64,000 bases of DNA from Streptococcus suis (GTDB lineage Bacteria > Bacillota > Bacilli > Lactobacillales > Streptococcaceae). The stretch is taken from assembly GCF_002960445.1 (NCBI RefSeq), contig NZ_POJD01000358.1:62001-126000 (forward strand), given 5' to 3'. Shown one piece after another: positions 1 to 64,000 of the stretch. The position numbers and the translations under genes were made by a program. The notes under the pieces are model-generated. The model was not told the origin of the DNA and made no database searches. It saw only the letters and a program-made list of their open reading frames with translations. Within the stretch, counting starts at the first letter, position 1. Every line of letters starts with the position of its first letter.

Positions 1-651
1 ATTTGGCTAACTCTGGTCGCCCTGTATGGAATCTATATCGTTTATTTCTCTATACGTTTTATCAGTCAAAGGAAGTTGGAATTGGTTTTTCCAAGCTGGT
101 TTATCGTCTATGTAGGCTTTGCCATGGTTGGGGTGACTGCTCCAGTCTATCAAGCCTTTAGACTGGGATGCTTTTCTCTGATTTTTGCGGGAATTTCCTT
201 TGCTATCTTATTGCCAGTTGTTGTGCATCGTTTGCTACGCGTCAAATTGGTTCAGGCTCAATTTCCCCTGCTAGCTATTTTTGCAGCTCCGACTGCCCTG
301 CTTTTAACTGCCTATCTTCAATTGGCAGAGCAGGTAGATTTGCGCTTGCTTGTGTTTTTGTTAGTCCTGTCCCAATCCTTCTATCTAACAGTGGTTCTCT
401 CGCTCAGACGATTGACCAAAAATGGTTTTAGTCCTCTCTTTGCAGCCTTTACTTTTCCGTTTGTCAGCTCTGCTATTTCCCTAAAACTGACCCTAGGGAA
501 GTTGGTGGGACTTCAATCCCTCCTGTCATTTGTCTTGCAAGTGGAGATCATCCTGGCGACGCTTGTGATTGCGGGAGTAGCTTTTCTGTATGTCAATCAC
601 CTGTCAAGAGAGTTAGTCAGTGTTTGGTCCTCAGCTGGAGAGAGTGTGTAG
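1..651 (+). CDS. TDT-family (TehA/SLAC1-like) membrane transporter, 5' end cut by window
   Basis: The reading frame is open from base 1 to the TAG at 651, so the gene starts upstream of the window; the TTG at 76 is only an internal codon. About 216 residues are visible and are almost entirely hydrophobic, with roughly six membrane-spanning stretches and a P-S-W-F-I-V-Y-V-G segment typical of the tellurite-resistance/dicarboxylate transporter (TDT) family, whose members have ten helices. The fragment would be the C-terminal half. The substrate cannot be read from the sequence; the family includes channels for small anions and malate carriers. Nothing links it to the tehB gene at 23.7 kb other than the family name. 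Confidence 0.7.
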   Translation: MWLTLVALYGIYIVYFSIRFISQRKLELVFPSWFIVYVGFAMVGVTAPVYQAFRLGCFSLIFAGISFAILLPVVVHRLLRVKLVQAQFPLLAIFAAPTALLLTAYLQLAEQVDLRLLVFLLVLSQSFYLTVVLSLRRLTKNGFSPLFAAFTFPFVSSAISLKLTLGKLVGLQSLLSFVLQVEIILATLVIAGVAFLYVNHLSRELVSVWSSAGESV

Positions 652-707
652 GTCTGTGAAGGGATCTGGAAATTATTCAAAGCAGAAAATCTAGTCAAGG
701 GGCTAGG

Positions 708-728
708 TTTTTTGTTATAATCAAAGCA
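708..728 (+). promoter_or_regulatory. Extended -10 promoter giving a probable leaderless transcript
   Basis: TGTTATAAT (TG at 713-714, hexamer TATAAT 716-721) ends 6 bases before the ATG at 728. Transcription normally starts about 7 bases after the hexamer, so the mRNA would begin at or next to the start codon. No Shine-Dalgarno sequence is present. Confidence 0.6.
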
Positions 729-1426
729 TGAAAGCAGTGATTTTTGATTTAGATGATACCTTATACGACCAAATCCAGCCCTTCAAAAAGGCTTTGGATA
801 GGCATTTGCAGGTGGATGATGAACTAGTCGGTCCCCTTTATCTAGCCTTTCGTCATTATGCGGATCAGGTATTTGAAGCAGCAGCGACTGGCAAGATGAG
901 TTTAAAGGACAGCCATATCTATCGGATGAAAGCAGCTCTAGCTGATTTTGGATTTCAGGTATCGGATGCCTTAGCTTTGACCATTCAGATTGATTATGAT
1001 TATTTTCAAGGACAGTTGGAGCTTAGTCCTATGTTTCCAGCGGTTTTTTCCCATTGTAAAGAAAGGGGACTTGCGCTTGGGATCATAACCAATGGTCCTC
1101 ATCGCCACCAATTGCGGAAGATACGTACTTTGGGTCTTTTGGATTGGTTTGATCAAGATCTAATTCTTATTTCCGGTCAGCTTGGGGTAGCTAAACCAAA
1201 TCCGCAGATTTTTAAGGTCATGGAGCAACGTTTGGGACTTTCCTCTGATGAGATTTGTTATGTAGGCGATTCCTTTGAGAATGATGTTATAGGGGCCAAG
1301 GCTTGTGGTTGGCAGGCTATTTGGTTTAATCATCGGTTGCGTTCGGTCCCTGAAACCAGTGTCAGTCCAGACAAGATTGTAGATAAGTGGGAGGACTTGA
1401 CAGCGGCGCTTCTCCCTACGGATTAG
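728..1426 (+). CDS. HAD-superfamily hydrolase (HAD-IA, phosphatase-like)
   Basis: 232-residue soluble protein with all four HAD motifs: D7-x-D9 nucleophile and acid in FDLDDTLYD at the N-terminus, T121-N-G in motif II, K156 in GVAKPNP, and the D181/D186 pair in GDSFENDV. The segment between residues 15 and 100 is a helical C1-type cap. Family members dephosphorylate small sugar phosphates or nucleotides (YjjG and phosphoglycolate-phosphatase types are closest in layout); the substrate is not determinable here. It stands alone, downstream of the transporter and behind its own extended -10 promoter, with the ATG apparently at the very 5' end of the mRNA. Confidence 0.88.
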   Translation: MKAVIFDLDDTLYDQIQPFKKALDRHLQVDDELVGPLYLAFRHYADQVFEAAATGKMSLKDSHIYRMKAALADFGFQVSDALALTIQIDYDYFQGQLELSPMFPAVFSHCKERGLALGIITNGPHRHQLRKIRTLGLLDWFDQDLILISGQLGVAKPNPQIFKVMEQRLGLSSDEICYVGDSFENDVIGAKACGWQAIWFNHRLRSVPETSVSPDKIVDKWEDLTAALLPTD

Positions 1427-1554
1427 CCTTTATTTATGGGTGTGATAGGTAAAATATATTAGCAGACAGGCTATTTTTATGATAGGATAGTGCTATATCA
1501 TGGAAGTCAGGATTGATGACTTGATGTAAAAAAAGCATGAAATGGAGTACCCCT

Positions 1555-2124
1555 ATGACACAAACATTTTTCCCAATTCATACCTTGGACACTGTTAGAC
1601 CTGATTTGAAAGAAAATCTGGAAACGGTCAAGAAAAACAATGGTGGCTACATCCCCAACCTGATTGGTCTGTTGGCCAACTCCCCGACAGCCTTGGAAAC
1701 CTATCAGACAGTAGGAGGAATCAATCGCCGCAACAGTCTGACACCGACTGAGCGTGAAGTCGTGCAAATCACAGCGGCTGTAGCAAATGGATGTGGATTC
1801 TGTGTGGCAGGTCACACCGCCATTTCGATCAAACAAATCAAGATGCCAGATGAGATTTTGCAGGCTCTTCGTCAGGGGACACCTATTGAGGCAGATGCGA
1901 AATTGGATACATTGGCTCGTTTTACTTTGGCAGTTATTCATGAAAAAGGTAAGGTCGGCGACCAGTTACTAGAAGAACTCTTCCAAGCAGGCTATACAGC
2001 TGAGAATGCCTTGGATGTTGTGCTAGGTGTCAGCCTTGCGACCCTCTGTAACTATGCAAATAACCTGATTAACACCCCAATCAATCCTGAACTGCAGCCC
2101 TATGCTTTGAAAGATGAAGAATAG
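1555..2124 (+). CDS. Carboxymuconolactone decarboxylase/AhpD-like protein
   Basis: 189 residues from the ATG at 1555, which has a GGAG ribosome-binding site 8 bases upstream; an in-frame ATG at 1537 has none and is not favoured. The central C80-x2-C83-x3-H87 motif (in NGCGFCVAGH) is the redox-active site of the AhpD/CMD fold, which forms helical trimers or hexamers and usually acts as a thiol-dependent peroxidase partner. The physiological role of this version (often annotated only as CMD family) is not known. It is a single-gene unit ending at a terminator hairpin. Confidence 0.85.
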   Translation: MTQTFFPIHTLDTVRPDLKENLETVKKNNGGYIPNLIGLLANSPTALETYQTVGGINRRNSLTPTEREVVQITAAVANGCGFCVAGHTAISIKQIKMPDEILQALRQGTPIEADAKLDTLARFTLAVIHEKGKVGDQLLEELFQAGYTAENALDVVLGVSLATLCNYANNLINTPINPELQPYALKDEE

Positions 2125-2129
2125 AATTT

Positions 2130-2162
2130 GAAAAACCAGTCGAACTAGTCGGCTGGTTTTTC
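2130..2162 (+). terminator. Rho-independent terminator after the AhpD-like gene
   Basis: Stem GAAAAACCAG (2130-2139) pairs with CTGGTTTTTC (2153-2162), starting 6 bases after the stop codon. Confidence 0.75.
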
Positions 2163-2174
2163 AATTTTAGCAAG

Positions 2175-2219
2175 TGAAACTATTTTTATAAAAAAGTTAG
2201 AAAATAGAAAGTAGTTTCA
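2175..2219. promoter_or_regulatory. Perfect inverted repeat upstream of nanE promoter, candidate operator
   Basis: TGAAACTA (2175-2182) and TAGTTTCA (2212-2219) are exact inverted copies, with a second nested pair CTATTTT/AAAATAG (2180-2186 and 2201-2207). It sits about 56 bases upstream of the -35 box of the sialic acid operon. GAAA/TTTC half-sites are common in RpiR-family operators, and an RpiR regulator lies at the other end of the locus, so this is a candidate binding site; that link is an inference. Confidence 0.4.
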
Positions 2220-2274
2220 AAAAATCCCCTTTTCTTTCTTCAGACAGAAATTAAAATTTAAATGTAAAAGTTTG

Positions 2275-2321
2275 TTGAAAAGATGTCAATATATTGTATA
2301 ATAATAATGTAAGCGCTAACT
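2275..2321 (+). promoter_or_regulatory. nanE operon promoter with perfect CcpA cre site
   Basis: -35 TTGAAA (2275-2280), 16-base spacer, -10 TATAAT (2297-2302). The sequence ATGTAAGCGCTAACT (2307-2321) matches the cre consensus WTGNAANCGNWNNCW at every defined position and covers the expected transcription start, an arrangement that gives carbon catabolite repression by CcpA. The ccpA gene itself is at 47.5 kb in this window. Confidence 0.85.
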
Positions 2322-2349
2322 CGGATCCGGTAATAGAAAGGAGAAATGA

Positions 2350-3051
2350 ATGGCTACCATCAGCAAAGAAGCCTTAAAAGAACAAATTAAAGATGGCATT
2401 ATTATTTCCTGTCAAGCTTTACCAGGTGAGCCTTTATATAGTGAAGAAGGCGGAGTTATTCCTCTATTGGTCAAGGCAGCCCAGGAAGCGGGTGCTGTAG
2501 GTATTCGAGCAAACAGTGTTCGAGATATTAAAGAAATCAAGGAAGTAACCGATTTACCTATTATCGGAATTATCAAGAGAGATTACCCTCCTCAGGAGCC
2601 TTTCATTACGGCAACGATGAGAGAGGTGGACGAGCTAGCTGAACTAGACATTGCAGTCATTGCTCTGGATTGTACCAAACGGGAGCGGTATGATGGTCTG
2701 GACATCGTTGATTTCATCAAACAAATCAAGGAAAAATACCCAAGTCAACTCTTCATGGCAGATATTTCCACCTATGAAGAAGGTGTGACAGCCTACGAGG
2801 CTGGAATTGATTTTGTGGGAACGACCCTATCAGGCTATACATCCTATAGCCGACAAGAAGATGGACCAGATATTGAGTTGGTTGACCGACTTTGTCGTGC
2901 TGGGATTGATGTCATCGCAGAAGGAAAAATCCACTATCCAGATCAAGCTAGAACCATTCACAATCTAGGCGTAGCTGGTATTGTCGTTGGCGGAGCCATT
3001 ACCCGTCCTAAGGAAATAGCAGAGCGGTTTATCCAGGCTCTGAAAAAATAG
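2350..3051 (+). CDS. nanE: N-acetylmannosamine-6-phosphate 2-epimerase
   Basis: 233 residues, the usual size of NanE, with the TIM-barrel signature blocks: PGEPLY near residue 22, GIRAN near residue 50, [20 protein letters not shown] and the C-terminal phosphate-binding [11 protein letters not shown]. It converts ManNAc-6-phosphate to GlcNAc-6-phosphate in the cytosol, which then enters amino sugar catabolism. The start has a good AAAGGAG site. It is the first gene of the sialic acid operon and follows the cre-controlled promoter. The neighbouring ABC transporter, nanA and sugar kinase confirm the pathway. Confidence 0.95.
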
Positions 3052-3102
3052 TTACATAGTCTAATAACCCCAGATGGGGAAGCAAAAAAATAAAGGAGAA
3101 GA

Positions 3103-4419
3103 ATGATGAAAAAAATCATACATTCATTGTTAGCTGGTGTGGCAGTTTTGTCACTCGCAGCATGTAGTGGTGGTAGCAGTAATACAACTGCTGAAAAAAC
3201 AGCTGAATCAAGTGCTTCTGGTAAGACAGAAATCACTTGGTGGGCCTTCCCAGTATTCACACAAGAGAATACAGAAGACGGTGTTGGTACCTATGAGCAA
3301 AAAATTATTGCTGCTTTTGAGGAAGCTAACCCAGACATTACTGTAAAACTGGAAACCATTGACTTTACATCTGGTCCAGAAAAAATCACGACTGCTATTG
3401 AAGCAGGTACTGCTCCAGACGTTCTCTTCGATGCACCAGGCCGTATCATCACCTACGGAAAAAATGGTAAATTGGCTGAATTGAATGATCTCTTCACAGA
3501 TGAATTTGTCAAAGATGTGAACAACGATAACATCATTCAAGCATCTAAGGCTGGTGATACTGCCTACATGTACCCACTCAGCTCTGCTCCATTCTATATG
3601 GCCTTCAACAAAGCGATGTTGAAAGATGCTGGTGTTCTTGACCTTGTAAAAGATGGCTGGACAACTGACGACTTTGAAAAAGTTATCAAAGCTTTGAAAG
3701 ACAAGGGTTACAACCCTGGTTCCCTCTTCTCTAACGGTCAAGGTGGTGACCAAGGTACTCGTGCCTTCTTGGCAAACCTTTACAGTGGTAGCATCACAGA
3801 CGAAGGTGTAACTAAGTATACAACTGATTCAGAGCAAATGATCAAGGCTTTGGATAAGGCAGCTGGCTGGATTAAAGACGGCTACATGATGAACGGCTCT
3901 CAATACGCAGGTGGCGATGACATCCAAAACTTTGCAAACGGCCAAACTTCTTACACTATCCTTTGGGGTCCTGCTCAAAATGGTATCCAAGGACAATTGC
4001 TAGAAGCATCTAAAGTAGAAGTTCTTGAAGTACCATTCCCATCTGAAGATGGTAAAGCAGCTCTTGAATACCTTGTAAACGGCTTTGCAGTCTTCAACAA
4101 TGGCGACGAAGCTCGTGTAGCAGCGTCTAAGAAATTCATCCAGTTCATCGCAGATGACAAAGAATGGGGTCCTAAGAACGTTGTTCGTACAGGTGCCTTC
4201 CCAGTTCGTACATCATTTGGTGCTCTCTATGATGACGAACGCATGGCTACTATTGACAAGTGGACTGGTTACTACTCACCATACTACAACACAATTGATG
4301 GATTTGCTGAAATGAGAACTCTTTGGTTCCCAATGCTTCAAGCTGTATCAAATGGCGAAAAAGAAGCAGAGGCTGCTTTGAAAGAATTCACTGAGCAAGC
4401 AAACGCAACCATTAAATAA
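3103..4419 (+). CDS. satA: Sialic acid ABC transporter, substrate-binding lipoprotein (SatA-like)
   Basis: 438 residues. The N-terminus is a lipoprotein signal peptide (KK, hydrophobic core, lipobox S-L-A-A-C with Cys21), followed by a Ser/Thr-rich linker and a family 1 extracellular solute-binding domain (ITWWAFPVF start, [11 protein letters not shown], long two-lobe body). By position next to nanE and nanA, and by similarity to the pneumococcal SatABC system, the ligand is most likely N-acetylneuraminic acid. Codon use is very regular, as expected for a highly expressed binding protein. A strong hairpin follows the stop codon and separates it from the permease genes. An ATG at 3106 is an equally possible start. 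Confidence 0.88.
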
Positions 4420-4432
4420 ATGAATTGAATGA

Positions 4433-4478
4433 GGCTCCTTTTCTCTGTTAGCTATTCAATAGATATGGAAAAGGAGCC
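4433..4478 (+). terminator. Intercistronic hairpin between binding-protein and permease genes
   Basis: GGCTCCTTTTC (4433-4443) and GAAAAGGAGCC (4468-4478) form a perfect 11-bp stem with a 24-base loop. There is only a short, mixed T stretch after it, so it probably acts as a partial terminator or an mRNA 3'-end stabiliser, giving more binding protein than permease, as in other ABC importer operons. Confidence 0.65.
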
Positions 4479-4574
4479 ATTCCTTTCATGCTTTGTGAAA
4501 ATCAAGAATTATTTTTTCAGTAGGTATTTTGATTTTCATAAAGAATGATTACGAATAGAATTGAGGTGTTCTAA

Positions 4575-5462
4575 GTGCAGATAAATAAGATTAGAATGCG
4601 GGAAACCATTGTATCCTATACCTTCTTGGCTCCTATTCTCATTTTCTTCACCATTTTTGTACTCGCTCCAATGATCATGGGATTTGTCACCAGTTTCTTT
4701 AACTATACCATGACAGATTTCACCTTTGTTGGACTGGATAATTATGTACGGATGTTTAATGATCCGATCTTTATCAAATCTCTGATTAACACGTTGATTA
4801 TCGTGGTTGGTTCAGTGCCAGTAGTTGTCTTCTTTTCAGTCTTTGTCGCTTCGCAAACCTATGAAAAGAATGTCATCGCTCGTTCTTTCTACCGTGCAGT
4901 CTTCTTCCTGCCTGTTGTAACGGGTTCCGTTGCTGTAACGGTTGTTTGGAAATGGATTTACGATCCCCTGTCAGGTATCTTGAACTTTGTTTTGAAATCT
5001 GGCGGCCTAATTGAACAAAATATCAGTTGGTTAGGGGATAAACAGTGGGCCTTGTTAGCCATCATCATTATCCTCTTAACAACTTCAGTTGGTCAGCCGA
5101 TTATTCTTTACATTGCAGCTCTTGGAAATATTGATAATTCCTTGGTAGAAGCTGCGCGTGTGGATGGTGCCAACGAACATCAGGTTTTCTGGCAAATCAA
5201 ATGGCCAAGCCTCTTACCAACCACTCTTTACATCGCAGTTATTACGACCATTAACTCCTTCCAGTGTTTTGCCCTTATTCAGCTCTTGACCTCAGGTGGA
5301 CCTAACTATTCAACCTCCACCCTCATGTACTACTTGTACGAAAAAGCCTTCAAGTTGTCTGAGTATGGATATGCAAACACCATGGGTGTTTTCCTGGCAG
5401 TCATGATTGCACTGATTTCCTTTGCCCAATTCAAGATTTTGGGTAACGATGTGGAATACTAG
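4575..5462 (+). CDS. satB: Sialic acid ABC transporter permease (SatB-like)
   Basis: 295-residue MalF-type permease with about six transmembrane helices and the EAA loop EAARVDGANEHQVFW that docks on the ATPase. The start is GTG at 4575 preceded by GAGGTG; the first ATG in frame is 21 bases further in. It pairs with the second permease immediately downstream and with the lipoprotein upstream. No ATPase gene is in the locus, so the transporter must share a multi-sugar ATPase (MsmK type) encoded elsewhere, as known for the streptococcal sialic acid and raffinose importers. Confidence 0.88.
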   Translation: MQINKIRMRETIVSYTFLAPILIFFTIFVLAPMIMGFVTSFFNYTMTDFTFVGLDNYVRMFNDPIFIKSLINTLIIVVGSVPVVVFFSVFVASQTYEKNVIARSFYRAVFFLPVVTGSVAVTVVWKWIYDPLSGILNFVLKSGGLIEQNISWLGDKQWALLAIIIILLTTSVGQPIILYIAALGNIDNSLVEAARVDGANEHQVFWQIKWPSLLPTTLYIAVITTINSFQCFALIQLLTSGGPNYSTSTLMYYLYEKAFKLSEYGYANTMGVFLAVMIALISFAQFKILGNDVEY

Positions 5463-5475
5463 AAAGGAGGAAACT

Positions 5476-6306
5476 ATGAAAAAGAAAACCATTACACCCT
5501 TTGGTGTTATTTCAACCATTATCTTGCTCTTGTTGACCATCCTTTTCATCTTCCCTTTCTATTGGATTATGACAGGTGCCTTTAAGTCACAACCTCATAC
5601 CATTGTGATTCCGCCTCAGTGGTGGCCAACCCAGCCAACGCTAGAAAACTTTACCAAGTTGACGGTTCAAAACCCAGCCTTACAGTGGCTATGGAACTCA
5701 GTCTTTATCTCCTTGGCGACCATGATTTTGGTTTGTATGACCTCTTCTCTAGCTGGTTATGTCTTGGCTAAGAAACGGTTCTACGGACAGCGGATTTTGT
5801 TCTCAATCTTCATCGCTGCCATGGCTCTTCCTAAGCAGGTTGTGCTTGTGCCTCTGGTACGGATTATCAACTTTATGGGAATTCATGATACGCTATCGGC
5901 AGTTATTCTACCCTTAGTTGGCTGGCCATTCGGGGTTTTCTTGATGAAGCAATTTTCAGAGAATATTCCGACAGAATTGTTGGAATCTGCTAAGATTGAT
6001 GGTTGTGGAGAAGTATCAACCTTCTGGAATGTTGCCTTTCCAATTGTCAAACCAGGTTTTGCAGCCTTGGCTATCTTTACCTTCATCAACTCTTGGAATG
6101 ACTACTTCATGCAGTTGGTTATGTTGACTTCTCGTCAGAATTTGACTATTTCGCTAGGTGTTGCAACCATGCAGGCTGAAATGGCAACCAACTATGGTGT
6201 TATCATGGCGGGAGCTGCTATGGCTGCAGTGCCAATCGTTACTGTCTTCCTTGTCTTCCAAAAATCCTTTACTCAAGGTATCACCATGGGAGCGGTTAAA
6301 GGTTAA
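5476..6306 (+). CDS. satC: Sialic acid ABC transporter permease (SatC-like)
   Basis: 276 residues from the ATG at 5476, which has an excellent AAAGGAGG site; longer in-frame starts inside satB are not needed. MalG-type permease with six predicted helices and the EAA loop ESAKIDGCGEVSTFWNVAFP near residue 180. It lies 13 bases after satB and would form the membrane heterodimer with it. The C-terminal FTQGITMGAVKG ending is characteristic of carbohydrate ABC permeases of this subfamily. Confidence 0.88.
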   Translation: MKKKTITPFGVISTIILLLLTILFIFPFYWIMTGAFKSQPHTIVIPPQWWPTQPTLENFTKLTVQNPALQWLWNSVFISLATMILVCMTSSLAGYVLAKKRFYGQRILFSIFIAAMALPKQVVLVPLVRIINFMGIHDTLSAVILPLVGWPFGVFLMKQFSENIPTELLESAKIDGCGEVSTFWNVAFPIVKPGFAALAIFTFINSWNDYFMQLVMLTSRQNLTISLGVATMQAEMATNYGVIMAGAAMAAVPIVTVFLVFQKSFTQGITMGAVKG

Positions 6307-6335
6307 GAATTCGGATAGTTTGGGGAGAATGATAC

Positions 6336-6791
6336 ATGATTTATGATCATATTGACAATTGTTCACAATATAAGGGACTACATCCCAATTTGGATCTTGC
6401 CTTGGCTGTTTTGGAAAAGGGTGATTTTCGCGAGCAGGATCTAGGCAGGTATGAAATCGCTGGTCAGGCTGTCTATTATTTCCTTCAGGAAAATACTCTC
6501 TCTGAAGAGTTCAAGGAGGAATTTGAATACCATCGTTCCTACGCAGATATCCATTTTGTTATCAGCGGACAGGAACAAATTTCTTACGGTTGTCGTCTGG
6601 TTGGAGAAGATACTGGTTTTGATCCAGCAAGTGATATCGGTTTTGTTCCGAGTGAAAAATGGGTGGATTGTCTACTTGATGGGAATTACTTTGCCATTTT
6701 TCTACCTGGTGAGGTTCATCAGCCAAACCAGTGGGCAGGTGGACAAAAGACTGTCCGCAAGTTTGTCATTAAAGTCTTACTAGACGATTAG
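6336..6791 (+). CDS. YhcH/YjgK/YiaL family protein (DUF386, NanQ-like)
   Basis: 151-residue cytosolic protein of the beta-barrel YhcH family, with the family's HRSYADIHFVISGQE block and a C-terminal LPGEVHQPN segment carrying the conserved metal-binding His. Members encoded in sialic acid operons (NanQ) accelerate opening or anomerisation of sialic acid so that the lyase can use it; that role fits here because nanA follows two genes later. The start at 6336 has a GGGGAG ribosome site 8 bases upstream. Confidence 0.85.
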   Translation: MIYDHIDNCSQYKGLHPNLDLALAVLEKGDFREQDLGRYEIAGQAVYYFLQENTLSEEFKEEFEYHRSYADIHFVISGQEQISYGCRLVGEDTGFDPASDIGFVPSEKWVDCLLDGNYFAIFLPGEVHQPNQWAGGQKTVRKFVIKVLLDD

Positions 6792-6823
6792 TTCTCAACT
6801 AAAATAGAAAGGGGAAGGTGTAA

Positions 6824-7483
6824 ATGAAAGGAAAGGGTGGTAGAACACTGGTTCAGTCCTTGTTTGATGTTAATCATCCAGCATGGCAACTGGTAGAAAA
6901 ACTCTTTGATCTCATGCTCTTAAATGGCTTAACTGTTTTGGCAAGTCTTCCTCTTTTTACCTTGGGAATTGCCAAACTAGCTCTCCAAGCGAGCTTATGG
7001 GACATGAATGAAGAAGGGAAAATCAAGGTCTGGTCGACCTACTGGGGTCATTTTGGTCGCCAGTGGAAACAGGGCTTGGTCTTGTCGCTGGTAGAAATTG
7101 GGTTAACGACATTTTGCCTCTTGGATCTATATCTGATTTGGGGACAGGCTGGTCTGGTATTTGACAGTTTTCGTGCAAGCTGTATTGCCATCCTGCTCTT
7201 TAGTCAGCTACTTTGGGTCTATATCTACCCGTTAGCCAGTCGATTTGATTTACAGTTGAAAGACTTATTCCTAAAAGGAATTTTATGTCTGGGGAATATG
7301 TTGTCTTTGACCGCTATGGTTGGTCTGGTCTTTCTACTTGTAGCTACTATCCTCTTTTATTCAGACCTGACATTTTTAATCGGTCTGGTTTGTCTGCTAT
7401 TTTTTGCCTACGCTGGCCTATCCTTTCTATTTATTAGAGAGTTTGGTTCAAGAATAAAAACAGTTAAAAAGGAATTAGAATGA
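6824..7483 (+). CDS. DUF624 (YesL-like) membrane protein
   Basis: 219 residues with about five hydrophobic helices. The N-terminal pattern FDLMLLNGLTVLASLPLFTLGIAKLAL is the DUF624/YesL signature. Proteins of this family are found beside carbohydrate ABC transporters in Firmicutes and are thought to assist them, but no biochemical function is established. It overlaps nanA by four bases (ATGA), so translation of the two is coupled. Confidence 0.8.
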   Translation: MKGKGGRTLVQSLFDVNHPAWQLVEKLFDLMLLNGLTVLASLPLFTLGIAKLALQASLWDMNEEGKIKVWSTYWGHFGRQWKQGLVLSLVEIGLTTFCLLDLYLIWGQAGLVFDSFRASCIAILLFSQLLWVYIYPLASRFDLQLKDLFLKGILCLGNMLSLTAMVGLVFLLVATILFYSDLTFLIGLVCLLFFAYAGLSFLFIREFGSRIKTVKKELE

Positions 7484-8400
7484 AAGATTTATCGAAATAT
7501 CATGGAATTATCCCAGCCTTCTATGCCTGTTATGACGAGGCTGGTGAGATTAGTTCAGAACGTGTAAAAGCCCTGGTTCAGTATTTCATTGACAAGGGTG
7601 TTCAAGGGCTTTATGTCAATGGTTCATCTGGTGAATGTATTTACCAAAGTGTGGCAGACCGCAAGCAAATTCTTGAAGCGGTCATGGAAGTTGCCAAGGG
7701 TAAATTGACCATCATCAACCATGTGGCTTGTAACAATTTGAAGGACAGTGTGGAACTGGCGCGTCATTCGGAAGAATTGGGTGTTGATGCTATTGCGGCC
7801 ATCCCACCGATTTACTTCCGTTTGCCAGAGTACAGTATCGCTGCTTACTGGAACGGTATTAGTGCAGCTGCACCAAACACTGATTTCATTATCTACAACA
7901 TTCCGCAACTGGCAGGTGTATCCTTGACACCAAGTCTGTATAAGGAAATGCTGAAAAATCCACGCGTGGTCGGGGTGAAAAATTCCTCTATGCCAGTTCA
8001 GGATATTGATACCTTTGTCAGTCTAGGCGGTGAAGACTATGTAGTATTCAATGGTCCAGATGAGCAATTCTTAGGTGGTCGACTCATGGGCGCTAAGGGT
8101 GGAATTGGGGGTACCTATGGTGCTATGCCAGAACTCTTCCTGCGTTTGAACCAATTGATTGCGGACAAGGACTTGGAAACCGCCCGTCAATTGCAGGCGA
8201 CTATCAATACTATTATCGGTAAACTGGTATCTGGTCATGGTCATATGTACGCTGTCATCAAGGAAGTCATCCGTATCAATGATGGCTTGGATATTGGTTC
8301 TGTTCGTGAACCTCTGACAGCCTTGACGGAAGCAGACTTGATCATTGCCCAAGAAGCAGCTCAGGTCATTCGCGATGCTAAGGAAAGATTTGGTGCCTAG
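7480..8400 (+). CDS. nanA: N-acetylneuraminate lyase
   Basis: 306 residues, DHDPS/NAL family. Visible active-site elements are the carboxylate-binding G48-S-S-G-E52 loop, Y139 in FIIYNIP, and the Schiff-base lysine K167 in VVGVKNSS. Cleaves N-acetylneuraminate to ManNAc and pyruvate in the cytosol. The start overlaps the preceding gene (ATGA at 7480). The operon context (transporter upstream, sugar kinase downstream, nanE at the head) separates it from dihydrodipicolinate synthase, which has the same fold. Confidence 0.94.
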   Translation: MKDLSKYHGIIPAFYACYDEAGEISSERVKALVQYFIDKGVQGLYVNGSSGECIYQSVADRKQILEAVMEVAKGKLTIINHVACNNLKDSVELARHSEELGVDAIAAIPPIYFRLPEYSIAAYWNGISAAAPNTDFIIYNIPQLAGVSLTPSLYKEMLKNPRVVGVKNSSMPVQDIDTFVSLGGEDYVVFNGPDEQFLGGRLMGAKGGIGGTYGAMPELFLRLNQLIADKDLETARQLQATINTIIGKLVSGHGHMYAVIKEVIRINDGLDIGSVREPLTALTEADLIIAQEAAQVIRDAKERFGA

Positions 8401-8409
8401 GAGGTGTCT

Positions 8410-9300
8410 ATGAAAACCTATCTTGCCATTGATATTGGCGGAACTCAGATTAAATACGGTCGTCTGGATGAAGCAGGTCAGATCCTGGAAAGTTATAAGA
8501 TAGACACAGAAGCCCACAAGGGCGGCCCCCATATCCTAGCGACAGTCAAAAAACTTGTGGAAGACTTTCATGCCCAAGATGCCCTTTCAGGTGTAGCTAT
8601 TTCATCAGCTGGGATGGTTGACCCTGACAAGGGAGAGATTTTCTATTCAGGGCCACAAATTCCAAACTATGCTGGTACCCAGTTTAAGTCTGAAATAGAA
8701 ACAGCTTTCGGTCTTCCTTGCGAGATTGAAAATGATGTCAACTGTGCGGGCCTAGCAGAAGGTATTTCAGGTGCTGGTCAGGGCAGTCAGATCTCCATTT
8801 GTTTGACCATTGGCACGGGCATTGGAGGTTGCTTGCTAGTGGACGGTCAAATCTTCCATGGCTTTAGTAATTCAGCCTGTGAGGTCGGCTATCTCCACCT
8901 TTCAGATGGGGCTTTCCAAGATCTGGCTTCAACGACGGCTCTTGTCCAAGAAGTGGCTCGTTTACATGATCAGGATCCAGCAGACTGGGATGGCTATAAG
9001 ATTTTCCAGGAAGCCAAGGCAGGAGATGCTCACTGTATTGCTGCCATTGACCGTATGGTCAACTATCTTGGTCAAGGTATTGCCAATATCTGCTATGTAG
9101 CCAATCCAGAAGTGGTCATTCTTGGCGGTGGTATTATGGCGCAAAAAGAGTATCTTTATGAGAAAATCCAAGCAGCTCTTAAGGCAAACCTGGTTTCAAG
9201 TCTAGCAGACAAGACCAAGCTGGCCTTTGCTGAGCATGAGAATGCTGCTGGTATGCTGGGAGCCTTCTATCACTTCCAACAGAAGCAGGGGCTACTATAA
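8410..9300 (+). CDS. nanK: ROK-family sugar kinase, probable N-acetylmannosamine kinase
   Basis: 296 residues from the ATG at 8410, 6 bases after an AGGAGG site; the in-frame GTG at 8404 lies inside that site. The ATP-binding loop A-I-D-I-G-G-T-Q is at residues 6-13, with catalytic END (residues about 104-106) and GTGIGG further on. The usual ROK zinc motif CxCGxxGC after the SACEVGYLH segment is missing, as in some streptococcal ROK kinases. Its place after nanA and the lack of another ManNAc kinase point to phosphorylation of ManNAc to ManNAc-6-P; this is inferred from context. Confidence 0.82.
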   Translation: MKTYLAIDIGGTQIKYGRLDEAGQILESYKIDTEAHKGGPHILATVKKLVEDFHAQDALSGVAISSAGMVDPDKGEIFYSGPQIPNYAGTQFKSEIETAFGLPCEIENDVNCAGLAEGISGAGQGSQISICLTIGTGIGGCLLVDGQIFHGFSNSACEVGYLHLSDGAFQDLASTTALVQEVARLHDQDPADWDGYKIFQEAKAGDAHCIAAIDRMVNYLGQGIANICYVANPEVVILGGGIMAQKEYLYEKIQAALKANLVSSLADKTKLAFAEHENAAGMLGAFYHFQQKQGLL

Positions 9301-9310
9301 TATACGATAA

Positions 9311-9370
9311 GATGGAGAGCTTCCTTCCCTTTCTCTTCTCCTTTAGATTTGGAAGCTTTCCGTCTTTTTT
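9311..9370 (+). terminator. Terminator of the nan operon
   Basis: GATGGAGAGCTTCC (9311-9324) pairs with GGAAGCTTTCCGTC (9351-9364), with a 26-base loop, and is followed by T6. Confidence 0.75.
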
Positions 9371-9389
9371 CTAGTTGTAGAGAGGTTGA

Positions 9390-10361
9390 ATGATGATTGA
9401 TAATATGACCTTGCAGGATATGCTGACCTATCGTGGTCGGCAGGAAATACCTGCAGATTTCGATGCTTTCTGGCAAAATGAAAAAAATCAGTTGACAGGT
9501 CTAGCAGACCATGTATTACTTGAAAAAGAATGTGGCTTGCCTCATGTAGCTTGCTACGAACTGACCTTTACGGGTACAAATGGTTCCAAGGTTTTTGCCA
9601 AGTGCCTCTTTCCAAAGAGTGAGCAAGCTGTTCCCGTTCTCTTTTATTTCCATGGTTACCAGGGTCAAGGACCCGACTGGTCTGAGAACTTGAAATTTTT
9701 AGCAGCTGGTTATGGGGTAGTAGCTATGGACGTCCGTGGGCAGGCTGGTCGTTCTCAAGACTTGGGGCAATTTGATGGTCTCACTGTTAAGGGGCAGGTT
9801 ATTCGAGGGATGCTTCAAGGACCAGACCACTTGTTTTATAAGGATGTCTATCTGGATGTCTATCAGCTGATTGAGATTATTGCCAGCTTGGACTTTGTTG
9901 ACCAGAAGCGCCTGGTGTCTTACGGTGCCTCACAGGGAGGGGCCTTGGCCTTGGTGGCTGCTGCTCTCAGTCCCCACATCAGTAAAACGGTAGCCATCTA
10001 TCCTTTCTTATCTGACTTTAAACGGGTCTTGGAACTTGGCAATAATAGTGAAGCCTACGACGAATTGTTTCGATATTTCAAATTTTCAGATCCGTTTCAT
10101 GAAAGGGAAGAGGAAGTTCTTCGAACCCTATCCTATATTGATGTAAAAAATCTGGCTCACTTGATTTCATGCCCAGTAGCTATGGTGACGGGCTTAGAAG
10201 ATGGAGTTTGTCCTCCATCAACCCAATTTGCTATCTACAATCGACTGGAAGTTGAAAAAGAAATGAAAATCTTACCAGAATATGCCCACGATGCCATGCA
10301 TGTAAAGGTTAATGACTATGTCTATGATTATTTAATCGGGACACGTTTTTCGGCTAACTAA
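9390..10361 (+). CDS. Acetyl esterase of the AXE1/cephalosporin-C deacetylase family
   Basis: 323-residue alpha/beta hydrolase. The nucleophile elbow is G-A-S181-Q-G-G, the acid is D271 in LEDGVCPP and the base H300 in PEYAHD; RGQAGRS and the PADFDAFW N-terminal block are typical of the AXE1 family. No signal peptide, so it works in the cytosol. It lies between the sialic acid operon and its probable regulator, which suggests removal of O-acetyl groups from imported sialic acids; that substrate is inferred from neighbourhood only. ATG at 9390 or 9393. It follows the operon terminator, so it is expressed by read-through or from an unseen promoter. Confidence 0.8.
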   Translation: MMIDNMTLQDMLTYRGRQEIPADFDAFWQNEKNQLTGLADHVLLEKECGLPHVACYELTFTGTNGSKVFAKCLFPKSEQAVPVLFYFHGYQGQGPDWSENLKFLAAGYGVVAMDVRGQAGRSQDLGQFDGLTVKGQVIRGMLQGPDHLFYKDVYLDVYQLIEIIASLDFVDQKRLVSYGASQGGALALVAAALSPHISKTVAIYPFLSDFKRVLELGNNSEAYDELFRYFKFSDPFHEREEEVLRTLSYIDVKNLAHLISCPVAMVTGLEDGVCPPSTQFAIYNRLEVEKEMKILPEYAHDAMHVKVNDYVYDYLIGTRFSAN

Positions 10362-10363
10362 TT

Positions 10364-10396
10364 AAAGGCACTACTTGAAATACAGTAGTGCCTTTT
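10364..10396. terminator. Bidirectional terminator between esterase and rpiR
   Basis: AAAGGCACTACT (10364-10375) and AGTAGTGCCTTT (10384-10395) form a perfect 12-bp stem with A and T tracts at the two ends, serving both convergent genes. Confidence 0.85.
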
Positions 10397-10400
10397 GTGC

Positions 10401-11213
10401 TTATTCCTTGATGGTTTGTTTGAAAATACTTTCTTTTCTGTCCTTGTCGATGGATAAAAAATAGGCGTAGATAACATCAAGCATGATGAGGAGGGGAATT
10501 TGAGGGGAAATACGGTTGCCATAGTTGAGATGGCGGACAGAGGCGACTGGAATGACTTGGTCAAAGGGGGACTGAGAAGGTGTCTTGGTGGTTAGAAGGG
10601 CAGTTGTGCTCCCTTTCTGAGCAGCCAAGTGTAAGTGTTCGATGACTTCTTCTGTCTGACCGGACAAGGAGAGTCCAATGACCAAGCAGGTCTGATCTAG
10701 GATATTGGTTGTCCAAATGAGGTTGTTTTTATCTGTAATGGCATCACAAACGACCCCCAGTCGCATAAAACGGGATTTGATTTCCATGGCCACTAAGCCA
10801 GAACTACCTATACCATAGAAGTAGACACGTTTACTACTGTCAATGAGCTTGGCAATTTCTTCCAATTTTTCTTCATCCACTAAATTGTTGGTGGCAGTCA
10901 AGATTTCTTCGTAGTCGATCAAGACTTTTTTCGTCAGACTGCGCTGCAATTTCTCAAAATGCTTATCCAAATACTGCTGGTTATTTTGAAATGCGAAAAC
11001 AAATTCCCTGTAGCCAGAAAATCCACATTTTTTAGCAAACCTGGTCAGAGCAGATGGGGAAATATGCAGGGTTTGGGTGGTGTTTTCAAGGCTGAGATCA
11101 GCACTGGCAGGGTCCAACTGGGTAAAGTAGCTGGCTATTTGCTTTTCAAGCCTTGTCATTTGGTCTAAATGAGCTTCGATAATTGCTGTAATATGTTTCG
11201 GTGTTTGTAACAT
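10401..11213 (-). CDS. RpiR-family transcriptional regulator (probable sialic acid regulator)
   Basis: 270 residues. The N-terminal third (about 1-77) is the HTH_6 domain, with SPSALTRFAKKCGFSGYREF as recognition-helix region; the C-terminal part (about 100-250) is a SIS sugar-phosphate-binding domain with VYFYGIGSSGLVAMEIKSR and VIGLSLSGQTEEVIEHL. Located convergent to the nan genes, as the NanR-type RpiR regulators of other streptococci, it most likely senses a sialic acid intermediate such as ManNAc-6-P and controls the operon. Activator or repressor mode cannot be read from the sequence. Confidence 0.88.
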   Translation of the reverse strand: MLQTPKHITAIIEAHLDQMTRLEKQIASYFTQLDPASADLSLENTTQTLHISPSALTRFAKKCGFSGYREFVFAFQNNQQYLDKHFEKLQRSLTKKVLIDYEEILTATNNLVDEEKLEEIAKLIDSSKRVYFYGIGSSGLVAMEIKSRFMRLGVVCDAITDKNNLIWTTNILDQTCLVIGLSLSGQTEEVIEHLHLAAQKGSTTALLTTKTPSQSPFDQVIPVASVRHLNYGNRISPQIPLLIMLDVIYAYFLSIDKDRKESIFKQTIKE

Positions 11214-11278
11214 TTTCCATTCCTTTGATAGCTTCTGAGGATATTATACCACTAAAAACTCCTCATTGATAGGTTTTG

Positions 11279-11287
11279 TGTTATAAT
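11279..11287 (+). promoter_or_regulatory. ybeY extended -10 promoter
   Basis: TGTTATAAT, TG at 11279-11280 and TATAAT at 11282-11287, 25 bases before the ybeY ATG; no good -35 box is present. Confidence 0.6.
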
Positions 11288-11312
11288 GGAACTGTAAAGG
11301 GAACGTAGTGTT

Positions 11313-11810
11313 ATGTATATTGAAATGATTGATGAAACAGGGCAGGTTTCTGCTCAGATTCAGGAGCAGATTACGGATTTGCTCCAGTTTGCTGCCGAAA
11401 AAATTGGCAAGCAAAATAAGGAAATGGCTGTGACCTTTGTGGACAATAAGCGTGTCCATGAAGTGAACTTGGAGTACCGTGGGATTGACCGTCCTACAGA
11501 TGTCGTTAGCCTAGAGTATAAGCCAGAAAACGAGATTTTCTTCGATGAGGAAGACTTGCAGGACAATCCTGAATTGGCTGAGATGATGGAAGACTTCGAT
11601 GCCTATATTGGTGAGTTGTATATTTCTATCGATAAGGCGCGTGAGCAAGCTGAAGATTACGGACACAGCTACGAGCGCGAAATGGGCTTTTTAGCTGTAC
11701 ACGGTTTTCTGCATATCAATGGTTATGATCATTATAGACCAGAAGATGAGGCAGAAATGTTTGGTTTACAAGAAGAAATTTTGACAGCTTATGGACTTAC
11801 AAGAGAATAA
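11313..11810 (+). CDS. ybeY: Endoribonuclease YbeY
   Basis: 165 residues, UPF0054 family. The zinc-binding signature H130-x3-H134-x5-H140 (in [11 protein letters not shown]) is complete, and the [10 protein letters not shown] block is present. YbeY trims the 3' end of 16S rRNA and takes part in 70S ribosome quality control. The last 20 bases overlap the dgkA start, and era follows, the standard Firmicutes cluster; YbeY and Era are known to work together in 30S maturation. Confidence 0.95.
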
Positions 11811-12192
11811 TTCAAAAAATCGTTGGAAAAATAGGGAGTTGATGGCCAGTTTGGACTTTGCTATGTCAGGTCTTTTGACGGCTTTCAAGGAAGAGCGCAA
11901 CATGAAGAAGCATCTAGCTTCAGCTGTCCTAGTTGTGCTTGCGGGATTGATTTTTCAGGTATCTGTTACAGAATGGCTTTTCCTCTTGCTTAGTATCAGT
12001 TTGGTCATTGCTTTTGAAATCATGAACTCAGCTATCGAGAGTGTAGTGGATTTGGCTTCTGACTATCATTTCCACCTATTAGCTAAGAATGCAAAAGATA
12101 TGGCAGCAGGGGCAGTCTTGTTTGTGTCAGGCTTTGCCTTGTTGACAGGTCTTATTATCTTTGTGCCGAAAATTTGGGACTTTATTTTTTAG
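11791..12192 (+). CDS. dgkA: Undecaprenol/diacylglycerol kinase family protein
   Basis: 133 residues with three transmembrane helices. The signature [14 protein letters not shown] (about residues 70-83) is the DagK active site. In Gram-positive bacteria this family phosphorylates undecaprenol rather than diacylglycerol, feeding the lipid carrier pool for cell wall synthesis. The ATG at 11791 lies inside ybeY, so translation is probably coupled; a start at MASLDF (11842) would remove a charged N-terminal tail and cannot be ruled out. Confidence 0.9.
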
Positions 12193-12208
12193 AAGTTAAG
12201 GAGAATAC

Positions 12209-13108
12209 ATGACATTTAAGTCAGGTTTTGTGGCGATTTTAGGTCGTCCAAACGTTGGGAAATCAACCTTTCTCAACTATGTAATGGGGCAAAAAATTGC
12301 CATCATGAGCGATAAGGCTCAAACAACCCGTAATAAGATTATGGGCATTTATACGACAGAGGAAGAGCAGATTGTCTTCATTGACACACCAGGAATTCAC
12401 AAACCCAAGACGGCTTTAGGAGATTTTATGGTGGAATCTGCCTACAGCACCCTGCGTGAAGTGGACACGGTCCTCTTTATGGTGCCAGCCGATGAAAAAC
12501 GAGGCAAGGGTGACGACATGATTATGGAGCGGCTCAAGCAGGCCAAGGTTCCAGTTATCCTCGTTGTTAACAAGATTGATAAGGTTCACCCAGACCAGTT
12601 ACTTGAGCAGATTGATGATTTCCGTCAACAGATGGACTTCAAGGAAATTGTCCCAATTTCTGCTACTCAAGGGAACAATGTCAATCGCCTCATGGAAATT
12701 CTCAAGGAAAACTTAGATGAAGGCTTCCAGTATTTCCCTGCGGACCAAATCACTGACCACCCAGAACGTTTCTTGGTATCTGAGATGATTCGGGAGAAGG
12801 TTTTGCACCTGACCCGTGAGGAAATCCCGCACTCTGTGGCCGTTGTCATCGAGTCCATGAAACGCGATGAATTTACCGACAAGGTCCACATCCGTGCGAC
12901 CATTATGGTAGAGCGTGATAGTCAGAAAGGCATTATCATCGGCAAGCAAGGAGCCATGCTCAAGAAAATTGGTTCCATGGCTCGCCGTGATATCGAACTT
13001 ATGCTAGGAGATAAGGTCTTCCTAGAAACCTGGGTCAAGGTCAAGAAAAACTGGCGTGACAAAAAACTCGACCTCGCCGATTTTGGGTATAATGAGAAAG
13101 AGTATTAA
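12209..13108 (+). CDS. era: GTPase Era
   Basis: 299 residues, the normal Era length. G1 motif GRPNVGKST at residues 12-20, DTPG at 59-62, NKID near 122, and a C-terminal KH RNA-binding domain with G-I-I-I-G-K-Q-G. Era binds the 3' end of 16S rRNA and assists assembly of the 30S subunit; it associates with the membrane. AAGGAG site 8 bases before the ATG; terminator directly after the stop. Confidence 0.96.
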
Positions 13109-13129
13109 AAACGTCCGGGGGACGTTTTT
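13107..13129 (+). terminator. era terminator
   Basis: Perfect 10-bp stem AAAAACGTCC/GGACGTTTTT with a GGG loop, overlapping the stop codon. Confidence 0.85.
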
Positions 13130-13150
13130 AACCCGAGCCAAGAAATTGGA

Positions 13151-13200
13151 GAGCGAGGAAGTCTGGGGATAGGCTGTCTAAGTCAATCACTTATAAATAG
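13151..13200. repeat. Partial copy of the palindromic repeat seen at 51.7 kb
   Basis: GAGCGAGGAAGTCTGGGGATAGGCTGTC and the following ...CAATCACTTA resemble the left half of the element at 51708-51806 (shared core AGTCTGGGGATAG). The right half is not present here, so this is a fragment or a divergent member. Confidence 0.55.
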
Positions 13201-13203
13201 TTA

Positions 13204-13230
13204 GCAGAAAAGCCGAAAGGCTTTTACTGC
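13204..13230. other. Hairpin with GAAA tetraloop between era and mutM
   Basis: GCAGAAAAGCC-GAAA-GGCTTTT-A-CTGC forms an 11-bp stem with one bulged A, closed by a GNRA-type loop. It has no T tract, so it is not an obvious terminator; it may be part of the structured mutM leader. Confidence 0.5.
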
Positions 13231-13259
13231 GTTATGGAGAAATCTTTTTAGTAAACAAG

Positions 13260-13395
13260 AAAGGAATGCCGAATAGGTGTTGGAATTGACCTCGCCTAGG
13301 CCTCTGTGAAAATCACAACCGTGACCTAGGTGCCGATGCACCGTCGGTCAGGTTCCTATTTTTCTTTGTGTCGCTTAACGGCTTAGTATCTTAGT
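13260..13395 (+). repeat. Structured repeat element (copy A) ending at the mutM start codon
   Basis: Contains CCTAGG (13295-13300) paired with CCTAGG (13325-13330) enclosing GTGA/TCAC, then the hairpin GGTGC-CGAT-GCACC (13329-13342), then an unpaired tail TTCCTATTTTTCTTTGTGTC...GCTTAACG and a TAGTAT hexamer 6 bases before the ATG at 13396. The same plan and tail occur before thrS at 52.0-52.15 kb. The tail may hold the mutM promoter. Confidence 0.65.
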
Positions 13396-14223
13396 ATGCC
13401 CGAATTGCCTGAGGTTGAGACGGTTCGTCGTGGTTTGAATCGGTTGGTCAAGGGAAAGGTTATTTCCAAGGTGGAGGTGACCTACGCTCCTATGATTAAG
13501 ACTGGTGTGGATGCCTTCTGTCAGGACTTGCTTGGTCAGGAGATTTTAGATGTGGCTCGTCGGGGTAAGTATCTCTTGATTTACCTGACGGACCATGTCC
13601 TCGTTTCCCACTTACGCATGGAAGGTAAGTACAATTTCTTTCCTGACCAGGTTCCTGCCAACAAGCACTTTCATGTCTTTTTCACCTTTACGGACGATTC
13701 AACCTTGGTTTATCAGGATGTCCGCAAGTTTGGCACAATGGAACTGCTGGGCAAGTCAGATGTGGATGCCTATTTTATCAGTCGAAAAATTGGTCCTGAG
13801 CTGACGGAGGAAGATTTTGACTTAGAAGAATTTGCACTCAAGTTAGCTAAGTCGAGAAAGCCCATTAAGTCGCATCTTTTGGACCAGTCTTTGGTGGCTG
13901 GTTTGGGAAATATTTATGTCGATGAGGTTTTATTCAAGGCCCAAGTTCATCCTGCTCAAGGAAGTAATCAGCTATCGGCAGAGCAGGTGGCAGACCTCCG
14001 TCAAGCCACCATTGAAGTCCTGCAACTAGGAATTGAAAAAGGTGGTTCAACCATTCGGACCTATAAAAATGCCTTGGGCATGGATGGGACCATGCAGGAT
14101 TATTTACAAGTTTACGGAAAGACAGGGCAGGCCTGTCCCCGTTGCCAGACAGAGATTGTCAAAATCCAGTTGGGCGGACGGGGAACACATTTCTGTCCTC
14201 AGTGTCAGGTGAAAGATGTCTAA
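13396..14223 (+). CDS. mutM: Formamidopyrimidine-DNA glycosylase (Fpg)
   Basis: 275 residues. The mature N-terminus PELPEVE (Pro2 nucleophile, Glu3, Glu6) is intact, as are the helix-two-turn-helix region ([15 protein letters not shown]) and the C-terminal zinc finger CPRC...CPQC. Excises 8-oxoguanine and other oxidised purines and nicks the abasic site. The ATG at 13396 has no Shine-Dalgarno sequence and directly follows the structured repeat; a TAGTAT hexamer 6 bases upstream suggests a leaderless mRNA. The gene overlaps coaE by 8 bases. Confidence 0.95.
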
Positions 14224-14803
14224 AGTTATCGGTCTAACAGGGGGCATCGCCTCTGGAAAATCAACCGTTACAGCTTTTCTGAGAGAACAAGGTTATCCAG
14301 TCATTGATGCGGATGCGGTTGTCCATGAATTGCAGGCCAAGGGCGGTAAACTCTATCAGGTCTTACTGGCTGAGTTTGGGGAAGCAATCCTGTCAGCTGA
14401 TGGTAGTCTAGATAGGGTAAAGCTGGGTCAGGCTGTTTTTGCGGATAGCAAATTGCGGGCTCGTTTGTCTGTCTTGCAGGACCAGATTATTAGACAAGAA
14501 TTATTGACTAGAAGGGATGCTCTCAAACAGACGGAGCAAGTTGTTTTCATGGATATTCCCCTGCTCTACGAGGCGGATTATAGCGGGGAAGTGGATGAAG
14601 TCTGGCTGGTTTATGTCGATCGAGCGCAGCAGTTGGAACGGCTGATGAAGCGCAACGGTTATTCAGCTCAAGATGCGGAAAATCGGCTGGCAGCTCAGCT
14701 TTCTTTAGAGGAAAAACGGGGCAAAGCCCAAGTGGTGATTGATAATAGGGGAGCAGTGGAGGCGACTTTGGTGCAGGTTGCTCGGCTTTTGGAGGAGTTA
14801 TAG
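14216..14803 (+). CDS. coaE: Dephospho-CoA kinase
   Basis: 195 residues. Walker [10 protein letters not shown] at residues 8-16, [10 protein letters not shown] in the substrate region and [11 protein letters not shown]. Phosphorylates the 3'-hydroxyl of dephospho-CoA with ATP, the last step of coenzyme A synthesis. Start overlaps the end of mutM; the next gene follows after one base, so mutM-coaE-MFS form one unit. Confidence 0.95.
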
Positions 14804-14804
14804 G

Positions 14805-16013
14805 ATGGAAGAAGGTAGTAGTTACTGGCAGCGAAATATGAAAGTGGCCTGGCTAGGGAATTTTTTAGCTGGAGCTAGTTTTACACTGGTCATGCCCTTT
14901 ATCTCGGTCTTCGTGGAGGAGTTGGGAGTGGCTGCTGGTCAGGTGGAATATTACGCGGGGCTGGCGGTTTCGGCCAATGCCTTTGCGGCGGCGGTTATGG
15001 CTCCTATCTGGGGTAGTCTGGCAGATCGCTACGGTCGCAAGCCCATGATGGTCCGAGCGGCCTTTGCCATGATTTTTACCATGGGAGGCATGGCCTTTGT
15101 GCCCAATGTTTTTTGGCTGATTGTCCTGCGTGTCTTGAATGGTATTTTTACTGGCTACATTCCCAATGCTACAGCCTTGATTGCTAGTCAGGTGCCCAAG
15201 GACAAAACAGGTTATGCACTGGGAACCCTGTCAACGGGTGCAGTAGCGGGCAACTTGATTGGACCGACGCTGGGCGGTATCCTGGCGGAGATGGTTGGTG
15301 TGCATACGGTATTTCTTTTAGTCGGCTTGCTCTATGCCTTGGTGGTTGTGCTGACTGTTTTCTACATTCGTGAGGATTTTGTTCCTGTCAAGAAGGAGGA
15401 AGCCCTGTCTATCCGACAAGTTTTTGAGCAGGTCAAGGATAGGCAGATGCTAGTGGGACTCTTTGTGACTTCTATGATTATCATCGCGGCTGCTCAGGCT
15501 GTGGTGCCGATTTTGACTCTTTATGTACGACATCTGGGTCAGACGGACAACCTGCTCTTTGTGGCTGGTTTTATCATCTCCCTACCTGGAATGGCTTCTT
15601 TGGTGACTTCTGGCTATCTGGGGAAATTAGGGGATAGATTTGGAAATCATAGGCTCTTGTTGATGGCTTTGACCTATAGCCTGCTGATCAACGTACTCTG
15701 TGTCTTTGCTCAAAATCCTTTTCAGTTGGGGCTTTTACGTTTCCTATATGGCTTTGGAACAGGAGCCCTCTTGCCTTCAGTCAATTCGCTCTTGACCAAG
15801 CTGACGCCAAAAGAAGGGATTTCCAGGATTTTTTCCTATAACCAGATTTTTAACAACTTAGGTTCTGTCGTTGGTCCAATGATGGGTTCAGCGGTAGCAG
15901 CTCAACTGGGTTATGACTGGGTGTTTTACTTATCCAGTGGCCTGGTCTTGTTCAATTTACTTTGGTCCTTGACCAATTTTAGAAATTACTTGAAAGTAAG
16001 GGATGTTTCGTGA
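14805..16013 (+). CDS. MFS drug efflux transporter (PmrA-like)
   Basis: 402 residues from the ATG at 14805 (GGAGGAG site upstream); the longer frame into coaE is not needed. Twelve transmembrane helices, motif A in the second-third helix loop as [13 protein letters not shown], and a second half with the related [10 protein letters not shown]. The DHA1 family exports drugs by proton antiport; the same gene position (coaE-pmrA-rpmG-secG) is known in pneumococcus, where PmrA exports fluoroquinolones weakly. Overlaps rpmG by four bases (GTGA). Confidence 0.85.
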
Positions 16014-16159
16014 GAGTTAAAATCAATTTGCAGTGTTCAGAATGTGGGAGTAAGAACTATCTGACCAGTAAAAACGCCAAGACCCATCCAGATAAGATTG
16101 AGGTTCTAAAATACTGTCCAAAAGAAAGAAAAGTAACCCTTCACCTTGAAACCAAATAG
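16010..16159 (+). CDS. rpmG: 50S ribosomal protein L33
   Basis: 49 codons, GTG start in a GTGA overlap with the MFS stop codon. The product begins [20 protein letters not shown] and contains [22 protein letters not shown], an L33 protein. It has the first zinc-ribbon pair C9-x2-C12 but only one cysteine (C36) in the second knuckle, so zinc binding is incomplete or absent. Streptococci have more than one rpmG paralogue and switch between zinc and zinc-independent forms; this is probably the second one. Tight coupling to an MFS gene is unusual but conserved in the genus. Confidence 0.93.
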
Positions 16160-16174
16160 GTATTGTGGTATAAT
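16146..16174 (+). promoter_or_regulatory. secG promoter
   Basis: TTGAAA (16146-16151), 17-base spacer, extended -10 TGGTATAAT (TATAAT 16169-16174). The -35 box lies inside the end of rpmG. Confidence 0.75.
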
Positions 16175-16204
16175 ATCCTAAGTTATTGTAGAAAGTGAAA
16201 TCAT

Positions 16205-16438
16205 ATGTATCAACTATTATTAACCATTCTTTTGATTTTATCTGTTATTTTGATTGCGGTGATTTTTATCCAACCAGCCAAGAACCAGTCGAGCAACGTC
16301 TTTGATTCAACGAGCGGAGCCTTGTTTGAGCGTACTAAGGCGCGTGGTTTTGAGGCTGTGATGCAACGTATTACGGCTATTCTGATTTTCCTATGGATGT
16401 TGGATGCGCTAGCACTTGTTATCATTTCAAGTAAATAG
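16205..16438 (+). CDS. secG: Preprotein translocase subunit SecG
   Basis: 77 residues with two hydrophobic helices (about 3-23 and 54-74) and the cytosolic loop PAKNQSSNVFDSTSGALFERTK that marks SecG. It is the small accessory subunit of the SecYEG channel. Own promoter upstream and a terminator-like hairpin downstream; followed by rnr as in other streptococci. Confidence 0.92.
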   Translation: MYQLLLTILLILSVILIAVIFIQPAKNQSSNVFDSTSGALFERTKARGFEAVMQRITAILIFLWMLDALALVIISSK

Positions 16439-16445
16439 ATAAATC

Positions 16446-16475
16446 AGACTGGGACTTGTTCTTGGTCTATTTTTT
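16446..16475 (+). terminator. secG terminator
   Basis: AGACTGGGA (16446-16454) pairs, with G-U pairs, to TTCTTGGTCT (16459-16468) and is followed by A and T7. Confidence 0.6.
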
Positions 16476-16608
16476 TAGGAGTAGGTCAGAATTGTTCAAG
16501 GATAGGATGCTAGGAAGGGTTGAAAGTTGGAAATATGGAAATGCAGACATGCAGTTTCTTCTCTTGTCTAACCAATAAAAGAAAAACTAAGCAACATTAA
16601 GAGAAATT

Positions 16609-16630
16609 GTGCTAGGCTTGAGCCCAGCAC
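16609..16630 (+). promoter_or_regulatory. Hairpin just upstream of rnr start
   Basis: GTGCT-A-GGCT-TG-AGCC-C-AGCAC, a nine-pair hairpin with one A/C mismatch, ending 15 bases before the rnr ATG in a place where a ribosome-binding site would be expected and none is seen. Confidence 0.45.
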
Positions 16631-16645
16631 TTGGTAAACATTAAA

Positions 16646-19015
16646 ATGAAAAACGATATTATAAACTATATTAAAGAAGTTGGTCCTGTGACCATGGACC
16701 AGCTGGCTGATCTGTTTGGAGCTAGCTCTGCTAAGAGTTTTACAGACTTGGTCAAGCTGGTTTCCAGCATGGAAGGTAGCCGTCAGCTTGTCTTTGACAA
16801 TGCGGGTCGGATTGCTCTGCCAGCTCCAAAAGTGTCCAAAAACAAGGTAACCTTACAGGGTATTTTCCGTGCCCACAAGTCAGGCTTTGGCTTTGTGACC
16901 ATTGATGAAGAGGAAGATGACCTCTTTGTCAGCCGTGACGATGTCAACTTCGCTATCGAGGGCGACCGAGTGGAAGTGGCCATTAAGAAAGTGGCGGACA
17001 GGCTCAAAGGAACAGCTGCGGAAGCGGAAGTCATTGATATTTTAGAACACAGCCTGAAAACAGCGGTGGGCTTGATTGTTTTTGACGAAGATAAGCCAGA
17101 GTATGCAGGCTACATCAAGTCTAAAAACCAGAAAATCGCTCAGAAGATTTACATCAAGAAGTCACCTTTGGTATTGACCGGAACGGAAATCCTAAAAGTC
17201 GATATTGAAGCCTATCCAAACAAGAAACGGGATCACTTTGTTGCGACCATTCGGGACGTGGTGGGCCACAAGGACGATGTGGGCATCGATGTCTTGGAAG
17301 TCTTGGAGTCTATGGATATCGTGTCGGAGTTTCCAGATGAAGTCTTGGCAGAGGCCAATCGGGTACCAGAAAGTCCGTCTGAGAAGGACTTTGAAGGACG
17401 CTTGGACCTGCGGGATGAAATCATCTTTACCATAGACGGTGCGGATGCCAAGGACTTGGACGATGCGGTTCATATCAAGCAACTCAAGAACGGTAATCTG
17501 GAGCTGGGTGTCCATATCGCTGATGTCAGCTACTATGTGACGGAAGGCTCAGCCTTGGATCAGGAAGCTGTCAAGCGTGGGACCTCTGTCTATGTGACCG
17601 ACCGTGTGGTACCAATGCTGCCAGAACGTCTGTCAAACGGCATTTGTTCCCTCAATCCAAACGTGGATCGCCTGACCCAGTCGGCTATTATGGAAATAGA
17701 CCGCAAGGGCAAGGTAGTCAAGCACTGGATTGGCCAGACGGTCATCAAAACCACCTTCCGCATGACCTATTCCGATGTCAATGACATGATTGCAGGTAAC
17801 AAGGAAAAGCTGGACAAATACAAGGCAATCGTGCCAAGTGTTGAGCTCATGGTCAAACTCCATGAAACCCTGGAAATCATGCGCTACAAGCGTGGTGCCC
17901 TCAACTTTGATACAGCTGAAGCTAAAATCATCGTCAACAAGGATGGTCTGCCAGTCGATATTCAACTGCGCCAGCGAGGCATTGCCGAGCGGATGATTGA
18001 GTCCTTCATGCTGGCTGCCAATGAGTGCGTTGCCGAGCATTTTGCTAAGTTGGATCTGCCTTTCATCTATCGGATTCACGAGGAGCCTAAGTCAGACAAG
18101 CTGCAGAAGTTCATCGACTATGCGACCAGCTTTGGTCTGACCGTCTATGGAACGGCCAGCTCTATCAGCCAGGACGCCCTACAGGACCTCATGGAGCGGG
18201 TCAAGGACCAGCCCTATGCGGATGTCCTCAACATGATGCTGCTCCGTTCCATGCAGCAGGCACGCTACTCGGAGCACAACCACGGCCACTACGGACTGGG
18301 TGCCGAGTTCTACACCCACTTCACCAGTCCTATCCGTCGCTATCCCGACCTGCTGGTTCACCGTATGTTGCGGGAATATGGTCACAATCCTGCGGAAAAA
18401 GCAGAGCATTTTGAGCAGGTCATTCCTGAGCTTGCCAAGTCTTCGTCCAGTTTAGAACGCCGTGCCATTGAGGCAGAGCGGGAAGTCGAAGCCATGAAGA
18501 AGGCAGAGTTCATGCAAGAATTTGTTGGGCAAGAGTTTGACGGCGTGGTGTCTAGCGTAGTCAAGTTTGGGCTTTTTGTCGAGTTACCAAACACGGTTGA
18601 AGGTCTTATTCATATCACCAACCTCAACGAATACTACCAGTTCCACGAGCGAACTCTGACCTTGCAGGGTGAGAAATCTGGTCGAGTCTTCCGTGTCGGT
18701 CAGCCAATTCGTATCAAGTTAACGCGGGCGGACAAGATGACAGGGGAAATCGATTTTGCCCACGTGCCGTCCGAGCTGGATATTGTCGAAAAGGCCTTGA
18801 AAGCCAAGCGGAGAACGGCTAGTCACTCCAATCGTGACCGTGATGATCGGTCAGGGCGAGGACGGGGCAAGCACCACAAACAAGAAGCTGCTGGTCGCGA
18901 CAGCGGACGTCACAAGTCTGGAAAAGACCACAAGTCAAAAAGTGGCAAAAAAGACAAGAAAAAGAAACCATTTTACAAAGAAGTGGCTAAAAAGAACAAG
19001 AAGAAAAGGAGATAG
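16646..19015 (+). CDS. rnr: Ribonuclease R
   Basis: 789 residues from the ATG at 16646 ([11 protein letters not shown]); a TTG at 16631 is also in frame. Order of domains: winged helix (1-60), two cold-shock OB folds (about 75-220), RNB catalytic domain with the Asp cluster in [12 protein letters not shown], an S1 domain (about 630-715) and a Lys/Arg-rich tail ending in KKNKKKRR. It is a 3'-5' hydrolytic exoribonuclease for structured RNA. smpB begins 2 bases after the stop; RNase R and SmpB act together in tmRNA-mediated mRNA decay. Confidence 0.96.
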
Positions 19016-19017
19016 GC

Positions 19018-19485
19018 ATGGCCAAGGGTGAGGGCAATGTGATTGCACAGAATAAAAAAGCCCGCCACGACTATACCATTGTTGATACAGTGGAGGCGGG
19101 GATGGTCCTGACGGGGACGGAGATTAAGTCTATTCGTGCGGGGCGGATCAACCTTAAGGACGGCTTTGCCCAGATCAAGCAGGGCGAGGCTTGGTTGGTC
19201 AATGTCCATATTGCTCCCTACGATGAGGGCAATATCTGGAACCAGGAGCCAACGCGGACCCGCAAGCTCCTCCTGCGGAAGAAGCAGATCGAGTCCTTGG
19301 GCAATGAGGTCAAGGGAACAGGGATGACCCTGGTGCCGCTCAAGGTCTATATCAAGGACGGCTTTGCCAAGATCTTGATAGGGCTTGCCAAAGGGAAGCA
19401 CGATTATGACAAGCGAGAGTCCATCAAACGCCGTGAGCAAGACCGCGATATTAAACGGACCATGAAGGCTATCAATAGTCGGTAG
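19018..19485 (+). CDS. smpB: SsrA-binding protein SmpB
   Basis: 155 residues with the SmpB blocks [28 protein letters not shown] and the basic tail [11 protein letters not shown]. It binds tmRNA and delivers it to stalled ribosomes. Starts immediately after rnr (AGGAGATAGGC before the ATG). A terminator overlaps the stop codon, which closes the secG-rnr-smpB group. Confidence 0.96.
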
Positions 19486-19510
19486 ACTGGGAGGAATCCT
19501 GGTCTTTTTG
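19484..19510 (+). terminator. smpB terminator
   Basis: AGACTGGGA-GGAA-TCCTGGTCT followed by T5; stem 19484-19505. Confidence 0.75.
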
Positions 19511-19511
19511 A

Positions 19512-20005
19512 TATTTCTCAGAAAATACAGAGCACTTTGACATTTTAGGTTTGATATGGTATCGTATTAAAAAGCTAATAGAACTTAAATTGAGGACTTC
19601 TAGATAAACAGAAGGGAAGTGGACTCTTGAAAGGATTCTTTCTAAATATTAAAAATGATTATGTTGAAAAAGAAGTCATCCCAGAGAAGACTTTTTAGAA
19701 TGGTTTATTCAAAGAAAGTTAACGTGGGGGTAACGCTGGGGACTTTTTCAAAACTCTCTAACCTCTATTCTACATTGATTTCTCCAAAGGGATTAATCTG
19801 TCTGGAGTATTTGGTATAATGGGAGGATGGAAATATTCTTTATGTGTACCTAAGTAGTAGTCTAGATTTAGTCTAAATTGGAGCTAGAAAAAGTTATGAA
19901 GAACTTGTCGTCTTAATAGATAAAGATGAAGGAAATCCTAAGAAATAAGATGATGAGTTTGAAACCTATTTAGATAAATTTTAGCAGTTAGTAGGAGGAA
20001 TAGAA
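19512..20005 (+). pseudogene. About 500 bases of decayed coding sequence
   Basis: No intact ORF. Protein-like stretches broken by stops are visible: around 19640-19700 (NIKNDYVEKEVIPEKTF, stop) and 19896-20005 (EELVVLIDKDEGNPKK, stop, DDEFETYLDKF, stop, QLVGGIE). Base composition is A+T-rich, unlike smpB. This looks like the remains of one or more small genes of the kind that still follow at 20-22.4 kb. The original product is not recognisable. Confidence 0.5.
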
Positions 20006-21058
20006 GTGAATTTTAGGAATAAATATATAATAGGAGTAGTTTGTAGTGTTCTTTTAGTGTCTACAATAATAGGTGCATTTTGGTACAACAGGCCATTCAT
20101 TCGGACATATATTCCCAAGGCAGAGTTAGAAGATTATGCATTTATTTTGGATGGTAGAGGCCTGGTTCTCGATTGGAAAGAGTCGAAGGAATTTCTAAAT
20201 TTAGATGAACTTAAGGAAACTCCTGTTGACCCAGTCAGTGTTGGAAAGCGCTATGTCGTTCGCGAAGAGATTAGTCTTAACTATGAGCTTGATTACAACT
20301 ATACATTAAGTGCTCGTAATACATACGAAAGAGGTGAATACTTTAATCTTGTAATCTATGATATGGAAAAGGAAATGTCAAAGAGAGTACTAGATGTGTT
20401 TGATTTAGTTAGAGAGTTCGATGATAATTTAGTCCCGAGTTCATACTATAGTCTTTATCTTTCAGACAATACAGAATATGTAAAGATTATTACATGGGAT
20501 AAAACAAAGCTAGAGGAGATAGATAATGTTGCACTATTTATAGATTTGGCTGACTTATCCGTCAAGAATGTTATTAAATATACTTATCCTGAAAATAAAG
20601 TTACCGGAACCTTGGAAGAAATTACACAAGCAGAACGGTTTCAGAAAACAATCTGGTTTCAAGGGGGGAGAGAGCTTGCTATAATAAGTAATGATTTTTT
20701 AGAAAAAGCCTCATATAAGAATCTTGCTCTTTCATCAGAAATGGTTGCTTATCTTTATAAGAATGGAAACATTTCAGATACTAATTCATGGTCATTCCGT
20801 CATCTTTATCCAGATGCTTACAAAATGTTTATCGAAGAAAATAGATACTTAGATGATTATGTCCTTTATCTTTTACCTGGGTTTAATTCTACGAAACAGC
20901 AGGTAGATGCTCTAGAACTTTTTTATCCTCAGGGAAAAAATATTTTTGATGCTATTACGATTGAGGCTGAGTACTCCATCGATGGTCGGGCACACGAGGT
21001 CAATAGTCGTGAAGAATTCTTTCGTTATTATAAACAAATTGCGGAGGTTTTGGAATGA
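20006..21058 (+). CDS. Membrane-anchored protein of unknown function (paralogue 1)
   Basis: 350 residues, GTG start at 20006 with AGGAGGA upstream. One N-terminal transmembrane helix (about 8-27), the rest probably outside the cell. Acidic and A+T-rich, unlike the neighbouring housekeeping genes. It is related to the lipoprotein at 21324: both have an EDYxFxxDGxGxxxDWK block after the anchor and a C-terminal IDGxxHxxxxxEE/ED region. No family could be assigned. Accumulation of diverging paralogues with decayed fragments is typical of immunity or surface-protein clusters, but there is no direct evidence for either. Confidence 0.7.
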   Translation: MNFRNKYIIGVVCSVLLVSTIIGAFWYNRPFIRTYIPKAELEDYAFILDGRGLVLDWKESKEFLNLDELKETPVDPVSVGKRYVVREEISLNYELDYNYTLSARNTYERGEYFNLVIYDMEKEMSKRVLDVFDLVREFDDNLVPSSYYSLYLSDNTEYVKIITWDKTKLEEIDNVALFIDLADLSVKNVIKYTYPENKVTGTLEEITQAERFQKTIWFQGGRELAIISNDFLEKASYKNLALSSEMVAYLYKNGNISDTNSWSFRHLYPDAYKMFIEENRYLDDYVLYLLPGFNSTKQQVDALELFYPQGKNIFDAITIEAEYSIDGRAHEVNSREEFFRYYKQIAEVLE

Positions 21059-21188
21059 GAATTCAAAAGAAGATTATGCAGAACTGCTTTTATATGTTGA
21101 AGTTATCTTTGAGACAGTATATGGGACGAATTCTGAGAACATAGACATTTATGCTTCTAATAATGAAAAACTATACTTACAAATATAA
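21057..21188 (+). pseudogene. Small ORF fragment after paralogue 1
   Basis: In a frame different from the upstream gene the sequence reads ENSKEDYAELLLYVEVIF... to DIYASNNEKLYLQI and a stop at 21188. It looks like real protein sequence without a start codon or ribosome-binding site of its own, so it is probably the tail of a deleted gene. Confidence 0.35.
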
Positions 21189-21323
21189 ACTGTCTGAATT
21201 TTTTTATAAAAAAGGTGTTTATATAACAATGGGGTTAAACGAATGAAGGAAAAAAGAAAAGTCTTTTTGGACTATATAGTTAAATTATAGATTAATAAGT
21301 TTGGAAATGAGGTGTAATTATTA

Positions 21324-22298
21324 ATGAGTCAAAGATGGTTTAATCAACAGTTAATCGGTTTGATTTCAATTTGTTTTCTCTTTTCGGGCTGTAGTCAAGT
21401 AAATGCCGTAAAGAGTGAAGAAGACGATGAAAGTAAGGTTTATAGTATCACCCCCATATATGAGGTGGAAGATTATCGCTTTGTGGCTGATGGGAATGGC
21501 ATTATCATCGACTGGAAGGTGGCTAACCAAGTGGAGATTAATCTAGAGGAGAGGCGCGATTCCCCTCTAACAGCCGCAAATAAGAATTACTTGATTCGAA
21601 CGGTCTATAAGGAACGAGACCGTTTCCCTGGGCCAACTATCAAGGAGATGGAAGTGGATGAGTATCGATTTTTGGACGTTTACGATCTGAGAACTTCAAA
21701 CCTAGAGAAGAAACGGATTGACCTTGTGCAGGTACTCCTGGACTATCTGAAAGATGACGGCTATCGTTTTCATATGTCTGGAGGAGGAGGAGATCTATTT
21801 CAGATAGGAGATTCCAACTACACATATATTGGAATAGGAAAAGGGGATATGAAAAAATCTCTTATACTCAATATAGATACAGGACTGATTGAGGGAGAAG
21901 CACCATATATTACTCCCAAGTTAACTAATTATGAGTACCTCTACTTGGATACCTATTTTGATGGACTATCGCAATTTTCACTCTCTTGGAGAAGGAGTGG
22001 GAAGTCGGATTTCTATGATGGCTCTATCAATCTAAAGGATGCGGATCCTCAAGCGACACTTCTTCTTGACCAAGAAGATGCAGAAGTCTATCCCATCTTT
22101 GATGTTGTGGACAATACTATCATCAATCAAGAAGGGATCATAGCAATGCATCAGTTATTTATGAACAGAGGTTTGAATTTTTATGATCTAGCGTACCTAG
22201 ATGGGCTAGCGACTATTGATGGTGAAGACCATCGGATTACCAAGTTCGAGGATATCGCGACCTATGCCAAGAAGCCAGAGGAGTACAACAATGACTAG
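21324..22298 (+). CDS. Lipoprotein of unknown function (paralogue 2)
   Basis: 324 residues. Signal peptide with lipobox L-F-S-G-C (Cys23), then a charged linker and a domain related to the protein encoded at 20006 (EDYRFVADGNGIIIDWK versus EDYAFILDGRGLVLDWK). A glycine-rich MSGGGGD segment lies near residue 155. Anchored to the outer face of the membrane. Start ATG at 21324 with GAGGTG 14 bases upstream, which is far. The small ORF at 22290 overlaps its end by 9 bases. Function unknown. Confidence 0.7.
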   Translation: MSQRWFNQQLIGLISICFLFSGCSQVNAVKSEEDDESKVYSITPIYEVEDYRFVADGNGIIIDWKVANQVEINLEERRDSPLTAANKNYLIRTVYKERDRFPGPTIKEMEVDEYRFLDVYDLRTSNLEKKRIDLVQVLLDYLKDDGYRFHMSGGGGDLFQIGDSNYTYIGIGKGDMKKSLILNIDTGLIEGEAPYITPKLTNYEYLYLDTYFDGLSQFSLSWRRSGKSDFYDGSINLKDADPQATLLLDQEDAEVYPIFDVVDNTIINQEGIIAMHQLFMNRGLNFYDLAYLDGLATIDGEDHRITKFEDIATYAKKPEEYNND

Positions 22299-22410
22299 TC
22301 AAAAGAGTATCAACCCTAACCAGATTTTGAGCATCAAAGCCAGCTATGAAGATATGTCTGGGATGATCGCAGATAGCGCAGACTTCCTTAGTAGAATTAT
22401 GTATGAATAG
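22290..22410 (+). CDS. 39-residue ORF, possible truncated secretion-related protein
   Basis: ATG at 22290 overlapping the end of the lipoprotein gene; reads MTSQKSINPNQILSIKASYE and continues to MYE before the stop at 22408-22410. The pattern of a short polar N-terminus followed by an amphipathic helix with spaced Ala/Ser recalls the first helix of small WXG100-like type VII secretion partners, but it is far too short for an intact one. Treated as a probable remnant. Confidence 0.3.
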
Positions 22411-22439
22411 TTGAGCCTTGAATTTCATAGAGCTCATAA

Positions 22440-22480
22440 AATAAGCCCAAGACAGTTTCGAGACTATCTGGGGCTTATTA
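22440..22480. terminator. Bidirectional terminator between the accessory genes and adh pseudogene
   Basis: AATAAGCCC (22440-22448) pairs with GGGCTTATT (22471-22479); inner AGAC/GTCT-like pairing extends the stem. A/T tracts on both sides. Confidence 0.7.
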
Positions 22481-22486
22481 TTTATC

Positions 22487-23530
22487 TTAATCCACCGTCA
22501 CCATTGCCTTGATGGTTTTACGGTTGGCCATGTTTTTGTAGGCTTGGTCGATATTGTCCAGGCTGTAAGTTTGGGTGAAAACTCGACCTGGGTTGATGTT
22601 ACCTTTGAGAACAGCATCGAGCAAAATTTCCTTATCATAGGTTGTGACAGAAGCAGAGCCACCACCGATAATGATATTTTGAGCAAAGGTTGAGCCAAGG
22701 GCGTGGTTGTTGTAGTGTGGCACACCGACAAAACCGATACGACCACCATTGTGAAGAACACCGAGGGCTTGGTCTATAGAAGCTTCTGTACCAACACATT
22801 CGAGGGCAGCATCCGCTCCACCACCGAGGATTTCACGGACCTTAGCAATGCCTTCCTCACCACGTTCGGCAACAACAGCAGTTGCCCCTGATTCCAAAGC
22901 CATTTGTTGACGATCTGCGTGTCGGCTCATCATGATAATCTGAGAGGCACCACGCATTTTTGCGGCAATGACTGCGCATTGACCCACTGCACCATCACCG
23001 ATGACAACAACCTTGTCACCTGGTTTGACATCCGCTACGCGGGCTGCGTGGTAGCCAGTTGGCATAACATCTGCCAGAGTCAAGAGAGATTTGATCATGC
23101 TTCCTGAGTAGTCACTTGGCTGACCAGGAATTTTGACCAAGGCCCAGTTGCCGTAGTGGAAACGAATGTATTGAGACTGGTAGTTGTTGCCCCAGTTGGT
23201 GTAGCCTGGATGGTTGTCACAAGTACCGTCAAAGCCAGCACGATAGGCATCACAGTGTCCGCAATCATGTGTAAATGGAACGATCACAAAGTCACCAGGA
23301 ACAAGGGTTGTAATATCCTCGCCGACTGCCTCTACAATTCCGATGGCTTCATGACCAGAGTTGGTGTCACCGTGGTCATGGTGAATGTCTTCTCCCTAGC
23401 CCCAAAGGTCCGACCCACAGACACAGGCCCTAACGACCTTGATGATGACATTGTCCTTAGCTTGTAGGCTTGGTTTTTCGACTTCAGCAAGGGTCATCTT
23501 GCCGGCTTTTTCATAAATAGCTGTTTTTAT
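22487..23530 (-). pseudogene. Zinc-dependent alcohol dehydrogenase, inactivated
   Basis: The minus strand encodes a 347-codon medium-chain dehydrogenase: N-terminal KTAIYEKAGKMTLAEVEKP, catalytic zinc site CVCGSDLW and GHEAIGIVE, structural zinc cysteines CGHCDAYRAGFDGTC, and Rossmann motif VVIGDGAVGQ. Two lesions break it. Codon 45 is TAG (complement of 23396-23398), right after C-G-S-D-L-W-G. The expected initiator is ATA (23528-23530) in place of ATG, with no other in-frame start nearby. The remaining 266-residue open frame from a GTG at 23287 lacks half of the catalytic domain. Confidence 0.85.
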
Positions 23531-23679
23531 ATTTATCCCATATTTACTTCGCAGTAAATAGTCTTTCTAAATGATATGGAATATTATACACCTTGGAGTT
23601 CGTTCCAATTCAAGTAAAAAATGGATTGAAGGGTAGATTTCTTTATGATAGACTAAGGAGAGTAGAAAGATGAGGAGAG

Positions 23680-24540
23680 ATGATGACTGTTTTAGTTCCT
23701 TACAAACGCATGCCCATTTGGAATCAGGAGACGGTTCCCCAGCATTTTTTGACTAAGCATAATACCAAGGTCGGTACTTGGGCTAAAATAAAAGTCTTGA
23801 AAGGTCAGCTCAAATTTGAGCCCATTTCTGATGACAATGAGATTTTGGGAGAATATGTCTATGGTCCGACAGATGATGTTCCTTTTGTCGAGCCACAGGC
23901 TTGGCATCGGGTGACCTTGTTGACAGAGGATACGGAGTTTTTCTTGGAATTTTTCTGTCAGCCAGAGGATTATTTTGCTAAAAAGTACGACTACACGCGG
24001 ACGCATTCGGAAGTCTTGGAGGCATTGAAGATCATCGAGCCATGTAAGGTCTTGGACCTGGGCTGTGGTCATGGTAGGAACAGTCTCTACTTGGCTCAGC
24101 AGGGGTTTGAGGTGACGGCGGTTGATAAGCATGTGCCGAGCATTCAGACGCTCTTGCAGGTCAAGGAAGTGGAGGACTTGGACTTGCAGGCTGGGACCTA
24201 TGACATCAATTCAGCCAGTCTGGAGCAGGACTACGACTGGATTATCTCAACAGTGGTCTTCATGTTTTTGGAGCGTGACCGTATACCCGCCATTATCCAA
24301 AATATGCAGGAACGAACAAGACCGGGTGGTTACAACTTGATTGTAGCAGCCATGGATACGGAAGATGCCCCTTGTCCTATGAATTTCTCCTTTACCTTTG
24401 GAGCAGGGGAGTTGAAGGAATACTATCGTGACTGGAACTTGGTCAAGTACAACGAAGACTTTGGTCAACTTCATAAGCGTGATGAGAATGGCAATTTCCT
24501 CAAAATGCGGTTTGCGACTATGTTGGCCAGGAAAAAATAG
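23680..24540 (+). CDS. tehB: Tellurite-resistance methyltransferase TehB
   Basis: 286 residues in two parts: an N-terminal DUF1971 beta-barrel domain (about 1-95, KRMPIWNQETVPQHF to EPQAWHRV) and a class I SAM methyltransferase domain with VLDLGCGHGRNSLYLA as SAM-binding loop. This two-domain form is the streptococcal TehB, which can methylate tellurite or selenite to volatile forms; the natural substrate is not known. ATG at 23680 or 23683 behind GAGGAG. In related genomes it follows smpB directly, so the 19.5-23.5 kb patch appears to separate the two. Confidence 0.9.
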   Translation: MMTVLVPYKRMPIWNQETVPQHFLTKHNTKVGTWAKIKVLKGQLKFEPISDDNEILGEYVYGPTDDVPFVEPQAWHRVTLLTEDTEFFLEFFCQPEDYFAKKYDYTRTHSEVLEALKIIEPCKVLDLGCGHGRNSLYLAQQGFEVTAVDKHVPSIQTLLQVKEVEDLDLQAGTYDINSASLEQDYDWIISTVVFMFLERDRIPAIIQNMQERTRPGGYNLIVAAMDTEDAPCPMNFSFTFGAGELKEYYRDWNLVKYNEDFGQLHKRDENGNFLKMRFATMLARKK

Positions 24541-24560
24541 AGGGTAACCTCTCTTTTTTC
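24539..24560 (+). terminator. tehB terminator
   Basis: AGAGG-GTAA-CCTCT followed by C and T6. Confidence 0.65.
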
Positions 24561-24572
24561 AAAACAAATTCG

Positions 24573-24616
24573 TTTACAAATGTAGTCGAGTTTTGTATAA
24601 TATGATTACAGATGTA
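24573..24616 (+). promoter_or_regulatory. copA promoter with two CopY operator boxes
   Basis: TACAAATGTA (24575-24584) and TACAGATGTA (24607-24616) both match the CopY box TACANNTGTA exactly. The promoter is TTTACA (24573-24578), 17-base spacer, TATAAT (24596-24601): the first box overlaps the -35 region and the second lies over the transcription start, the classic cop operator layout. CopY would leave the DNA when copper rises. Confidence 0.9.
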
Positions 24617-24634
24617 GTCAAAAGGAGTGTTATC

Positions 24635-27088
24635 ATGCAAAAAGAAAGTATTAGTGTATCAGGCATGACCTGTGCTTCCTGTGCCATGACAGTAGAAAAA
24701 GCTGTCGGGAAGTTGACAGGAGTAGAAAAAGCTAGTGTCAATTTGGCAACTGAAAAATTGAGTGTCAGTTTTGATGAAAATGTCTTGAGCCTGAGCGACA
24801 TTGGTCAAGCAGTTGAAAAGGCTGGCTATGGTTTGGTTCGCAACCTTATCACAGAAACCTATGCTATTGAAGGCATGACCTGTGCTTCCTGTGCCATGAC
24901 GGTTGAAAAAGCTCTGGGCAAACTAGAGGGCGTAGAAGAAGTCTCTGTCAATCTGGCAACAGAAAAGGCGACCATCCGTTATAGCCGTGATAGGCAAAAT
25001 CCAGCTAGTCTTGAAAAAGCAGTTGAGCAAGCAGGTTATCAGCTTATTCGACCAGATGAAGTGGAAGAGATGGTGGATAAGGGACCAAGCAGGGAAGAAA
25101 ATCTATGGGACCGCTTTGTCTGGTCAGCTGTTTTCACCCTTCCCTTGCTTTATATTGCCATGGGACCCATGTTGCCTTTTGGTGGTCTGCCTTTGCCAGC
25201 TTTGCTCCATCAACCGCTCGTTTTTGCGGTCAGTCAAATCCTCTTGCTCATCCCTATCCTTTATATCGGACGCAGTTTTTTCCAAAAAGGCTTTAAAACC
25301 CTTTTGCAAGGTCATCCGAATATGGACTCACTAATCGCCGTTGGAACAGGTGCTGCCTTGGTTCAGGGGCTTTTGATGGTTGCTTTTCTTCTGATGGGGA
25401 AAGAAGTAGCCATGCACGGTCACCATCCTGAACTCTATTTTGAATCAGCTGCTGTTATTCTAACCCTGATTACTCTGGGGAAATATTTTGAAGCTAGGTC
25501 TAAAGGTCAGACTTCTGAGGCCATTAAGAAGCTGATGAATTTGGCTCCCAAGACTGCCCAAGTGATACGAGATGGACAAGAAATCCAAGTGCCTATGGAA
25601 GATGTGGTTGTGGGGGACTTCCTTATTGTCCGCCCTGGTGAAAAAATTGCGGTGGATGGGGTTGTGGTTCAGGGCAATTCGACTGTTGATGAGTCCATGT
25701 TGACGGGTGAGAGCCTGCCAGTTCAGAAGATGGAAGGTGATAGCATCTTTGGTGGAACCTTAAACCAGCAAGGGGCTATTACCATGCAAGCTACCAAGGT
25801 CGGTCGTGACACGACTCTGGCTCAGATTATTCGCTTGGTAGAAGAGGCACAGGGCTCTAAGGCTCCCATAGCCAAATTGGCTGACCAAGTATCTGCCGTC
25901 TTTGTGCCCATTGTCATGGGACTTGCGGTCCTCTCAGGACTGGCTTGGTTGCTCTTGGGGCAACATTCCTGGATTTTCTCTCTGTCCATTACCATCTCGG
26001 TCTTGGTCATCGCCTGTCCCTGTGCACTGGGTCTAGCAACTCCGACGGCCATCATGGTCGGGACTGGAAAAGGTGCAGAAAATGGTCTTTTGTTCAAGTC
26101 TGGTCAAGCTATTGAAACCTTGCAAGGTGTGAACACTATTGTCTTTGACAAGACAGGGACCATTACAGAGGGCAAGCCGCAGGTGACAGATATTCATCTC
26201 TTGTCAGCAAAAAATCGTGAGCAAGTCCTCCAGCTGGCCGCAAGTAGCGAGCAATTTTCTGAGCATCCATTGGCTCAGGCCCTCCTGCAAGCTGCTCAGA
26301 CAGAAAAGATTGATTTGTTGCCTGCCACCAATTTTCAGGCACTTTCAGGTCGTGGTCTTTCGGTGACAATAGCAGAGCAGACCATCTATTTGGGAAATGA
26401 ACAGTTGATGAGGGAGCAGGGAATTGATGTTTCCAAAGGACGTGCAGTTGCGGAAACATTTGCCCGACAAGCTAAGACGCCTGTTTTCCTAGCCAACCAA
26501 GAAGGCTTGCTGGCAGTCATTGCCATTGCTGATAAAGTGAAAGAAACCAGTCGCCAAGCTATCCAGGCTTTGCAAGCTATGGGCTTAGATGTTGTCATGC
26601 TGACTGGTGACAATGAAAACACTGCCCAAGCTATTGCTAGGGAAGTCGGCATTACACAGGTGGTCAGTCAGGTTCTGCCAGATGACAAGGCCAACCAAGT
26701 CAAGCTCTTACAAGAAGAGGGTAAGACTGTTGCTATGGTAGGTGACGGCATCAACGATGCCCCAGCTCTAGCTCAAGCCCATGTGGGTCTAGCCATTGGT
26801 TCAGGGACTGATATTGCTATTGAGTCTGCCGACATTGTCCTCATGCATAGTGACATTTTGGATGTGGTTAAGGCCATCAAACTCAGCCAGGCAACCATGC
26901 GAACTATTAAACAAAATCTCTTCTGGGCCTTTGCCTATAACGTGATTGGTATTCCAATCGCCATGGGGTTGTTACATGTATTCGGTGGGCCTCTGCTCAA
27001 TCCTATGTTTGCAGGTGCAGCCATGGCTCTCAGCTCAGTGTCAGTCGTCTTGAACGCTCTGCGATTGAAAAGAGTGAACATAAACTAA
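24635..27088 (+). CDS. copA: Copper-exporting P1B-type ATPase
   Basis: 817 residues from the ATG at 24635 (AAGGAG upstream); the longer frame starting at 24593 runs through the operator and is rejected. Two tandem N-terminal heavy-metal domains each carry G-M-T-C-A-S-C; the two copies share an identical 28-base DNA stretch around the motif. Then eight helices with the transmembrane metal site C461-P-C463, TGES, phosphorylated D505 in DKTGT, an HP motif in SEHPLAQ, and [10 protein letters not shown]. Exports Cu(I) across the membrane. No copY or copZ gene is adjacent. Confidence 0.95.
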
Positions 27089-27118
27089 AATACCAGTCAA
27101 AAAACTGGTATTTTTTTA
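27088..27118 (+). terminator. copA terminator
   Basis: AAATACCAGT/ACTGGTATTT perfect stem followed by T7. Confidence 0.85.
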
Positions 27119-27162
27119 CATAAACGCTTACAATAGATATATTAAGTGCAAGGGAGATAGAT

Positions 27163-27648
27163 ATGACAACCTTTATTGGAAAACCGGTGACCTTGGTAGG
27201 TCCGCAGTTACGAGTGGGAGATACGGCTCCTGACTTTGTCCTCATGGCCAATGACCTGAGTTTGAAAAGTCTGAAAGACTTTGGCAAGCAGACCAAGGTT
27301 ATCAGTGTTGTGCCTTCTATTGATACAGGGATTTGTGATACCCAGACCCGTCGCTTCAATCAGGAGCTGGCTGACCGTGACAATACGGTTGTCATTACTA
27401 TTTCGGCAGACCTGCCTTTTGCTCAAAAACGCTGGTGTGGCGCCGCAGGTTTGGAAGATGCAGTGACCCTGTCTGATTACTATGACCATGCCTTTGGTAA
27501 ATCCTACGGTGTGCTCATGCGAGAGTGGAACTTGCTGGCGCGTGCAGTCTTTGTCCTCAATGCCGACAATGAAATCACCTATGTAGAATATCTGGACAAT
27601 GTTAACGAACATCCAGACTATGATGCGGCTTTGGAGGCTGTTAAATAA
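27163..27648 (+). CDS. tpx: Thiol peroxidase Tpx
   Basis: 161 residues, 2-Cys peroxiredoxin of the Tpx class. Peroxidatic C58 in [15 protein letters not shown] and resolving C92 in RWCGAAG are both present. Reduces hydrogen peroxide and alkyl hydroperoxides using thioredoxin. Single gene with its own terminator; a GGGAG site precedes the ATG. Confidence 0.94.
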
Positions 27649-27656
27649 AAGAATGT

Positions 27657-27684
27657 AACGATGTCTGAACAGGCATCGTTTTTT
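27657..27684 (+). terminator. tpx terminator
   Basis: AACGATG (27657-27663) with CATCGTT (27674-27680), inner CTG/CAG pairs, then T6. Confidence 0.8.
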
Positions 27685-27688
27685 GCAT

Positions 27689-27717
27689 TCAAAAAGCCAC
27701 CATTTTCGCGATGGCTT
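27689..27717 (-). terminator. Terminator of the minus-strand ABC operon
   Basis: TGGCTT/AAGCCA stem (27712-27717 with 27694-27699) followed on the minus strand by a T5 run; overlaps the last stop codon. Confidence 0.6.
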
Positions 27718-28603
27718 ATTTTCGCTTGTATGTTTGTAGGACTTTAGCCGTTGCTAATCGGATAAAGGTCAGATAGAAACCTGTCATTCCAGCCATTACC
27801 AGCAGGAGTTTCTGTAATTGTTCCCTGATAGATATGGTAGATAGAGTATTTGTGCCGACTAGTAGAGGATAGTCTTCTTGGAAGGTAAATTGGAACTGAT
27901 GTGCCAATAGAAGTAGCATGAACAGGATGAGAGCATAGATAGCAACTTGGAGGAGAAGAGCAAGTAAGGTCAGGCTAGTGGCATATTGACCAGGGGATAG
28001 TCCGTTGATAAAGAGGAGGCCACGATGTTTGGAAAGGTCGGTCATGAGGAGCCAGACTATCAAAGAGCAGATGACAAGGGGGATGATATAGATACTGGTA
28101 GGAAGAAGTTGCAAGAAGGTCATATAAAAGTCCTTGGGAGCAGTAGAGTAGTGAAAAGTAAGAGCTTGCTCTAGAACGTTTTTATAGACTGTGATACGTT
28201 CTGCCAGTTCGCTGTTCGTAAAATGGTTGATATTATGCCCCTTTGCCTCCCAGTTTTGCAAGGTCTGGTAGAGTTCTAACTCCGTTTCCAAGACCTCCTG
28301 ACTTTTTCCTTGGATATGTTCCTTTTCTAAGTAGGTGGTCGTCAGTTCCAAGAGTTTTTTATAATAATCCATGCTTTCCTGGTCTAAGGCTTGGGCTTCC
28401 TTATCGTCAGCATACAAGAAGGTTTCAGCTTCTTTTTTGACTTGTATGATACGGGTTCGGTCCTCAAAGCGCAAGTTTTCGGCCTCTAGAACATTCCGAT
28501 AGGACAGAGCAAGCGGGATAAGAGCCACAGCAGTCATGAGGGCTAGAAAAATAGCATTGCGTTTCAGTCGTAGAATGAAAAGGGACAATAGATTCATGGT
28601 CAA
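27716..28603 (-). CDS. ABC transporter membrane subunit (second permease)
   Basis: 295 residues. One N-terminal helix (about 14-33), a long extracellular segment rich in charged helices (about 35-165), then five helices to the C-terminus. This one-plus-five layout matches the permease encoded first in the same operon, with which it shares only weak similarity. It is the last gene, 6 bases after the ATPase. The transported molecule is unknown; ABC-2-like exporters of this type often handle peptides or lipids, or confer self-immunity. Confidence 0.7.
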   Translation of the reverse strand: MTMNLLSLFILRLKRNAIFLALMTAVALIPLALSYRNVLEAENLRFEDRTRIIQVKKEAETFLYADDKEAQALDQESMDYYKKLLELTTTYLEKEHIQGKSQEVLETELELYQTLQNWEAKGHNINHFTNSELAERITVYKNVLEQALTFHYSTAPKDFYMTFLQLLPTSIYIIPLVICSLIVWLLMTDLSKHRGLLFINGLSPGQYATSLTLLALLLQVAIYALILFMLLLLAHQFQFTFQEDYPLLVGTNTLSTISIREQLQKLLLVMAGMTGFYLTFIRLATAKVLQTYKRK

Positions 28604-28609
28604 GCCTCC

Positions 28610-29470
28610 CTATTCAAATAGTTCTTTATAGATTTCTTCGGACTGGTGCTCCTGAATGCTAATATCTAGAATTTCCACCTGACACGCCATGACTTGGTCT
28701 AGGTAGAAATGCAGACTGTGAACACTGGTGTCTAGCTGAATGCTATCATTGGCCAAAGTCAGTCCCTTCATTTGCCCAAGTTTCTGATACACTGTCTGAT
28801 TGTCACTAGTCTGAATGGCATATTGTCGCCCAACCTGTTCCAGTTTCCACTCAATGATTTTTCCCTGTTTAAGAAAGAGCAGTTGGTCGGTTAGTTGGTC
28901 CACCTCGTTTAATTGGTGGGAAGACACGATAATGGTTGAACCATTTTTGGCTAGTTTCTGGAGCAATTTTCTGGTCTGGATGTAGCTGGTCGGGTCCAAG
29001 CCGTTCAAGGGTTCATCCAAGAGCATGACCTGGGGCTTGTTCATAATACCGATTGCCAGCAGGAGATGTTGCTTCATTCCTAGGGAATAATTTTTGACAG
29101 GGATCTTCACGTAATCACGGATGCCGATTTCTTGGATGACTTCCTCAATCCGCTCTTTGGGTAAACCTTGGATAGTCTGGACCAATCGTAAGTGTTCTAG
29201 CCCCGTCAATTCAGGGTAGAGGACACGGTTGTCCTGCAGGTAGGCAAAGGTTTGGTAGACATTTGGATTATCGTGCTTTTTGCCATTTATTGAAATCTCT
29301 CCCGAATCAAAGGATTGCAGGTTGGCAATGCAGTCTAGGAGAGTTGTCTTTCCAGCTCCATTTGGTCCAATCAAGGCCCAGATTCCAGGCTCCGCCAGTT
29401 CTAGGTTTAGCTGGTCTAGTATCTTATTTTTCCCGTAGGATTTGCACAAATTGTGAATGGATAATCGCAT
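28610..29470 (-). CDS. ABC transporter ATP-binding protein
   Basis: 286 residues. Walker A G-P-N-G-A-G-K-T-T near residue 40, Q-loop YLQDNR, signature reduced to YSLGMKQHLLL (LSGGQ replaced by YSLGMKQ, common in exporters of the CcmA/BcrA type), Walker B VMLLDEPLNGLD, switch His in SSHQLNEVDQ. A C-terminal domain of about 80 residues follows. Sits between its two permease genes and overlaps neither. Energises export by the operon's heterodimeric membrane part. Confidence 0.85.
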   Translation of the reverse strand: MRLSIHNLCKSYGKNKILDQLNLELAEPGIWALIGPNGAGKTTLLDCIANLQSFDSGEISINGKKHDNPNVYQTFAYLQDNRVLYPELTGLEHLRLVQTIQGLPKERIEEVIQEIGIRDYVKIPVKNYSLGMKQHLLLAIGIMNKPQVMLLDEPLNGLDPTSYIQTRKLLQKLAKNGSTIIVSSHQLNEVDQLTDQLLFLKQGKIIEWKLEQVGRQYAIQTSDNQTVYQKLGQMKGLTLANDSIQLDTSVHSLHFYLDQVMACQVEILDISIQEHQSEEIYKELFE

Positions 29471-29472
29471 GG

Positions 29473-30690
29473 TTAGACCTCACTTTTTCTTGTCAGGAGA
29501 TAGAATTGCAGGATATAGATGAGCAGGTTACTGATGAGAAGAACCGTAAAGACTTTTGGAATGCTGTATCCTGTTAATTGCTGGTAGATGATAGCACTTC
29601 CGTCCGCCAGATTGCCCGCATTCCATAGGCTAAATGGATTGAAGATATGGGGAAAGAAATTGGCAGAGATGACAAGTCCTAGTGTGACAACCAGTCCAGC
29701 CAGTCCATTTTTTAAGACTCTAGCCAAGGTCTGTGCCACTCCCAGCAAAAATAGAAGGTAGAGATAGTGCATGCCACAGGCCAGCAAGATGACTTGGTAA
29801 ATAGGTTTTATGGTTGTGGTGATAAAACTGTAAGCCAGTCCCTTACTGCTATAGGTGGTGACGGGATAGATCCAACTACTATTGCCGTTTAGTAAAAAAG
29901 CGATGAGCAAATGGCTCAGATAGAGGGTGAGAAAGAGGGCAGTATATAGTGTCAGGAAAGCCAGGTATTTATTGGTTGTAATTCGGATTCTAGTCAGCCC
30001 TAGGGTCTGTAAAAGGCGGATTTGTCGGATAGTTCCCTGCTGGTCTTTGATGAAAAAGTTGATGAAAGCTAGGAGAAAGAGAGGAAGGGTGATGACAAGC
30101 CCCAGCTGTTTTTGCCCCTGCCAGATTTCATGGCTGGTTCCCTTTAAGGCCTGCTGGCCCAGGCTCTTGACAATTTCCCTGTCTGTTGGTGTTTTGGGAT
30201 GTTCAAAGGCTGTTAGGTAAAGCTCAGTTGGAAAAGCTGAGGGTATCTCCTTTTCTAGCAGATACTTGGACATCAAGAAGGTATTTTCGATGGTTTGTGG
30301 GGCAAATTCATAGCTTTGATAGACATGGCTGATATACTGTCCATCCTTCTGATAGTGCTGGATATTTTTCTCATAAAAATAGGTCCAGTTCTCCTTTTTG
30401 ACCGCCTCAATCTCCTTCTGGTAGTTGGCAATATAGTCTGTAAAGAATGTTTTTTCAGCCTGATAATCTTCTTCGCTGAGAGTTTGATTCTGATACTGTG
30501 TTTCTAAATCTTGAATGATATTTTCAAAATTTTGGATAGACTGTTCATGGTGTTGGATGACCTTTAATTTGGCTTGGCGATTGTGGTAGCCTGCTAGAAG
30601 GGAACTAGCTAGAATCGTCATCAGCATGACCAAGATAGCGACCAAGTTTTTCTTGATACGGAAAAATAGCTTTCCTTCAATTTGAAACAT
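29473..30690 (-). CDS. ABC transporter membrane subunit (first permease)
   Basis: 405 residues from the ATG at 30690, which has GGAGGT upstream on the minus strand; the longer frame to 30741 is rejected. N-terminal helix (about 15-35), extracellular coiled-coil-like segment (about 40-190, QNFENIIQDLETQYQNQ and similar), then at least five helices. First gene of a three-gene operon permease-ATPase-permease. No lipoprotein or peptide precursor gene is adjacent, so the substrate is open. Confidence 0.7.
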   Translation of the reverse strand: MFQIEGKLFFRIKKNLVAILVMLMTILASSLLAGYHNRQAKLKVIQHHEQSIQNFENIIQDLETQYQNQTLSEEDYQAEKTFFTDYIANYQKEIEAVKKENWTYFYEKNIQHYQKDGQYISHVYQSYEFAPQTIENTFLMSKYLLEKEIPSAFPTELYLTAFEHPKTPTDREIVKSLGQQALKGTSHEIWQGQKQLGLVITLPLFLLAFINFFIKDQQGTIRQIRLLQTLGLTRIRITTNKYLAFLTLYTALFLTLYLSHLLIAFLLNGNSSWIYPVTTYSSKGLAYSFITTTIKPIYQVILLACGMHYLYLLFLLGVAQTLARVLKNGLAGLVVTLGLVISANFFPHIFNPFSLWNAGNLADGSAIIYQQLTGYSIPKVFTVLLISNLLIYILQFYLLTRKSEV

Positions 30691-30841
30691 AGATACCTCC
30701 AGGGGATAAATGGCGAACGGATAGATGTATAAATGTGTCATTTTCTATCATTATAATATCAATATAAACATAAATCAAGGGATTATACAAAGGACTGGAA
30801 TATTTTTGTCTAATTTGATATACTAAATCCATCATAAACAA

Positions 30842-31189
30842 GGAGGGTCTTGTATGGAAAAGACAGAGATTATTCAAGACGTTTTGGCCCTCATTCAAGA
30901 CTTGAATCGGGCCTTTCAAGCAGATAAGCGGGGGACAGTTGATGAGCAACGGTTCCAACATAATTTGACTGAGACGACACGCCTATTGTCGGAGGCCAAG
31001 TCGGTCACCAATACAGAACTGATTGCGATTGAGAAATTCTACCGTTCGACCAGTTTTTTGGTTGGACTAGGCGACCTGCGATTGAGTGAGACTAGCAGGC
31101 AGGCTTGGCAGGCCTTTGATCGCTACTACTACCAAACTATCAGAGAAGAATTGAAACTCTATGGTGGCTCTGCTATTGCCCAAGTATAA
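30842..31189 (+). CDS. Small soluble protein of unknown function
   Basis: 111 residues from the ATG at 30854 (AAGGAGG 9 bases upstream; the feature begins at that site). Mostly helical, acidic, no membrane segment, no motif I can name. Divergent from the ABC operon at 27.7-30.7 kb and upstream of the MacB-type exporter, from which it is separated by a terminator hairpin at 31201-31222. Candidate promoter TATACT at 30819-30824. The helical, short, single-domain form would fit an immunity-like or regulatory role, but nothing shows it. Confidence 0.65.
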   Translation, partial: GGSCMEKTEIIQDVLALIQDLNRAFQADKRGTVDEQRFQHNLTETTRLLSEAKSVTNTELIAIEKFYRSTSFLVGLGDLRLSETSRQAWQAFDRYYYQTIREELKLYGGSAIAQV

Positions 31190-31200
31190 TAGATGATCAG

Positions 31201-31232
31201 AGAGGGTGAGAATCCCTCTTTTGTGCTATAAT
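31201..31232 (+). promoter_or_regulatory. Terminator hairpin overlapping the promoter of the MacB-type exporter
   Basis: AGAGGG-TGAGAAT-CCCTCT followed by TTTTGTG ends the upstream gene; TGCTATAAT (TG 31224-31225, TATAAT 31227-31232) is an extended -10 for the next one. Confidence 0.65.
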
Positions 31233-31279
31233 AAAGAATAAGAATATAGTCATTAGGAAGAGAAGAAGCGAGGTGTGCC

Positions 31280-31981
31280 ATGTCCTATATCCAAGTAAAG
31301 AATTCGTCAAAATACTACCAAATGGGGGATGCGACCATTGTGGCAAATAACGGTGTGTCCTTTGAGATTGAGCAGGGGGAGCTGGTCATCATTCTGGGTT
31401 CATCTGGTGCTGGAAAATCCACTCTGCTCAATATCTTAGGTGGCATGGATAGCAATGACGAGGGGGAGGTTTGGATTGACGGTGTGGATATTGCCAAGCT
31501 GTCCAGCCATGAATTGACCAACTATCGTAGAGATGATGTAGGTTTTGTCTTTCAATTTTATAACTTGGTTGCCAATCTGACCGCCAAGGAAAATGTGGAA
31601 CTGGCTGCGGAAATCGTCAAGGATGCCTTGGATGCTGAGGAGGTCTTGGAAGAGGTCGGACTCGGTCACCGTATCAATAATTTCCCTGCTCAGCTTTCAG
31701 GCGGTGAACAACAACGTGTGGCCATTGCCCGTGCCGTTGCTAAAAAGCCTAAAATTTTGCTTTGCGATGAACCAACTGGCGCTCTGGACTACCAAACAGG
31801 TAAGCAGGTCTTGCAAATCCTGCAAGATATGTCCCGCACACAAGGGGCAACGGTGATTATCGTGACCCACAATAGCTCTCTGGCACCTATTGCAGATAGG
31901 GTCATTCGGATGCGGGATGCCCGTGTGCATTCTGTTGAACTGAATGCAGAACCGCAGGATATTGCTAGTCTAGAATATTAG
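31280..31981 (+). CDS. ABC exporter ATP-binding protein (MacB/LolD type)
   Basis: 233 residues. Walker [10 protein letters not shown] near residue 42, Q-loop FVFQFYNL, signature [14 protein letters not shown], Walker [13 protein letters not shown], switch THN. This is the standard ATPase of the type VII ABC (MacB/FtsX mechanotransmission) family. GAGGTG upstream of the ATG. The stop codon shares its last base with a possible GTG start of the permease gene, so the two are translationally coupled. Confidence 0.92.
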
Positions 31982-31989
31982 TGGGTGAT

Positions 31990-34900
31990 ATGATGAAAAA
32001 GAAAATCTACTGGAAGGATATGAGGCAATCTCTGCTTTCTTCCAAGGGGCGTTTTTTGTCCATCTTTAGCCTGATGATGCTGGGAGCCCTGGCTCTGACA
32101 GGTCTGAAAGTAACAGCTCCCAATATGGAAAAAACTGCCCAAACCTATATCTCTGACCATAGGACAATGGATTTGGCTGTCATTTCAGGTTTGGGTATCA
32201 GCCAGGCTGACCTGGACGAATTGGAAGCAATAAAAGGTGCGACAGTAGAGGCTGGCCATTTTAATGATGTAGTAGACAAGAAAAATCAAACGGCCGTTCG
32301 ACTATTTTCAGAGCCAAAATCTATTTCAACCTATAAATTAGTAGAAGGTAAACTCCCGAGCAAGAAGGGCCAGATAGCTCTATCTCCCTCCCTACAAGCA
32401 AGTTACAAATTGGGTGACGCCTTTCAGGTGACTGAGCCAGATAAGGATGGGACTGTTTTGACCCAAACTACCTTTACAGTTGTTGGTTTTGTGGCTTCGT
32501 CAGAAATCTGGGACAATGAAACCATGGGACTGGCCACAAGTGGTGATGGGCAGTTGGCTGGTTATGGAGTTGTTGCGGAGGAGGTTTTTCAGTCTGATGT
32601 CTTTACCATAGCTAGAATTGTCTATGATGATTTGGCAAATTTACCTTACTACAGTCAGGCCTATCAAGAGAAATTGGACCAACATCAAGAAGACCTAGAT
32701 AAGCTATTAGCAAACAACGATGAACAACGCTTGGCCAGCATTCAAGCAGAAGGGCAAACAGAGATTGCTAAGGGGGAAGAAGACATTGCCCAGGCTCAAT
32801 CCCAGCTTGACCAAGCGGCAACAGACTTGGCGACTGGTCAGGAGCAGGTCGCAAGTGGTCGCAGTGAGTTTGCGCGTGGCAGGGCCAAACTAGTTCAATC
32901 GGAAATGGAATTGCGGACAGTACTGGCCCAATTGCTACAAACCAAGTTTCAATTAGAAGAAAGCAAGAAAGAATTGGATAGCCAGAAAGCCAAACTGGAC
33001 CAAACTACTTCCTTTCTTGAAGGAATCCAGGAAGAACTGGACCAAGCAGTTCAGCGCTTAGATGCAGCAAAACTTGAACTGAATGCACAGAATGTGCGAC
33101 TTAGTCAAACAGCTTCACAAATTTCAACTGGTCGTGCCAACTGGTACCAAAACCAACAAAGTTTAAATCAGCTGATTGCCAGTCAGGTTCAGGCTGGACA
33201 GACATTATCTGACTATCCTGACTTATTAGCTAGACAGGAAGCATTGGACGCAGAAAAAGCTCGTTTAGATCAGCTTGAAGCTAACTATGACCAAGCTCAC
33301 CAATCCTATATCAATAACTATGACTACTACCAATCCAAGGTTATAGAATATGAAGCTAGTCTAGCTGATTATCAAACCTGGAATCAGGAATACCAGACTG
33401 GTTTGGCCCACTACCAATCAGGTCTATCCCAGTATGAACAAGGTCTGGCAGCCTATCAAAATGGCGTTTCAGATTATGAATGGGGTGTCAGTCAATTGGA
33501 ATCTTCTGACTTGAAACTTCGTCAAGAAGAGTTGCGCTTGGAAGCGGCAGACAAGGAATTAGCCCAGGCCCAATCTCAATTGTCTGAAAAACAGGCAGAA
33601 GCCAATCAAGAAATCAGCCAAGCCAAAACAGAGATTGTCCAGGCCAAGTCCGACCTGAGCAAGCTGGAAAAATCACCTTATCAGATTTACACCAGGTCCA
33701 GTTTGCCAGGAGGCGATGGCTACACGACCTATAGCAATGCGACCAAGTCCATCGCAGCAGTAGGCAATGTCTTCCCGGTTGTTCTCTATCTAGTCGCTGC
33801 TCTGGTCACCTTTACCACCATGGCTCGTTTTGTCGATGAAGAGCGGACCCAGTCAGGCATTTTCAAGGCCCTTGGCTATACCAATAGGCAAATCATGGCC
33901 AAATTCATTTTGTATGGACTAGCAGCTGGCCTAGTTGGTACTCTTGTCGGTATTCTAGCGGGAAATCTTGTCCTATCACCTTTGATTTCAAGTATTATTA
34001 CGCAGACGACGGTGATTGGACCTGCCAAGCTACACTTTTATCCCTTCTGGACTGGTTTAGCCGTGCTCCTATCATTGATTTCCTCCGTTTTGCCCGCCTA
34101 TCTGGTGGCCCAGAGAGAATTGACCGAGAAACCGGCTCAATTACTCCTTCCCAAACCTCCAGCAGCAGGTTCTAGCATTTGGCTGGAAAAGTGGACAGCC
34201 ATCTGGTCCCGCCTGAGCTTCACCCACAAGGTGACTGCCCGCAATATCTTCCGTTACAAGCTCCGCATGCTCATGACCATCTTCGGTGTAGCAGGGACAG
34301 TCGCTCTCCTCTTTGGCGGTCTAGGTATTCGCTCCTCCATCTCAGGGGTTGTCCAACGGCAGTTTGGGGAACTCATTCATTATGATCTGTTGGTAGTAGA
34401 AAATAGCAGAGCAGATGAGGAGGACTTAGACAAATTAACAGCCTTTCTCCAGTCGGACCAGGTTGGTCAATCCTTGCCAGTGGCTTTTGAACAGCTCAGT
34501 CAAACAGTGGAAACTAGTGGCCAGAGAAAAAATATTTCCATTGGACTGTATATTTCAGACCGTCAGGATTTGGGAAATCTAGTCAGTCTTGAAAATTCTT
34601 CTGGTAAAGCTATCCAGCTGAGTGGCAGGGGCATTGTCCTCACGGAAAAACTAGCCCAAATCTACGGTGTTAGTGTCGGGGATAAAATAGGACTTACTCT
34701 GGAAGACAAGGAAGTGCAGGTCAGAGTCGCAGCTATTGCTGATATGTACGCCGGGCACTTCATCTATATGACCAGAGGCTATTATGAGCAAGTGACTGGC
34801 AAGCAAAAGACAGCCAATGCCTATCTGGTGCAACTGAAAAATGATAAGACCAGCCATGTCCAGAAGCTTGCTAGCCAGCTACTAGCCATGCCAGCAGTCA

Positions 34901-35358
34901 AAAGTCTGGTGCAAAATACCTCACTTATGGCTATGCTGACCACTATTGCAGGATCTCTACAAACCATAATGACCATTCTGGTCCTTCTGTCAATCTTGCT
35001 TGGACTGGTTATTCTCTATAATCTCACCATCATCAACATGTCCGAGCGGATTCGAGAATTATCCACTATTAAAGTTTTAGGCTTCCATAATCGGGAGGTG
35101 ACCATGTATATCTATCGGGAAACCATTGTCCTGTCTATAATCGGAATTGTGGTTGGACTAATAGGCGGTACCAATCTGCACAGGTTGCTCCTTGAAATGA
35201 TTGGGTCTGATAGCATTCGATTTAATCCCGCTGTCGGACTGGAAGTTTATATCATTCCAGTGGTGGCTATTATCGGCATTCTGGCAGTCCTTGGTATCTA
35301 CGTCAACCATCATCTGAGAAAGGTGGATATGCTAGAAGCTCTAAAATCAGTTGAGTAA
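31990..35358 (+). CDS. ABC exporter permease with long extracellular coiled coil (FtsX/MacB type)
   Basis: About 1122 residues. ATG at 31990 or 31993 behind GGGTGAT; GTG at 31981 is also in frame. Helix 1 at about 17-36, a periplasmic-core-like domain (about 40-220), a long coiled coil (about 230-560) rich in Gln, Leu, Ala and Lys/Glu, then two FtsX-like membrane units (about 595-730 and 980-1120) with an extracellular domain between. The coiled coil contains five consecutive heptads xYxxGLx/GVx (33388-33492). Exporters of this size occur in streptococci, with unproven substrates such as peptides or lipids; some act in envelope stress. Confidence 0.88.
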   Translation: MMKKKIYWKDMRQSLLSSKGRFLSIFSLMMLGALALTGLKVTAPNMEKTAQTYISDHRTMDLAVISGLGISQADLDELEAIKGATVEAGHFNDVVDKKNQTAVRLFSEPKSISTYKLVEGKLPSKKGQIALSPSLQASYKLGDAFQVTEPDKDGTVLTQTTFTVVGFVASSEIWDNETMGLATSGDGQLAGYGVVAEEVFQSDVFTIARIVYDDLANLPYYSQAYQEKLDQHQEDLDKLLANNDEQRLASIQAEGQTEIAKGEEDIAQAQSQLDQAATDLATGQEQVASGRSEFARGRAKLVQSEMELRTVLAQLLQTKFQLEESKKELDSQKAKLDQTTSFLEGIQEELDQAVQRLDAAKLELNAQNVRLSQTASQISTGRANWYQNQQSLNQLIASQVQAGQTLSDYPDLLARQEALDAEKARLDQLEANYDQAHQSYINNYDYYQSKVIEYEASLADYQTWNQEYQTGLAHYQSGLSQYEQGLAAYQNGVSDYEWGVSQLESSDLKLRQEELRLEAADKELAQAQSQLSEKQAEANQEISQAKTEIVQAKSDLSKLEKSPYQIYTRSSLPGGDGYTTYSNATKSIAAVGNVFPVVLYLVAALVTFTTMARFVDEERTQSGIFKALGYTNRQIMAKFILYGLAAGLVGTLVGILAGNLVLSPLISSIITQTTVIGPAKLHFYPFWTGLAVLLSLISSVLPAYLVAQRELTEKPAQLLLPKPPAAGSSIWLEKWTAIWSRLSFTHKVTARNIFRYKLRMLMTIFGVAGTVALLFGGLGIRSSISGVVQRQFGELIHYDLLVVENSRADEEDLDKLTAFLQSDQVGQSLPVAFEQLSQTVETSGQRKNISIGLYISDRQDLGNLVSLENSSGKAIQLSGRGIVLTEKLAQIYGVSVGDKIGLTLEDKEVQVRVAAIADMYAGHFIYMTRGYYEQVTGKQKTANAYLVQLKNDKTSHVQKLASQLLAMPAVKSLVQNTSLMAMLTTIAGSLQTIMTILVLLSILLGLVILYNLTIINMSERIRELSTIKVLGFHNREVTMYIYRETIVLSIIGIVVGLIGGTNLHRLLLEMIGSDSIRFNPAVGLEVYIIPVVAIIGILAVLGIYVNHHLRKVDMLEALKSVE

Positions 35359-35373
35359 GGTATATTGCAAGGA

Positions 35374-35403
35374 AAAATCCTAGTCACTGACTAGGATTTT
35401 CTT
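35374..35403 (+). terminator. Terminator after the exporter permease
   Basis: Perfect 12-bp stem AAAATCCTAGTC-ACT-GACTAGGATTTT followed by CTTT. Confidence 0.8.
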
Positions 35404-35445
35404 TGCTATTCCAGCCCTCCACCACCCACAAATCTTCCGCATCCA

Positions 35446-35461
35446 TGCTATAATAGACCTA
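35446..35461 (+). promoter_or_regulatory. polA extended -10, probable leaderless start
   Basis: TGCTATAAT (TG 35446-35447, TATAAT 35449-35454) lies 6 bases before the polA ATG with no Shine-Dalgarno in between. Confidence 0.6.
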
Positions 35462-38097
35462 TGAAAAAAAATAAGTTATTACTCATTGATGGCTCTTCCG
35501 TAGCCTTCCGTGCTTTCTTTGCACTTTATAATCAAATCGACCGTTTCAAAAATGCCAATGGTCTGCATACCAATGCCATTTACGGCTTTAATCTGATGTT
35601 GGACCACATGATGAAGCGGATTGAACCGACCCACATTCTCGTGGCCTTTGACGCTGGCAAGACCACCTTCCGTACTGAGATGTACGCCGATTACAAGGCA
35701 GGTCGGGCCAAGACTCCAGACGAGTTCCGAGAGCAGTTCCCCTTCATTCGTCAGATGTTGGATGCCATGGGGGTTAAGCACTATGAGCTAGCTCAGTACG
35801 AGGCAGACGATATTATCGGTACCTTGGACAAAATGGCAGAGCGGACAGACATTCCCTTCGATGTGACCATTGTCAGCGGTGATAAGGACTTGATCCAGCT
35901 GACAGACGAAAACACCGTCGTTGAGATTTCTAAGAAAGGCGTAGCCGAATTCGAAGAATTTACCCCAGCCTACCTCATGGAAAAAATGGGTATCACCCCC
36001 GCTCAGTTTATTGACCTCAAGGCACTCATGGGTGATAAGTCCGATAACATCCCTGGCGTAACCAAAATCGGTGAAAAAACAGGCCTCAAACTCCTGATAG
36101 AACATGGCTCCCTAGACGGCATTTATGAAAACATCGATAGCATGAAGGCTTCCAAGATGAAGGAAAACCTGATTGCTGATAAGGAACAGGCCTTCCTATC
36201 GCGCACTCTTGCGACCATCGACACTAATGCACCTATTGAAATCGGACTGGATGACCTTATCTACGAGGGACCAAAAGTCGAAGAACTAGGACAATTCTAC
36301 GATGATATGGGCTTCAAGCAGTTGCGAGCTCAGTTGGGAACCAGCGCTGAGGCAGAACTTCCTGCAGTAGAGTTCCAAACGGTCACCGAATTGACTGAGG
36401 GCATGCTGCACGCAGATCAATTTTTCTATTTTGAAATCTTGGGTGAGAACTACCACCGTGAAGATCTGGTGGGACTAGCTTGGGGTGACAAAGAGCAGAT
36501 TTATGTTGGGGGACCAGAACTCCTCGACAGCCCAATCTTGCGTGACTTCTTAGAAAATCAACCTGTTAAAACCTATGATTTTAAACGTGGAAAAGTCCTC
36601 CTAGCTCGTCAGGGCATTGACTTGCTATTAGCGAGTTTTGACAGCCGTTTGGCAAAGTATCTCCTGTCAACAGTCGAGGACAACGCCATCACAACCATTG
36701 CCAACCTCTATGGTCAGACCCGTGTGGTTCCAGATGAGGTGGTCTATGGCAAGGGAGCAAAATTGGCACTTCCAGAGCGAGCAGAATTCTTCCCCCACCT
36801 TGCCAAGAAGCTTCAAGTCCTTATTGAAACAGAAGCGGTCATGTTGGAAAAACTGGAAGAAAATCAGCAAATTTCCCTGCTCTTTGATATGGAATTGCCT
36901 CTGGCAAATGTCCTAGCTAAGATGGAAATCACAGGGATTAAGGTTCAAAAAGAAACTTTACAAACCATGCAGGCTGAAAATGAAGTTTTGATTGAACAAC
37001 TGACCAAGGAAATTTACGAGCTGGCTGGTCAGGAATTCAATATCAACTCGCCAAAACAACTTGGCATCATCCTATTTGAAGACATGGGCTTGCCTTTGGA
37101 ATATACCAAGAAAACCAAGACAGGCTACTCAACAGCAGTGGATGTCTTGGAACGTCTGGCACCAATTGCCCCAGTGGTTTCTAAGATTTTGGACTATCGC
37201 CAGATTACCAAGCTCCAATCGACCTACGTTATCGGTTTGCAGGATGCGATTTTGGAAGACGGCAAGATCCATACCCGATATGTGCAGGACTTGACACAGA
37301 CCGGTCGTCTGTCCTCAACAGATCCTAATCTGCAAAACATCCCAGTCCGATTGGAACAAGGTCGCTTGATTCGTAAGGCTTTTGTGCCGTCGCTTGAGAA
37401 CAGTGTACTCTTGGCATCGGATTATTCGCAGATTGAACTGCGGGTCTTGGCACATATCTCAAAGGACGAGCATTTAATTGAAGCCTTCCAAAAAGGTGTG
37501 GACATTCATACCTCGACAGCCATGCGGGTCTTCGGTATTGAAAAAGCAGAAGATGTGACAGCTAATGACCGCCGCAATGCCAAGGCAGTCAACTTTGGAG
37601 TGGTTTACGGTATCTCAGACTTTGGCTTGTCCAACAACTTGGGCATTACTCGTAAGGAAGCCAAGGACTATATTGATACCTATTTTGAACGTTTCCCAGG
37701 TATCAAGAACTACATGGAAACCATTGTCCGTGAAGCCAGAGATAAGGGCTTTGTAGAAACCATCTACAAGCGCCGTCGTGAATTGCCAGAGATTAACTCA
37801 CGTAATTTCAATGTCCGTAATTTTGCGGAACGGACTGCCATCAACTCCCCAATCCAAGGCTCTGCTGCCGATATTCTCAAGGTAGCCATGATCAACTTGG
37901 ACAAGGAAATTGAAGAAGCCGGCCTGTCAACGCGCATGCTCCTTCAGGTACACGATGAGATTGTGCTTGAAGTACCAAGAGCAGAATTGGAAACAGTTAA
38001 AGCCCTCGTAAAAGAAACCATGGAGTCAGCCATCGCCTTGTCAGTCCCATTGATTGCCGATGAAAATGATGGCCAGACTTGGTACGAAGCCAAATAG
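35461..38097 (+). CDS. polA: DNA polymerase I
   Basis: 878 residues. N-terminal 5'-3' exonuclease domain (1-290: LLIDGSSVAFRAFFAL, DKDLIQL, LMGDKSDNIPGV), a central domain (about 310-465) in which the 3'-5' exonuclease acids are lost (FFYFEILGEN where active enzymes have an F-D-T-E block), and the polymerase domain with DYSQIELRVLAHIS (motif A), RRNAKAVNFGVVYG (motif B) and QVHDE (motif C). It fills repair gaps and replaces Okazaki primers, without proofreading. The ATG directly follows an extended -10. Confidence 0.96.
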   Translation: MKKNKLLLIDGSSVAFRAFFALYNQIDRFKNANGLHTNAIYGFNLMLDHMMKRIEPTHILVAFDAGKTTFRTEMYADYKAGRAKTPDEFREQFPFIRQMLDAMGVKHYELAQYEADDIIGTLDKMAERTDIPFDVTIVSGDKDLIQLTDENTVVEISKKGVAEFEEFTPAYLMEKMGITPAQFIDLKALMGDKSDNIPGVTKIGEKTGLKLLIEHGSLDGIYENIDSMKASKMKENLIADKEQAFLSRTLATIDTNAPIEIGLDDLIYEGPKVEELGQFYDDMGFKQLRAQLGTSAEAELPAVEFQTVTELTEGMLHADQFFYFEILGENYHREDLVGLAWGDKEQIYVGGPELLDSPILRDFLENQPVKTYDFKRGKVLLARQGIDLLLASFDSRLAKYLLSTVEDNAITTIANLYGQTRVVPDEVVYGKGAKLALPERAEFFPHLAKKLQVLIETEAVMLEKLEENQQISLLFDMELPLANVLAKMEITGIKVQKETLQTMQAENEVLIEQLTKEIYELAGQEFNINSPKQLGIILFEDMGLPLEYTKKTKTGYSTAVDVLERLAPIAPVVSKILDYRQITKLQSTYVIGLQDAILEDGKIHTRYVQDLTQTGRLSSTDPNLQNIPVRLEQGRLIRKAFVPSLENSVLLASDYSQIELRVLAHISKDEHLIEAFQKGVDIHTSTAMRVFGIEKAEDVTANDRRNAKAVNFGVVYGISDFGLSNNLGITRKEAKDYIDTYFERFPGIKNYMETIVREARDKGFVETIYKRRRELPEINSRNFNVRNFAERTAINSPIQGSAADILKVAMINLDKEIEEAGLSTRMLLQVHDEIVLEVPRAELETVKALVKETMESAIALSVPLIADENDGQTWYEAK

Positions 38098-38108
38098 AAA
38101 GGAATGAC

Positions 38109-38858
38109 ATGAAGAAAACTCTAGTTTGTATTGGATTGTTTAGCTTGTTCCTTGCAGGTTGTGGAGAAAAAAAAGAAAATACGGGAACAAATCCGTCAGG
38201 AGCTGATTTTTCAACACAATTACCTATTTTAAAAGAAAAACAAGATACAAGCAACGAAACCATGAATGTTCTTGCTAACGCTCCTGTCGTAGTTGTGAAT
38301 GCTAACCCACCATCAGATCCAGCCCAAAAAGGTCATAAGATCCATGCTGCAAACAATGGTGTTGCAGAAAAGGATGAGGCTGGCAATATTAAGGAATATT
38401 TCCGTTACTATGATGTGCCGGCAACTTGGACAATTAACGCTGAGAACACGGAAGATGAAACGATTGCAGCCGTCTATGATGTAAAGACCAATTCTAGTAA
38501 CTTTATGGTTCAGCTGTATAATATCAATGCATTTAATACATCACCTCTTGAAGAAGGCCGTAATATGACACCAGAAGAGCTGGAGGCTCGTATGGCTGAA
38601 ACCAACCATTCTTTTATTGAAAAGACAATTGTCACCATAAACAACCAAGAATGGCAGGTCGGTCGTCAAATTATGAAGGATCAAAAAATGGCTCGCATTA
38701 CCTTCTACCGTATGGAATCAACAGGTGCCTATGATGATTCAGTTGTCGTTGGTTCCATCTATTACTCCTTAGATCCAGGTATGGACAAGGACCGTACCAA
38801 CCTTAAGAAAACAATTGGCGAGCTCAAGGACGTTCTGTACAATATTTCTAAGAAGTAA
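38109..38858 (+). CDS. Lipoprotein of unknown function
   Basis: 249 residues from the ATG at 38109 (AAAGGA upstream). Signal peptide with lipobox F-L-A-G-C (Cys18), a charged linker, then a mixed domain containing FRYYDVPATWTINAEN. Likely anchored outside the cytoplasmic membrane. It follows polA by 11 bases and probably shares its transcript. I do not recognise a functional family. Confidence 0.75.
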   Translation: MKKTLVCIGLFSLFLAGCGEKKENTGTNPSGADFSTQLPILKEKQDTSNETMNVLANAPVVVVNANPPSDPAQKGHKIHAANNGVAEKDEAGNIKEYFRYYDVPATWTINAENTEDETIAAVYDVKTNSSNFMVQLYNINAFNTSPLEEGRNMTPEELEARMAETNHSFIEKTIVTINNQEWQVGRQIMKDQKMARITFYRMESTGAYDDSVVVGSIYYSLDPGMDKDRTNLKKTIGELKDVLYNISKK

Positions 38859-38881
38859 AGTTAGTTAGAATGAGGTAGCAG

Positions 38882-39148
38882 ATGGTAGACTGGTTGAAGA
38901 CTAGAACCTATGGTCAGCAATTTTGGGTTGGATTTTCCTTTTGTCTATTAGGTATGGTATTAGCCTGGGTTACTAAAATTAATTACCTGGTCAATCTTGG
39001 CTGTGCCTCCTATGCTGTCTTGATGTTTGTATTTCCAAAACTACCCAATCGGACACGGCTGACAGAAAAGGAAGGGAAGACCATTCGCTTGGTGGCAATC
39101 CTTGCACTTGTTTTATTTCTATTTATCTTTCGATTTGATGTATCCTAA
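38882..39148 (+). CDS. Small membrane protein
   Basis: 88 residues with two or three hydrophobic helices (about 15-32, 33-50 and 68-84). GAGGTAG upstream of the ATG. Lies between the lipoprotein and the CoA-binding protein genes with spacings of 23 and 11 bases, so part of the polA group. Function unknown. Confidence 0.75.
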   Translation: MVDWLKTRTYGQQFWVGFSFCLLGMVLAWVTKINYLVNLGCASYAVLMFVFPKLPNRTRLTEKEGKTIRLVAILALVLFLFIFRFDVS

Positions 39149-39159
39149 AGGAGAAAGCT

Positions 39160-39594
39160 ATGACCTATTCATTTCAAAATCCTAGTCAAGCTGTTATTTT
39201 TGACTACTTGAAACAATCTAAAACCATTGCGGTAGTTGGTTTATCTGGCAGGGAAGAAACTGCAGCCTATCGGGTATCCAAGCTTATGCAAGAAGCAGGC
39301 TACAAGATTATTCCTGTCAATCCAAGGGCAGTAGGCGAGACCATCCTAGGAGAGCAGGTCTATGCTAACCTCTTGGAAATCGACCAACCTGTAGATATTG
39401 TCAATGTTTTTCGTCGGAGTGAGTTTCTGGCAGATGTGGCGCGTGAATTTGTTCAAACAGATGCGAAAATCTTCTGGGCTCAACTCGGTTTAGAAAGCCA
39501 AGAAGCAGAAGACGTTCTTCGTCAAGCAGGTCGCAATGACATTGTCATGAACAAGTGTATCAAGATTGAATATTTAGAGATGCAGGAAGTGTAA
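39160..39594 (+). CDS. CoA-binding domain protein (YccU family)
   Basis: 144 residues, a single Rossmann-like CoA_binding_2 domain: KTIAVVGLSGREETAAYRVSKLMQEAGYKIIPVNP near the N-terminus and IFWAQLGLES in the second half. Members bind CoA or an acyl-CoA; the role is not established. AAAGGAGA precedes the ATG. Confidence 0.85.
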   Translation: MTYSFQNPSQAVIFDYLKQSKTIAVVGLSGREETAAYRVSKLMQEAGYKIIPVNPRAVGETILGEQVYANLLEIDQPVDIVNVFRRSEFLADVAREFVQTDAKIFWAQLGLESQEAEDVLRQAGRNDIVMNKCIKIEYLEMQEV

Positions 39595-39618
39595 GAGAAG
39601 AAAGTTGGAGGTTCTGTG

Positions 39619-40428
39619 ATGAAATTGACTATGAAATATATAAGATGTTTGGGATTATCTACCTTCATGTTGGTCAGCTTACTAGCCTGTTCTAGCCAGA
39701 CTAGGTTTGTAGATACTACCTCTTCAACTACTAGCAGTTCTACTAAAATCAGTTCCTCAACCAGCACTTCAACGAACTCGACCAGCTCATCAACCACAAG
39801 TTCAACGACAAGTTCAGCGACAAGCACCAGTCCTAGTAGCAGCTTAGTTACTGAAAGCTCTAGTCAAACCCAAACCAGTCAATCTGAGGAAAGTAGTCAA
39901 GCAGCTCCTCCTAGCCAATCCACTCTTCACCCCAATTATCAAGCAATCTTAAATACCTATAGCAAGTGGATAAGAGTGTTGAGAAGTGGCGGAACCTTTG
40001 ATGATCCGACGGTGGAAGAGGGCTACCTAAAAAATATCGACCCCTCTGTTGCATTTTATTATGCCTTACACGATATTGATGGAAATGGTCAGTTAGAACT
40101 CTTACTTGCGACTGGTGGAGAGCAGATGTTTGTCTTTTCTATCTGGGGAAATGAAACCTACCCAACTCGCTTGGTTTCTTCCGAAAATGTTCGAGTATAT
40201 GTAGATGTTTTTGATAATGGTCTAATCAGCAGCTTCTTTTTAGACGGCTATCGACCAGAAAGTCATGGAACCATCTATCGCTTGGCTACTGATGGAAGTC
40301 AGGCCTATACTGTTGGCACTTTTCGCTTAGATGCTCAAACAGGTCAAGTTACTTCTGATGGACCAGAAGTCCTGCCAGATAGGAATACGGCTATTCAAGA
40401 TGTTTTGGATTGGCAATTATTGCAATAA
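39619..40428 (+). CDS. Lipoprotein with Ser/Thr-rich spacer
   Basis: 269 residues from the ATG at 39619 (GGAGG 7 bases upstream). Lipobox L-L-A-C near residue 25, then about 70 residues almost only Ser and Thr, which would act as a wall-spanning, possibly glycosylated stalk. The globular part (about 105-269) contains a FYYALHDIDGNGQLELLL segment resembling a calcium-binding DxDxNG loop. Surface-exposed, of unknown ligand. A similar Ser-rich stalk is used by the FMN-binding protein downstream. Confidence 0.75.
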   Translation: MKLTMKYIRCLGLSTFMLVSLLACSSQTRFVDTTSSTTSSSTKISSSTSTSTNSTSSSTTSSTTSSATSTSPSSSLVTESSSQTQTSQSEESSQAAPPSQSTLHPNYQAILNTYSKWIRVLRSGGTFDDPTVEEGYLKNIDPSVAFYYALHDIDGNGQLELLLATGGEQMFVFSIWGNETYPTRLVSSENVRVYVDVFDNGLISSFFLDGYRPESHGTIYRLATDGSQAYTVGTFRLDAQTGQVTSDGPEVLPDRNTAIQDVLDWQLLQ

Positions 40429-40512
40429 GAAATAGGCTCCAGAATTTTCTGGGCCTTTTCTTAAAGCTTTCTTAAAACATTTTTAAAATAGCTATAATTG
40501 GGGATTTTTTTC

Positions 40513-40542
40513 TTGCCTTTCCAACTTTTAGCATGCTATAAT
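40513..40542 (+). promoter_or_regulatory. Promoter of the flavin/NOX operon
   Basis: TTGCCT (40513-40518), 18-base spacer, extended -10 TGCTATAAT (TATAAT 40537-40542). A second TATAAT lies at 40493-40498. Confidence 0.65.
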
Positions 40543-40602
40543 TGGAAATCACTATTTGAAAATTTATTGAAAATAGTATTCTTACATAGAATTGAGGAAA
40601 TC

Positions 40603-41088
40603 ATGAAGAAAAAATTAACAGCAGCTCTTATCGCCCTTCTAGCCTTGGCCGCAGCAGCCTATAACGCTTTCTTGCTCTTTTTCCAGACGGATACAGCAAC
40701 AGAAACCACTACCAGCAGCTCTAGTCAGCTTGCAAGTAGCTCTAGTCAAGTCAGCTCAAGCAGTCAAGCAGCAGGGACAAGTGAAGCAAGCTCTAGCCAA
40801 TCCACAGGCTTGACAGATGGTACCTATACAGGTGCAGTAACATCAACCAACCGCGGTGACTACCAGGTGCAATTAACTGTTTCAGGCGGAAATATCAGCG
40901 ACGTAACTATCTTGCAGTATCCAAATGATAACCCTGAATCGCAAGAAATCAATGACGGTGCCCTACCGACCTATATTGCAGAAGCTATTTCCAATCAATC
41001 AGCTCAAGTCAACCAGATTTCAGGAGCAACTGAAGCCTATAAAGGTTTTACAGGTTCCTTGCAAGATGCCCTTCACCAAGCCTCATGA
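40603..41088 (+). CDS. Membrane-anchored FMN-binding (flavinylated) protein
   Basis: 161 residues from the ATG at 40603 with GAGGA upstream; an in-frame upstream start at 40498 lies in the promoter. N-terminal helix (about 6-27) without a lipobox cysteine, a Ser/Thr-rich stalk (about 34-68) and an FMN_bind domain (70-158). The S-G-A-T143 motif in NQISGATEAYKGF is the site where ApbE attaches FMN to threonine through a phosphoester. The flavin would therefore sit outside the membrane at the end of a flexible stalk. apbE overlaps its stop codon. Confidence 0.85.
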   Translation: MKKKLTAALIALLALAAAAYNAFLLFFQTDTATETTTSSSSQLASSSSQVSSSSQAAGTSEASSSQSTGLTDGTYTGAVTSTNRGDYQVQLTVSGGNISDVTILQYPNDNPESQEINDGALPTYIAEAISNQSAQVNQISGATEAYKGFTGSLQDALHQAS

Positions 41089-41843
41089 AAAAAATCATCA
41101 ACAGGACAGTTGAGGCGATGACCCTGCCCTTTACCATTAGTCTGGCAACAGCCCAAGCAAGCCAATTGGAAGATGAGTTGGAAAGTCTAAGTTTGGAAAT
41201 ACTGGCTGAGCTAGAACGCTTGGAAGAAAAATTTTCAGCCTTTCGTCCAAGTTCCTTGGTATGTCGTTTTCAAGACGGAGATAGGTCAGTTTTGTTAGAC
41301 CAGGAATTTCAGGAAGTCTTTTCCCTAGCAGAAATGGCTCATCAAGAAACAGACGGTGCCTTTGACCCCTACTATAAAGGGAGCTATGATCCAACTGGTC
41401 TGGTCAAGGGCTGGGTGATTGAAAAAATCTTTCAAAATAAACTCCTATCCTACCTTCAACACCCCGATGTTGAAGCAGTTTGCTTAAATGGGGGAGGAGA
41501 TATGCAGTTCGCTACCAAGGAAGCAAGTAGTTTCGTCTGGAAGATTGGCATTGAAAATCCTGATAATCTACAGGAAATCCTTGCCGTATTTACAGCCAAG
41601 AATGGAGCAATTGCCACATCTGGCTACAGCAAGCGAGGACAGCATATCCAATCCAAGAATGACCTCCAACAAATAACCTTTATGGACACCAGTCTGACAA
41701 GAGCAGATGTCTGGGCCACAGCTGGATTAAGTATGCCAGAAAATACATTGCTTGATGCTATTGCCCATCACCAACTTAGTGGCTTGTATATCAAGCCGCA
41801 ACAGCTACATTTTTTTCAAAAAGGAGAATTAGTGCGTGATTAA
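41085..41843 (+). CDS. apbE: FAD:protein FMN transferase ApbE
   Basis: 252 residues, shorter than the usual 300 or more, and without an obvious signal peptide or lipobox, so the active site may face the cytosol or the export route is not visible. Family motifs present: DPTGLVKGWVIEKI, NGGGDMQF and ATSGYSKRGQHI, plus TSLTRADVWATA with the metal-binding Asp. Transfers FMN from FAD to a threonine of its target, clearly the protein encoded just upstream (ATGA overlap). Followed by the NOX-type reductase with an 8-base overlap. Confidence 0.9.
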   Translation: MKKIINRTVEAMTLPFTISLATAQASQLEDELESLSLEILAELERLEEKFSAFRPSSLVCRFQDGDRSVLLDQEFQEVFSLAEMAHQETDGAFDPYYKGSYDPTGLVKGWVIEKIFQNKLLSYLQHPDVEAVCLNGGGDMQFATKEASSFVWKIGIENPDNLQEILAVFTAKNGAIATSGYSKRGQHIQSKNDLQQITFMDTSLTRADVWATAGLSMPENTLLDAIAHHQLSGLYIKPQQLHFFQKGELVRD

Positions 41844-43122
41844 GAAAAATAACTATGCTTTAGGATTGGCCTGGATGGTGGCTTTATTCATCCTACCCTT
41901 TCCATTTATTTATACCTTCGTAACTGGTCTACCGGCAGGTTTTGGTCAAATGAAGGTCAGCATCGCCTTGGGTATCGTGGCTTATGTCTGGATGCTCTTA
42001 GCGATTTACATTGGAACCAAACCTAAGTGGCTAGATCGGTTGATTGGCCTGCCAGCAGCCTATATGATTCACGGCATTCTTAGCCTGGTGGCCATATACT
42101 TCTCCTTCATGCATAAGAACCTGTTACCATCTTATGGCTTGATTGAGCAGACTGGTAATATCGCCTTTCTCATCTTCCTGTCCTTAGCCATTTATTCAAT
42201 GGTCTTCATGGCGGGTTGGTTAACATCTAGAATTCGTTTCCTTGCCACTCTAAAACGTAAATTGGAAACAACTTTCAAGCACGAAGTATCTGTATGGCTC
42301 CATCGCTTGAACTTGTTGGCGACCTTTTTGATTTTTGTCCATGTTCAGTTGATTGATTATATTCGGGCAAATACTAGCTTTATGGCGGTCTTCTACTTAG
42401 CTTCTGGCTTTGTATTCCTGTCATATCTCTGGGCCAAATTCAAGCCAAATGCAAAAGGCTACACGGCTAAATTAGTCGAAAATCGTGAAATTGCTGACAA
42501 TATTCACGAATTACAAATTCAATTACCTAAAGGCAAGGCTACTAAATTGAGAGCGGGTGACTTCGTCTTTATCTCCTTCCCAGGTGTTAAGGGCTTGGCT
42601 GAGCCCCATCCCTTCTCCCTTGTAAATGCCCCTGATGCACATGATCAGATTACACTGGCTATTCGTGGAGATGGGGACTTTACCCGTACCTTACAAACTG
42701 TTGCAGCTCCAGCTCGTATTCGAGTGGACGGTGGCTACGGTATGTTCCAAACGGTAGTAGAAGATCAGCAACCCAAAAATATTATCATGATTTCAGGTGG
42801 TATTGGTATTACACCTTTGTTGTCGCTAATTGATAAGTTCCCAACAATTGATACAACAGTCTTTCATGGTGCAACTACTGAAGCGGCCCTGATTTATGAA
42901 GAAAAATTCAAATCCTGGGAAGCCGAGAGAGAGAATTTCAAGGCAGTCCGAAAAATCGGTGCCTTTGAAGAAGCAGAAGTTTTGTCCGCATTGCCTCATG
43001 ACTTTGATGACTTGACAGTCTTAGTGTCAGGCCCACCAGTCATGGCTCGTTATTGGATCAAGACCTTGGCAAAAAATGGGGTTCCAAAAACACAAATTTT
43101 CTATGAGGAATTTGGTTGGTAA
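41836..43122 (+). CDS. NOX/ferric-reductase-type transmembrane flavocytochrome
   Basis: 428 residues, GTG start behind AAGGAG. Six-helix ferric reductase domain (about 8-205) with the two histidine pairs that hold stacked b haems: H79/H93 in one helix and H156/H169 in another, spacings 14 and 13. Then an FAD domain (HPFSLVNAP near residue 256) and an NAD(P)H domain (ISGGIGITPLLSL, VSGPPVMARYW, C-terminal EEFGW). Same architecture as the bacterial NADPH oxidase SpNOX. Carries electrons from NAD(P)H to the outer face, probably to the flavinylated partner; oxygen is an alternative acceptor. Confidence 0.88.
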   Translation: MIKKNNYALGLAWMVALFILPFPFIYTFVTGLPAGFGQMKVSIALGIVAYVWMLLAIYIGTKPKWLDRLIGLPAAYMIHGILSLVAIYFSFMHKNLLPSYGLIEQTGNIAFLIFLSLAIYSMVFMAGWLTSRIRFLATLKRKLETTFKHEVSVWLHRLNLLATFLIFVHVQLIDYIRANTSFMAVFYLASGFVFLSYLWAKFKPNAKGYTAKLVENREIADNIHELQIQLPKGKATKLRAGDFVFISFPGVKGLAEPHPFSLVNAPDAHDQITLAIRGDGDFTRTLQTVAAPARIRVDGGYGMFQTVVEDQQPKNIIMISGGIGITPLLSLIDKFPTIDTTVFHGATTEAALIYEEKFKSWEAERENFKAVRKIGAFEEAEVLSALPHDFDDLTVLVSGPPVMARYWIKTLAKNGVPKTQIFYEEFGW

Positions 43123-43161
43123 GTTTATCTTGCCTTCTCATTAGAAAGTCTTATATATTGT

Positions 43162-43193
43162 AAAGTCGGTTTCTCAAGGGAACTGACTTTTTT
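43162..43193 (+). terminator. Terminator of the flavin/NOX operon
   Basis: AAAGTCGGTT (43162-43171) with AACTGACTTT (43181-43190), then T-rich sequence. Confidence 0.75.
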
Positions 43194-43232
43194 AATGCAC
43201 ACAAAAAAGCCCTGCCTGAGAGGCTGGACCTA

Positions 43233-43388
43233 GGAAATTCTATGAAAGAGGAATGTTAGAATTGGAATAAGCTACTACACATGGCGTAAAAAATAGAAAG
43301 GAAGAAACCTATTTCAATTCTAAAGATGTAAGAATATACACTTACCATTCCTCAGTTGATAGCATAACATAAAACTATATAGAATTCC
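43233..43388. repeat. Nested inverted-repeat element, possible MITE or structured RNA
   Basis: Three pairs of complementary blocks are nested in order: GGAAATTCTAT (43233-43243) with ATAGAATTCC (43379-43388), GAGGAATG (43248-43255) with CATTCCTC (43346-43353), and TTAGAATTGGAATA (43256-43269) with TATTTCAATTCTAA (43310-43323, one mismatch). No coding capacity. Most of the 474-base gap between the NOX gene and the DUF975 gene is this element plus two terminators. Confidence 0.6.
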
Positions 43389-43464
43389 AATATTTTTACC
43401 TTTTTTTTTAAAAAATTATCGACACAAATTCATGAAAAGCCTATTTTATGCATATTTTGAATAA

Positions 43465-43500
43465 TAGAAAAGAAGTTGATGGTGGTCAACTTCTTTTCTA
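43465..43500. terminator. Strong bidirectional hairpin
   Basis: Perfect 15-bp stem TAGAAAAGAAGTTGA/TCAACTTCTTTTCTA with a TGGTGG loop. Lies downstream of the minus-strand DUF975 gene and can terminate both directions. Confidence 0.7.
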
Positions 43501-43596
43501 TCCCTGTTTATAAACTATCTCTTTAGAGAACTTCGTACTTGTGTCCCTCCAAAAGAAATGCATATTTTATAAAAAATAGGTTGTGTTATCGTTAGA

Positions 43597-44445
43597 TTAT
43601 TCATAAACGTAGTTCATTTTTTGGGCCTGATCATCTAAAATTCCTTCGTGGAAGTAAGATTGGGCTAAATAGTGGTAGGGCCAGACATATAGGCCGGCTA
43701 GGCCAAAGGTGATGACGATAAGCGCAAACCAACCGATAAAGGACAAATCCAATACAAAACGCTTGAACTTGTATCCTTTCATCAATTTTCTACTGGCCTT
43801 GATAATGGAAAAGGCTCCAGTGTATTCCTCCCGCTCCAACTGTTCGAATAGGATAAATTCAACTTGAGAGTAGGCATAAATTTGCGGAATATAGATAGCA
43901 AGTCCAATGATGGTCAGGAACATACCGCTAATAAGTAAAATCCCCAGTAAGGCTAGAAGATCTTGAGGAAGGAGATTTGGGTCGGTCGAACCTGTTGATA
44001 GAATGATTGTAGCGGTGACGGTGGTGCTACCAATAATTAAACCAAGCCCAAGATAGAAGATCAAGCCCCACAGGAAGAGAAGGAAACTCTTCAAAATATA
44101 GGTCTTGAACACCTTTCCAAAATCCTTATGTGAAAAAATGCTGATGCAGTCCTTAAATGACGTGACCTGTTTGATATTCTTTGTGACTTGAAATAAGGTC
44201 CAAAGGACAGATAGCTGAAGCAAGCCTAGTAATAAACCATAGAATAAAGGAAACAAGGAGGTAGACAAAAGGTAGCCCGGACTAACAATGTCTTCGGGTG
44301 TCAGGCCAACAAGACTATTGCGAGAAGCAGAGAATAATTGAACGATAACAGATAGAATAACGGGAACAGCTGCTACTTGATAGATACCATCTGTATGATG
44401 AATGGTCTGGCGAGCTTTTTCCCTAATCTCAAAAATTGTAAACAT
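43597..44445 (-). CDS. DUF975 family membrane protein
   Basis: 282 residues, six helices, N-terminal EIREKARQTIHHT as in DUF975 proteins, and a late cytosolic segment FSIIKASRKLMKGYKFKRF. Integral membrane protein of unknown role, often annotated only as DUF975. A GGAGGTTATGTAG site precedes the start on the minus strand. Single gene, divergent from tgt. Confidence 0.8.
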   Translation of the reverse strand: MFTIFEIREKARQTIHHTDGIYQVAAVPVILSVIVQLFSASRNSLVGLTPEDIVSPGYLLSTSLFPLFYGLLLGLLQLSVLWTLFQVTKNIKQVTSFKDCISIFSHKDFGKVFKTYILKSFLLFLWGLIFYLGLGLIIGSTTVTATIILSTGSTDPNLLPQDLLALLGILLISGMFLTIIGLAIYIPQIYAYSQVEFILFEQLEREEYTGAFSIIKASRKLMKGYKFKRFVLDLSFIGWFALIVITFGLAGLYVWPYHYLAQSYFHEGILDDQAQKMNYVYE

Positions 44446-44599
44446 CTACATAACCTCCTTACTCAACATTGTAACATAATTCTAAGTGACAAGAAAGTAT
44501 TTTTTTGATAGACTGGAATATGCTGTGGAAATTGGTTGTTTTTTGTAAAATTGACTAATTGGCCATGCAAGATTAAATTCCTAGGACTGTTTTTCCTAG

Positions 44600-45754
<1,155 letters not shown>

Positions 45755-45760
45755 TCAAGT

Positions 45761-46147
45761 ATGAAAGTAATTCTTAAAAGAGCAGGTCTGATATTAGGGA
45801 CTCTGTTGGTATCGATGAGTCTCCCCTTCACATTTTGGCTCCTTTATCTAGTCGAAAACTGGCTAATTTTACTCCTTATTATTGCTGCGGTAGTTGGAAA
45901 TGCCTTGATTTATATATTTTTATATCACTGTTGGTCCAAAGGTATTTATGTCATTTTTTTCATTCTGGCATCTGGCTATTTATATATGATGTACTTGAGT
46001 AATAGAGCTGAGATAGGAGATGCAACTAGTATAGCTATTTATGGGCTTGCTTTCGTAATAACACCACTTATCATCAATATTATTGCTATTCTTGTTATTC
46101 TCATGCTCCATGCTTTTCGACTGTTAATAAGTTTTCTTAAAAAATAG
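45761..46147 (+). CDS. Small membrane protein of unknown function
   Basis: 128 residues with about four hydrophobic helices, 6 bases after the tgt stop. No Shine-Dalgarno, so translation probably depends on ribosomes ending on tgt. A+T-richer than tgt. I do not recognise the family. A terminator follows directly. Confidence 0.65.
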   Translation: MKVILKRAGLILGTLLVSMSLPFTFWLLYLVENWLILLLIIAAVVGNALIYIFLYHCWSKGIYVIFFILASGYLYMMYLSNRAEIGDATSIAIYGLAFVITPLIINIIAILVILMLHAFRLLISFLKK

Positions 46148-46157
46148 GTAAGTAAAT

Positions 46158-46190
46158 AACCTCCTACAAAATCGTAGGAGGTTTGTTTTT
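46158..46190. terminator. Bidirectional terminator between the tgt unit and pepQ
   Basis: Perfect 10-bp stem AACCTCCTAC/GTAGGAGGTT (46158-46167, 46174-46183) with a T-rich tail. Confidence 0.85.
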
Positions 46191-47275
46191 TATCCTTCAA
46201 AATATAGGAGTTCTTTCGGCGTCTTGGTAAAGACTTCAAAGCCATTCTTGGTTACATAACCACAGTCTTCAATCCGGACACCGACTTTTCCAGGAATATA
46301 GATACCAGGCTCAACAGAGAAGCACATGCCTTCTTCGATAACCAAGTCATTACCTTTCATGATGGATGGAAACTCGTGGACACTCATGCCCAAACCATGT
46401 CCAAGACGGTGGTTGAAGTAGTCGCCATAACCTGCTTTTTCAATGACTGAACGAGCAGCGTAGTCAATCTCACCTGCCGTCACACCAGGCTTGATCATAT
46501 TGACCGCAGCCATGTGGGCTTCAAGAGTTAGGTTATAAATATCCTTTTTAAATTGGTCAGGTTGACCGACAGCTACTGTCCGTGTCATATCAGAGGTATA
46601 GCCCAAGGTTTCGACACCTAGGTCGAACAATAGCAGAGCGTTGTTTTCGATTTTATTTGTCGATGGAATACCGTGTGGGTTTGCAGCATTATTACCTGTC
46701 AAGACCATGGTATCAAAACTCATCTTGGAAATGCCTTGTTTTTTCATCTCAAATTCAATCTGAGCAATGATGTCTGTTTCCGTCACATCGAGGGAGATAT
46801 TGTCAAAACCAACCTGCATGGCCTTGTCCGCAAACTCACCAGCCACCAACATCTTTTCAATCTCATCACGGGACTTGATCAATTTCATGGTATTGATAAG
46901 CGGAGTAATGTCCGTAAAGGCTTGATTGAAAATGGACTGCAAACCGTGGTAACGGGTCAGGTTCAAATTGTCAAACTCAGCACCGATGGCAGAGAATGTT
47001 TTCTGCGGTAGCTTGCTCTTGATAACCTTCCAAGGATTTTCAGAATCCATATAGCCAGCTACAGGGAAGTCAACGGTCGCTACTGCACGCTCCACATCCA
47101 AGGCTGGAAGGAAGAGGAGGGGGTCGTGGTCGGGCATGACAAAGAGCATCATGTGGCGTTCGTGTGGATCACTGTGGTAGCCAGTCAGGTAGTAGATACT
47201 GACTGGATCTGAAAAGATAGCCAGGTCCAATTTGTTGGTTTCAAGGTAGGATGTTACATGATTGAGTTTTGACAT
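46190..47275 (-). CDS. pepQ: Xaa-Pro dipeptidase PepQ
   Basis: 361 residues, M24 metallopeptidase. Visible metal ligands: LLFDLGVETLGYTSDMTRT (two Asp), HRLGHGLGMSVHE (His), SVEPGIYIPG (Glu) and RIEDCGYVT (Glu). Hydrolyses dipeptides ending in proline in the cytosol. Divergent from ccpA, an arrangement known in lactic acid bacteria, where CcpA controls both. Confidence 0.94.
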   Translation of the reverse strand: MSKLNHVTSYLETNKLDLAIFSDPVSIYYLTGYHSDPHERHMMLFVMPDHDPLLFLPALDVERAVATVDFPVAGYMDSENPWKVIKSKLPQKTFSAIGAEFDNLNLTRYHGLQSIFNQAFTDITPLINTMKLIKSRDEIEKMLVAGEFADKAMQVGFDNISLDVTETDIIAQIEFEMKKQGISKMSFDTMVLTGNNAANPHGIPSTNKIENNALLLFDLGVETLGYTSDMTRTVAVGQPDQFKKDIYNLTLEAHMAAVNMIKPGVTAGEIDYAARSVIEKAGYGDYFNHRLGHGLGMSVHEFPSIMKGNDLVIEEGMCFSVEPGIYIPGKVGVRIEDCGYVTKNGFEVFTKTPKELLYFEG

Positions 47276-47391
47276 AGGATGAACCTCTCTGATGTTAGTA
47301 AATTGAAATGAAATTTTCGTTTATTATATGGACTATTGTTTCAAAAAATGAAAAAAATTGCAAGTATTATCAAAAAAATCCCCGTTTTCTC

Positions 47392-47443
47392 TTGAAAGTG
47401 GTTTCAAAAAGTGATACACTAGAATTGGATGAAAGCGTAATTT
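47392..47443 (+). promoter_or_regulatory. ccpA promoter with cre-like site
   Basis: TTGAAA (47392-47397), 17-base spacer, TACACT (47415-47420). ATGAAAGCGTAATTT (47429-47443) matches the cre consensus except at one of the defined positions and lies just after the expected start, consistent with autoregulation. Confidence 0.7.
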
Positions 47444-47481
47444 TCATAAAATAGAAAAGAAAAAGAAAGGAAGTAACGTCT

Positions 47482-48486
47482 ATGATGAATACTGATGATA
47501 CGGTAACGATTTATGACGTGGCCCGTGAAGCAGGCGTATCCATGGCAACAGTATCGCGTGTTGTGAATGGGAATAAAAATGTCAAGGAAAATACTCGTAA
47601 GAAAGTATTGGAAGTGATTGACCGCTTGGACTATCGTCCAAATGCGGTAGCTAGGGGATTAGCAAGTAAGAAAACGACAACAGTGGGGGTTGTCATTCCA
47701 AATATTGCTAATGCTTATTTTGCGACCTTGGCTAAAGGGATTGATGATATTGCGGATATGTATAAGTACAATATTGTCCTTGCCAATAGCGATGAAAATG
47801 ATGAGAAGGAGATTAACGTAGTCAATACCCTCTTCTCTAAACAGGTGGATGGTATCATTTTCATGGGCTATCATTTGACAGACAAGATTCGTGCTGAGTT
47901 TTCACGTTCTCGGACACCGATCGTTTTAGCAGGTACAGTGGATTTAGAACACCAGTTGCCAAGTGTCAACATTGACTATGCAGCGGCGAGTGCGGATGCT
48001 GTCCATCTTCTTGCTAAAAACAACAAGAAAATAGCCTTTGTATCAGGTCCACTTGTGGACGACATCAATGGTAAGGTTCGTCTAGCTGGCTACAAGCAAG
48101 GCTTGAAGGACAATGGCATTGAGTTTAATGAAGGTCTGGTCTTTGAGTCTAAGTACAAGTATGAGGAAGGCTATGCCCTAGCAGAGCGGATCTTAAATGC
48201 AGGAGCAACAGCTGCCTATGTTGCTGAAGATGAGATTGCAGCAGGTTTGTTAAATGGTATTAGTGATAAGGGAATTAAGGTACCAGAGGAATTTGAAATT
48301 GTGACTAGTGATGATTCTTTGGTTACAAAATTCACCAGTCCAAATCTAACCTCTATCAACCAGCCACTCTATGATATTGGTGCCATTGCTATGCGGATGT
48401 TGACCAAAATCATGCACAAGGAAGACTTGGATAACCGCGAAGTTATTCTTAACCACGGTATTAAAATCCGTAAGTCTACCAAGTAA
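47482..48486 (+). CDS. ccpA: Catabolite control protein A
   Basis: 334 residues, LacI family. N-terminal helix-turn-helix TIYDVAREAGVSMATVSRVV, hinge region YRPNAVARGLASKKTTTVG, then the effector domain. The hinge and N-terminal domain match CcpA; it binds cre sites with HPr-Ser-P as partner. It would repress the nanE promoter in this window. Start ATG at 47482 or 47485, with AAAGGAAG upstream. Confidence 0.95.
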   Translation: MMNTDDTVTIYDVAREAGVSMATVSRVVNGNKNVKENTRKKVLEVIDRLDYRPNAVARGLASKKTTTVGVVIPNIANAYFATLAKGIDDIADMYKYNIVLANSDENDEKEINVVNTLFSKQVDGIIFMGYHLTDKIRAEFSRSRTPIVLAGTVDLEHQLPSVNIDYAAASADAVHLLAKNNKKIAFVSGPLVDDINGKVRLAGYKQGLKDNGIEFNEGLVFESKYKYEEGYALAERILNAGATAAYVAEDEIAAGLLNGISDKGIKVPEEFEIVTSDDSLVTKFTSPNLTSINQPLYDIGAIAMRMLTKIMHKEDLDNREVILNHGIKIRKSTK

Positions 48487-48496
48487 TAGCTACAAA

Positions 48497-48557
48497 AAAA
48501 GACCATCATGCTTGATGTTGAGGCCAAGTCCAAGGCATCTAAGCTGATGGTCTTTTT
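48497..48557 (+). terminator. ccpA terminator, long composite stem
   Basis: AAAAGACCATCA (48497-48508) pairs with TGATGGTCTTTTT (48545-48557); the 36-base interior continues the stem as GCTTGATG/CATCTAAGC with one bulge. Confidence 0.8.
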
Positions 48558-48599
48558 ATAAATCCTTGGTTTTGGATAGGAAAAATGGTCAAAAAGGGA

Positions 48600-48613
48600 T
48601 ATAATATAGAGTA
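48600..48613 (+). promoter_or_regulatory. -10 box next to the glycosyltransferase start codon
   Basis: TATAAT (48600-48605) is 7 bases before the ATG at 48613, with no Shine-Dalgarno; probable leaderless start. Confidence 0.55.
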
Positions 48614-49611
48614 TGAAGGTTTTATTGTATCTTGAAGGAAAAACAGTTTTAGAAAAATCGGGTATCGGTCGGGCCCTTCATCATCAGATGGAGGCCTTGG
48701 ATATGGCTGGTATTCCCTATACGACCGATTTATTGGGGGACTATGATGTGGTTCATATCAATACCTACGGTCCTCGCTCCTGGTTCTTGCTTCATGCAGC
48801 CAAGCGTCATGGGAAAAAGGTCATTTTACATGGGCATTCGACCAAGGAAGATTTCCAAAATTCCTTTATTGGATCCAATTTATTGGCTCCCTTGGTTGGG
48901 AAATACTTGGCTAGCATGTACCAGAAGGCTGACTTTATTATTACTCCCTCCACCTATTCAAAAAAGCTCATCCAGTCTTATGGAGTGACTACTCCGATTG
49001 TTGCAGTATCAAATGGAATTGATTTGGATAAGTATAAGAAAGACCCCCATAAGGAAGCTGTGTTTAGGGAGCATTTTGGCATTGAGGAAGGTCAGCCAGT
49101 AGTTGTCTGCGCAGGTCTTTACTTCCGACGTAAAGGGATTGAGGACTTTGTCAAGGTTGCAGAGAAGATGCCCCATGTCCGCTTTATTTGGCTGGGTTCT
49201 ATCAATAAATGGATGATCCCGTCCTATATTCGCAAGATTGTAGAAGGTGACCATCCGGCTAATGTTGAGTTTCCTGGTTATTTTAAGGGGGCAGTTTTTC
49301 AGGGTGCAATGAGCGGAGCGGATGCCTTTTTCTTTCCTTCTCACGAAGAAACGGAAGGGATTGTAGTTCTGGAAGCTCTTGCCAGCCGCCAGCATGTCGT
49401 ACTGCGAGATATTCCTGTCTATGAAGGCTGGATTGATGAAACCAGTGCAGAGTTGGGGCAAACGGTGGATGATTTCGTTGCCTCTATTCAAAAGATTTTA
49501 GATAAGCAAGTAGATAAACGAGAAGCGGGCTATCAAGTCGCCGTTAGTCGATCAATTGATCAAGTTGGTCATCAATTGGTAGAGGCCTATCGTCAAGTAT
49601 TGGAGATGTAG
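48613..49611 (+). CDS. Glycolipid glycosyltransferase (CpoA-like, GT4)
   Basis: 332 residues, GT-B fold, family GT4. N-terminal lobe with GRALHHQMEAL, C-terminal lobe with GLYFRRKGIEDFV, and the E-x7-E donor site in FFPSHEETEGIVVLEALAS. In pneumococcus the corresponding pair makes membrane glycolipids: CpoA adds galactose to glucosyl-diacylglycerol made by the partner enzyme. The next gene starts directly after the stop, so the same two-step pathway is likely. Acts at the cytosolic membrane face. Confidence 0.82.
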   Translation: MKVLLYLEGKTVLEKSGIGRALHHQMEALDMAGIPYTTDLLGDYDVVHINTYGPRSWFLLHAAKRHGKKVILHGHSTKEDFQNSFIGSNLLAPLVGKYLASMYQKADFIITPSTYSKKLIQSYGVTTPIVAVSNGIDLDKYKKDPHKEAVFREHFGIEEGQPVVVCAGLYFRRKGIEDFVKVAEKMPHVRFIWLGSINKWMIPSYIRKIVEGDHPANVEFPGYFKGAVFQGAMSGADAFFFPSHEETEGIVVLEALASRQHVVLRDIPVYEGWIDETSAELGQTVDDFVASIQKILDKQVDKREAGYQVAVSRSIDQVGHQLVEAYRQVLEM

Positions 49612-50925
49612 ATGAGGATTGGACTGTTTACGGATACCTATTTTCCACAGGTTTCAGGGGTTGCGACCTCTATTCGTACCTTAAAAACAGAGTTGGAGAA
49701 GCTAGGTCATACAGTATTTATTTTTACAACAACAGATGAGGATGTTAATCGCTATGAAGATTGGGATATTATTCGTATTCCCAGTGTTCCATTTTTTGCC
49801 TTTAAAGATAGGCGAGTGGCCTATGCAGGCTTTACAGACGCCTTGAAGATTGCTAGCCGGTACAAGCTAGATATTATTCATACCCATACAGAGTTCGCCT
49901 TGGGGATTTTGGGTAAGATGGTGGCTAGAGAACTAGGTATTCCAGTTGTCCATACCTACCATACCCAGTATGAAGATTATGTGCATTATATTGCTAAGGG
50001 GCGGATTATTCGTCCAGGCATGATTAAGTATTTTGTTCGGGCCTATTTGCGTGATTTAGATGGGGTTATCTGTCCTAGCGAAATTGTGGAAGATTTGTTG
50101 ACCGGCTACGATATTCCGATTTCCAAACGGGTCATTCCTACTGGCATTGATTTGGCTAAGTTTGAACGACCAGAGATTTCAGAAGAGGATACGGCTGAAT
50201 TGCGGTCACAACTGGGAATTGAGACCGATGAAACCATGTTGCTCAGTCTGTCACGGATTTCCCATGAAAAAAATATTCAGGCCATTATTCAGGCCATGCC
50301 GAAAATTCTTTCGGAAAATCCCAAGGTCAAATTGGTCATTGTTGGTGGTGGGCCCTATACAGCTGCTTTGGAGGACTTGATTGCTGAACTGGCTTTGGAA
50401 GAACATGTTCAGTTAACAGGGATGATTGCGCCAAGTGATACTGCTCTTTACTACAAGGCTGCAGATTTCTTTATCTCCGCCTCGACTAGTGAAACACAGG
50501 GCTTGACCTTCTTAGAAAGCCTGGCTTCAGGAACTCCGATTTTAGCCCATGTCAATCCCTATTTGAAGAATGTGGTAACGGATAAGATGTTTGGAACCCT
50601 CTTTGTTCGTGAGCAGGAATTGGCTGATGCAGTAGTAGAAGCCGTTGTTGCAACACCGCCAATGAATGCGCATGTTTTGAATAAGAAGTTATATGAAATT
50701 TCTTCAACAAATTTTGGTCGTCGTGTCTACGAATATTATTTAGATTTGAAAATTTCCTATGATTTCCGTAGGGAACACACCAATCAGGATACAGTAGCAG
50801 AAGCAATTTTGAAGGAAACCATTTACTTACCCCAAAAAATTGTTGTTAAGTCAACGGATACGACTGTGAAGATTTTGAAAAAATCTGTTGAGCAGGTCAA
50901 ATCCATTCGGAATTTCTTTGACTGA
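49612..50925 (+). CDS. 1,2-diacylglycerol 3-alpha-glucosyltransferase-like (GT4)
   Basis: 437 residues, GT4. TDTYFPQVSGVATSI at the N-terminus, HTHTEFALGILG, donor-site FISASTSETQGLTFLESLASG near residue 288, and a long C-terminal basic tail for membrane contact. Makes monoglucosyl-diacylglycerol from UDP-glucose and diacylglycerol, a substrate for the enzyme encoded upstream and an anchor for lipoteichoic acid. ATG immediately after the upstream TAG; GGAGATG acts as ribosome site. Confidence 0.85.
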   Translation: MRIGLFTDTYFPQVSGVATSIRTLKTELEKLGHTVFIFTTTDEDVNRYEDWDIIRIPSVPFFAFKDRRVAYAGFTDALKIASRYKLDIIHTHTEFALGILGKMVARELGIPVVHTYHTQYEDYVHYIAKGRIIRPGMIKYFVRAYLRDLDGVICPSEIVEDLLTGYDIPISKRVIPTGIDLAKFERPEISEEDTAELRSQLGIETDETMLLSLSRISHEKNIQAIIQAMPKILSENPKVKLVIVGGGPYTAALEDLIAELALEEHVQLTGMIAPSDTALYYKAADFFISASTSETQGLTFLESLASGTPILAHVNPYLKNVVTDKMFGTLFVREQELADAVVEAVVATPPMNAHVLNKKLYEISSTNFGRRVYEYYLDLKISYDFRREHTNQDTVAEAILKETIYLPQKIVVKSTDTTVKILKKSVEQVKSIRNFFD

Positions 50926-51006
50926 TTGGATGCTTGGGATAGTTTATTCTAAAGAGATTACCTGGGTAGCTCCATTCCTCATTTGCTAGTCAAAAAGAGG
51001 TTTCTT

Positions 51007-51354
51007 ATGAATAAAAAGATGAAAATAGGCTTGGTTCATACTTTGATTATTTTATTCTTTTATGTTGGTATCTATGGTCTTGCTTCTTTTTTGGATACTT
51101 ATCTTGCTAAGGCCTTGATTGTTAACAATATTCTTTTTTATACTCCACTAGGCTTATTCATCTTAGGCCTGATTGATGGTCGTGGTCATGGTTTTTCCAT
51201 AAGGGTTCCTGTCCTAGCCTTTCTCCTCTTTCCTCTTACTATTTTTAGTTTTGGAGAGTGGATATGGCTCTATCAGGTCATCTATAGTCTATGTGCAGTG
51301 GTAGGATGCTTGTTAGGCGCTCTGCTATGTCACATAAAAAATAAAAGTCTTTGA
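51007..51354 (+). CDS. Small membrane protein of unknown function
   Basis: 115 residues from the ATG at 51007 (AAAGAGG upstream). Four hydrophobic helices. Downstream of the glycolipid pair by 81 bases. No recognised family. Confidence 0.7.
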   Translation: MNKKMKIGLVHTLIILFFYVGIYGLASFLDTYLAKALIVNNILFYTPLGLFILGLIDGRGHGFSIRVPVLAFLLFPLTIFSFGEWIWLYQVIYSLCAVVGCLLGALLCHIKNKSL

Positions 51355-51378
51355 AAAAATGGAAAAAGGTGGTATAAT
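51351..51378 (+). promoter_or_regulatory. Promoter of the T-box/thrS transcript
   Basis: TTGAAA (51351-51356), 16-base spacer, extended -10 TGGTATAAT (TATAAT 51373-51378). It starts at the stop codon of the preceding gene. Confidence 0.75.
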
Positions 51379-51387
51379 AGCACTTAG

Positions 51388-51596
51388 AGATTTATCAATT
51401 CTAGGAAATCTTTGAGAGAGTGTGCGGTGGGTGCAAGCACATAGAGGATAGGATTGACACTACTCGGTAGGATTTTATGCAAACATAAAAGGGTGGTTCC
51501 CTTATCGCCAATCTGAGGTAGTCAGGCTTTTCGGTGTGACTGCGAATGAAGGTGGAACCACGTTACGACGTCCTTTTGCGAGGGCGTCGTATTTTC
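51388..51596 (+). promoter_or_regulatory. T-box riboswitch (threonyl type by context)
   Basis: The conserved T-box sequence AAGGTGGAACCACG lies at 51549-51562, followed by the terminator ACGACGTCC/GGGCGTCGT (51565-51573, 51582-51590) and ATTTTC. The upstream part folds into a long stem I. Uncharged tRNA would pair with the specifier codon and the T-box bulge, preventing termination. The specifier triplet could not be fixed by eye; an ACT is present in GACACTACTC near 51458. thrS is the only synthetase gene downstream. Confidence 0.88.
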
Positions 51597-51612
51597 TGTT
51601 GGAGGAGGACTG

Positions 51613-51996
51613 ATGCTACCTGATGACTTATTAAGACGGTGTCAAGATGTGCGGAGAGCCTATAGAGAACTGGAACTCAAGCACTATGAGAAAGAGTAGT
51701 CTATTGAGGAGTGAAACAGTCTGGGGATAGACTGTTTCAGCTCAACAACTTAAAATAAAGACTTGTTGACCAACTCTTTTCTATTTGTTGAGTTCTTTCT
51801 CGCTCCCAACATGAACCGCCTGATTATGACCAAGCAGGGTCGCTACTATGATGAAACGCCCTATAGCTTGGAGCATAAACTGGCTGAAAATATCTGGTGG
51901 TTGATTGAATTGGCCGACCGCCTGGATATTGACATTCAAAAAGAAATGGAAACCTTTTTAGCTCAAAAAGAAGAGTTATTGGGGATTAAAAAATAA
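51613..51996 (+). pseudogene. MazG-like protein gene, broken by a stop codon and a repeat insertion
   Basis: An N-terminal piece (ATG 51613 behind GGAGGAGG) reads LPDDLLRRCQDVRRAYRELE to HYEKE, then TAG at 51697-51699 where homologous proteins carry Trp, then S-I-E-E. A C-terminal piece (about 51810-51996) reads NRLIMTKQGRYYDETP...LEHKLAENIWWLIELADRLDI, a MazG-like pyrophosphohydrolase segment. Between them lies the 99-bp element 51708-51806. The gene is dead but still transcribed between the T-box and thrS. Confidence 0.7.
51708..51806. repeat. 99-bp palindromic insertion element (MITE-like)
   Basis: Ends are GGAGTGA (51708-51714) and TCGCTCC (51800-51806), inverted with one mismatch. Inside, GAAACAGTCT/AGACTGTTTC (51713-51722, 51729-51738) and CTCAACA/TGTTGAG (51741-51747, 51786-51792) are inverted repeats. 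A related partial copy is at 13151-13200. Confidence 0.65.
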
Positions 51997-52007
51997 ATAA
52001 AAAATAG

Positions 52008-52150
52008 AAAGGACTAGGGTCTCCGTATTTGGTTGAACTGAATACGGGCTACGGACTGGGCCAAAAAGATAAACGAGAACTAGACGCTTGCGTCGTCGTT
52101 CTGTTTCCTATTTTGTCTGTGTCCGCTTAACGCCCTTTATATCTTATATT
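52008..52150 (+). repeat. Structured repeat element (copy B) ending at the thrS start codon
   Basis: Begins near TAGAAAGGACTAGG, then CCGTATT/AATACGG stem (52023-52029, 52041-52047), then AGAAC-TA-GACG-CTTG-CGTC-GTC-GTTCT (52076-52102), then tail TTCCTATTTTGTCTGTGTCC followed by GCTTAACG and a TATATC hexamer 7 bases before the ATG. Same order of parts as copy A before mutM, with changed stem sequences. Confidence 0.65.
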
Positions 52151-54103
52151 ATGATTAACATTACTTTCCCAGATGGTGCTGTTCGTGAGTACCAAGCTGG
52201 TATGACAACTTTTGAAATTGCGGAGAGTATCAGCAAGTCTTTGGCGAAAAAGGCGCTTGCTGGTAAGTTCAATGGTAAATTGATTGACACCACTCGTGCC
52301 ATTGAAGAGGATGGGACGCTTGAAATCGTAACGCCTGACCATGAAGATGCCTTGCCAATCTTGCGTCATTCAGCAGCTCACTTGTTTGCCCAAGCGGCTC
52401 GTCGCCTTTTCCCAGACATCAAGTTGGGCGTTGGTCCAGCCATTCAGGACGGTTTCTACTATGATACGGACAATGCTGCTGGTCAGATTTCAAATGAAGA
52501 CCTGCCACGTATTCAGGAAGAAATGGCTAAAATTGTCAAGGAAAATTTCCCTTCTGAACGCCGTGAGGTGACTAAGGAAGAAGCTCTGGAGATTTTCAAA
52601 AATGATCCATATAAGCTGGAACTCATTCAAGAACACTCGGATGACGAGGGTGGTTTGACCATCTATACTCAGGGTGAATACGTTGACCTCTGCCGTGGTC
52701 CACACGTTCCATCAACAGGCCGTATCCAGATTTTTGAATTGCTCAATGTGGCTGGTGCTTACTGGCGTGGTAAGAGCGAAAATCCAATGATGCAACGGGT
52801 CTATGGTACAGCTTGGTTTGACAAGAAAGACCTCAAGGCTTACCTTCAAATGCGTGAGGAAGCTAAAGAACGCGACCACCGTAAACTTGGTAAAGAATTG
52901 GATCTCTTCATGATCAGCCAAGAAGTTGGTCAAGGCTTGCCATTCTGGTTGCCAAATGGAGCGACCATCCGTCGTACCTTGGAGCGTTACATCACAGACA
53001 AAGAGTTGGCTTCAGGTTACCAGCACGTTTACACACCACCGTTGGCTTCTGTTGAGCTCTACAAGACTTCAGGTCACTGGGAGCACTACTCAGAAGATAT
53101 GTTCCCAACCATGGACATGGGGGACGGTGAAGAGTTTGTTCTTCGTCCGATGAACTGTCCACACCACATTCAAGTTTACAAAAACCATGTGCGTTCATAC
53201 CGTGAATTGCCAGTGCGTATCGCCGAGCTGGGTATGATGCACCGCTATGAGAAATCTGGTGCATTGACTGGTTTGCAGCGTGTGCGTGAGATGACCCTCA
53301 ACGACGGTCATATCTTTGTCACACCTGAACAAATCCAAGAAGAGTTCAAAAAAGCTCTCCAGTTGATTATCGATGTGTACGCAGATTTCAACCTAAACGA
53401 CTACCGTTTTCGCCTGTCTTATCGTGATCCAGAGGACAAAGAGAAGTACTATGACAACGATGAGATGTGGGAAAATGCCCAACGCATGTTGAAAGGTGCC
53501 ATGGATGAAATGGGCGTGGACTACTTTGAAGCTGAGGGTGAGGCTGCCTTCTACGGTCCGAAATTGGATATCCAAGTGAAAACGGCCCTTGGTAACGAAG
53601 AAACCCTGTCAACCATTCAGTTGGACTTCCTCTTGCCAGAACGCTTTGGCTTGACCTATATCGGTGCTGACGGTGAGGAGCACCGCCCAGTTATGATTCA
53701 CCGTGGTGTCATCTCAACTATGGAACGCTTCACTGCCATCTTGATTGAAACCTACAAGGGTGCCTTCCCAACTTGGTTGGCTCCAACCCAAGTGACTATG
53801 ATTCCAATCTCTGTGGAAGCTCATTTGGACTACGCTTGGAAGGTTGCTAAAGAATTGCAAGACCGTGGCGTTCGCGTACACGTGGATGAGCGGAACGAGA
53901 AGATGCAATACAAGATCCGTCAGAGCCAGACCAGCAAGATTCCATACCAGCTCATCGTCGGTGACAAGGAAATGGAGGACAATGCTGTCAACGTTCGTCG
54001 CTACGGAAGCAAGGCAACACAAACTCAGTCAGTTACAGAATTTGTGGATCATATCCTAGCAGATATTGCCCGTAAGTCACGACCAGCTGAAACAGCTGAA
54101 TAA
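52151..54103 (+). CDS. thrS: Threonyl-tRNA synthetase
   Basis: 650 residues from the ATG at 52151 ([11 protein letters not shown]); the frame open from 52088 runs through the repeat and is rejected. Domains in order: TGS (1-60), editing domain with [10 protein letters not shown] and the C-R-G-P-H zinc/editing block, class II catalytic core with RPMNCPHH and R-V-R-E-M-T, and the C-terminal anticodon-binding domain. No Shine-Dalgarno; the start codon follows copy B of the structured element. Expression should depend on the T-box leader 550 bases upstream or on a promoter in the repeat. Confidence 0.96.
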
Positions 54104-54114
54104 TAAATATAAGG

Positions 54115-54139
54115 AGAAGTCCGTAAGGGCTTCTTTTTT
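54115..54139 (+). terminator. thrS terminator
   Basis: AGAAGTCC-GTAA-GGGCTTCT followed by T6; a TATAAT for the next gene follows at once in TTGGTATAATAG. Confidence 0.75.
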
Positions 54140-54169
54140 GGTATAATAGTCAAGGAAAGAGGTGCTTAA

Positions 54170-55033
54170 ATGAAAAGGATAATGAAGTTTATTGTAGGTC
54201 TTATATTAGGAATTATTGGTTTCTTTGGCATTTTGTTGCTTTGTCTATTGCTACTCTTTAGTCCCAAAGTGGCTACTCGAGAGGAATTGATATCGTATCA
54301 GACGATGCTTGAACAGGGTATGGAGTCATATGGTTTCACTGGTAAGGTGGAGTTGACAAAATTTCGTCCTATAACCATTGGTAACCCATGGGATGTTCTA
54401 GAGTATGATTATACTGAGGTTATAGATGGTCAGTCAATTACACTTCAATCCTCTGATACTTTGGTCAATAACCGAATTGAAGGACAGGAGGCATTAAACG
54501 GACTACTAAATATGACGGTCTATTTTGATGATAGTCCAAGCGGAATGTTGTATCAATTTGATGGTATCGTTGACCAAGCTATGTGGCATCAGCCGAGAGG
54601 TAAATATTTACTGAATCAGGCACAGCAGATATTTAAATTGATGGAAGAAAAAGATTTCACTTTGTTTGAAGTGGATGGTAGGCTTGAAACTCAGGATGAA
54701 AAACTGATAAAGTTTTATAAAAAGGTAGAGGAAAATCGCCATAATGGTCGGGCTTTTGCAGGTTTTTATGATATAAATTTGGACTGGCTCATGGAGGAAG
54801 AAATGGCGGTAATTGAAGTTGAATTTTTTAATAAGAAGGACCTTGGTTTAGAAAATGACTTAGTGGAGGAAGATAAATTACTAGCTGATTTAAAACAGAA
54901 AGTCGAAACATTTGACTATTCTAATGTGGAAGACGGAACCTACAGAATTGGTTTTCGTAGACCTGGAGTGCAGTCGACAAGTTTTTTCGTAACAATCAAG
55001 GTAAAAGATCATCGTCATTCATTCTTAAAGTAG
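54170..55033 (+). CDS. Membrane-anchored protein of unknown function
   Basis: 287 residues. One N-terminal helix (about 7-32), the rest outside, acidic, A+T-rich. No lipobox. GAGGTG precedes the ATG. Single gene with its own -10 and a strong terminator. I cannot assign a family; it stands between housekeeping genes and may be lineage-specific. Confidence 0.7.
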   Translation: MKRIMKFIVGLILGIIGFFGILLLCLLLLFSPKVATREELISYQTMLEQGMESYGFTGKVELTKFRPITIGNPWDVLEYDYTEVIDGQSITLQSSDTLVNNRIEGQEALNGLLNMTVYFDDSPSGMLYQFDGIVDQAMWHQPRGKYLLNQAQQIFKLMEEKDFTLFEVDGRLETQDEKLIKFYKKVEENRHNGRAFAGFYDINLDWLMEEEMAVIEVEFFNKKDLGLENDLVEEDKLLADLKQKVETFDYSNVEDGTYRIGFRRPGVQSTSFFVTIKVKDHRHSFLK

Positions 55034-55044
55034 TTATTGCAAAC

Positions 55045-55080
55045 ACCAAAACTCCCAACCGATTGGCTGGGAGTTTTGGT
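55045..55080. terminator. Bidirectional terminator
   Basis: Perfect 13-bp stem ACCAAAACTCCCA/TGGGAGTTTTGGT (55045-55057, 55068-55080). Confidence 0.85.
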
Positions 55081-55141
55081 AGTACTCAATGAAAATCAAA
55101 ATCAAGTCAACAACGGCTGAGTTTGATTTTCGAAGAGTATT
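55081..55141. repeat. Short palindromic intergenic repeat
   Basis: AGTACTCAATGAAAATCAAA (55081-55100) and TTTGATTTTCGAAGAGTATT (55122-55141) are inverted with four mismatches around a 21-base centre. Repeats with the ends TACTC...GAAAATCAAA are frequent between streptococcal genes. It overlaps the stop codon of the permease gene. Confidence 0.6.
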
Positions 55142-55799
55142 ATTCAATCGAACTCGCCCAAGACTTGGCCACATAACGTGACAGGCTTGAGATGGCGAAG
55201 TTGATGCTAAAGTAAATCAAGGCTACCATGAGATAGAGTGCAAAGACTTGTTCTGCTTCAAAATGGCGTCCCATTAGGATTTGGCTGGCACCGAAAAGCT
55301 CTTGCAAAGCGATAACGGAGTAGAGGAAGCTGGTATCCTTGATAACCGTTACAATCTGTGAGATGATAGCTGGTAGCATCTTACGAATGGCTTGAGGCAT
55401 GATGATATAGACCATGATTTGTACTGGGGTAAAACCCTGTGACAAACCAGCTTCAGTCTGGCCCGGTCCGATGGCGTTTAGACCACCACGGATAATCTCG
55501 GCCATAGCTGCCGTGGTAAAAATAGTAAAGGCAGTAATACCGGCAGGCGTTGACTTCATTTGGAAGACCAAGAAAACGGTGAAAATCCAAAGTAGGTTTG
55601 GTACATTTCGCACAAATTCAATATAGATAGTCGCAATCCACTTGAAGAGTGGATTTTTCCCATTTCGCATGATAGCTAAAATCATGCCAAAGAGAACTGA
55701 TAGAACCACCGAAATACTAGAGATATAAAGGGTTAACTTCAAACCACTCCACAAGAGTTGGAAGGTTGAAGGCTTGAGTAATTCTAAAACATAATTCAT
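55140..55799 (-). CDS. Polar amino acid ABC transporter permease
   Basis: 219 residues, HisMQ/GlnP-type permease with about five helices and the ATPase-docking loop AGLSQGFTPVQIMVYIIMPQAIR. Last gene of a four-gene operon ATPase, binding protein, permease, permease. Together with the other permease it forms the membrane pair. Substrate probably glutamine/glutamate or related. Confidence 0.88.
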   Translation of the reverse strand: MNYVLELLKPSTFQLLWSGLKLTLYISSISVVLSVLFGMILAIMRNGKNPLFKWIATIYIEFVRNVPNLLWIFTVFLVFQMKSTPAGITAFTIFTTAAMAEIIRGGLNAIGPGQTEAGLSQGFTPVQIMVYIIMPQAIRKMLPAIISQIVTVIKDTSFLYSVIALQELFGASQILMGRHFEAEQVFALYLMVALIYFSINFAISSLSRYVAKSWASSIE

Positions 55800-55811
55800 T
55801 GTTCAACCTCC

Positions 55812-56510
55812 TTAGTGTGAAAAGGTAGCCTTATTTTTCTCTTCGATACGGCGGCCCCAGCTTGCAACAGGGAAACACATACAGAAGTAGAGGAAGGCAG
55901 CGCCAGCAAAGGCTGGAATATAGTTAGCGTTCATAGCAGACCAAGACTTGGTCATGAACATAATGTCAGCACCTGAGATAATAGCAACTGTAGCCGTGTT
56001 TTTAATCAAGTTTACAACTTGGTTGGTCAAAGGTGGCAAGATTGTTGGAATAGCCTGGGGCAAGATGATGATACGCATGGTTTCAGACTGGGTAAAGCCT
56101 TGTGAAAGTGCAGCTTCAGTCTGACCAGTTGGCACCGCCTCAATCCCTGCACGGATGACCTCTGCGATATAGGCACCGTGGTAAAGTCCCACACAGATAA
56201 CAGCTGTCCAGTAGATGGACGGCATGAGGATGTAGTTGGAAATCAAGGGCAAGCCATAATAAACAATCATGAACTGAACCAAGAGCGGAGTGTTTTGGAA
56301 GTATTCCACATAGACACGAGCTAGCACCTTTAAGAGCTTGTTCTTGCTAGAAGATAGGCTGCCAAAAAGTATGCCTAGTAACATGGCTGTGATAAAAGCC
56401 CCAATAGTAATGGCTAGGGTGAAGAGGAAGCCTTGGAAGAAGAGAGGGAAGTCATTGAAATAACTAACCCAGTTTTCCCAAGCATAGGGACTTGTAGTCA
56501 AGATAGTCAT
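55812..56510 (-). CDS. Polar amino acid ABC transporter permease
   Basis: 232 residues, same family as the neighbour (EAALSQGFTQSETMRIIILPQAI docking loop, five helices). GGGAAAAT precedes its ATG at 56510. It lies 14 bases after the binding-protein gene. Confidence 0.88.
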   Translation of the reverse strand: MTILTTSPYAWENWVSYFNDFPLFFQGFLFTLAITIGAFITAMLLGILFGSLSSSKNKLLKVLARVYVEYFQNTPLLVQFMIVYYGLPLISNYILMPSIYWTAVICVGLYHGAYIAEVIRAGIEAVPTGQTEAALSQGFTQSETMRIIILPQAIPTILPPLTNQVVNLIKNTATVAIISGADIMFMTKSWSAMNANYIPAFAGAAFLYFCMCFPVASWGRRIEEKNKATFSH

Positions 56511-56524
56511 AAAATTTTCCCTTT

Positions 56525-57370
56525 CTATTCGTCGGTTTCTGTTACAGGCTTCAAGCCATTGGCATCATAGATAGCCTGTAAACTGCCATCATTATGCCAA
56601 GTTTCAATGAGAGTATTCAGGTAGGCATTTAAATCTTTGTTTGACAGTTTAGTGGCGATACCATAGTCAGATGCAGAGAAGCTGAAGTCCAGTAATTTAG
56701 ACTTAGAACCAATGTAGCCTGATAGGATGGATTGGTCTACGGAGAAGCTATCAATACGGTGGGCACGAAGCGATACAGAAAGCTCTGGATAGGAACCCAA
56801 TTCAGCAAATGAGACAGAGATACCATATTTATCAGCTAAGTCAGTAATCAATTTACGCGTGATAGAACCTTGAGCAACCCCGACAGTCTTTCCGTCTAAG
56901 TCAGTGAAGGTTTCGATACCGCTATCCTTGTTGACTAATAAACCTACAGCATCTGTGTAGTAAGGGCTTGTAAAGTTGTAAAGCAACTTCCGCTCATCGG
57001 TAATAGTGAAGGTTGCGATGACCATATCTACTTGTCCATTATCAAGGAGGGGACCACGAGTTTGGGCTGTTACAGGGGTGAATTCAATATCCACTCCCAA
57101 CTCATCAGCAATTTTACGAGCGATGTCGATTTCCATGCCTTCAAATTCATAAGTATCCGGATTTTTAAAGCCAAAGTTAGGGACGTCCTGTTTCACTCCG
57201 ACACGGAGCACGCCCCTATCAATGATGGCTTGAACCTGGTCGCTATTAGTAATAGGTGCAGGTGTTTCTGTTTGGACAACGGTTTGATTGATATGGATAA
57301 AGAACAGCGTTAAGATGCTGATGATAGCAAGCCTGACGGCTAAAAATAGATTGACTTTTTTATCTGTCAT
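56525..57370 (-). CDS. Amino acid ABC transporter substrate-binding protein
   Basis: 281 residues from the ATG at 57370, which has AGGAGGTTGCTT upstream; the longer frame overlaps glnQ and is rejected. An N-terminal helix (about 10-27) without a lipobox cysteine suggests a membrane-anchored or secreted form. Family 3 solute-binding domain: RGVLRVGVKQDVPNFGF, MEIDIARKIADELG, ERKLLYNFTSPYYTDAVGLL. Ligand residues cannot be decided by eye; glutamate, glutamine or aspartate are likely. Confidence 0.88.
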   Translation of the reverse strand: MTDKKVNLFLAVRLAIISILTLFFIHINQTVVQTETPAPITNSDQVQAIIDRGVLRVGVKQDVPNFGFKNPDTYEFEGMEIDIARKIADELGVDIEFTPVTAQTRGPLLDNGQVDMVIATFTITDERKLLYNFTSPYYTDAVGLLVNKDSGIETFTDLDGKTVGVAQGSITRKLITDLADKYGISVSFAELGSYPELSVSLRAHRIDSFSVDQSILSGYIGSKSKLLDFSFSASDYGIATKLSNKDLNAYLNTLIETWHNDGSLQAIYDANGLKPVTETDE

Positions 57371-57380
57371 AAGCAACCTC

Positions 57381-58142
57381 CTAGAGTTTGACCTTGTCTG
57401 ATTCATGGTTGATAATCTTGCTGAGGAACTGTTTAGCACGAGGTTCAGTAGGATTGTCAAAGAAGCCATTGACATCGGTTGTATCAACCAATACTTCCCC
57501 CTCAGCCATGAAGATGATTCGGTCAGCAACTTCACGAGCAAAGCCCATTTCGTGGGTTACGACAATCATATTCATTCCATCACGAGCCAATTTTTGCATA
57601 ACTGCAAGAACATCGCCGATTGTTTCTGGGTCAAGGGCAGAAGTTGGTTCGTCAAATAGGAGCAATTCTGGGTGCATAGCTAGACCACGGGCGATGGCAA
57701 CACGTTGCTTTTGACCACCCGATAGCATGGCAGGGTAGGAATCTTTACGGTCCCAGAGGTTTACGAATTCAAGGTATTTCTTGGCAGTCTTTTCAGCAGT
57801 AGCCTTATCAATGCCTAAAACCTTAATCGGTGCCAAGGTAACATTTTCTAACACAGTTTTATGTGGATAGAGATTGAAGTGTTGGAAAACCATGCCGACT
57901 TCCTTGCGAAGAGCTACCAATTCTTTGACAGATGAGCCGGATACGGTATGTCCATTGACAACAAGGCTACCTTGATCGACAGTTTCTAGTCCATTGATGG
58001 TACGAATAAGAGTTGATTTACCAGAACCGGATGGTCCAAGGAGAACAACAACCTGTCCAGGTTCGAATTCCAAGTTGATATTGCGAAGAGCATGGTAGTC
58101 ACCATAGTATTTGTTTACATCTTTAAATTCTACTAAAGCCAT
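57381..58142 (-). CDS. glnQ: Polar amino acid ABC transporter ATP-binding protein (GlnQ type)
   Basis: 253 residues from the ATG at 58142 (GGAGATTACT upstream). Walker A GPSGSGKST, signature LSGGQKQRVAIARG, Walker B LLLFDEPTSALDPE, switch THEMGFAREVADR. The full set is the GlnQ/HisP type. First gene of the operon; divergent from vicR with 190 bases between. Confidence 0.9.
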   Translation of the reverse strand: MALVEFKDVNKYYGDYHALRNINLEFEPGQVVVLLGPSGSGKSTLIRTINGLETVDQGSLVVNGHTVSGSSVKELVALRKEVGMVFQHFNLYPHKTVLENVTLAPIKVLGIDKATAEKTAKKYLEFVNLWDRKDSYPAMLSGGQKQRVAIARGLAMHPELLLFDEPTSALDPETIGDVLAVMQKLARDGMNMIVVTHEMGFAREVADRIIFMAEGEVLVDTTDVNGFFDNPTEPRAKQFLSKIINHESDKVKL

Positions 58143-58294
58143 AGTAATCTCCTTTTTTATGTAAGATAATAGCATGATATCACTCCCTATATTAAAAGTC
58201 AAGTAAATTCAGACAATTTAATATAGGATATGTGATAAGATATAACATAACTATGTTAGTTAACTCTGGTTATGAATTTTTTAAGTAAGTTTGA

Positions 58295-58300
58295 TATAAT
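58295..58300 (+). promoter_or_regulatory. vicR -10 box
   Basis: TATAAT in TTGATATAATAG, 32 bases before the vicR ATG. Confidence 0.55.
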
Positions 58301-58332
58301 AGAAGAAATAAAGATAATTAAGGTAAGAAATT

Positions 58333-59037
58333 ATGAGAAAAATTTTGATTGTAGATGATGAAAAACCCATCTCAGACATTATTAAATTTAATATGACCCG
58401 TGAGGGCTATGAAGTCGTGACGGCTTTTGATGGTCGAGAGGCTTTGGCAGTTTTTGAAGCTGAATTTCCAGATATTGTGATTTTGGATTTGATGCTGCCA
58501 GAGTTGGATGGTTTAGAAGTTGCTCGGACCATCCGTAAGACCAGCAATGTTCCCATTATTATGCTGTCTGCCAAGGATAGTGAGTTTGACAAGGTGATTG
58601 GACTAGAGATTGGGGCAGATGACTATGTGACCAAGCCTTTCTCTAATCGTGAATTGCAGGCGCGTGTCAAGGCTCTCTTGCGTAGAAGCGAATTGTCAGA
58701 AACACAGATGTCCGTTGAGAATACTGGCAGTCCTGAATTGGTCATCGGGGACTTGGTCATTTTGCCAGATGCCTTTGTTGCTAAGAAGCATGGCAAAGAA
58801 TTGGAATTAACCCACCGTGAGTTTGAATTGTTGCATCATTTAGCTAAGCATTTGGGGCAAGTCATGACCCGGGAGCATTTGCTAGAAACGGTATGGGGCT
58901 ATGACTATTTTGGAGATGTGCGTACGGTGGACGTAACTATTCGCCGTTTGCGTGAAAAAATTGAAGATACACCGAGCCGACCGGAATATATTTTGACCCG
59001 TCGTGGTGTAGGATACTTTATCAAGGGAAATGATTAA
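58333..59037 (+). CDS. vicR: Response regulator VicR (WalR)
   Basis: 234 residues, OmpR class. Receiver domain with acidic pocket D8-D9, phosphorylated D52 in [10 protein letters not shown] and K102 region, then winged-helix DNA-binding domain ending [19 protein letters not shown]. Essential or near-essential regulator of cell wall hydrolases in streptococci. Overlaps vicK by 8 bases. Confidence 0.95.
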
Positions 59038-60379
59038 TCAATTACGTTATTTAATGACAACAGCAGAGTTTTGGTTTGTTGTTATTCTCATTGGTTTTTT
59101 GATTGCATTGACGGTCTTGTTGATTGAAAACCATAGGGATAATAAGCAAATCAAACAGCTCAATCAGCGTGTGAAAGCCTTGATGGATGGCGATTATACG
59201 GAGGTCTTGGATATGAGAGGCAGTCCAGAAATTACGGACATGGCCAACTCGCTCAATGATCTGTCGGAAGTCATTCGTCTAACTCATGATAGCTTAGAAC
59301 AAGAGAAAACCCGTCTGAGTTCCATTCTTTCTTATATGAGTGATGGAGTAATTGCGACGGACCGAGTTGGTCGGATTATCATGATCAATGATATGGCACA
59401 AAAGCAATTGGGGCTAGCCGGTAAGAAACAGGAGCCCTTGCAGATATTAGATGTTTTGGATATTAAGGATCGATATAGTCTGCGTGATTTGTTGGCACAA
59501 ACACCTGAAATTGTCTTGGACCATACCAATGAGAACCAGGAGTTTCTAACCCTTCGGGCCAATTTTGCGACTATTCGGAGTGAGAGTGGTTTGATTTCTG
59601 GTCTTGTTGTTGTCTTGCATGATATGACCGAGCAGGCTAAGGAGGAACGGGAACGCCGTCTATTTGTATCTAATGTCAGTCACGAACTCCGTACACCTTT
59701 GACATCCGTCAAATCCTACCTAGAGGCCTTGGATGAGGGAGCCTTGACGGAATCAGTTGCACCTAGTTTTGTCAAGGTCTCCCTTGATGAAACCAATCGC
59801 ATGATGCGGATGATTACGGACTTGCTCAGTCTATCAAGGATTGATAACCAGGTTGGTCAAATAGATGTCGAACTAATCAACTTTACAGCCTTTGTGACCT
59901 TTATCCTTAACCGTTTTGACCAGATGAAAAATGCTGAGTCAGATAAGGTTTATACCATTGTGCGTGACTATCAAATCAGCCCTATTTGGGTGGAGATTGA
60001 TACGGATAAGATGACCCAGGTGCTAGACAATATCTTAAACAATGCCATTAAGTATTCGCCTGATGGGGGGACCATTACCTTTAGTATGAAAACGACGGAT
60101 AGTCAGTTGATTGTATCCATTTCTGATGAAGGGTTAGGCATTCCAAAGGCTGACCTACCTAAGATCTTTGACCGATTTTATCGTGTGGATAAGGCTCGTT
60201 CGCGTGCCCAGGGTGGTACCGGTCTAGGCTTGGCCATTGCCAAGGAAATCGTCAAGCAACACAAGGGCTTCATTTGGGCCAAGAGTGAATATGGACATGG
60301 TTCAACCTTTACCATCGTCTTGCCATACAGTAAGGATATTACAATGGATGAGTGGGATGATTCAGATGGAGAAGAATAG
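59030..60379 (+). CDS. vicK: Sensor histidine kinase VicK (WalK)
   Basis: 449 residues. One transmembrane helix (about 13-31) and no extracellular domain, the streptococcal form; then HAMP (about 35-85), PAS (about 95-195), HisKA with H218 in [13 protein letters not shown], and HATPase with [11 protein letters not shown] and [10 protein letters not shown]. Phosphorylates VicR. ATG inside the end of vicR. Confidence 0.95.
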
Positions 60380-60385
60380 GGGAAT

Positions 60386-61189
60386 ATGATCGGAAAAGGA
60401 TTTAATTACAGTATTCTAGCTTCGGGATCGAGTGGGAATTGCTTTTATTTGGAAACGGATAAGAAGAAGATCTTGGTAGATGCTGGCTTATCAGGAAAAA
60501 AGATTACCAGCCTTTTGGCAGAAATTGACCGCAAGCCAGAAGATATCGATGCTATCTTAGTAACGCATGAACATAGTGACCATATCCATGGTATCGGTGT
60601 TTTGGCGCGTAAATATGGTATGGATATTTATGCCAATGAGTTGACCTGGCAGGCAATGGAAAGCAAATTGGGGAAGATTGACCAAGCTCAGAAACATATC
60701 TTTGAATTGGGGGCTATGAAGACCTTTGGTGACCTAGATATTGAGTCGTTTGGGGTCAGTCATGATGCGGCTTGTCCTCAATTTTATCGTTTTATGAAGG
60801 ATGATAAGTCCTTTGTTATGTTAACGGATACTGGCTATGTCAGTGATCGAATGGCTGGGATTGTGGCGAATGCGGATGCCTATTTGATTGAGTCTAATCA
60901 TGATGTTGAAATCTTGCGTGCGGGTTCTTATTCTTGGAACCTCAAGCAACGGATTTTGTCAGATAAGGGGCACCTTTGTAACGAGGATGGAGCTGATGCC
61001 ATGATTCGCTCACTAGGAAATCGGACTAAAAAGATTTATCTAGGGCATTTATCAAAGGAAAACAATATCAAGGAATTGGCTCACATGACCATGGTTAATC
61101 AGTTGGCGCAGGCTGATTTAGGAGTTGGAGTGGATTTCCAGGTCTATGATACCTCGCCAGATACAGCGACACCCTTGACCAAGATTTGA
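60386..61189 (+). CDS. vicX: VicX, metallo-beta-lactamase fold protein
   Basis: 267 residues, WalJ/YycJ family. Metal-binding motif THEHSDHIHG is complete. Six bases after vicK. In other Firmicutes the protein is linked to cell wall and DNA-repair phenotypes, and it has predicted nuclease or hydrolase activity of unknown substrate. Confidence 0.93.
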   Translation: MIGKGFNYSILASGSSGNCFYLETDKKKILVDAGLSGKKITSLLAEIDRKPEDIDAILVTHEHSDHIHGIGVLARKYGMDIYANELTWQAMESKLGKIDQAQKHIFELGAMKTFGDLDIESFGVSHDAACPQFYRFMKDDKSFVMLTDTGYVSDRMAGIVANADAYLIESNHDVEILRAGSYSWNLKQRILSDKGHLCNEDGADAMIRSLGNRTKKIYLGHLSKENNIKELAHMTMVNQLAQADLGVGVDFQVYDTSPDTATPLTKI

Positions 61190-61227
61190 CAAATTCATTG
61201 AACTTGTTTAGAATAAATATATAAAAT

Positions 61228-61441
61228 ACGTGAGGTGAAGTTACATGAATAATTAAGCTACTTATTAGTCGTTCTTAAAACTTGTTGTGAGGTTACATGA
61301 ACCGACGATACAAGGGATAATACTGCTCATAAGGGCTTACTATTCATGTGACTTTTCCATAGGGAAAGGTCATGTTTTGCATGGCTTTTTTGCATGCACT
61401 TTTCAAAGATATAAGTCCTTTTACGAAGAAAAGAGGTCTAT
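61228..61441 (+). promoter_or_regulatory. Leader with two short ORFs and attenuator hairpins before the ABC-F gene
   Basis: Two tiny ORFs: ATG at 61245 (three codons, GAGGTGAAG upstream) and ATG at 61297 coding M-N-R-R-Y-K-G (stop 61318-61320, GAGG upstream). Downstream, CATGTGACTTTTCC (61345-61358) pairs with GGAAAGGTCATG (61363-61374); alternatively AAAGGTCATG (61365-61374) pairs with CATGGCTTT (61380-61388) in front of T6. The two structures exclude each other. This is the layout of ribosome-stalling attenuators of antibiotic resistance ABC-F genes. Confidence 0.7.
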
Positions 61442-62821
61442 ATGGAAATGATAAAATGTATTCAATTAGAGAAGGAGATTGCAGGGCGTAGCTTGTTTAC
61501 AATCCAGCAGTTGAGCCTTCAAGCTGGTCAAAAGGTTGGTTTGGTTGGAAATAATGGTGTTGGCAAGTCTACTTTTTTGAAAATCTTACTAGGACTGGAT
61601 AGGGATTTTGCTGGTCAGATTGAGGTAAAAGCAGACTGGGCCTATGTACCCCAGTTACAGGATAGGAGCTCACTTTCAGGTGGGGAACAGGTTTGGAAGT
61701 CTATTCAAGAGGCTTTTGCCCAAAGACCACAGTTGTTAATCATGGATGAACCGACAGCCAATCTGGACCAAGAACACCAGGAAAAGCTGATCAAGCAAAT
61801 CAAACGTTTTCGTGGCAGTTTACTGCTTGTCAGTCATGATCGGTATTTTCTCAATCAAATAGCCAGTCATATCTGGCATTTAGAAGAAGGAAAGGTTCAG
61901 GTTTATCCTGGGAATTACGAGGCATTTGTAGAAAGTCGCCGGGCTAGACGAGAAGGACAGCAGGAGGCCTATGAAGCCTATCAGAAAAAAGTTGCCCAAC
62001 TGAAAAAAGCTCAACATGAACGTCAAGCCAAGGCTCAGAAGATGGGGAAGAAAAAGAAAGGTGTTTCATCGTCTGAGTGGAAGGTTAATGCTATGATGGG
62101 TTCCTATGATAGTCAAGCCAAGTCTATGGCCAAGACTGCCAAGCATTTGGAAGAACGGATAGAGCGTTTGGACAAGGTTGAACAACCTAGAAAGGAAAGG
62201 TGGGTAAAGATGGAAGCGAAAGGTGCCTTGGATACGGGACTTCACAGTCTCTTTCGCTTGCAGGCTGGTCAGCTCTGGATTGAGGAAACCTATTTATTTG
62301 ATTTTCCTCAACTTGGCATGACTTTTGGGGATAAACTAGCTTTGGTTGGGTCAAATGGTACTGGGAAAACCAGTTTTGTTCGGAAATTGATTTCAAAAGA
62401 ATTAGAAGGCTATTACAATCCAAAATTAAAAATTGCCTATTTCTCCCAGGATTTGACCAGTCTTAATGAAGAGGAGACAGCCTTTGTGAATGCTAGCTCG
62501 ACGTCGCTTCAAGATAGGATAACGGTTCTCAATTTATTAGGCATGTTGGGACTTTCTTATGATAAGGTCCAGCAGAAGGTGGCAAATTTATCTGGTGGTG
62601 AACGTGTTCGGCTTTCCTTGGCCAAAGTACTATTGACTGATGCTAATCTCTTGATTTTAGATGAGCCGACTAATTTTTTAGATCTGACAGCTATTGAAGC
62701 CCTGGAAAGATTTTTGAAGGAATACCAGGGAAGTATCTTGGTGATCTCTCATGACCAAGACTTTGTGGATAAGGTCGCAACAAGTAAGTGGTGGATAAAG
62801 GATGGTAGCTTAATAGACTAG
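61442..62821 (+). CDS. ABC-F protein, probable ribosomal protection factor
   Basis: 459 residues, two ATPase domains and no membrane segment. Domain 1: GNNGVGKST near residue 36, LSGGEQ, LLIMDEPTANLD. Linker (about 175-255) with basic helices KKVAQLKKAQHERQAKAQKM and KKKKG. Domain 2: GSNGTGKTS, LSGGERVRLSLAKVLL, LLILDEPTNFLD, then SHDQDF. Members of this subclass (Vga/Lsa/Msr-like) free ribosomes from macrolide, lincosamide, streptogramin or pleuromutilin drugs; others are housekeeping. The attenuator leader favours a drug-inducible role. ATG at 61442 with AAGAGG upstream. Confidence 0.82.
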   Translation: MEMIKCIQLEKEIAGRSLFTIQQLSLQAGQKVGLVGNNGVGKSTFLKILLGLDRDFAGQIEVKADWAYVPQLQDRSSLSGGEQVWKSIQEAFAQRPQLLIMDEPTANLDQEHQEKLIKQIKRFRGSLLLVSHDRYFLNQIASHIWHLEEGKVQVYPGNYEAFVESRRARREGQQEAYEAYQKKVAQLKKAQHERQAKAQKMGKKKKGVSSSEWKVNAMMGSYDSQAKSMAKTAKHLEERIERLDKVEQPRKERWVKMEAKGALDTGLHSLFRLQAGQLWIEETYLFDFPQLGMTFGDKLALVGSNGTGKTSFVRKLISKELEGYYNPKLKIAYFSQDLTSLNEEETAFVNASSTSLQDRITVLNLLGMLGLSYDKVQQKVANLSGGERVRLSLAKVLLTDANLLILDEPTNFLDLTAIEALERFLKEYQGSILVISHDQDFVDKVATSKWWIKDGSLID

Positions 62822-62869
62822 AAAAAATTTCTCAAAAGGAAGCTAGGTCTAAAAAATATTTTTTTCCTG

Positions 62870-62878
62870 TGGTATAAT
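62870..62878 (+). promoter_or_regulatory. pbp2B extended -10
   Basis: TGGTATAAT with TATAAT at 62873-62878, 32 bases before the TTG start. Confidence 0.65.
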
Positions 62879-62910
62879 AAGAAGGATATTTCTAGAATGA
62901 GGTCGGTGAA

Positions 62911-64000
62911 TTGAAAAAAAGACAGGAACATTTGGTGGAGAATAATGGGAATTTTATTTCCATCCGCTTGAATATTTTATTTTCTATCGTTATTTTCTTA
63001 TTTTTGGTCTTGATTTTGCGTTTGGCAGACATGCAGATTGTCAATCATGATTTTTATAGCAATAAGTTATCAACTGCTAGCCAAAAGATTATCAGCAATG
63101 GATCGGTTCGTGGGCAGATTTATGATGCGCAAGGTAAGCCGCTTGTGGAAAATCAGATTCAACAGGTCGTTTCCTTTACCCGTTCCAATAAGATGTCAGC
63201 CCAGGAAATGAAGGAAGTAGCAAATAAGCTCTTGCAATGGGTCAAGGTGTCTGATGTTTCGGTAACGGAACGGGACAAGGCAGATTATTATTTGGCAGAT
63301 ACAGAGGTCTATAAGCAGGTTGTAGAGAAGCTGCCAAAAGATAAACTCTATGATTCGGATGGCAATTATCTGGAAGAAGCAACTATCTATGCCAATGCTG
63401 TTGAAAGTTTGTCTGAAGATGTGTTGAATTATTCGGAACAGGAAAATCAGGCCATAGAACTATTTAAGCAAATGAATGGTGCTGCTTACTTCGCAACAGT
63501 AAACCTGGTAACAGACTCCTTGTCCGCAGAGCAGGTGGCTCATATTGTTGCCAACGAATCTCAACTGCCTGGTATTTCTACGACCAATAACTGGCAGCGG
63601 AATATCCTACCGACCTCCTTGAGTTCGGTTATTGGAACGGTAACAAGTGAACAGGCAGGTTTGCCAGCCGAAGATGCAGAGTATTATTTGTCTAAAGGCT
63701 ATTCGCCAAATGACCGAGTGGGAACTGCCTACCTCGAAAAGCAGTATGAAGAAGTCCTACAAGGACAACGTGAGAAAAAGGAAATCAATCTGGACCGAAA
63801 TGGTAATGTGGAGAGTATTAAGACCATCCAAGAGGGTCAGCAAGGAAACAATATTAAACTAACCATTGATTTGGCCTTTCAAGATGGTGTCAATGCCATT
63901 TTGAAAAAATATTTTGAAAGCGAACTGTCTACAGGAAGTGCTCTTTATTCAGAAGGTGTTTATGCCGTAGCGCTGGAGCCAAGTACAGGTGCAGTCTTGG
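62911..64000 (+). CDS. pbp2B: Penicillin-binding protein 2B, 3' end beyond window
   Basis: The frame is open from the TTG at 62911 to the window end (363 codons). GAGG lies 8 bases before the TTG; an in-frame GTG at 62935 is an alternative. Short cytosolic N-terminus, one helix (about 23-43), then the PBP dimerisation domain with RGQIYDAQGKPLVEN, SFTRSNKMSAQEMK and GYSPNDRVGTAYLEKQYEEVLQG, which are close to the streptococcal PBP2B. The transpeptidase motifs (SxxK, SxN, KTG) lie beyond the window, so beta-lactam resistance cannot be judged. A class B enzyme for peripheral peptidoglycan synthesis. Confidence 0.92.
   Translation, partial: MKKRQEHLVENNGNFISIRLNILFSIVIFLFLVLILRLADMQIVNHDFYSNKLSTASQKIISNGSVRGQIYDAQGKPLVENQIQQVVSFTRSNKMSAQEMKEVANKLLQWVKVSDVSVTERDKADYYLADTEVYKQVVEKLPKDKLYDSDGNYLEEATIYANAVESLSEDVLNYSEQENQAIELFKQMNGAAYFATVNLVTDSLSAEQVAHIVANESQLPGISTTNNWQRNILPTSLSSVIGTVTSEQAGLPAEDAEYYLSKGYSPNDRVGTAYLEKQYEEVLQGQREKKEINLDRNGNVESIKTIQEGQQGNNIKLTIDLAFQDGVNAILKKYFESELSTGSALYSEGVYAVALEPSTGAVL

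Follow-up and report, generated by a model that had tools for sequence, protein, structure and literature searches.

A three-gene locus of Streptococcus suis raises the question of how an ApbE flavin transferase that lacks an export signal could serve a substrate that appears to lie outside the cell, and what the two proteins do beside a flavocytochrome. Extracytosolic flavinylated proteins are thought to be made outside the cell by secreted ApbE with exported FAD. We analysed a stretch of 64,000 nucleotides from an S. suis contig (the window), in which a reading of the ORFs gave an FMN_bind stalk protein, ApbE and a flavocytochrome, all on the + strand (Table 1). The first two genes overlap by 4 bases (ATGA) and the last two by 8, just as an earlier note on this DNA had reported. 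Using our own HMMs, we found that 75 of the 80 named loci detected with the short-type ApbE alone carry all three genes, so the set is not a chance grouping. These loci span Lactobacillales and Actinomycetota.

Table 1. Features of the three-gene locus, in window coordinates.
Feature	Position	Strand	Basis
FMN_bind stalk protein of 161 aa with an N-terminal anchor, a linker rich in Ser/Thr and the FMN_bind domain	40603..41088	+	ORF (ATG 40603); PF04205; alignment with 12 relatives
Hydrophobic anchor, residues 5-27, preceded by MKKK	40615..40683	+	Sequence; N-in, C-out by the positive-inside rule
Flavinylation motif S140-G-A-T143, with FMN expected on T143	41020..41031	+	Sequence; relatives
Short ApbE of 252 aa (flavin transferase) without an export signal; first strand from residue 3	41085..41843	+	PF02424; AlphaFold2; Foldseek
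ApbE active-site Ser179, His187, Asp208	41619..41708	+	Assigned by sequence to V. cholerae Ser241/His257/Asp285
NOX-type flavocytochrome, 428 aa, FAD/NAD(P)H dehydrogenase domain	41836..43122	+	GTG start; Pfam; alignment; AlphaFold2; Foldseek
Predicted haem ligands H79/H93, H156/H169	42070..42342	+	Invariant in an alignment of 43, with SpNOX-type sequences and one from Microbacterium among them
FAD motif HPFS (258-261)	42607..42618	+	Sequence; invariant in the 43-sequence alignment
Pyridine nucleotide motif GGIGITP (321-327)	42796..42816	+	Sequence; G322, G324, P327 invariant in the alignment

The flavocytochrome contains every haem, FAD and pyridine nucleotide motif that the earlier note had named. 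PF08022, PF00175 and PF00970 exceeded their cut-offs (PF00175 with 29.9 bits, cut-off 22), and the AlphaFold2 model reached a pLDDT of 91. The best PDB match, both by sequence and by predicted fold, was SpNOX, the Streptococcus pneumoniae NADPH oxidase (PDB 8qt6, 8qq7); 8qt6 was the top Foldseek match (E 5.1e-21, TM 0.77/0.83). Two bis-His pairs and a membrane helical core joined to an FNR-type dehydrogenase domain point to the NOX/ferric reductase fold. The SpNOX architecture proposed earlier thus held for the NOX-type core, with its bis-His pairs and its FAD and NAD(P)H motifs, but the protein belongs to a subfamily separate from SpNOX and not to the SpNOX orthologue group. The two share 21-22% identity in the structural alignment, and they differ in their surroundings, the S. 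suis type having the FMN_bind-ApbE cassette upstream whereas no FMN_bind match adjoins SpNOX in 44 of the 47 Streptococcus genomes encoding it. A SpNOX-type query gave no match in the window's own genome at E 1e-60, and none of 197 Streptococcus genomes held both kinds (uncorrected for kinship).

Among these 197 genomes, 20 encode the full-length flavocytochrome at 48% identity or more, and in 15 of them the cassette immediately precedes it, which bears out the conservation in streptococci that the earlier note had put forward as a check. The sequences compared are related, there is overlap between the two genome samples (197 Streptococcus; 48 behind the named loci), and all counts are uncorrected for kinship. 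Four of the 20 (L019, L022-L024) keep the flavocytochrome without an adjoining cassette, so it can probably act alone. The same FMN_bind-ApbE pair lies downstream of a SpNOX-type gene in five other streptococci, which makes it a candidate SpNOX partner. S. cristatus DD08 has a SpNOX-type protein with an FMN_bind protein of its own.

These distributions bear on the idea that the flavocytochrome is chiefly a superoxide-making oxidase, as SpNOX is in vitro, with the FMN protein as a side branch or flavin store. The SpNOX fold, the solitary genes and the missing FMN_bind match beside most SpNOX genes, including a second SpNOX in one genome (G040), agree with it. Nevertheless, the cassette is linked in nearly all of the ApbE-found loci, and the authors of one SpNOX structure could not rule out a natural acceptor other than O2, suggesting a protein in that role (PMC11564096). 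We regard the oxidase reading as unlikely. In the searchable part of the open-licence PMC literature we found no description of a link between SpNOX and ApbE, and Hajjar 2017 mentions neither operon nor genomic context, FMN or ApbE. Through its link to SpNOX-type genes, the cassette provides a concrete candidate for the molecule to which this bacterial NADPH oxidase of solved structure passes its electrons.

The 252-residue ApbE matched PF02424 above its cut-off, with 84.6 bits, and its AlphaFold2 model had a pLDDT of 95 and a pTM of 0.91. Foldseek matches 1-39 of this model were all ApbE, Ftp or FmnB (6nxi, E 5.5e-13). Its putative active-site residues correspond to those reported for V. cholerae ApbE (PMC12052999); among 52 aligned ApbE sequences H187 and D208 were invariant and S179 was kept in at least 90%. 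The ApbE fold and catalytic residues appear to be kept in the window's protein.

The shortness and missing export signal of this ApbE, unexplained in the earlier note, were both seen, but they are no anomaly of one genome. We compared 77 short ApbEs, leaving out L119, L132, L134 and L155, in which the sequence was broken or incomplete or the start unresolved. The median stretch ahead of the first conserved strand is 11 residues; in 16 it is at least 15, none of them hydrophobic (maximum KD15 1.02). Judged by hydropathy, not SignalP, and from start codons picked by script, none of the 77 has a hydrophobic N terminus, which sets them apart from secreted (lipoprotein) ApbEs with their signal peptide or lipobox. 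Of 30 long high-scoring controls, 22 exceeded 1.8 in hydropathy and 7 more had a lipobox, with start codons picked by a script that took a late start in 7 of the 30 and misread L083. Both features are conserved in one ApbE clade (23 near-duplicate, broken or incomplete rows left out of the clade comparison), and they suggest that FMN is attached inside the cell, which goes beyond what the earlier note had proposed.

The stalk protein matched PF04205 with 30.4 bits (cut-off 22), which, together with the PF02424 match of its neighbour, supports the FMN_bind-ApbE cassette named in the earlier note. It contains both this domain and the [ST]G[AS]T flavinylation motif, at the residues claimed; among 76 relatives, 66 have SGAT and 10 have SGAS. 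Three residues ahead of the Ser/Thr, where Asp is usual, the protein has N137; Asp stands there in 14 of the 76, and its replacement reportedly has only minor effects (PMC12052999). Positive charge was greater before the hydrophobic core than after it in 66 of 73 relatives, with five ties and two opposite cases; the remaining three of 76 had no core, two of them being cut or broken (L104, L144) and one having an uncertain start (L164). The linker of the relatives is rich in Ser, Thr and Ala, with a median of 44 aa.

Cysteine contents were compared in Lactobacillales and Bifidobacterium loci only, with identical sequences counted once. Cysteine made up 68 of 15,994 residues (0.43%) in short ApbEs, 0 of 9,247 in secreted ApbEs (L079, L083 and L092 left out) and 31 of 7,914 in long signal-less ApbEs (L190, which is secreted, and L196, which was misread, left out). 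The stalk linker and domain contained 2 in 6,725. Near absence of cysteine and a Ser/Thr/Ala-rich linker are marks of exported proteins.

The FAD exporter subunit EetB (PF07456) had no match in the window's genome. Across the 197 Streptococcus genomes, eetB coincides exactly with a high-scoring lipoprotein-type ApbE (34 of 34 with, 0 of 163 without), a match that is partly co-inheritance because both often share one locus. Only 2 of 19 Streptococcus triad genomes have eetB, and it exceeded the cut-off in four of the 48 genomes behind the named loci, all four of which carry a lipobox ApbE. Furthermore, short ApbEs were the only ones found in 10 of the 48; Weissella paramesenteroides, Schleiferilactobacillus harbinensis and Lentilactobacillus parabuchneri are examples. 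The cysteine contents, the eetB distribution and these 10 genomes together place the short ApbE inside and its substrate outside. A conserved signal-less ApbE with an exported-looking substrate, mostly without eetB and sometimes as sole ApbE, suggests another order of events: we favour attachment of FMN in the cytosol and export of the stalk protein afterwards, the reverse of the textbook order. Against this route, the window's genome also encodes a long signal-less ApbE (L001) that could take over the reaction. T143 is 18 residues short of the C terminus, and FMN could therefore be added only to a complete chain, a poor match for an N-terminal anchor that inserts co-translationally. Modified preproteins can pass the E. 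coli Sec system (PMC3418276). We found no description of flavinylation before export in the part of the open-licence PMC literature that could be searched.

The same relay could operate with ApbE acting outside, after a non-classical exit and with scavenged or leaked FAD. In extracytosolic systems ApbE has been described as a secreted enzyme, and some ApbE could be released on lysis; yet the cytosolic-like cysteine content set against none in secreted ApbEs, the 77 N termini and the absence of eetB over cut-off from 44 of 48 genomes make such an exit distinctly improbable. An equally small chance goes to an FMN_bind domain that is cytosolic, anchored at the inner face, where it would partner the dehydrogenase domain. 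This would remove the puzzle of location, given that the dedicated ApbE appears cytosolic, but the charge bias predicts an outside C terminus in most relatives, and the cysteine-poor, Ser/Thr/Ala-rich stalk looks exported.

Several known systems come close to this locus. The MsrQ-like clusters of Meheust et al. 2021 (PMC8238504) unite apbE and FMN_bind with a six-helix protein that binds two haems, and PF00175 is often present too; they were proposed to lead from NAD(P)H to extracytosolic FMN and are broad in Actinobacteria and infrequent elsewhere. The set in the window shares with them apbE, FMN_bind and a bis-haem protein of the membrane that has an NAD-binding domain; it differs in its signal-less ApbE and in a flavocytochrome without a PF01794 match at E 1, as is also the case for Bifidobacterium L146. 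With a cut-off of 28 bits, PF01794 gave 16.4 for the relative L103, 34.1 for the SpNOX-type L031, and 54 and 51 for actinobacterial L157 and L166. On sequence grounds, the set would work like an MsrQ-like cluster without being filed as one by the PF01794 definition. That study removed genes without a signal or lipid site from its count of extracytosolic flavinylation, and the accessible portion of PMC8238504 yielded no treatment of signal-less ApbE in these clusters. Such clusters being described there, the locus might be one more ordinary copy, its missing signal an annotation detail without function, but this is very improbable, since the missing signal is a rule of the clade, accompanied by a cytosolic cysteine content and, in most genomes, by the absence of eetB, and PF01794 is not matched.

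Listeria EET (PplA/FmnB/EetB-FmnA) likewise has an outside FMN_bind protein and a dedicated ApbE-family transferase, but FmnB is extracytosolic and requires exported FAD (PMC9973259), whereas the window-type ApbE has no signal and usually no eetB. The Klebsiella ApbE is cytosolic and also signal-less, but its substrate, fumarate reductase, is soluble (cited in PMC12052999), whereas the window's substrate has a membrane anchor and exported features. We set aside an S. suis apbE mutant studied for anti-phagocytosis because its forward primer (PMC4891806) was not found in the window's genome even with 3 mismatches allowed and, translated by eye, encodes the start of neither ApbE found there. A Bifidobacterium breve apbE mutant is sensitive to ferrous-iron chelators (PMC5449479); its apbE may or may not be of the short type.

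In the relay with cytosolic attachment, the flavocytochrome would take electrons from NAD(P)H and lead them over the membrane by way of FAD and two haems, as its fold and invariant ligands suggest. The exposed outer haem would pass them to the covalent FMN of the stalk protein outside, in line with the gene linkage in many species. Several comparative features suggest that the short ApbE would attach this FMN in the cytosol, before or during Sec export, with cytosolic FAD, so that no FAD exporter would be needed. The acceptor that the outer flavin reduces may be small or exchangeable; we would guess at ferric iron or a quinone, and oxygen or a protein is possible. Flanking genes were rejected as a clue to the acceptor, the families being diverse and none decisive: HisKA/HATPase domains occurred in four ORFs, response regulators in three and an Nramp transporter in one (25 commonest of 77 families), and these are not frequencies because 52 of the 124 ORFs were hand-chosen, suspected two-component genes included. 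Collectively, we consider it reasonably probable that the three genes form one outward electron relay with FMN attached in the cytosol before or during Sec export.

We see an even chance for the wider proposal that this ApbE clade flavinylates an exported protein before Sec export without an FAD exporter, and that the cassette is also a natural partner of SpNOX-type oxidases, bacterial NOX being partly external-flavin reductases. If true, there would be a second route to extracytosolic flavoproteins, one without an FAD exporter, and bacterial NOX enzymes would, at least partly, serve to reduce a covalently bound flavin outside the cell and not act as oxidases.

The three overlapping genes of the triad, which encode an FMN_bind stalk protein, a short ApbE and a NOX-type flavocytochrome, share four bases at the first junction and eight at the second. 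Every motif named in the earlier note was found where it had been placed. The ApbE is 89% identical to its counterpart in S. suis strain DE406T, which makes the host S. suis or a near relation of it. The assembly of this genome comprises 500 contigs and includes a second, long ApbE that lacks a signal (L001:1471-2499, contig C474), preceded by a gene that we take, from its protein letters, to encode a DHH-type phosphoesterase. An ApbE of some kind occurs in 193 of 197 Streptococcus genomes. The gene directly 5' of the triad (39616-40428) encodes a 270-aa protein that resembles a lipoprotein, carries a long Ser/Thr stalk and has no Pfam match.

Genes of the triad in the window
Feature	Position	Strand
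FMN_bind stalk protein, 161 aa: N-terminal hydrophobic segment, Ser/Thr-rich linker, FMN_bind domain	40603-41088	+
ApbE, 252 aa	41085-41843	+
Flavocytochrome, 428 aa	41836-43122	+

We found that 20 of the 197 Streptococcus genomes contain a full-length match of at least 48% identity to the flavocytochrome; in two of them (G052 and G194) a stop interrupts the reading frame. In 15 of the 20, the FMN_bind gene and short ApbE (the cassette) lie directly upstream (the ApbE is broken at L015), so the triplet, whose conservation the earlier note had proposed to search, is kept across streptococci. One further genome (G122) has an FMN_bind gene of stalk-protein size on a separate contig. The flavocytochrome stands without an adjoining cassette in the other four (L019, L022, L023 and L024), next to a gene that, judged from its protein letters, is presumably ffh-like; none of these four yields an FMN_bind match in a reading frame about as long as that of a stalk protein, and the gap at L019 retains a relic of the ApbE end. 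When 84,980 species, represented by one genome apiece, were searched with the short ApbE, all three genes, detected by our own profile HMMs, were present, some of them broken, in 75 of the best 80 of 584 loci (exceptions: L100, L132, L154, L155 and L156). Hosts among these best 80 were Streptococcus, Lactococcus, many Lactobacillaceae, Gemella, Aerococcus, Enterococcus, Bifidobacterium, Microbacterium and Streptomyces, with the order FMN_bind-ApbE-NOX in the Bifidobacterium loci and in most of those from Lactobacillales, and NOX-FMN_bind-ApbE in those of Microbacterium and Streptomyces. Two-component sensor- and/or regulator-like genes lie near the triad in several distant hosts (L121, L145, L157, L159 and L166). 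Four loci (L115, L127, L147 and L154) have a second short ApbE near the first, with no second FMN_bind gene found by our HMM.

The closest solved relative of the flavocytochrome by sequence is SpNOX (8qt6, E 1.3e-17), which is also the best Foldseek match of its AlphaFold2 model (pLDDT 91; E 5.1e-21, TM 0.77/0.83, 21% identity). The four haem His are invariant in an alignment of 43 proteins, among which are the SpNOX type and one sequence from Microbacterium. At a cut-off of E 1e-60, 47 of the 197 Streptococcus genomes have a SpNOX-type protein, and none of the 197 has both types (Fisher p 0.005, uncorrected for kinship). The window flavocytochrome is not a SpNOX orthologue. More distant relatives at 32-33% identity occur at two loci (L027:1480-4238, − strand, in genome G026; L029 in genome G010), each behind two flavodoxin proteins that look exported, one of them a lipoprotein and the other bearing a Ser/Thr stalk; in L027, the one locus scanned with Pfam, these gave Flavodoxin_4 scores of 71 and 96 bits. 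This type is possibly a NOX in which an external flavodoxin replaces the FMN_bind protein. In one Streptococcus MAG, a 205-aa protein without a Pfam match, similar to the flavocytochrome's membrane half alone, is encoded directly 3' of the triad (L105:6110-6727), and a similar 200-aa protein occurs in another genome (L030).

The AlphaFold2 model of the window ApbE (pLDDT 95) begins its first strand at residue 3. Its first 39 Foldseek hits are all ApbE, Ftp or FmnB structures, and the published catalytic Ser/His/Asp are retained by sequence (S179, H187 and D208). In a quick tree the 58 short ApbEs included group in a single clade with support 100; six ApbEs of the lipoprotein type fall outside it, as does the long signal-less one from the window's genome. 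Among 77 short ApbEs including the window's, 0 to 37 residues (median 11) precede the first conserved strand, and none of the 16 with at least 15 such residues has a hydrophobic N terminus. On the same hydropathy scale, 22 of 30 secreted controls (long, high-scoring ApbEs) have a 15-residue stretch above 1.8; seven more have a lipobox near the start codon, which our script had set too late, and one (L083) was misread by the script.

Exported proteins of Gram-positive bacteria are generally low in Cys. Across 58 sequences, the stalk linker and domain contain 2 Cys among 6,725 residues, against 68 among 15,994 in 63 sequences of the short ApbE, a comparison calibrated by two control sets, secreted ApbE domains (0 in 9,247; 30 sequences) and long signal-less ApbEs (31 in 7,914; 26 sequences). 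Positive charge is greater before the hydrophobic core than after it in 66 of 73 stalk proteins, with five ties and two opposite. FAD supply was compared as well, since an extracytosolic ApbE requires exported FAD and Listeria eetB (PF07456) encodes the substrate subunit of an FAD exporter (PMC9973259). eetB is present in 34 of the 197 Streptococcus genomes. In these and no others the best ApbE match belongs to the high-scoring long type, at E 7.2e-85 or better; of the 30 such ApbEs that were read, 29 have a signal or lipobox. Only two of 19 Streptococcus genomes in which the triad occurs, whole or split, carry eetB (G117 and G122), and both also have the high-scoring ApbE. Among 48 genomes behind named short-ApbE loci (46 of these genomes with all three genes in the locus), a sample sharing Streptococcus genomes with the 197, eetB exceeds the cut-off in four and gives a weak, sub-threshold match in two. 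Of 30 long ApbEs read from these 48, those with a lipobox (L185, L186, L187 and L190) belong to exactly the four eetB genomes; L199 has a hydrophobic stretch only 5' of its first Met, and L196 was misread. In ten of the 48 the search found no ApbEs but short ones (G217, G218, with two, G219, G221, G222, G225, G228, G229, G230 and G239); G244, which carries a second ApbE, is not among them. Because the gene for the lipoprotein ApbE is often found at the same locus as eetB, the match between eetB and high-scoring ApbE is partly joint inheritance; that most triad genomes lack eetB is independent of this. The Cys, charge and FAD-supply comparisons agree in suggesting that the short ApbE works inside the cell and that its substrate lies outside.

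From the gene order, conservation, motifs, predicted folds and comparative patterns observed here, we infer each electron step, the flavinylation, its site in the cell and the export route. Most likely, the triad is an electron relay in which FMN would be attached to the stalk protein in the cytosol and Sec export would follow. Electrons would pass from NAD(P)H through FAD to the inner and then the outer haem, and from there through the covalent FMN on the stalk to an external acceptor. A difficulty for this order is that T143, the expected FMN site, lies 18 residues short of the C terminus, so that FMN could be attached only after release of the chain from the ribosome. Export of the already flavinylated protein is possible, since the E. 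coli Sec system can pass carrier domains modified in the cytosol (PMC3418276). The motif Asp is lost in 62 of 76 stalk proteins and 10 of the 76 have SGAS, both within the tolerance range of ApbE given in a review (PMC12052999), whose section 6 names cytosolic ApbEs only with fumarate reductase substrates.

The cluster type itself is that described as MsrQ-like by Meheust et al. (PMC8238504), who report it as broad in Actinobacteria and infrequent elsewhere, but their defining Pfam model, PF01794, misses the window flavocytochrome. At E 1 it matched neither this protein nor that of Bifidobacterium L146; it matched all three tested proteins of the SpNOX type and from Actinomycetota (L031, L157 and L166). 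We found no description in the open-licence literature of flavinylation preceding export, as the signal-less ApbE clade would imply, or of the cassette linked to SpNOX-type genes. As far as that literature shows, two findings are new: that ApbEs of this clade consistently lack an export signal, with what this would mean for whether flavinylation or export comes first, and the SpNOX linkage.

A gene for a 398-aa SpNOX-type protein precedes FMN_bind-ApbE at L106, L107 and L109-L111, loci of S. cristatus DD08, Streptococcus sp. DD10, DD12 and DD13, and S. loxodontisalivarius. The copy tested (L031, genome G090) matches 8qt6 at E 3.8e-146. An FMN_bind match adjoins the SpNOX-type gene in three of the 47 such Streptococcus genomes (G020, G040 and G090), and G040 has an additional SpNOX without one. 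In the quick tree, four ApbE rows of this set form one clade (SH-aLRT 99) nested, with lower support (91 and 87), among streptococcal ApbEs with the S. suis-type partner, so that a single exchange of NOX partner would explain the pattern most simply. Neither SpNOX structure paper settles on a physiological role; one allows acceptors besides O2, and the other takes the exposed extracellular haem side as a reason to suggest a protein acceptor (PMC11564096). The FMN_bind protein is a candidate for the acceptor of the SpNOX-type enzyme.
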